A DNA stretch of 20,031 nt, taken from a virus. The notes beneath the pieces are model-generated. The model saw only the letters and a list, made by a program, of their open reading frames with translations, had not been told where the DNA came from and did not search any database. Positions 1-20,031 of the stretch are shown here, piece by piece. Within the stretch, counting starts at the first letter, position 1, and each line of letters begins with the position of its first letter. Position numbers and translations under genes: made by a program. Location: IMG/VR virus record IMGVR_UViG_3300031658_000201, positions 1 to 20,031 of that record; one strand, written 5' to 3'.

Positions 1-771
1 ATCTATTGTGGCAAACTGAGGACCTGTGTTTGATAAAGTATTACCTAAATCAGAACCCACGTTTCCTATGTTACCCACAGCATTAGGGTCAAGCGTCATA
101 TTATTACCAAGGAGGTTTTCTCCCACCTTACCAAAATTATCTACAGAAGCAGCAGACTCAAGTCCCATATCAGTAGGGCTAAAGGTGTTCCCCATTATCG
201 AAGGATCCCCAAGTAAAGTACCAGCAGACTGTGCAGCAGTAGCAGCGGCAGCATTAACACTAGCCATCCCAGCTTCCCCACTTAACGCAGAACCTAAGTT
301 AGTACCGAAAGAACTTGCAGCAGCGCTAAAGTTACCTTGGGCTAATTGAGCAGCTCCATCGGTTATAGCGTTTCCTAAAGCGCCCAGAGTACCTGCGGCA
401 AAATTACCTGCGGCAAACAAACCAGAACCAGCAGTTCCTAAAGCTGACATTAAAACGTTTGTACTCGCAGCAGCAGCAGCACTGGCAGCACCAAAACCTG
501 CCCACATACTCGACATATAACCAGCAAGAGCTGCTCCTACTCCTGTTGCTGAAAGTAACGCACTTACTGCTACCATCCCCACAGGGCCTAGTTTAGCAGT
601 CACCTTGGCAATGCCTTTCATTACCTTGGTCCCTAGCTTCCCTCCAGCTTTCCACAGTTTCTGTCCACCGGGTAAAGAAGTGACTAAACCTTTAGCAACT
701 TTCTTAACTCCCTTAGCAACTTTCTTAACAGCCCCCTTGAGGCCCTTAGCTAACTTACTTAAAAATCCCAT
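1..771 (-). CDS. Ala/Gly-rich virion protein, probable internal/ejection protein (3' end outside window)
   Basis: An open frame of 257 codons starts at the ATG complementary to 769-771 and is still open at base 1, so the C-terminus is missing. The start is preceded by GAGGA at a suitable distance and lies 16 bases after the stop of the 556-aa gene. The first ~25 residues are a Lys-rich amphipathic segment made of short repeats (VKKVAKG). A hydrophobic Ala/Gly/Met stretch follows at about residues 65-115, then a low-complexity Ala/Ser/Gly/Asn region. This composition, and its place last among the visible tail genes, fit an internal or membrane-interacting virion protein such as those ejected by podoviruses. 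No catalytic motif is visible in the part present. The role is inferred from composition and position, not from a recognised domain. Confidence 0.8.
   Translation of the reverse strand, partial: MGFLSKLAKGLKGAVKKVAKGVKKVAKGLVTSLPGGQKLWKAGGKLGTKVMKGIAKVTAKLGPVGMVAVSALLSATGVGAALAGYMSSMWAGFGAASAAAAASTNVLMSALGTAGSGLFAAGNFAAGTLGALGNAITDGAAQLAQGNFSAAASSFGTNLGSALSGEAGMASVNAAAATAAQSAGTLLGDPSIMGNTFSPTDMGLESAASVDNFGKVGENLLGNNMTLDPNAVGNIGNVGSDLGNTLSNTGPQFATID
692..729 (-). repeat. 21-bp internal duplication in the left-edge gene
   Basis: Two identical 17-base stretches, 692-708 and 713-729, lie 21 bases apart. The period is seven codons, so the duplication repeats the basic VAKGVKK-type segment in frame and extends the amphipathic helix of the encoded protein. 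Confidence 0.75.
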
Positions 772-787
772 TATTCATTCCTCATTA

Positions 788-2458
788 TTAAAGACCACCA
801 AGGAAGGTTTGGTCTACCCAATCCCAAGCATCAGTAACACCTGTTTTAATATCATTGAAGTCAAAGTCTAGACCTTCTATAAAACCACCTATCTCACTAG
901 CAGTAGAAGATTCTCTAGCTAACACGGTTGCTTCTATTTGCGCCCGTCTATCCTTCTCCTTCTCATCCGCTTGAAACATCCAATGAGCTAGATCTCTTTG
1001 TTCTTGCCATAGATTACTTAACGCTTGGTTACTCAGGTTAAACGCCTGTTGAGTATTAGCTTGATTAACAGCATTGATACCAGCGGTATTCTGTGAGTTC
1101 ATACCTCTACGCCAGTTTACCGAAGCACTATCTATCTTAGCATCCATAGTTTTGTTGAACTGATCACGCTGGGTTTCCATAGTCGCATTGAACTGAGCCA
1201 TACGGTTACCTTCACTTGCATTAAACTGTTCACCCTTGTTAAGACTATCAGCGTTAAACTGTGCCATAGTATCTGAACGAGCAGCATTCTGTAGGGCTAC
1301 CTGAGTTTCTAACTGGGCTTTAAACTGGGCTGAGTCATTAGCACTCTTAGCGTTAAACTGGGCACTAGCAAATTCAATCTTAGTATCTTCAAATATAGCT
1401 TGTACTTTAGAAGTATAAACAGTCTTATTAGCATCTTGCTCAAAAGCAGCATCTTGTTGCGCTATAGGCATTGCAGCTTGGATGATAGCATTAAACAGCG
1501 AATCCCTACCAATACTAGAAGCACTTAAACCCCTACCAGCTAGGGCCTGTTCAACCTTGGTAACCGCTGGTCTTGCCCAGAGAGGGATAACACCTTCTTC
1601 CATACCATCTAGCATAGAATTAAGTTTACTAGACATACTAGCAGCTTTCATGGGTTCCAACGCAGCTACTTTAGCTAGGTTCTGTGCAAGACCACTAATA
1701 GTCTGTACTGTGCCTTCAAAGTTACTAACAGCAGCCTGTGTAGCTTCCCCTGCTGTAATGGTACCCGCTTTAACTAACGCAGCAGCATTAGAAGCTTCTA
1801 GTTGGTAGTACCTAGGGTCCATTGAAAGACTTACATCTTCTCCTTCAGGGACTTTGTTACCATTAGAATCTAATATAGGCTTACCATCAGTTCCTTTTTT
1901 GTATAAGATGTTTCCCTGAGCATCCTTAATAAAACTGTTATCTAAAGTATACTGTTGAAGTAATCCTGCGTCCTCTAAGAAAGCATTTGGATCTTCAACA
2001 TTACTATTCATTATCTGACGGACTCTTTCCGTTTCTTCTTTCCTAGCTTTCCTAAGCTCTTCATACTCTAGTTTAGCAGTTTCAACAGCAGCTTTAGTAG
2101 CTTCTATATCAGCCAGTGCTTGTTCCGTAGTTAAAGGACCTTGGAAAGTAGCATCCTCAGCCAAGTAAGTGTTGTTTCCTTTAACGCCACCTCTACCTGT
2201 GTAACTCTCAGCAAGGTCCTCAGATACAAAAGAAGGAGTTACTTCAGTTATAGCGGGGGTTTCAACGGGGGTTTCAACGGGGGTTTCAACGGGGTTGTTA
2301 GTAACAGGAGTAACTACCGGGGTTTCTCCAGTTTCCTCGGGTACCTCGGTAACCGCAGCGTTAGCAGCAACTAAAGGTAAATCCATAGTTTGTGGGGTTA
2401 GAACTTCTGCGGAGTTGTCCACAGGTTCCTCGGTAACCCCTAGTTGTGTAGTAGCCAT
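788..2458 (-). CDS. 556-aa internal virion protein with QFNA hendecad repeats
   Basis: The start has a strong AAGGAG eight bases upstream. Residues 1-75 are acidic and Pro/Thr/Val-rich, including three PVET units. Residues 110-150 are a charged predicted coiled coil (E/K/R-rich). A segment at 305-340 carries GRGLSASSIGRDS and AAMPIAQQDA, a pattern I associate with marine phage internal or tail structural proteins. From 367 to 436 a QFNA-like motif recurs at exactly 11-residue steps (367, 378, 389, 400, 411, 422, 433), a hendecad pattern typical of long, nearly straight coiled coils. The C-terminus is acidic and aromatic. It sits between the tail adhesins and the Ala-rich left-edge protein, consistent with an internal or ejected virion component. 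No enzymatic motif is seen. Virion protein is likely; the precise role is inference. Confidence 0.85.
   Translation of the reverse strand: MATTQLGVTEEPVDNSAEVLTPQTMDLPLVAANAAVTEVPEETGETPVVTPVTNNPVETPVETPVETPAITEVTPSFVSEDLAESYTGRGGVKGNNTYLAEDATFQGPLTTEQALADIEATKAAVETAKLEYEELRKARKEETERVRQIMNSNVEDPNAFLEDAGLLQQYTLDNSFIKDAQGNILYKKGTDGKPILDSNGNKVPEGEDVSLSMDPRYYQLEASNAAALVKAGTITAGEATQAAVSNFEGTVQTISGLAQNLAKVAALEPMKAASMSSKLNSMLDGMEEGVIPLWARPAVTKVEQALAGRGLSASSIGRDSLFNAIIQAAMPIAQQDAAFEQDANKTVYTSKVQAIFEDTKIEFASAQFNAKSANDSAQFKAQLETQVALQNAARSDTMAQFNADSLNKGEQFNASEGNRMAQFNATMETQRDQFNKTMDAKIDSASVNWRRGMNSQNTAGINAVNQANTQQAFNLSNQALSNLWQEQRDLAHWMFQADEKEKDRRAQIEATVLARESSTASEIGGFIEGLDFDFNDIKTGVTDAWDWVDQTFLGGL
2255..2290 (-). 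repeat. 12-bp tandem repeat encoding PVET units
   Basis: Three perfect copies of GGGGGTTTCAAC (plus-strand sense) lie back to back inside the 556-aa gene. The 12-bp unit is four codons, giving PVET three times in the disordered N-terminal region. Copy number is free to vary without breaking the frame. Confidence 0.85.
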
Positions 2459-2470
2459 TAATGAGTCTCC

Positions 2471-2911
2471 TTAAAAACCTTTAAATTCTTCAGCTAGAGT
2501 ACCATCTTTTAATAGTACTGCGATGCGGGATGCCACCAGTATACCAGCATCTACAAAAATAAGCAAGGCCTCCTTAACATCTTTTAAATCTAAATCAACA
2601 CTAGAAGATAACTTAAGGTCTTCATGTATATCAATTATGATGTCGTCCGTACTCTTACGAATAGCCACGCGTTCTACTAGGAATAACCTATGCATGAATG
2701 CACGTTTAGTTATTACACGTATCTTAGGTGCTACGTATACCACTGGTTCCACGGGTTCATGCCATTCATACATACTTAGGGAGTTACCGTTAGTTACTTC
2801 TATCCAATCACCTTCTTGGGGCAAAGAAGATTCTTCTTCAGTTAACTTCGTGTTCTCAGGGTCATATATATAAGGGACCCCACCTCGTTTTAGTACTCTA
2901 GTTAAGGACAT
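2471..2911 (-). CDS. 146-aa protein of unknown function, tail gene cluster
   Basis: The start overlaps the end of the upstream 210-aa gene by 14 bases, suggesting translational coupling. Residues 1-60 look like a small, acidic, aromatic domain (YIYDPEN, DWIEV, MYEWHEP). From about 65 the sequence changes to ITKRAFMHRLFLVERVAIRK, then an acidic helix-rich part ending in a hydrophobic helix and a basic/acidic tail. This second half resembles small helical proteins often found beside phage tail-fibre genes, with an 'F..R....E...I' pattern followed by 'vdl.D..v...l' and 'Gil...R'. I cannot name the family. A structural or chaperone role in the tail is inferred only from position. No signal peptide or transmembrane segment is clear. 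Confidence 0.8.
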   Translation of the reverse strand: MSLTRVLKRGGVPYIYDPENTKLTEEESSLPQEGDWIEVTNGNSLSMYEWHEPVEPVVYVAPKIRVITKRAFMHRLFLVERVAIRKSTDDIIIDIHEDLKLSSSVDLDLKDVKEALLIFVDAGILVASRIAVLLKDGTLAEEFKGF

Positions 2912-3530
2912 ATGTTACTCCTGCATTATTTTCAATAGTTGTGTTATTTGCTGTGGTATGCATTTGTACCTCTACTTTAAGAGAAGTAGCAAAAGGAATA
3001 CCTATATTCATGTATTTAGCTTGATAAGGGTTAACCAATAAGATAACATTATTATAGCCCCCATCTGCTGAACTCCCTATACCTCCTTGATCATTAACAC
3101 CAGCTAATGTTATAGGGGCCTGTGGTATGCCCTGAAAGCCACCTAAAATAATACGCCTATTCGTAGATAAGCGATAGTACCACTCGGTCTCCTTCCCATC
3201 CACAGTTACCCATACCGAGATATAATCACCTCCATTAGCCACAGAAGGTGAGAGAACATGTGTTAAGGTACCTGACCCTGTGGTCTCTACTATAGTAGTC
3301 TTATTAGTAGTATTTACAGCCAAATAAGCTCCTTTTATATATTCCCCTATACCGTTAGTAGTGGCAAAGCAAAAGGAGAAGAGAGAGGAATCTGCGGCTG
3401 TGGAAGTAAGAGTATCTGACCTTTTTATGTGTATATCACTCGATTGTCCAGTCTTAACAGGAAAGGTATATCCCGGTAGAGTAGCAAGACTTTCTGGTAA
3501 TGTTATAGTATTTTTAATTATTAATGACAT
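2898..3530 (-). CDS. 210-aa virion/tail protein, paralogue of the 221-aa neighbour
   Basis: The start has AAGGA about eight bases upstream, ten bases after the previous stop. The protein is Ser/Thr/Gly/Asn-rich and predicted mostly beta, typical of exposed phage decoration or fibre proteins. It shares a block order with the next protein upstream: a GTLTHVLSPSVANGG block (compare GIVTHIMTPQINGD), a V(D)GK/VDGV turn, IILGGFQG (compare MCMGGFRHG), GSSADGGY (compare GSYADHGW), and NIGIPFATSLKVEV (compare GIGIPFKESLYIDL). Tandem duplication followed by divergence explains this. No catalytic residues are evident. It may be a fibre tip, tailspike accessory or capsid decoration protein; the tail cluster favours the first. 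Confidence 0.85.
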   Translation of the reverse strand: MSLIIKNTITLPESLATLPGYTFPVKTGQSSDIHIKRSDTLTSTAADSSLFSFCFATTNGIGEYIKGAYLAVNTTNKTTIVETTGSGTLTHVLSPSVANGGDYISVWVTVDGKETEWYYRLSTNRRIILGGFQGIPQAPITLAGVNDQGGIGSSADGGYNNVILLVNPYQAKYMNIGIPFATSLKVEVQMHTTANNTTIENNAGVTYVLN

Positions 3531-3540
3531 TTAATTATCC

Positions 3541-4206
3541 TTATTGCGAGGGCTGGCGCATAATAGTAATCAGCCCATTATAACGGTAAACATTGGACGT
3601 AATATAACCTGAATATGTAGCGCTCACGGGATTTAAGTCAATGTATAAGCTTTCCTTAAAGGGGATTCCTATCCCTTCAGTTACTGTCTGTACAGGGGAC
3701 ATACATAGGCTCTCGGTAGCACCAGAAGCGGCCCAGCCATGGTCAGCATAACTACCAAATTCCGTGGTTCTATTAACCGTACTAGAACTATAAGGAAGTG
3801 TTCCGTGTCTGAAACCCCCCATACACATTCGTAAGCCTCCTTCTATACTATACTCAGCATACGTCTTAACACCATCGATTACCATTGTTAATTTTACTAT
3901 AGAATCCCCATTTATTTGAGGCGTCATAATATGAGTGACGATGCCCCCTTGCCCTTGTAAATCCACAACTAAATTCTGGCTAGAACCCGTCCATCTTTTA
4001 TAGTAAAAACCTTCTGTCGAGTACTCATTAGGACCACCAGTTATTCCACCCCAGAAACTAGAAATAGCAGAAGCCGAGGTTACACTCACGGCAATTTTTC
4101 TCCGTAAGCTTCCGGGGGCACACTGAATAAGGGGCATTCTCATTTCATTAGGTTTAGAAACAGGTGCCAATGTTACCAAGGGATTATCCACAATATGTAT
4201 AGTCAT
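3541..4206 (-). CDS. 221-aa virion/tail protein, paralogue of the 210-aa neighbour
   Basis: The ATG overlaps the stop of the short adhesin-like gene by one base (TAATG). The ribosome site (GAGGA) is formed by the last codons of that upstream gene. The protein is beta-rich with many Ser/Thr/Gly/Tyr residues. It aligns by eye along its whole second half with the 210-aa protein downstream: GIVTHIMTP, MVIDGVKTYAEYSI, MGGFRHG, GSYADHGW and GIGIPFKESL. The N-terminal ~45 residues differ. Two adjacent diverged copies suggest either a heteromeric structure or alternative receptor-binding parts. No enzyme motif is visible. Virion surface protein is the best reading; function is inferred from context. 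Confidence 0.85.
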   Translation of the reverse strand: MTIHIVDNPLVTLAPVSKPNEMRMPLIQCAPGSLRRKIAVSVTSASAISSFWGGITGGPNEYSTEGFYYKRWTGSSQNLVVDLQGQGGIVTHIMTPQINGDSIVKLTMVIDGVKTYAEYSIEGGLRMCMGGFRHGTLPYSSSTVNRTTEFGSYADHGWAASGATESLCMSPVQTVTEGIGIPFKESLYIDLNPVSATYSGYITSNVYRYNGLITIMRQPSQ

Positions 4207-4469
4207 TATTTAATCCTCATGTACAGAGGAAACCCATACTGTACTTTAGCTATAGGTTCCCCTATGACTTGGGCAACTATAGGAGATTGTGTGAAAGGAG
4301 TGAACAAAGTATACGTAGTTGTATCATCAGTTACATGTCCCGTCCTTAACCAATGATGTCCATCAGGGGTTATTATAAGTGATTCATTGCTATTAAAAGG
4401 AACAAGGGAAGCAATAGGTAAACTACTAGTTCCTCCTCCTTCTAAACTGGAAAGAGATACTGATGGCAT
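4206..4469 (-). CDS. 87-aa short tail protein, paralogue of the 311-aa adhesin without its central domain
   Basis: It starts by a one-base TAATG overlap with the stop of the 311-aa gene. Residues 1-60 match the N-terminus of that protein in pattern: MP..L..LE..GG..LP, then P.N, T..G..WLRTG.V.D and a PL/LF.T.F stretch. The final ~18 residues (GEPIAKVQYGFPLYMRIK) match its last ~19 (GNAVAKADENGVPIFTRIK). The ~230 residues between are absent. The final AGG-ATT-AAA-TAA codons are the same as in the 311-aa gene, and they provide the ribosome site for the next gene. It may be a minimal attachment or trimerisation module that lacks the receptor-facing domain. The paralogy is visible; the role is inferred. 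Confidence 0.8.
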   Translation of the reverse strand: MPSVSLSSLEGGGTSSLPIASLVPFNSNESLIITPDGHHWLRTGHVTDDTTTYTLFTPFTQSPIVAQVIGEPIAKVQYGFPLYMRIK

Positions 4470-5404
4470 TATTTAATCCTCGTAAAGATAGGAACACCAT
4501 TCTCGTCAGCCTTAGCGACAGCGTTTCCTACGTAATCCACAGAAACCGCTGTAGAAATTATATCATTAGAACTTGAACCAGCGTGTATTAGTTCATCTTT
4601 AATCTCTAAACCATATATATTACCTGAAACTGTTCCTGTCATATCATGAGTACCTACGTAGACTCCAGTAGTAGTCCATATATTTACTTTGGTTCCCGAG
4701 GTAGCCATATATAAATTACCATCTTTAGGGTTATAGGATATCCCTCTACATTGGGTACCTGAGTTGGCGTGTGCATCACTCCACCTAACACCTGTGGCTA
4801 CCCAATCGGCTGTATATTGAACTACCCAAGAACTAGCGTTTCCGTCATCACTGTGGTTACCTACGGCATAAAAGTAAGTACCGTCCCAGCAAATAGCGTG
4901 TACACTAGAAAGCAGAGAACTAGAAAGTAGGTTATCATCTACATGAGTTAAGGTTGAAATATTATATGTGTATACTCTTCCGTTGTAGTTCTTCTCCGCT
5001 GCGTACAGATGAGTACCATCATTACAGAAGGCACTCCATGTGGAAGATCTCTGCGCAGAGTAGCCTTTGGTAACCCCCGTTAAAACAAAGCTTGCATTAT
5101 ACTGAACAAAATCTTGATTCGTATCATCCAAATGCCACCAGTTAGTGCCGTCCCAAGTAATATCTCCCCCATTAACCAGAGGGCTTAAATCATATTCTAA
5201 CACTTGATCTGACCAGTTATTAATAAAGGTAGTAGCTAAAGGATATAGTAAAGGTGTATCACTAACAACCCCAGTACGTAACCATACCGACCCTTCATCC
5301 GTTAAGAAGGAAGTAGCAGTAATATTTATAGGAGTACAGGAGTTCACAGGTAATCCCACGCTCCCTCCCTTCTTCTCTACTAGAGGTAATCTTAATCCCG
5401 GCAT
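4469..5404 (-). CDS. 311-aa tail adhesin with propeller-like repeat domain
   Basis: The start overlaps the 240-aa gene stop (TAATG); GGAG in that gene's last codons serves as ribosome site. Residues 1-60 (WLRTGVVSD motif) and 290-311 are shared with the 87-aa neighbour and probably anchor the protein. Residues ~70-285 contain recurrent blade-like motifs about 40-55 residues apart: WDGTNWW (84-90), NDGTHLYA (128-135), WDGTYFYA (173-180) and PKDGNLYMA (226-234), with a weaker YGLEIKDELIHAG (264-276). These resemble WD/kelch/NHL-like beta-propeller blades of the 'DGt.lY.a' type. Aromatic-rich surfaces of this kind are common in carbohydrate-binding phage adhesins. A receptor-binding function is inferred from the fold pattern and position after the GHRHDG fibre protein. 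No hydrolase catalytic set was recognised. Confidence 0.85.
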   Translation of the reverse strand: MPGLRLPLVEKKGGSVGLPVNSCTPINITATSFLTDEGSVWLRTGVVSDTPLLYPLATTFINNWSDQVLEYDLSPLVNGGDITWDGTNWWHLDDTNQDFVQYNASFVLTGVTKGYSAQRSSTWSAFCNDGTHLYAAEKNYNGRVYTYNISTLTHVDDNLLSSSLLSSVHAICWDGTYFYAVGNHSDDGNASSWVVQYTADWVATGVRWSDAHANSGTQCRGISYNPKDGNLYMATSGTKVNIWTTTGVYVGTHDMTGTVSGNIYGLEIKDELIHAGSSSNDIISTAVSVDYVGNAVAKADENGVPIFTRIK

Positions 5405-6126
5405 TATATAATCTCCAGTTGGGTAGTAGATATAGACTCTAGTATCACTAGTTCACCGGGCGCTAGTAGTAAATCAGTACCAGCAGCTACCGTTAGCTTA
5501 TCTCCTATTAAAGAGTAAGAAGGGTTTGCTATGGTTAATACCTTGGTACTAGCAGCACTGAAAGATAACCTAGTAGTAAAACGTCTACCTTGGACCAATG
5601 TTGTAGGAAGGTTTAACGTCCCATCCCCTAGGAAAACTACGTCAGCCACAGCAGAACCATTAGCAATACTAAAAGAACCTCCATCAGCTACCAGAGTAGG
5701 CGCTCCTATTGTTTGTGCGGCAGCTTCAGCGCGTACCATAGAAGCAGCGGAAGCGGTGGCATATGTGCTAGCGTCACCTACTGTTACTACTAAGGTATCT
5801 AAGAAGGTATTTAAAGGACCACCATTATGTTCTATTTTAGGAGTAGAAAGAAGTACATCAGGAGTAGCAGCACTCCAAGTAAGAACAACACTACCATTAA
5901 GCGAGAAAGTAATCTGGTGTGTTGCTGGGTCTGTGCCTACTACGGCTATCTTAGTTACCCCGGTAGTATCTGCTATTAAGGGAGTATAAGTACCACTGGT
6001 ACCATCGTGTCTATGTCCTGTAGAAGGGTGCATCTCTGCTACTATTGCATCATACTCGTTGTTAAGCAAGCTGGCGGCAATTACATCACCATCACTAAAA
6101 CTACTCTGTCTTGTATAGGTTGACAT
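5404..6126 (-). CDS. Tail-fibre-type protein with N-terminal GHRHDG motif
   Basis: It starts by a TAATG overlap with the 550-aa tail gene. Residues ~8-46 carry a pattern seen at the N-terminus of many podovirus tail fibre/spike proteins: a Phe-Ser-Asp-Gly-Asp start, A.LLNNEYDAIVAEM, then GHRHDGTSG. The HRH residues resemble metal-binding HxH sites of phage fibres, though metal binding here is inference. The middle (~100-140) is Ala/Thr-rich. The C-terminal ~100 residues are beta-rich with Gly/Leu/Thr repeats. It probably connects the tail to the adhesins encoded downstream. Length is short for a complete fibre, so the receptor-binding part may be supplied by the separate downstream proteins. 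Confidence 0.88.
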   Translation of the reverse strand: MSTYTRQSSFSDGDVIAASLLNNEYDAIVAEMHPSTGHRHDGTSGTYTPLIADTTGVTKIAVVGTDPATHQITFSLNGSVVLTWSAATPDVLLSTPKIEHNGGPLNTFLDTLVVTVGDASTYATASAASMVRAEAAAQTIGAPTLVADGGSFSIANGSAVADVVFLGDGTLNLPTTLVQGRRFTTRLSFSAASTKVLTIANPSYSLIGDKLTVAAGTDLLLAPGELVILESISTTQLEII

Positions 6127-7778
6127 TATATCTTACCTCCACCTGTTAAATCTATCTGTAAGCTCTGTATATCGAAAGGATGGTCATCTATTAAATCAAG
6201 GCTAACAACCCTAAAACTAACAGTGAAACCTGAGCCTTCCGTGTAAATACCTGTGTCGGGAATATCCCGTGTACCAAAGAGAATAAAAGAATTACCAAAG
6301 ACCACTAAAGGGTCTCCAAATAAAGCTGGTTGTGAGAGAGGTATCATAGGATATATCAGAGGTTGATGTACTTCTTCTTTCTGATAATCATACTTTATTT
6401 CTAACCCCATCTCCACAGGACCCTCGGGTTTACTTGTGGTTGTAACTTTATGTATGTTCTTTCGAGTACCTATGTCACCGAAGTGTACATAAGGACTTTG
6501 GTACTGATACTCAATTCTAGAGGTCCCAAAGAGATGTCCTGATTCCTGCTCACAGACACGACCACCTTGGTTCCCATGCACAATACGCTCAACACCTTTA
6601 TGTAAGCTATTGTCTACGCAGGTAACACCTAACCCGCTCATAGTACTATAGTCCCAAGAGAAAGAGCCTTTAGTATCATCATAAGTAAACGCAGCGATAA
6701 CACCTTGTTGCGCACTATCTAGGTTGTTCTTATCTATTGCCCATAATCTGTATTGGTTCTTAGCTCTTACAACAGTCGCATAGTATTGATACCTATCTCG
6801 AACACGTAAGAAACTTAACATAGATGTAGATACTTTCCTACTAATAACACCTAGTTCTAAATCATCTAGTTTATCAGTCTTAGCCATCGTACGTATACCG
6901 TCGGGAGCCAAGAAGAGCAAGTCCCCTCCTACTTCCTGAATAGTAAAACCATCAAGGCAACCTATGTCACCAGTGATAGGAACAACTGATGCATCCCCAG
7001 TTTCCATTCCTACTATCTTATGGATACTATTCTTACAGAACACATATAAAGCTTCTCGGTGTTCCTTAAGACCCATTACTATATCACCAACACCTATGAA
7101 ACCCGAGGTACTCCCATCGAAATTCTCTTGAGGCACTTCTTTATCATCATCCGCAGGACTTGTGAGGTCAGTACTTGCGTGGGAGCTATAATAAATACTA
7201 GAAGGATTGCTAGGCATTCCCGCGATAACAAAGTTTCCTTTATTCATCTCACAGTATTTAGCACCTACCAAAGAAACCCCTTCTACTATCTCTCTATACC
7301 TGTAAGTAGAATTAGCTCTAGTAGTACCTTGGATACTTAGGATATTAGGAGCATTAACACCATCCGTAGATAGCAGATATTCAATAGCTCCGTTCTGGTG
7401 TTGTGTGAACATAACTCTATCACAGTTAGACCTAGCAGTAACAGAAGCAGCCAAGAGAGCTGTCTCATTCCCGTTATCTATATCTTTATTAACCTGTAAC
7501 CAGTAACTACCATCTTCAGAGAAATAAGGTACCCCATTCCTAACAGCAATAATACCACCATGATAGTTCTTAATACCTTGGATATCTCCTGTTCCCGGGA
7601 CACTAACTGAGTCTAAATAGGAGTAACCTGAGAGCCTACGGTAACCACCGGAGATACTACATTCAAAGTTACGTAAAACTGTGGCTTCCCCCGGTTTCGT
7701 CAGTAACTCTTGGAGGTTACTTGACTGATTTAAACCACCACGGCAGGGGATCGTAGTAGTTACCATATTTGATGCCAT
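6126..7778 (-). CDS. 550-aa tail structural protein (tail hub/tubular-type)
   Basis: The ATG directly follows the adaptor stop codon (TAGATG), with GAGG a few bases inside the adaptor gene as a likely ribosome site. The N-terminus has a pattern I know from marine phage tail proteins: a 'GGLNQS' start, then PGEATVLRNFECSISGGYRR and 'SGYSYLDS'. Beta-rich, propeller-like segments follow (IIAVRNGVPYFSEDG, ALYVFCKNSIHKIVG, LLFLAPDGIRTM), spaced in a way that suggests repeated strands. The C-terminal ~130 residues are beta-rich. Position directly after the T7 gp11-type adaptor corresponds to the tail tubular B/nozzle position. Function as a tail tube or nozzle component is therefore inferred from order and pattern. 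Confidence 0.88.
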   Translation of the reverse strand: MASNMVTTTIPCRGGLNQSSNLQELLTKPGEATVLRNFECSISGGYRRLSGYSYLDSVSVPGTGDIQGIKNYHGGIIAVRNGVPYFSEDGSYWLQVNKDIDNGNETALLAASVTARSNCDRVMFTQHQNGAIEYLLSTDGVNAPNILSIQGTTRANSTYRYREIVEGVSLVGAKYCEMNKGNFVIAGMPSNPSSIYYSSHASTDLTSPADDDKEVPQENFDGSTSGFIGVGDIVMGLKEHREALYVFCKNSIHKIVGMETGDASVVPITGDIGCLDGFTIQEVGGDLLFLAPDGIRTMAKTDKLDDLELGVISRKVSTSMLSFLRVRDRYQYYATVVRAKNQYRLWAIDKNNLDSAQQGVIAAFTYDDTKGSFSWDYSTMSGLGVTCVDNSLHKGVERIVHGNQGGRVCEQESGHLFGTSRIEYQYQSPYVHFGDIGTRKNIHKVTTTSKPEGPVEMGLEIKYDYQKEEVHQPLIYPMIPLSQPALFGDPLVVFGNSFILFGTRDIPDTGIYTEGSGFTVSFRVVSLDLIDDHPFDIQSLQIDLTGGGKI

Positions 7779-8498
7779 CTATACTGCCCTCATCGTATCT
7801 TCTTTATTGCTTAGAAGAATGCGTTTCATTGTGGTGATACCCTCTGTATACTCCCCTTTAGAGAAGTTAGCTTGTTCATGATTCTCTCTGAATAACCAAA
7901 GGTAATATTTAACCCTTGCTATTAGAACAGTGGAGAACTCTTCAGGAAAAGGTATAACCTCGGTTCCTAAAGTAAACCTAACAGCGGTGTTTGATACATT
8001 ATATTCTAACCAGTAACTCTTAGAAGGAACAGGAGATAAGCCAAACTTACCTGAAGGATGTCTAACGATAAACTTAGGTTCCCCTTGGCTACTAGCTAAA
8101 TAGTCTTGTGTTCTGCAATTAGCTATCCAAGAGTCATATGTAATTTCTACTAGGTTACGTACTATGGTAGGACTCACAGGATTCACAGCAGTAATATCCG
8201 TGTCTACCATAAGGAAAGTATTCCAGTCTGCTTCTAGTGCTAGGCCTCCTTGATTTATATCATACCATGTCTGACCTGCTACAACCTCTCGTTGTACGGT
8301 TTCTGGGGAGTTACCTCTTGGGGTTTGAAGCCAAGGCCATTTAGTTGATTGGTTACTTATATCAAAGTAAGCTCTATTAACAGCTTCTTTAGCGAACTGT
8401 TGTAATCCTCGGGTATTGTTAAACGTAGTGGATGTTAAAGGCACCTCGTTTACTTCCCTTAATCCTATGTTTAATATCTCAAGATAAGTATAAGACAT
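7779..8498 (-). CDS. Head-tail adaptor, tail tubular protein A-like (T7 gp11 type)
   Basis: It has a strong AAGGAG five bases before ATG. The protein begins with a helical segment YLEILNIGLREVNEVPL, followed by FNNTRGLQQFAKEAVNRAYFDI and a TKWPWLQT stretch. That order (short helix, 'ar..Q.fa..avn.a..di', then W-P-W/F-L) is characteristic of the small adaptor of podoviruses that docks on the portal. The remainder is mixed, with a 'G..W.DI' loop, RHPSGKFGLSPVPSKSYWLEY near the middle, and a helical C-terminus. Length (239 aa) is close to T7 gp11 (about 200 aa). It is the first gene after the capsid terminator. Family assignment is by pattern only. Confidence 0.85.
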   Translation of the reverse strand: MSYTYLEILNIGLREVNEVPLTSTTFNNTRGLQQFAKEAVNRAYFDISNQSTKWPWLQTPRGNSPETVQREVVAGQTWYDINQGGLALEADWNTFLMVDTDITAVNPVSPTIVRNLVEITYDSWIANCRTQDYLASSQGEPKFIVRHPSGKFGLSPVPSKSYWLEYNVSNTAVRFTLGTEVIPFPEEFSTVLIARVKYYLWLFRENHEQANFSKGEYTEGITTMKRILLSNKEDTMRAV

Positions 8499-8513
8499 GT
8501 TTACTCCTTAACG

Positions 8514-8547
8514 AAAAAAGGGACCCAACGTTTGATCATTGAGTCCC
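8514..8547 (-). terminator. Rho-independent terminator after the capsid gene
   Basis: In minus-strand RNA, GGGACUCAA pairs with UUGGGUCCC (nine pairs, one G-U) across a 10-base loop, followed at once by six U. It lies between the capsid gene and the tail adaptor. Partial termination here would make capsid mRNA more abundant than tail mRNA, the arrangement known from T7 (Tphi after gene 10). Confidence 0.85.
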
Positions 8548-8561
8548 TAATGAGTTCCTAA

Positions 8562-8579
8562 AGGTTACCGGAGTAACCT
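8562..8579 (-). other. Hairpin with UNCG tetraloop right after the capsid stop codon
   Basis: In minus-strand RNA, AGGUUAC and GUAACCU pair perfectly (7 bp) around UCCG. With its C-G closing pair this is the stable cUNCGg tetraloop type. It starts six bases after the capsid stop and has no U-tract, so it is more likely an mRNA-stabilising or processing element upstream of the true terminator than a terminator itself. Confidence 0.6.
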
Positions 8580-8585
8580 AGGGTC

Positions 8586-9614
8586 TTATACAGCGTATAT
8601 GCAATAAGCAACAGCTAATGATTCATCTTTAATCACAGCGCGACCATATACGTGTAAACCACGTACGATATCAGCGAAGGTCTTCTCAGAACGAATCTTC
8701 TCCATCTTATCAATGCAGCTAACAGTAGCTACAGCAGACATATGACCAGCCATTACGATATCACCGATAACACCGCCGTCATCAATAGTACCACCAGTGT
8801 ACTTGACTACGTTAGTTTGATCTTGAGCAGTTACTGAACTACCTGCAACATCCATAAGAGTGAAGCGCGGAGCGTTGTTAGTCTTATACAAAGAGAAACC
8901 ACGTAGCTTGCCATTCATAACAAGACCGTTCTTCAAACCACCTTCACCCTGATTGTAATCAGTAGAAAGTAATTTAGAGTCTGTACGAGCAAGTAATTCC
9001 ATGAAGCGAGGAGAAACTACAGCGTAGCGGCCTTCTTCAGGAACTTCAGCTTCATCTAGCTTTAAGCTAAGTAAAGACAAAAGGTTCAAAGGGTCAGTAT
9101 CACTTGAACCGTGGCCCAAAGTAATAACTGCGCCATCATCAGCAGCAGCAAGGTGAGAAGCAGCACCACCAACGATGTTAGCAACCTGTGCACCCTGTGA
9201 CATAAAGGTAAGAACCTCTTTATCATAAGTATTCTTAAGTGCATAAGTAGCACCAGAAGTAGCCATCTGTTCCCAGTTAACGTGAGCTAATTTACCTTCA
9301 ATGTCGTCAATTTGGAACTGAAACTTGTTCGCTTTATCGATTTGAATAGTAGTCTCGTTATCTGCTAAAGCTTCACTAGCGACTTCTTGGCCACGAGTAT
9401 AAGATGTAACACTGATAACAGGTTCTAGGATTATCTTGACTGAATCACCGTAAGACGCTAGTTCACCAAAGTAATCACTGTTAGTAATACCTTCAACAAC
9501 TGAAGCTGTACGGAAAAAGTTTAATACCTTCTGAGAGAAGATAATAGGTGAAAAGTTACCTGAAGGGCTGTTGGCACTAAAGTTAGTAGTAGCCGAGCCG
9601 TTAAAATATGACAT
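8586..9614 (-). CDS. Major capsid protein
   Basis: The gene lies between the scaffold and a terminator, the standard place for a capsid gene. ATG is preceded by AAAGGATAG. The 342-aa protein begins with a Ser/Asn/Gly-rich arm. It then has VLNFFRTASVVEGITNSDYF, GDSVKIILEPVISVTSYTRG and an IQIDKANKFQFQIDDIEG stretch followed by NWEQMATSGATYALKNTYDK. That order matches an HK97-fold E-loop/spine-helix region as seen in podovirus coat proteins. Later segments (EEGRYAVVSPRFMELLART, the MAGHMSAVATVSCID region, RGLHVYGRAVIK) fit the A-domain and closing strand. Coding looks more uniform and less CTAG-rich than its neighbours, as expected for a highly expressed gene, though I did not count codons. Confidence 0.92.
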   Translation of the reverse strand: MSYFNGSATTNFSANSPSGNFSPIIFSQKVLNFFRTASVVEGITNSDYFGELASYGDSVKIILEPVISVTSYTRGQEVASEALADNETTIQIDKANKFQFQIDDIEGKLAHVNWEQMATSGATYALKNTYDKEVLTFMSQGAQVANIVGGAASHLAAADDGAVITLGHGSSDTDPLNLLSLLSLKLDEAEVPEEGRYAVVSPRFMELLARTDSKLLSTDYNQGEGGLKNGLVMNGKLRGFSLYKTNNAPRFTLMDVAGSSVTAQDQTNVVKYTGGTIDDGGVIGDIVMAGHMSAVATVSCIDKMEKIRSEKTFADIVRGLHVYGRAVIKDESLAVAYCIYAV

Positions 9615-9639
9615 AATTGTCTATCCTTTAAATAAGAGT

Positions 9640-10479
9640 TTATTGACCGAAGGCAATACGATTCTCATTCTGTGCTAAAGTGATATGTTGTTCCCACTGA
9701 CCAAACTCTGCTGGTCGCATTCTACTTATTTCGCTTTCGGTCCATACGTATGTGGGGTTATTTCTATCAACTTTCTCAGGGGATGTCTGTGATGTATTCA
9801 TCTTTGTAGACTGGTCACCTTGAGGACTCACAGGAACTTGATTCGCTTGCGCTGAATGTGTTGTACCCAAACCTTGTTCGTATTTGTACAGAGAGATAGC
9901 TTGTATCGCCTGCTCAAATCCTGTAGGGTTTTCATAAATCCACTTTTGAAGTTCCGCACTTTGACGCTCGGCCCACTGGTGAAAACGATCGTCATCAATG
10001 ATGCTATCGAAGTCAGGGTGTACCTTACGTATCTCAAGTTGCGCTTTATCAATCTTGGATGATGTTAAATCATTTGTTAATGTAGCTAAAGTGGTATCAT
10101 ATGTTCCCATTTGGGTCTGTACCATGTTTGCTGCAATAGCTTCGATTCGTGCGTATCCTTCAGGATCTGCTGTTCTCATGGACGCCATTTCTTCTGGGGT
10201 CTTAGGAATAAGCAAAGGCTGTACGTTTTGATTCTTCAACTGTTCACGTTCAGTATCCCAAGATTGCTCTTGTTTACTTTTGTAACGTTGTAGGTCTTTG
10301 TAACGCTTCTCCCAATCGTGGGTAGGTACCACGGGAGTTTCTACTGTTGCGTTCGGATTAGCAAGATCTTTCTGCGCTTGATCATGAGCTTCAACTGAGT
10401 CAATGTCTGCCTGATGGCGAGGATTAACTGATCGGGTGGCTCTGCCTAGTAGTGTTGCGTTAGGTTCTGTTTGGGGCAT
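9640..10479 (-). CDS. Capsid scaffolding protein
   Basis: It lies directly upstream of the capsid gene with GGAG eight bases before ATG. The 279-aa protein is highly charged and Gln-rich with almost no hydrophobic core. It has an early helix with WEKRYKDLQRYKSKQEQSW, the coiled-coil pattern usual in phage scaffolds, then a KTPEEMASMRTADPEGYARI stretch, a second helical region HPDFDSIIDDDRFHQW, and a disordered Gln/Ser/Pro linker (~205-240). It ends in a short structured segment (TESEISRMRPAEFGQWEQHI) likely to contact the coat protein. It would be removed or degraded during maturation; no protease gene was recognised in this window. Confidence 0.88.
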   Translation of the reverse strand: MPQTEPNATLLGRATRSVNPRHQADIDSVEAHDQAQKDLANPNATVETPVVPTHDWEKRYKDLQRYKSKQEQSWDTEREQLKNQNVQPLLIPKTPEEMASMRTADPEGYARIEAIAANMVQTQMGTYDTTLATLTNDLTSSKIDKAQLEIRKVHPDFDSIIDDDRFHQWAERQSAELQKWIYENPTGFEQAIQAISLYKYEQGLGTTHSAQANQVPVSPQGDQSTKMNTSQTSPEKVDRNNPTYVWTESEISRMRPAEFGQWEQHITLAQNENRIAFGQ

Positions 10480-10568
10480 TGTATTCTCCGTCTAGGTCGT
10501 CCGTGTGAGGTACCAAAAGGATCTCTTACTTCAGGGTGCTAGTATTTGATTGATGGTAGAGAGGTTCG

Positions 10569-10787
10569 TTATGATCTCTCTTCCGTTTTAAGTTGTGAGT
10601 GTAGTTTAGAAATATTATCCAGAGTACTAATAGCACCTTGGGTTTTCTTAAGCTCACTCTCATTGCAATTTAGTAATATAAGAACGAGTCTTTCCTTCTC
10701 AGCGGACAGATATTCTTCCATTAAATACCACAAAGGCCCCTTGAGTAAGGGAGCCAATGCTTTTGCTGGTGATTTACGTACCTCCAT
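10569..10787 (-). CDS. 72-aa protein between portal and scaffold
   Basis: The ATG overlaps the portal stop by one base (TAATG). The protein is helical and charged: a first amphipathic helix (KALAPLLKGPLWYLMEEYL), a second (EKERLVLILLNCNESELKK) and a third toward the C-terminus. Small helical proteins of this kind are common between portal and scaffold genes in marine podoviruses, but I cannot name a function. The coupling to portal translation argues that it is real and made at similar levels. A role in procapsid assembly is inferred only from position. Confidence 0.75.
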   Translation of the reverse strand: MEVRKSPAKALAPLLKGPLWYLMEEYLSAEKERLVLILLNCNESELKKTQGAISTLDNISKLHSQLKTEERS

Positions 10788-12952
10788 TATACTCCCTCGG
10801 CGTTTCCTGCGCCCTCAGTGTTCGCTGTGGCGTTTGAAGTCCCGGGTGGCCCTTGGGGTACTGGAGCGCCTTCTGTGGCCCCTGCGGCTCCCTGAGCGCC
10901 TCCTGCGGTACCAATGAGCTGTGCATATATCTTAGCTTCATCCATATCGTTAATAGCTTCATTAGGATCCATATCTAAACCCTTAACATACTCCCTAACT
11001 AGATAAGACATCTTAATCATCGGAGCGATAGCAGGGTTAGCAGCTAGTTGTAGTAGGCCTGAGATTCTTTGTACTTTAATCTCGTTCTTAGTGAAGCTAC
11101 GGATACCAGTGGCTATTACTTCTAAATCACCTTTAGGTATGTTCTCGCTATTGAACTGTTGATTCCAGTAAAACAACATCTTACCCATTGGTTGTAACAT
11201 ATCATCATCAATGTTTCTCAACACTGTTTTAATGTTAAGACTAGCGTTCTCTAGTATCATGTTAAGACCAGAAGCTGTACGTCCGGTCCCACTGACGCCT
11301 GTTTGACCGTGGGAAACCGATGGGATACCTGTGGCTTCATCAGCTTGCCTACGGAACTGTTCCATCATCTGTATATTCTCATTAGCAGTAGAAGGGAACT
11401 TGATAGCATGTACAGCAGCGCCGGGTTGTCCACCTTGTCTACGGAATATCTTACCGGGGTGTACCGACATATCCTGACCGGGAACTAGCATAGTTTCATC
11501 TACATCTAGTATAACGTTACCTGCTAATGCTAAGTTATCTACAGCTAGTCTAGCAAAACCATTCATCATCTTCTGGGCGTCTTCCATTGTTTCTGGGACA
11601 CCAATACCGTATAAGTTGTAAGGGTTCTGTTCATAGTTCATTAAGAAGTAAGGTAATCTCTTAGGTAAGAAAGGATTAACCATAACACGTAATATCTCAC
11701 TACCACATAACCAAAGGTTAACTTGAACCTGACCTGTTATATCATCTACGAAATCCACTAAGCCATGTTCGTGGGCTTCCTCGGAACTCATGTAACCCCA
11801 GTATTCTAGTACTTCCCATAGTCGACCTTTATTCATGGATACGTCTTTTTCCCGTACCTCAAACTCAAACCGCCTGTCTACGTAGTTACTACCTGAAACA
11901 ATACACTTATCAATTACATCTGCCTTGAATAGTTCCCTAGCCTTAAGGTCTCTAAGTTGTTTAGCAGTCATACGGTGTCTTTCTATTACCCATTCAGCAT
12001 CATCAAATTGCATAGCATTAGGGTCAATATATAAATCCCAGCAAGAGATAGCATGTATCTTAGGAAACTTCTTAGTTTCAGGGGTATACTTTCCTTCTGT
12101 CCATTTAGGTAATACTTTCTTCTCAGTAAATACACCCTTCATGATACCAGTACCCAACAAGCAGGCTTCAAACACAGAAGACCTAAGTTCTTTATGTGCG
12201 TTGCTTTCTTCCAGCTGATCCAGTATAACCTTAGTCATCTGCTCTGCTGCTCTACCACTAGGAGACATCTGAGAGAACTGAGTACCATCACTCTTATCAT
12301 GTCCTTCATTCATACTAGCATATAGAGGGTCTGACTTTTTCCAAGAGAGAGAATCCATACCAGAGCCGGGTTCTAGTTCCCTACCATCACCTTCAAAACC
12401 TAAACCAAAGTCTTCTTGGGAATCTCCTTGAGAAGGTCCCTCAGGAACCTCTTGTCCTTCTTCAGGACCACTCTGGTTTCCCGGGGCATTCGTTACAACT
12501 GAAGGAACTCCATCAGGAACAGGGGTTGGTTCAATCATTAGAGGGAAACGTGAGTTCTGCATTAAGGACTCCATAATCTGCGAGTAAGCAGCACGGGTCT
12601 TTACAGTAGTTGTTCTTATGTAAGGTTTGTGTATTTCTGATTCACGGAATAAAGATTGACCTTGGTTCTTATCACCAGAGATATCATCCTCAGCACGATA
12701 TGCTTTTATATTCTTTAACCATTGAGCTTCAACATTGATACGAGCATTCTCTGCTTCTTCCAAGTTTCCCTTAATACGAGCTACTAGGGGAGACATCATC
12801 TGTTGTAGTTCTTCTTCCGGGGATACCTTACTCCCATCTACTGTGGGTTGTACTTGGGATTCCTCGGGTTGTACTTGATTTGCAAAAGGGTTATTCTCTT
12901 CTTCTTTCTTCTTCGGTTTTGTTATTAGTGATTTACTGGTTTTAGTGTCCAT
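10787..12952 (-). CDS. Portal protein
   Basis: Strong AAGGAG six bases upstream of ATG. At 721 aa the length fits podovirus portals of the P22/N4 kind. After a charged, disordered ~45-residue N-terminus comes a helical region. Residues ~142-232 form a Pro/Gly/Glu/Asp-rich insertion. The core follows: HAISCWDLYIDPNAMQFDDA, KRLPYFLMNYEQNPYNLYG with GVPE, and DEATGIPSVSHG followed by GRTASGLNMILENAS, motifs recurrent in podovirus portals. The last ~42 residues are low-complexity Gly/Ala/Pro/Gln. It forms the dodecameric DNA channel and docks TerL outside and the adaptor after packaging. The acidic insertion and the tail are likely disordered loops. Confidence 0.92.
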   Translation of the reverse strand: MDTKTSKSLITKPKKKEEENNPFANQVQPEESQVQPTVDGSKVSPEEELQQMMSPLVARIKGNLEEAENARINVEAQWLKNIKAYRAEDDISGDKNQGQSLFRESEIHKPYIRTTTVKTRAAYSQIMESLMQNSRFPLMIEPTPVPDGVPSVVTNAPGNQSGPEEGQEVPEGPSQGDSQEDFGLGFEGDGRELEPGSGMDSLSWKKSDPLYASMNEGHDKSDGTQFSQMSPSGRAAEQMTKVILDQLEESNAHKELRSSVFEACLLGTGIMKGVFTEKKVLPKWTEGKYTPETKKFPKIHAISCWDLYIDPNAMQFDDAEWVIERHRMTAKQLRDLKARELFKADVIDKCIVSGSNYVDRRFEFEVREKDVSMNKGRLWEVLEYWGYMSSEEAHEHGLVDFVDDITGQVQVNLWLCGSEILRVMVNPFLPKRLPYFLMNYEQNPYNLYGIGVPETMEDAQKMMNGFARLAVDNLALAGNVILDVDETMLVPGQDMSVHPGKIFRRQGGQPGAAVHAIKFPSTANENIQMMEQFRRQADEATGIPSVSHGQTGVSGTGRTASGLNMILENASLNIKTVLRNIDDDMLQPMGKMLFYWNQQFNSENIPKGDLEVIATGIRSFTKNEIKVQRISGLLQLAANPAIAPMIKMSYLVREYVKGLDMDPNEAINDMDEAKIYAQLIGTAGGAQGAAGATEGAPVPQGPPGTSNATANTEGAGNAEGV

Positions 12953-13014
12953 TAAGAACTCCTTATATTAGTTAAAGTAAGGAGCATTGCGCTCAGGGGA
13001 AAAACGGGAAAGAC

Positions 13015-13041
13015 GGGATTCCGCAGGTATCAGGGAATCCC
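13015..13041 (-). terminator. Possible weak terminator or processing hairpin between terL and portal
   Basis: In minus-strand RNA, GGGAUUCC pairs with GGAAUCCC (8 bp) over an 11-base loop, 13 bases after the terL stop. What follows is pyrimidine-rich (GUCUUUCCCGUUUUUCCCC), not a clean U-run, so an attenuating terminator or mRNA end is possible but not certain. Confidence 0.45.
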
Positions 13042-13054
13042 TATTTAGTACAAG

Positions 13055-15088
13055 CTAACTGAAGTAGCCTTGGTATCTTTTATCTTCTTGTGCGGAGGTT
13101 TTATACCTCATGTTTCTTTCAGCAATAGTAAGATGAGAAGGACGAGAACTACACATATAACGTAAGCAATCTAACATATCCCAATGATGCATACGACCCT
13201 TGGTTTTTATACGTTTCTCATCGATATCATCAGGCTTCTTATCATTACGTCTAGCAGAAGCTAATTGGTCGATAAGTAGAACACAGGAGCTATGGATAAG
13301 AATACCCGTGAGACCTGTGTCTGGGTCGACCAGTAATCTATTGTGTATTTGGTTCCATCCTGCCTCACGGTTCCTATCAGCGGGTTTAGGTACTAACCCT
13401 TGTTTCGCTATTATCTCTCGAACCCCGGGACCTGTGTGTCCTGTGTTATTAAACACTGAGTGATCGATAACCCTAGAAACCCCTTGAGGTAAAAACCCTT
13501 CAGCTTCCTTAACAGCTATTGCCCACTTCTCGTGAACATGATGTAAACACTCTAACTCTTGGTATACAAATAGTAAACCTGTGGTAGGGCATATTTGACC
13601 CCAAAGACTACAAGCAGGGTCTTTAAAACCATAATCCAGACTGTTTATAACAGACCAATGCATAGGAGGCATCTCATCAGTAACATGTACGTGAGTACTG
13701 AAGGTGAACATATTGTCATCCCCAACCATCCAATCACCTTCCAACATCTGTTTACGTTTGACCTCAGGCAAAGCCATGAGCATCTTACGGTAAGGAGATA
13801 TCGTTTGTCCTTCTTTAGGTGTATCTAGGTGAGGGTTATCCTCTAGTTTCGCAGGTATAAATCTATAAGAGAGACCATCTGCGTAGAAAGTAGTATTAGG
13901 TTCAGCAGGGTCAATAAAGGTCTCTTTAACCCAAGGCGCACCACCCGGGTTAGCTGATGCTCTTATGTAGCAATCAATATTAGGATTAGCTGAACGAAGT
14001 CTTGATTTAAGAAACACGAAACCTTCATCGCTCCTTTGGTGCTGAATCTCATCAAATCCGATGTAAGCATAGGGAAGTCCTTGGTAGTTTTCTAGATCTT
14101 CGGCTCTATCTAAGTAACCGAACTGTATGGTAGCCCCTGAAGGAAAGTACCAGACGTTCTCTGATTTGTTGTAGTTAGCTCCGGGAAAAGCTTTGGGGTA
14201 TAATGTTCTACTAACGCCTATCAGTTCTTTAAGCATGGGAGACGTACGTCTAATTAGGAGTCCCCTATAATCTTCATACTGACAGTACCTAAGAACATCT
14301 ATAAGCATGGCGTAACTTTTACCGCCGCCCGCCGCACCTCCATACAATACTATATCCTCCCCCGCAGAATGAAACTCAGCTTGCTTTGGTGTGGGTTCAT
14401 ATAGTACTTTCTTATTCTGAGCTTTAATCTCTGCTACGTGTTCTGAAACAGATGAGGCTATCTTACTTTTACTTTTGGTACGTAAATCAGCAATTACTTC
14501 CGAGGGTTTACTAGTCTTAGCAGCTATCTTGGCTAAACGTCTGCGACTAAGTTCTAGTTCTTTAGTTGCGGTCTTAACATCCCTGCGACCATTGGCTACC
14601 TTTCTGGCTTCTGCTAACTGTTTATTCTGTGCCTCAGTAAAATTAGAACTTCTCTTCCTCCCATTGGCTTCATTAATAGCTCTCTGTTTATCTGCACGTA
14701 CTGTTTCTGCTTTACGTTTATCTTTAAGGTTTAACTTAGTCTCAGCACGATTCCATATGTTGTTAAGCTGACCTTGGGAACTAACGACATAACCTAGGCT
14801 TTCTAGATTAACCACGCTCTGTTTAACAGTGGTCGTTTTAGTATACCTGTTAGCTATCATTGCTTGAATATAAGGAACATATTTCTCTAGTATAGGTAAA
14901 TAGAATCCTTTAGTATCCGTGGGTTCATGTGCTAAGGGGTGTTTAATAGAACGTACTGGGTTAAACAATAGCATTCTTAGATCACTATCTAGATCCTTAT
15001 TCAATTCATACATCTTTTCTAACACATGTTCACTAGGGTAACCTAATTTAGGGTTGCCATAGGTCTTGAGAGTCTCTAGGAGGTTCAT
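13055..15088 (-). CDS. terL: Terminase large subunit with ~225-aa N-terminal extension
   Basis: It is the packaging motor ATPase and headful/site nuclease. AGGA precedes ATG by eight bases. Motifs visible: Walker A GGAAGGGKS (250-258), Walker B YIGFDEI (342-348), coupling motif SANPGG (378-383), then RNase H-like nuclease acidic residues at LDYG (D485), VIDH (D542) and HHWDMLD (D637/D640). The ATPase domain begins only near residue 230. The preceding part has an N-terminal region with a possible helix-turn-helix (TTTVKQSVVNLESLGYVVS, ~85-103) and a Lys/Arg/Ala-rich helical stretch (~115-225). TerL proteins usually start close to their ATPase domain, so this extension is unusual. It may bind DNA or TerS. 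No frameshift is seen. Confidence 0.95.
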   Translation of the reverse strand: MNLLETLKTYGNPKLGYPSEHVLEKMYELNKDLDSDLRMLLFNPVRSIKHPLAHEPTDTKGFYLPILEKYVPYIQAMIANRYTKTTTVKQSVVNLESLGYVVSSQGQLNNIWNRAETKLNLKDKRKAETVRADKQRAINEANGRKRSSNFTEAQNKQLAEARKVANGRRDVKTATKELELSRRRLAKIAAKTSKPSEVIADLRTKSKSKIASSVSEHVAEIKAQNKKVLYEPTPKQAEFHSAGEDIVLYGGAAGGGKSYAMLIDVLRYCQYEDYRGLLIRRTSPMLKELIGVSRTLYPKAFPGANYNKSENVWYFPSGATIQFGYLDRAEDLENYQGLPYAYIGFDEIQHQRSDEGFVFLKSRLRSANPNIDCYIRASANPGGAPWVKETFIDPAEPNTTFYADGLSYRFIPAKLEDNPHLDTPKEGQTISPYRKMLMALPEVKRKQMLEGDWMVGDDNMFTFSTHVHVTDEMPPMHWSVINSLDYGFKDPACSLWGQICPTTGLLFVYQELECLHHVHEKWAIAVKEAEGFLPQGVSRVIDHSVFNNTGHTGPGVREIIAKQGLVPKPADRNREAGWNQIHNRLLVDPDTGLTGILIHSSCVLLIDQLASARRNDKKPDDIDEKRIKTKGRMHHWDMLDCLRYMCSSRPSHLTIAERNMRYKTSAQEDKRYQGYFS

Positions 15089-15120
15089 AGAGGTGTTCCT
15101 GTGGTTAAACCTAAGTTACC

Positions 15121-15549
15121 CTAGGTCTCTGGGGTTATATCCTCGTAGGAAGCTTCTAAGGCCTCCTGAGTAGGTACTATACTTTTACCGGGTAGCAGGA
15201 ATATACCATTAGTACTCTCAATCTGCACATCCACAGCAGTATGACGTGTTAGGCCTGCTCTATCCATGATATCAGCACTCGCTTTTAGCCTTAACTCACC
15301 TTTCTCGGTGTTAGCATCAGCAGACATCATATCAACCATAGTATTCACAGCTTTAACTGTGCCTAGAACAAGTCTATCACGTTGCCTTTCTAGTATTTCA
15401 TCCTTTAACTGCTTACCTAACCTATAAGCGTAGGTCCTACTACATTCAAGTTTATCTGCTATCACTGCTATGGGGTCCCCTTCTTCAAGTAACTCCATGA
15501 ATAACTCATGTTTTGCCGTGAGTACAGTGGGTGCTGTGGTTTTACTCAT
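15121..15549 (-). CDS. terS: Terminase small subunit
   Basis: It lies immediately upstream of terL and starts by TAATG overlap with the sigma-like gene; AGGA precedes ATG by eight bases. The 142-aa protein has an N-terminal helix-turn-helix (~12-50: HELFMELLEEGDPIAVIADK, then CSRTYAYRLGKQL), a central helical oligomerisation region (~50-100, ending RLKASADIMDRAGLTRHT), and a C-terminal tail with IFLLPGK. This is the usual architecture of small terminases, which recognise viral DNA and form a ring that loads TerL. The identification rests on layout plus location. Confidence 0.85.
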   Translation of the reverse strand: MSKTTAPTVLTAKHELFMELLEEGDPIAVIADKLECSRTYAYRLGKQLKDEILERQRDRLVLGTVKAVNTMVDMMSADANTEKGELRLKASADIMDRAGLTRHTAVDVQIESTNGIFLLPGKSIVPTQEALEASYEDITPET

Positions 15550-16088
15550 TATATTTTTCCTAGAATTCTATTTATAGAACTACGAAGTTTAACTTTAAGT
15601 CTTCTTAGGGTACGTTCGTCCATCCCTAGTTCCTTAGCGATAGCCTCATTAGTAGCATCACTGTTAATTAGTAAGTAGAAGCTGAATGTTTCATCGCTTA
15701 ACTCAGTAAACAGGAGAAGTTCCAAATCTCTTAGGTGATCGGAGGAATCTCCTTCAATTAAGGATTCTCTATCAGAGGTAGAACCATCTTCAGGGTTAAC
15801 CAAAGGCTTAAGGTCCTTTACTACTATTCTTCCTTTTCTATATAAATCAGAGAAGATACTAGCGGTTGCCATCTTAACATAGCGATACGTTAGGTACTCG
15901 GGTTTCGCTGCTAATACTTTCTCACATATAGACATTATGATATCTTCATTAGTAAGCATATCGTCTATGTTGTGAAGGGAGGCGTTGGGGTTAGCTTTAG
16001 GAAGCAGGTTATTAACACATTCTGAAGCAGCTCGTAGTAGTTCTTCTATTGGGAGTACTATGGTGCTTGGGGGTAATTCTTTTAACAT
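15549..16088 (-). CDS. Sigma-70-like (ECF-type) helix-turn-helix protein
   Basis: This is the first gene of the morphogenesis operon, about 30 bases downstream of a near-consensus promoter, coupled to terS by TAATG. The 179-aa protein follows a two-domain ECF sigma layout. Residues ~45-86 resemble region 2 (TNEDIIMSICEKVL, then YVKMATASIFSDLYRKGR, comparable to the 'EDi...v....f..Wly.iarN...D..Rr..r' pattern). A polar linker (~90-118) follows, then region 4 (~120-175: LELLLFTELSDETFSFYLLI, then ATNEAIAKELGMDERTLRRL and KVKLRSSI), a clear helix-turn-helix. ECF factors bind core RNA polymerase and direct it to specific promoters. Here it could redirect transcription to phage genes. It could also be a DNA-binding packaging or regulatory protein that only resembles sigma factors; similarity is by eye. 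Confidence 0.65.
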   Translation of the reverse strand: MLKELPPSTIVLPIEELLRAASECVNNLLPKANPNASLHNIDDMLTNEDIIMSICEKVLAAKPEYLTYRYVKMATASIFSDLYRKGRIVVKDLKPLVNPEDGSTSDRESLIEGDSSDHLRDLELLLFTELSDETFSFYLLINSDATNEAIAKELGMDERTLRRLKVKLRSSINRILGKI

Positions 16089-16120
16089 TAGTTTACCTAG
16101 GTATTGTTTAGTATGGACCC

Positions 16121-16149
16121 ATCATAGCAGGTATTAGTTATACTGTCAA
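16121..16149 (-). promoter_or_regulatory. Sigma-70 promoter for the minus-strand virion operon
   Basis: On the minus strand TTGACA (complement of 16144-16149), a 17-base spacer and TATGAT (complement of 16121-16126) are present, with TG one base before the -10 (extended -10). Only one base deviates from the -35/-10 consensus. Transcription would start near 16113-16115, leaving a leader of about 25 bases to the sigma-like gene ATG. It reads as a strong host-type promoter. Confidence 0.85.
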
Positions 16150-16484
16150 GATAGTAATAGGGAACCTAGGTAAATAAGCGGCGCACATACAACCTAGGGA
16201 ACAATTGTTACTAAGGTAAACCTTACCTATAACATATGTTCACCGAGGTGTTAACTAAGTACTTACCTTCTAGTTCTACCTTCTAGTAATAAGAAGAGTT
16301 AAGAGGTAAGTTGGAAGGTAGTTAGTAAGTTATCTTTAGTTTGAACCTTTGTTGTACCTATGTTATTAACAAACGAGTTTACCCTGCTAATCGGACAGTT
16401 ATTTCTAAGATAATTACTTGGGGACTAGTGTTAACCTATGTATACATATCGCAATACCTATTAATTCGCCGGTTTCATGGGGTC

Positions 16485-16543
16485 CTTGGTATCCCTCGGT
16501 ATCCTTGGTATCCCTCGGTATCCCTTGGTATCGCAGGGTATCC
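16485..16543. repeat. Six ~10-bp tandem repeats (CTTGGTATCC type)
   Basis: Six consecutive 9-10-bp units end in GGTATCC or a close variant, alternating CTTGGTATCC and CTCGGTATCC; one unit has 9 bp and the fifth ends in G. The array begins just after a GGTTTCATGGGG stretch. Confidence 0.85.
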
Positions 16544-16626
16544 TGTAAGTGGGTGAAGTGAACTTTAGTTTCCGAGGGCGCTGGGCTAACGTCAACATTG
16601 GCACCCCGGGTGTCCCTTCGAAAACC

Positions 16627-16698
16627 ATGAAACCCGTGAAACCCGTGAAACCCGTGAAACCCGTGAAACCCATGAAACCCGTGAAACCCATGAAACCC
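16627..16698. repeat. Eight perfect-phase 9-bp tandem repeats (GTGAAACCC/ATGAAACCC)
   Basis: Eight 9-bp units with only the first base varying (G or A) run without interruption. Because 9 bp is three codons, an apparent minus-strand reading frame of Gly-Phe-Thr/Met repeats arises from it; it is treated as a by-product, not a gene. Confidence 0.9.
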
Positions 16699-16737
16699 GC
16701 GTAAACACTGGCTTTAAGCATTTGTGCGCAGTGGTTT

Positions 16738-16946
16738 ACCTAGGGTACTAATGTTACCTAGGTACTAATGTTACCGTCGATGTACGTGGTCTAAAACTGA
16801 GGTAAACCTAGGGTACTAATGTTACCTAGGGTACTAATGTTACCTAGGGTACTAATGTTACCTAGGGTACTAATGTTACCTAGGGTACTAATGTTACCTA
16901 GGGTACTAATGTTACCGTCAGTGTATGTGGTTTAAAACTGAGGTAA
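16738..16946. repeat. Composite array: 18-bp units with two 33-bp interspersed units
   Basis: The unit ACCTAGGGTACTAATGTT occurs at 16738-16755, with a 17-bp variant at 16756-16772. A 33-bp element follows at 16773-16805, six perfect 18-bp copies at 16806-16913, and a second 33-bp element at 16914-16946 that differs from the first at only a few positions. Each 18-bp unit contains TACC-TAG-GGTA, an inverted repeat. The iteron-like order suggests a binding site for a phage initiator or regulator; this is inference. Confidence 0.92.
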
Positions 16947-17061
16947 ACCTAGGGGTCATTTTGCGCCACACTCGGAACCCTAGGTAAACTTATTTAATTA
17001 ATGGACTCACCAGTCTAGTAAGTGCAGCCACTCCTTATTCACTGTAACGTTATCTTTACAC

Positions 17062-17114
17062 TGGTGAACCCTGGGAACCTATGGAACCTATGGAACCTGG
17101 GAACCCATGGAATC
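17062..17114. repeat. 9-bp degenerate tandem repeats (TATGGAACC type)
   Basis: Six units of 8-9 bp: TGGTGAACC, CTGGGAACC, TATGGAACC twice, TGGGAACC and CATGGAATC. The last unit contains the ATG of the doubtful 80-codon frame at 17107. Confidence 0.8.
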
Positions 17115-17349
17115 GTTAAACCCCCAGTTTAATCTACGTTTACTGATATGTTCCACGGGGCTTTATGCACATACTTATGCAAAACACGTCTGTAACCCGC
17201 ATTCTACCGTTGGCCCTATTCACTATTTATGCAGTGTTCCACGTAATCACATCAATTTTAAGCTACCTAGGGCGCTTGTGACGCGTTTTAGGGGCACTAT
17301 TGAAGCACTTGCAATGCTGCCTATTGCATATCCTTACAGCGTACCATAG
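17107..17349 (+). CDS. Doubtful 80-aa open frame
   Basis: An ATG-to-stop frame of 80 codons lies in the divergence region. Its start sits inside a tandem repeat and has no good ribosome site. The predicted protein has a mildly hydrophobic N-terminal half with several His/Cys/Tyr and a more regular C-terminal part (LPRALVTRFRGTIEALAM). I recognise no family. It could be a genuine small early gene or chance. Confidence 0.25.
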   Translation: MESLNPQFNLRLLICSTGLYAHTYAKHVCNPHSTVGPIHYLCSVPRNHINFKLPRALVTRFRGTIEALAMLPIAYPYSVP

Positions 17350-17579
17350 CGGCATTTTCGACTATTTGAGATATTGCAGTAATTTAACAATAGTTGAATT
17401 TAACCCTTGTGACCTCGGTTAACTTGTGTTACGCGTGTACGCGGTTTATCTATAGTTAACCTTTGTAACCCTGTGAACCCTATTTGAACTAATTGCAACT
17501 AATTGCAAATGAATGGTTGCACTCTGAATTTACCTATGTAATCATACCCTCACTGAAGCAAACAACGGAATTAAACAAC
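17350..17579. other. Non-coding stretch before the 57-aa gene
   Basis: No gene is supported. It contains a repeated 10-bp AACTAATTGC (two tandem copies, about 17487-17506), several GTTAAC/GTAACC-type words, and an upstream TTG-initiated extension of the 57-aa frame that I do not accept as coding. No convincing promoter was found. Confidence 0.5.
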
Positions 17580-17753
17580 ATGACACAACGTAGCCGCAAC
17601 CTCACAACTAGATACAATCAACCTTCATTCATTGCTTTACAGGAATTACAAAATACATCTAAGTTCGATAATGTTGATATCGTTAGTATCACAGGTTTCA
17701 TGAGAACTGAAGAGGAAGTTACCGCACATTATGAGACAATGCTGGCTAGATAG
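17580..17753 (+). CDS. Small early protein, 57 aa, unknown
   Basis: The frame can be extended upstream to a TTG at 17493, but ATG at 17580 is preferred because the upstream part overlaps direct repeats. The ribosome site is weak (CGGA about 13 bases upstream). The protein is hydrophilic, begins with MTQRSRNLTTRYNQPSF and ends with an acidic helix (TEEEVTAHYETMLAR). No domain was recognised. The stop codon is the first base of a long hairpin, which may control the 3' end of its mRNA. It is probably the first gene of the plus-strand (early) transcription unit; function unknown. Confidence 0.55.
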   Translation: MTQRSRNLTTRYNQPSFIALQELQNTSKFDNVDIVSITGFMRTEEEVTAHYETMLAR

Positions 17754-17802
17754 TTAGCTTTAATATTACTTAGGGTTACTTAGGTAATATTAAAGTTAAT
17801 TA
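17751..17802 (+). other. Long RNA hairpin starting at the stop codon of the 57-aa gene
   Basis: A perfect 12-bp inverted repeat (CTTTAATATTAC and GTAATATTAAAG) extends, with G-U pairs, to roughly 24 base pairs around a GTTA loop. No U-tract follows on either strand, so it is not a standard intrinsic terminator. It could be an RNase III processing site, as in T7 early mRNAs, or a stability element. Confidence 0.7.
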
Positions 17803-18446
17803 GTAATTAGGGCTTTACATCGGTATTACTAAGGTGTTAAGGTTAGTCCGTAACACAGGTTCACAGGTTTGTAGCGGGTTGGATGAAAATAGGCAACGGT
17901 TTTAAGGCTAAAATCCCTTACTATCAGAGGCTACTACTAGACTCCCAAATACATAGGTTTACCTAGGTAGTAAATTAAGTACTGAGAAAGCCCCCTAGTT
18001 TGGGAAGTCGCTACTCTTAGCAGTTTGATATACTGATAACAGTATCCGTCTAGCATGACGTAAAGCTTGTTGCTAACTTGATAGTTTTAACGTGGTATAA
18101 CCCGCGCTATGTTTAATGATTCTTTTACGAGGGTCGCAGGATTAAACACTGTTTAATGGAATTCGAGATAGTACGTTAGGATTGAAGTATAGGTGTTCGC
18201 ATTTGTGCTATAAATATCCGATGATACAAGGGTTAACAACTCTTTAATTCATACAATTTGGTATTAAGTTTAATAGTGCTACTCCGGTCAATCGGTATAA
18301 TGATTAGCAACATAACCCACTATTAAACACGTTGTTTTATCTCATAAACGTTTGAGAGACTACGAGAGCAGCACTTTTGCATACTTTCGATTCATTCTCT
18401 TCAGAGATAAGATGATTAAGATTTGTACCTTTACCCTGTGAAACTA
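17803..18446. other. Long non-coding stretch in the early region
   Basis: No gene is supported. It contains a structured segment at 17940-18009 (listed separately), a short hairpin around TACTG-ATAA-CAGTA at about 18029-18042, and tiny frames such as a 27-codon one at 17883-17966 and a 15-codon one starting near 18109, neither with a ribosome site. TATAAT occurs at 18296-18301 and TGCTATAAA at 18206-18214, but neither has a matching -35. I searched by eye for tRNA signatures and found none. Confidence 0.5.
17940..18009 (+). other. Possible structured RNA element
   Basis: GACTCCCAAA (17940-17949) pairs with TTTGGGAAGTC (17999-18009) with one bulged base. Directly inside, CTAGG (17963-17967) can pair with CCTAG (17994-17998), and an alternative TAGG-TTTA-CCTA hairpin is nested. 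A two-helix element of about 70 bases is thus possible. Function is unknown. Confidence 0.4.
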
Positions 18447-18560
18447 ATGTTTCTAAGGTTTCTAAGGGTACATATGTTAATTAAACACGTATTAAGTAAA
18501 CAAATGATAACTGGCAATTACGCTAGGTTACATAAAACACCAAAGGATAACAAATCATGA
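18447..18560 (+). CDS. Possible 28-37-aa leader peptide overlapping the next gene (ATGA)
   Basis: A frame from ATG 18447 (37 codons) or ATG 18474 (28 codons) ends in TGA at 18558-18560, which overlaps the ATG of the 206-aa gene as ATGA. The inner ATG has AAGGG six bases upstream. The peptide is basic (ends ...ARLHKTPKDNKS). The overlap suggests coupled translation, but the frame is short and could be chance. Confidence 0.3.
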   Translation: MFLRFLRVHMLIKHVLSKQMITGNYARLHKTPKDNKS

Positions 18561-19177
18561 CTACACCAACTAATGCAATAAACAAAATCACCCTTTCTCT
18601 TACTTCCAAGAAAGATTTATTAGCTAACAATAAACGCCGCTCCACTCTTATAGAACAGACCACGGCTGACACACTTTCAATGGCTTACTACGGCATTGTA
18701 CAGGGTGATATCAGTAATCTTGATAATGCTACGGTCAAGATAGTTGATACACTGGATAAGACGTATAAGAGCTTTATCCCTGCGACCTTTGATAATGTTG
18801 GTAAAAAATGGGTATTCAACAAAACAAAGGCTGCTAGCTTACGAACTAAGCTTAACGTTGAATTAAGTGTTACCACGTTCGAGGAATTCCTTGCTGCTAT
18901 TAACTTGGTTGAAACCACTAACGAACTAATCAAAGAAATGGCTAAGGAAAAAGAAACCCCTGAACAATTACAAGCTAAGGAAGATTCCAAACTTAATAAG
19001 TACTTTGTTAAGCAGATAGAGAACGGTAATTCAGTGGAACACATGATTTCAATGCTTACATCAATAAGAGCCCTAGGCGGAGCACGTGTAGCCACTAGTG
19101 CAGAATTTGATAAAAGACTTGCTGAAAAGTTAGCAGGCAAAGCACTTGCTAATGGTGATGTTGAGCCAAGTTTCTAA
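18557..19177 (+). CDS. 206-aa probable early protein, unknown
   Basis: AAGGA lies in ACCAAAGGATA just before the ATG. The protein is soluble, largely helical and charged: a helical N-terminus (SKKDLLANNKRRSTLIEQTT), a central beta/alpha part (ATVKIVDTLDKTYKSFIP, KKWVFNKTKAAS) and a highly charged helix NELIKEMAKEKETPEQLQAK. No signal peptide, transmembrane segment or catalytic motif was recognised. Being the largest complete gene of the plus-strand group and located next to a repeat-rich region, it may be a host-takeover, regulatory or DNA-binding protein, but there is no direct evidence. Confidence 0.85.
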   Translation: MTTPTNAINKITLSLTSKKDLLANNKRRSTLIEQTTADTLSMAYYGIVQGDISNLDNATVKIVDTLDKTYKSFIPATFDNVGKKWVFNKTKAASLRTKLNVELSVTTFEEFLAAINLVETTNELIKEMAKEKETPEQLQAKEDSKLNKYFVKQIENGNSVEHMISMLTSIRALGGARVATSAEFDKRLAEKLAGKALANGDVEPSF

Positions 19178-19401
19178 ACCCTAGGTAAACCAAAGTAAAG
19201 TAAAGTAAACCTTAGTTAACATCACAAGTCGGCTTGTTCCCTGTGTTAACTATTGTAATCGAGGGATATAGCATACAGTTTGCGCCTGTTTAGCGAGTAA
19301 ATAGCTAACACAATGATAGGATGTTCCAGTTTGTGGTCTGGATGAATAAAACCACATTTAGTTAACCTTAGTTAACCCCCAGTAACCCAAGGATATTTAA
19401 C
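19178..19401. other. Non-coding spacer with short repeats
   Basis: It starts with CCTAGGTAAACC, then AAAGT repeated three times (19192-19206) and CCTTAGTTAAC words. It ends in a TTAGTTAACC duplication (19358-19377). No gene of useful size and no clear promoter or terminator is seen. Confidence 0.5.
19364..19389. repeat. ~25-bp direct repeat, left copy (right copy 19583-19607)
   Basis: AACCTTAGTTAACC-CCAGTAACCCA is found here and at 19583-19607, differing by one C in a C-run. The two copies flank the 62-aa gene; the right copy includes that gene's stop codon. A shorter match (AACCTTAGTTAAC) occurs at about 19208-19220. Confidence 0.8.
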
Positions 19402-19590
19402 ATGCAAAACACACTTAAAACAAAGTCATTACGACCTGCTAAACCATCCGATACCTTTGTTAAAGTATTCGAATCACATACTTTTAATGATAGTTTACGC
19501 CCCTCTATGCACAAAAACAAAGGCACTAGCACTGCTCACATGAATGATGGACTAGGGAACAGTAAGAAGGTGTATATAGGTAAACCTTAG
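19402..19590 (+). CDS. 62-aa basic early protein, unknown
   Basis: AAGGA lies nine bases before ATG. The protein is small, Lys/Ser/Thr-rich and without hydrophobic core (begins MQNTLKTKSLRPAKPSDTF, contains HMNDGLGNSKKVYIGKP at its end). No domain recognised. Its stop codon lies in a 25-bp repeat whose twin precedes its start. Such compact basic proteins are common in early regions of lytic phages, often targeting host enzymes, but nothing here proves it. Confidence 0.65.
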   Translation: MQNTLKTKSLRPAKPSDTFVKVFESHTFNDSLRPSMHKNKGTSTAHMNDGLGNSKKVYIGKP

Positions 19591-19749
19591 TTAACCCCAG
19601 TAACCCAGTAAATCAAAGTAAATTCATCCGATAGCCTGAGAACCATTAATCAACAGTGGTTTCTTGGGTTATTTAATGAGGTTATTTTTAACCAGTGATT
19701 TAACCAGTGTTTAACTAATAAACCAATGAAACCAAAGGATACCAAAGAT
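19591..19749. other. Spacer with short hairpins before the last gene
   Basis: It contains the remainder of the flanking repeat, an imperfect AGAACCA/TGGTTTCT hairpin near 19640-19665, GGTTATTTTTAACC at about 19680, and two TAACCAGTG words. Its end carries ACCAAAGGATA (19731-19741), the same leader found before the 206-aa gene. Confidence 0.45.
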
Positions 19750-20031
19750 ATGAAACCAAGCGATATAGATTTAAGCCTAGCTTTACCAATGCTAAATGAA
19801 TTAATTAGAACAATTAGGAAAGCAAAGGAAGTAGAAAGTAATACTCTTGAGATGAGTGACTGGGTAGTTTCTCATTCATGCGGTACTGAAGCATGTATTT
19901 GTGGTTATCAGGCTTTATCGCGACGCTTTAAATGGTTTCCTAATGCTGCTGTCTCTGCTTACTCTGATAAAACCTTATCATCACAAGCCAATGAAGTATC
20001 CACAGATATAGACAGGGTGTTAGGTAAGAAT
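19750..20031 (+). CDS. Protein with CGT-x3-CxCG motif, partial at right edge
   Basis: An open frame of 94 codons starts at ATG 19750 and is still open at the window end. AAAGGATA lies upstream, the same leader as before the 206-aa gene. The N-terminus is helical (LSLALPMLNELIRTIRKAKE). It is followed by a Trp/Cys segment, MSDWVVSHSCGTEACICGYQ, then a charged, aromatic part. A 'W......CGT.aCiaG' motif occurs in numerous uncharacterised phage proteins as I recall them; this protein has C-I-C-G in place of the more usual C-I-A-G. The cysteines might bind a metal or form a small fold; function is unknown. Confidence 0.75.
   Translation, partial: MKPSDIDLSLALPMLNELIRTIRKAKEVESNTLEMSDWVVSHSCGTEACICGYQALSRRFKWFPNAAVSAYSDKTLSSQANEVSTDIDRVLGKN

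Follow-up and report, generated by a model that had tools for sequence, protein, structure and literature searches.

The gene that heads the terminase run in a 20,031-nucleotide stretch of viral DNA (hereafter the window) is supported by profile, family and fold evidence as encoding a phage sigma factor of ECF architecture, in which a short linker connects regions 2 and 4. The protein is very probably a working sigma of some sort, for late or for other genes, and there is a probability of roughly 60% that it would redirect the host RNA polymerase to the virion and packaging (late) genes, a likely role by analogy with phiEco32 gp36 and 7-11 gp47, from which core binding, promoter choice and late timing are extrapolated. 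Sigma factors of the phage ECF type have been described before, in phiEco32 and 7-11; this gene represents a new family of that kind, with an unusual, constant location at the start of the terminase run, and it is carried by a marine, podovirus-like phage group in which it was previously unannotated.

Gene location and neighborhood

The initial annotation gave the correct coordinates for this gene (P0001; Table 1) and no strand; the open reading frame lies on the minus strand, with its ATG at 16088 and its stop codon at 15551-15549, and encodes 179 aa. The segments quoted there as sigma-like (DIIMSICEKVL, FSDLYRKGR, and ATNEAIAKELGMDERTLRRL) are all present in the order claimed. The stop codon of the sigma gene and the start codon of terS have one base in common (TAATG), and the minus-strand order is sigma, terS, terL, portal, a 72-aa ORF, a gene in the scaffold position, the major head protein gene, and tail genes. 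Upstream of the sigma gene lies a control region, with other genes leaving in the opposite direction, part of which is rich in short tandem repeats.

Table 1. Positions of the sigma gene, its neighbors, and other sequence elements (window coordinates unless a relative is named)
Feature	Position	Strand	Basis or remark
Control region 5' of the sigma gene	16089 to ~18556
Repeat-rich part of the control region	16484-17112
Tandem repeat GGAACCTAT	17074-17112
Tandem repeat TTACCTAGGGTACTAATG	16736-16916		10 copies
Tandem repeat GAAACCCGT	16620-16699		~9 copies
Tandem repeat CCTTGGTATC	16484-16543
Sigma-70 type promoter, TTGACA-17-TATGAT plus TG extension	16121-16149	-	weight-matrix scan; ~33 nt 5' of the sigma ATG
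ECF-like sigma factor gene (P0001), 179 aa	15549-16088	-	ORF plus profile, family, and fold evidence
Sigma region 2 (residues 13-87; core-binding/-10 part, LTNEDIIMSICEKVLAA...YVKMATASIFSDLYRKGR)	15828-16052	-
Sigma region 4 helix-turn-helix (residues 117-178)	15555-15740	-
terS, terminase small subunit	15121-15549	-	PHROG 2538, E 5.8e-6; 48% identity to G001 TerS
terL, terminase large subunit	13055-15088	-	PHROG 979, E 1.6e-58
Portal-leader hairpin	12982-12994	-
Portal/head-tail adaptor gene	10787-12952	-	PHROG 332, E 9.8e-81; Pfam SU10_portal
Scaffold-leader stem	10480-10582	-	end of 72-aa ORF, 5' of scaffold-position gene
Major head protein gene	8586-9614	-	PHROG 267, E 1.7e-52
Terminator-like hairpin	8519-8548	-	directly 3' of major head protein gene
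Pre-promoter hairpin in relatives	L002 3954-4015; L005 805-865; L007 4366-4433		also in seven other relatives
TerS N-terminal helix-turn-helix in G003	27962-28108	-	picked up by region-4 part of sigma profiles

Further elements lie among the virion genes. A small hairpin with a conserved GCAAY loop, seen both in the window and in 11 relatives ~20 bases 5' of the portal ribosome-binding site, has a strongly covarying stem (98.3% of cells paired, 16 double changes, 0 of 500 shuffles as high) and no match in Rfam, and is possibly a translational operator. The stem ahead of the scaffold-position gene apparently covaries as well, with arms AGAGAG/CTCTCT in the window and GAACAACG/CGTTGTTC or GAACAGAG/CTCTGTTC in relatives; it is followed by the conserved block CTAGAACTC..AAGGATC..GTACC..GACCTAGA, and the whole element resembles a structured leader for the capsid genes. 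The terminator-like hairpin behind the major head protein gene is kept in relatives (AAGGGATCC...GGGTCCCTTTTTT).

Sequence evidence for sigma regions 2 and 4

Taken alone, the window protein matches TIGR02937 (sigma70-ECF) over residues 47-174 with an E-value of 0.034 and PHROG 1740 (RNA polymerase sigma factor) with an E-value of 0.025, together with generic helix-turn-helix profiles, and it reaches no curated profile cut-off (13.8 versus 42.9 bits for TIGR02937). TIGR02937 is matched by all 16 family members (best 7e-15), and L016, at 55 bits, is the sole member among those with scores seen that passes the NCBI curated cut-off. As a yardstick, the proven phage sigma phiEco32 gp36 scores 23 bits with the same profile, itself under the cut-off, and the homologue in phage Slicky01 scores 34 bits; most of the family members tested equal or outscore gp36, several of them exceeding it, and the window protein scores lower.

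When region 2 is isolated, the fragments from 9/16 members match Pfam Sigma70_r2 (PF04542), at best with 1.4e-6, and no second family recurs among the matches. The window's own region-2 fragment has no direct Pfam match and is tied to Sigma70_r2 via the family, scoring 48 bits against a region-2 profile built from the remaining members, compared with at most 9.4 bits in 2000 shuffles. This score and the ungapped alignment of the window protein with the L003 homologue (166 aa, 30% identity, E 1e-20) argue that the sigma-like segments are not a chance pattern. Region 4 matches Sigma70_r4_2 (PF08281) in nine of the 16 members (best 2.6e-9), and its helix-turn-helix follows a short linker without a region 3 domain in proteins of 166-224 aa; the family profile and E. 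coli RpoE can be aligned across 126 columns (E 7.9e-5). Region 4 by itself is not diagnostic, since the TerS helix-turn-helix of G003 also matches region-4 profiles. A search of PDB sequences was dropped as support, because the whole-family profile matched mostly LuxR-type helix-turn-helix proteins and the region-2-only profile found no sigma at significance.

It is rather improbable that the protein is a sigma-derived DNA-binding protein which is no longer a sigma and which, through its region-4 helix-turn-helix and with a degraded region 2, represses or activates the divergent control region or takes part in packaging beside TerS. The divergence of the window member and the failure of Pfam to recognize its region 2 alone would fit such a protein, as would the replacement of the canonical Q by M in the D-x-x-Q-E motif of members of family alignment A1, the region-4-like helix-turn-helix in TerS of these phages, and the lack of a detectable sigma-specific promoter motif (see below). 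Region 2 would then be dispensable, whereas it is conserved like region 4 (25 and 26% identity, respectively, between the window and its relatives), with D49, M52, A61, and Y70 invariant in alignment A1; the Slicky01 and G006 homologues retain the canonical Q-E, in Slicky01 as a textbook ELTQETLLKL, and the presence of the sigma coincides with the lack of a phage polymerase.

Predicted structure

The window protein and the member in the complete G001 genome were modeled with AlphaFold2; both models have a mean pLDDT of 77 and show the helices in the expected order. Foldseek comparison with the PDB gave a best E-value of 4.4e-3 (probability 0.99) for the window model and 1.0e-3 (probability 1.00) for the G001 model, the latter led by the ECF factors SigL and SigH, and the best 50 matches listed were nearly all sigma factors in both cases. 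The E-values are modest, and the placement of the two domains relative to each other is uncertain in both models, so that whole-model TM-scores are low (~0.3). The AlphaFold comparison suggested in the initial annotation therefore yields, at the level of predicted folds, sigma factors as the PDB neighbors. The sigma reading proposed there is backed for regions 2 and 4 each by independent tests (TIGR02937, Sigma70_r2, Sigma70_r4_2, and Foldseek); sigma-family profiles were matched, and no terminase-type or other fold devoid of region 2 emerged.

A terminase component, in the form of an additional small-subunit-like protein with a helix-turn-helix that only looks like sigma region 4, is disfavored and very improbable. 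The gene does adjoin or overlap terS, and the window protein and a few members give weak, sub-significant matches to PHROG small terminases, but a separate conserved TerS is encoded between the sigma gene and terL, the region-2 fragments match Sigma70_r2 only, and the structural neighbors are sigma factors. In addition, Vibrio phage CHOED and Aeromonas phage MQM1 have terS and terL without the sigma gene, and a terminator parts the sigma gene from terS in many relatives (10/18).

Relatives and selection

Relatives were collected via the neighboring TerL, which gave 17 IMG/VR loci with TerL identities of 53-65%; an ORF of 166-224 aa lies directly 5' of terS in 16/16 of those with sufficient sequence, L012, whose sequence begins too near, having been left out of the count. 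With the window protein as the single query, a peptide-pattern scan gave no viral relatives and tblastn in phages gave chance matches only, a second sigma-profile scan of viral contigs found no members beyond the TerL group, and no TerL relatives were found in bacterial genome contigs. Along its full length, the window protein shares 22-29% identity with its relatives, and its match to the family reaches an E-value of 3e-17 over residues 12-177.

The family has a cultured representative in Slicky01, a phage of Pseudoalteromonas tunicata that microscopy identified as a podovirus (PMC10507051), where WGH49984.1 is encoded directly upstream of terS and belongs to the family with an E-value of 3e-49 (against a profile that contains WGH49984.1 itself). 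This protein is annotated as a hypothetical protein rather than as a sigma, and searching the main text of the isolation paper turned up no reference to a sigma factor (PMC10507051). It resembles the window protein in family, in position before terS, and in having a sigma-70 promoter upstream, and differs from it in the canonical Q-E of region 2 and in a terminator before terS. The 66-kb Slicky01-like contig G006 (locus L057) likewise has the sigma gene before terS. Conservation across homologous phages, one of the checks proposed in the initial annotation, thus extends over all 16 IMG/VR loci, Slicky01, and G006. The sigma gene is under purifying selection, with dN/dS values of 0.11-0.19 in most comparable pairs and one near-identical pair too close to judge.

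Promoter of the sigma gene and its junction with terS

The promoter directly upstream of the sigma gene is the top-scoring one in the window (14.3 versus 10.4 for the runner-up). The top-scoring promoters of other genomes lie at the same place, namely the best one in the complete genome of G001 and, in Slicky01, one of those tied for best, and TTGAC followed by a -10-like hexamer, of varying quality, precedes the sigma gene in every relative with sufficient sequence. Since this near-consensus sigma-70 promoter occurs in the window as in the relatives, the sigma gene is probably expressed by the host RNA polymerase carrying the host's primary sigma and would be made early by the unmodified enzyme; with a promoter of the host sigma-70 type, the gene itself probably belongs to the early or middle class, not to the late one.

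Just 5' of the -35 element, a hairpin with a loop of 30-43 bases occurs in 10/10 relatives examined, and its 6-bp outer arms change jointly (CTTAGG/CCTAAG, CTTGAG/CTCAAG, CTTGGG/CCCAAG); it is not evident in the window. Being located upstream of the promoter, it may be a DNA operator or a piece of a longer upstream transcript.

In the window, as in eight others, sigma and terS abut or almost abut, and no terminator was found before terS in the window. The initial description of the sigma gene as the first of the virion operon, coupled to terS, therefore stands for the window in both head position and coupling, but in 10/18 relatives, Slicky01 and G006 included, the two genes are separated by a hairpin and T run, so the sigma is not always in one transcription unit with terS. 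In Slicky01, ~26 bases separate this terminator from terS, which leaves little space for a separate late promoter.

The shared promoter motif that had been anticipated in the late intergenic gaps was not found: neither a search for repeated words in these gaps nor an alignment of intergenic regions in pairs, as had been done for 7-11 (PMC4331800), gave a sigma-specific motif, and both returned only terminators, sigma-70 (early) promoters, and repeats, covering few gaps with low power. Given this result, the terminator in 10/18 relatives, and the ~26-base gap, a late promoter may overlap the terminator or sit elsewhere, or the virion genes may receive read-through.

These observations bear on an unlikely, though by no means negligible, alternative, in which the sigma serves early or middle phage genes or host genes and the virion genes are read through from the upstream sigma-70 promoter. 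The strength of that promoter and the open junction with terS in the window would agree with it, as would the missing late-gap motif and the finding that the Slicky01 sigma promoter is approximately a copy of three others facing opposite-strand, early-type gene blocks. The terminator just past the sigma gene makes simple read-through a poor explanation in the 10 relatives that have it, and the comparable sigmas of phiEco32 and 7-11 serve late genes (PMC8948821).

Comparison with known systems and alternation with T7-type RNA polymerase

In the closest known systems, gp36 of phiEco32 and gp47 of Salmonella phage 7-11 bring the host core polymerase to late promoters, as shown in vitro for gp47; region 4 of gp36 has been described as non-homologous to other sigmas, and its promoters have a single element (tAATGTAtA), while gp47 is an ECF-like sigma with a region 4 and bipartite late promoters (PMC8948821). 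The gp36 protein of phiEco32 (Kuravirus) resembles the window sigma as a phage ECF-type factor of similar size and low TIGR02937 score range, and phiEco32 is a podovirus with a portal type related to that of the window (the window portal matches SU10_portal). In contrast, the gp36 gene lies in a middle-gene cluster on the strand opposite the virion genes (34166-34810), whereas the window sigma heads the terminase run, and the window family has a clear region 4, unlike gp36, with hhalign aligning region 4 only. The gp47 gene of 7-11 lies deep in a leftward gene cluster (37061-37618) and not before terS, and its product shows very weak similarity to the family profile (E 0.0035, probability 9%).

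Like phiEco32, the sigma-bearing relatives have no detectable T7-type RNA polymerase: PF00940 had no match in Slicky01, G001, G002, G003, and G006, and tblastn with the CHOED and MQM1 polymerases had none in G001, G002, G003, and Slicky01. Sigma-70-type promoters are present as well, so that these relatives agree with the phiEco32-type scheme of host sigma-70 early and no phage polymerase. G001 and G002 carry exact 127-base end repeats, as in circular assemblies. Each of the large replication-side proteins scanned in G001 either is assigned to something else or has no assignment, and no further transcription machinery was found in the complete phages of the window's kind; as the window is a 20-kb fragment, the absence of a polymerase is a finding on its relatives.

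Vibrio phage CHOED and Aeromonas phages MQM1 and 1233 resemble the window in their terminase, portal, and P22-type coat modules, which are related and identically ordered, but these phages have a gene for a T7-type RNA polymerase and lack any member of the sigma family. The CHOED polymerase gene is annotated with an interrupting intron (L048 47640-50000 / L020 1-630), and the MQM1 polymerase likewise appears as two separate matches. Four other phages, HMO-2011, HTVC033P, RHph_N3_19, and phiM6, have neither the sigma nor a T7-type polymerase. In the TerL tree, the sigma-bearing rows all fall on one side of a 100/99 branch and the polymerase-bearing rows on the other, so that a single gain or a single loss could account for the alternation, the tree being unrooted and the sample small (five sigma-bearing records, of which G003 is a fragment, and three polymerase-bearing records, of which MQM1 and 1233 are close relatives). 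It can tentatively be proposed that the late-transcription device is interchangeable among related virion modules, perhaps being a T7-type RNA polymerase in CHOED, MQM1, and 1233 and an ECF sigma at the head of the terminase operon, with the host enzyme throughout, in the window lineage.

Proposed function and implications

In the favored account of late-gene control, the host RNA polymerase with its primary sigma would transcribe the sigma gene from the near-consensus sigma-70 promoter, the sigma so produced would associate with the host core enzyme, and the loaded core would go to phage promoters, most likely those of the virion and packaging genes downstream; the sigma would in this way replace the T7-type RNA polymerase of phages with a related virion module. 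Biochemical demonstrations of phage ECF sigmas for late genes are few, phiEco32 and 7-11 among them, and the present family adds a whole unannotated group that has a constant genomic location and a cultured, testable representative, Slicky01 with Pseudoalteromonas tunicata. Its apparent alternation with T7-type RNA polymerase among phages with a similar virion module lets one ask how a phage lineage switches its late-transcription strategy.
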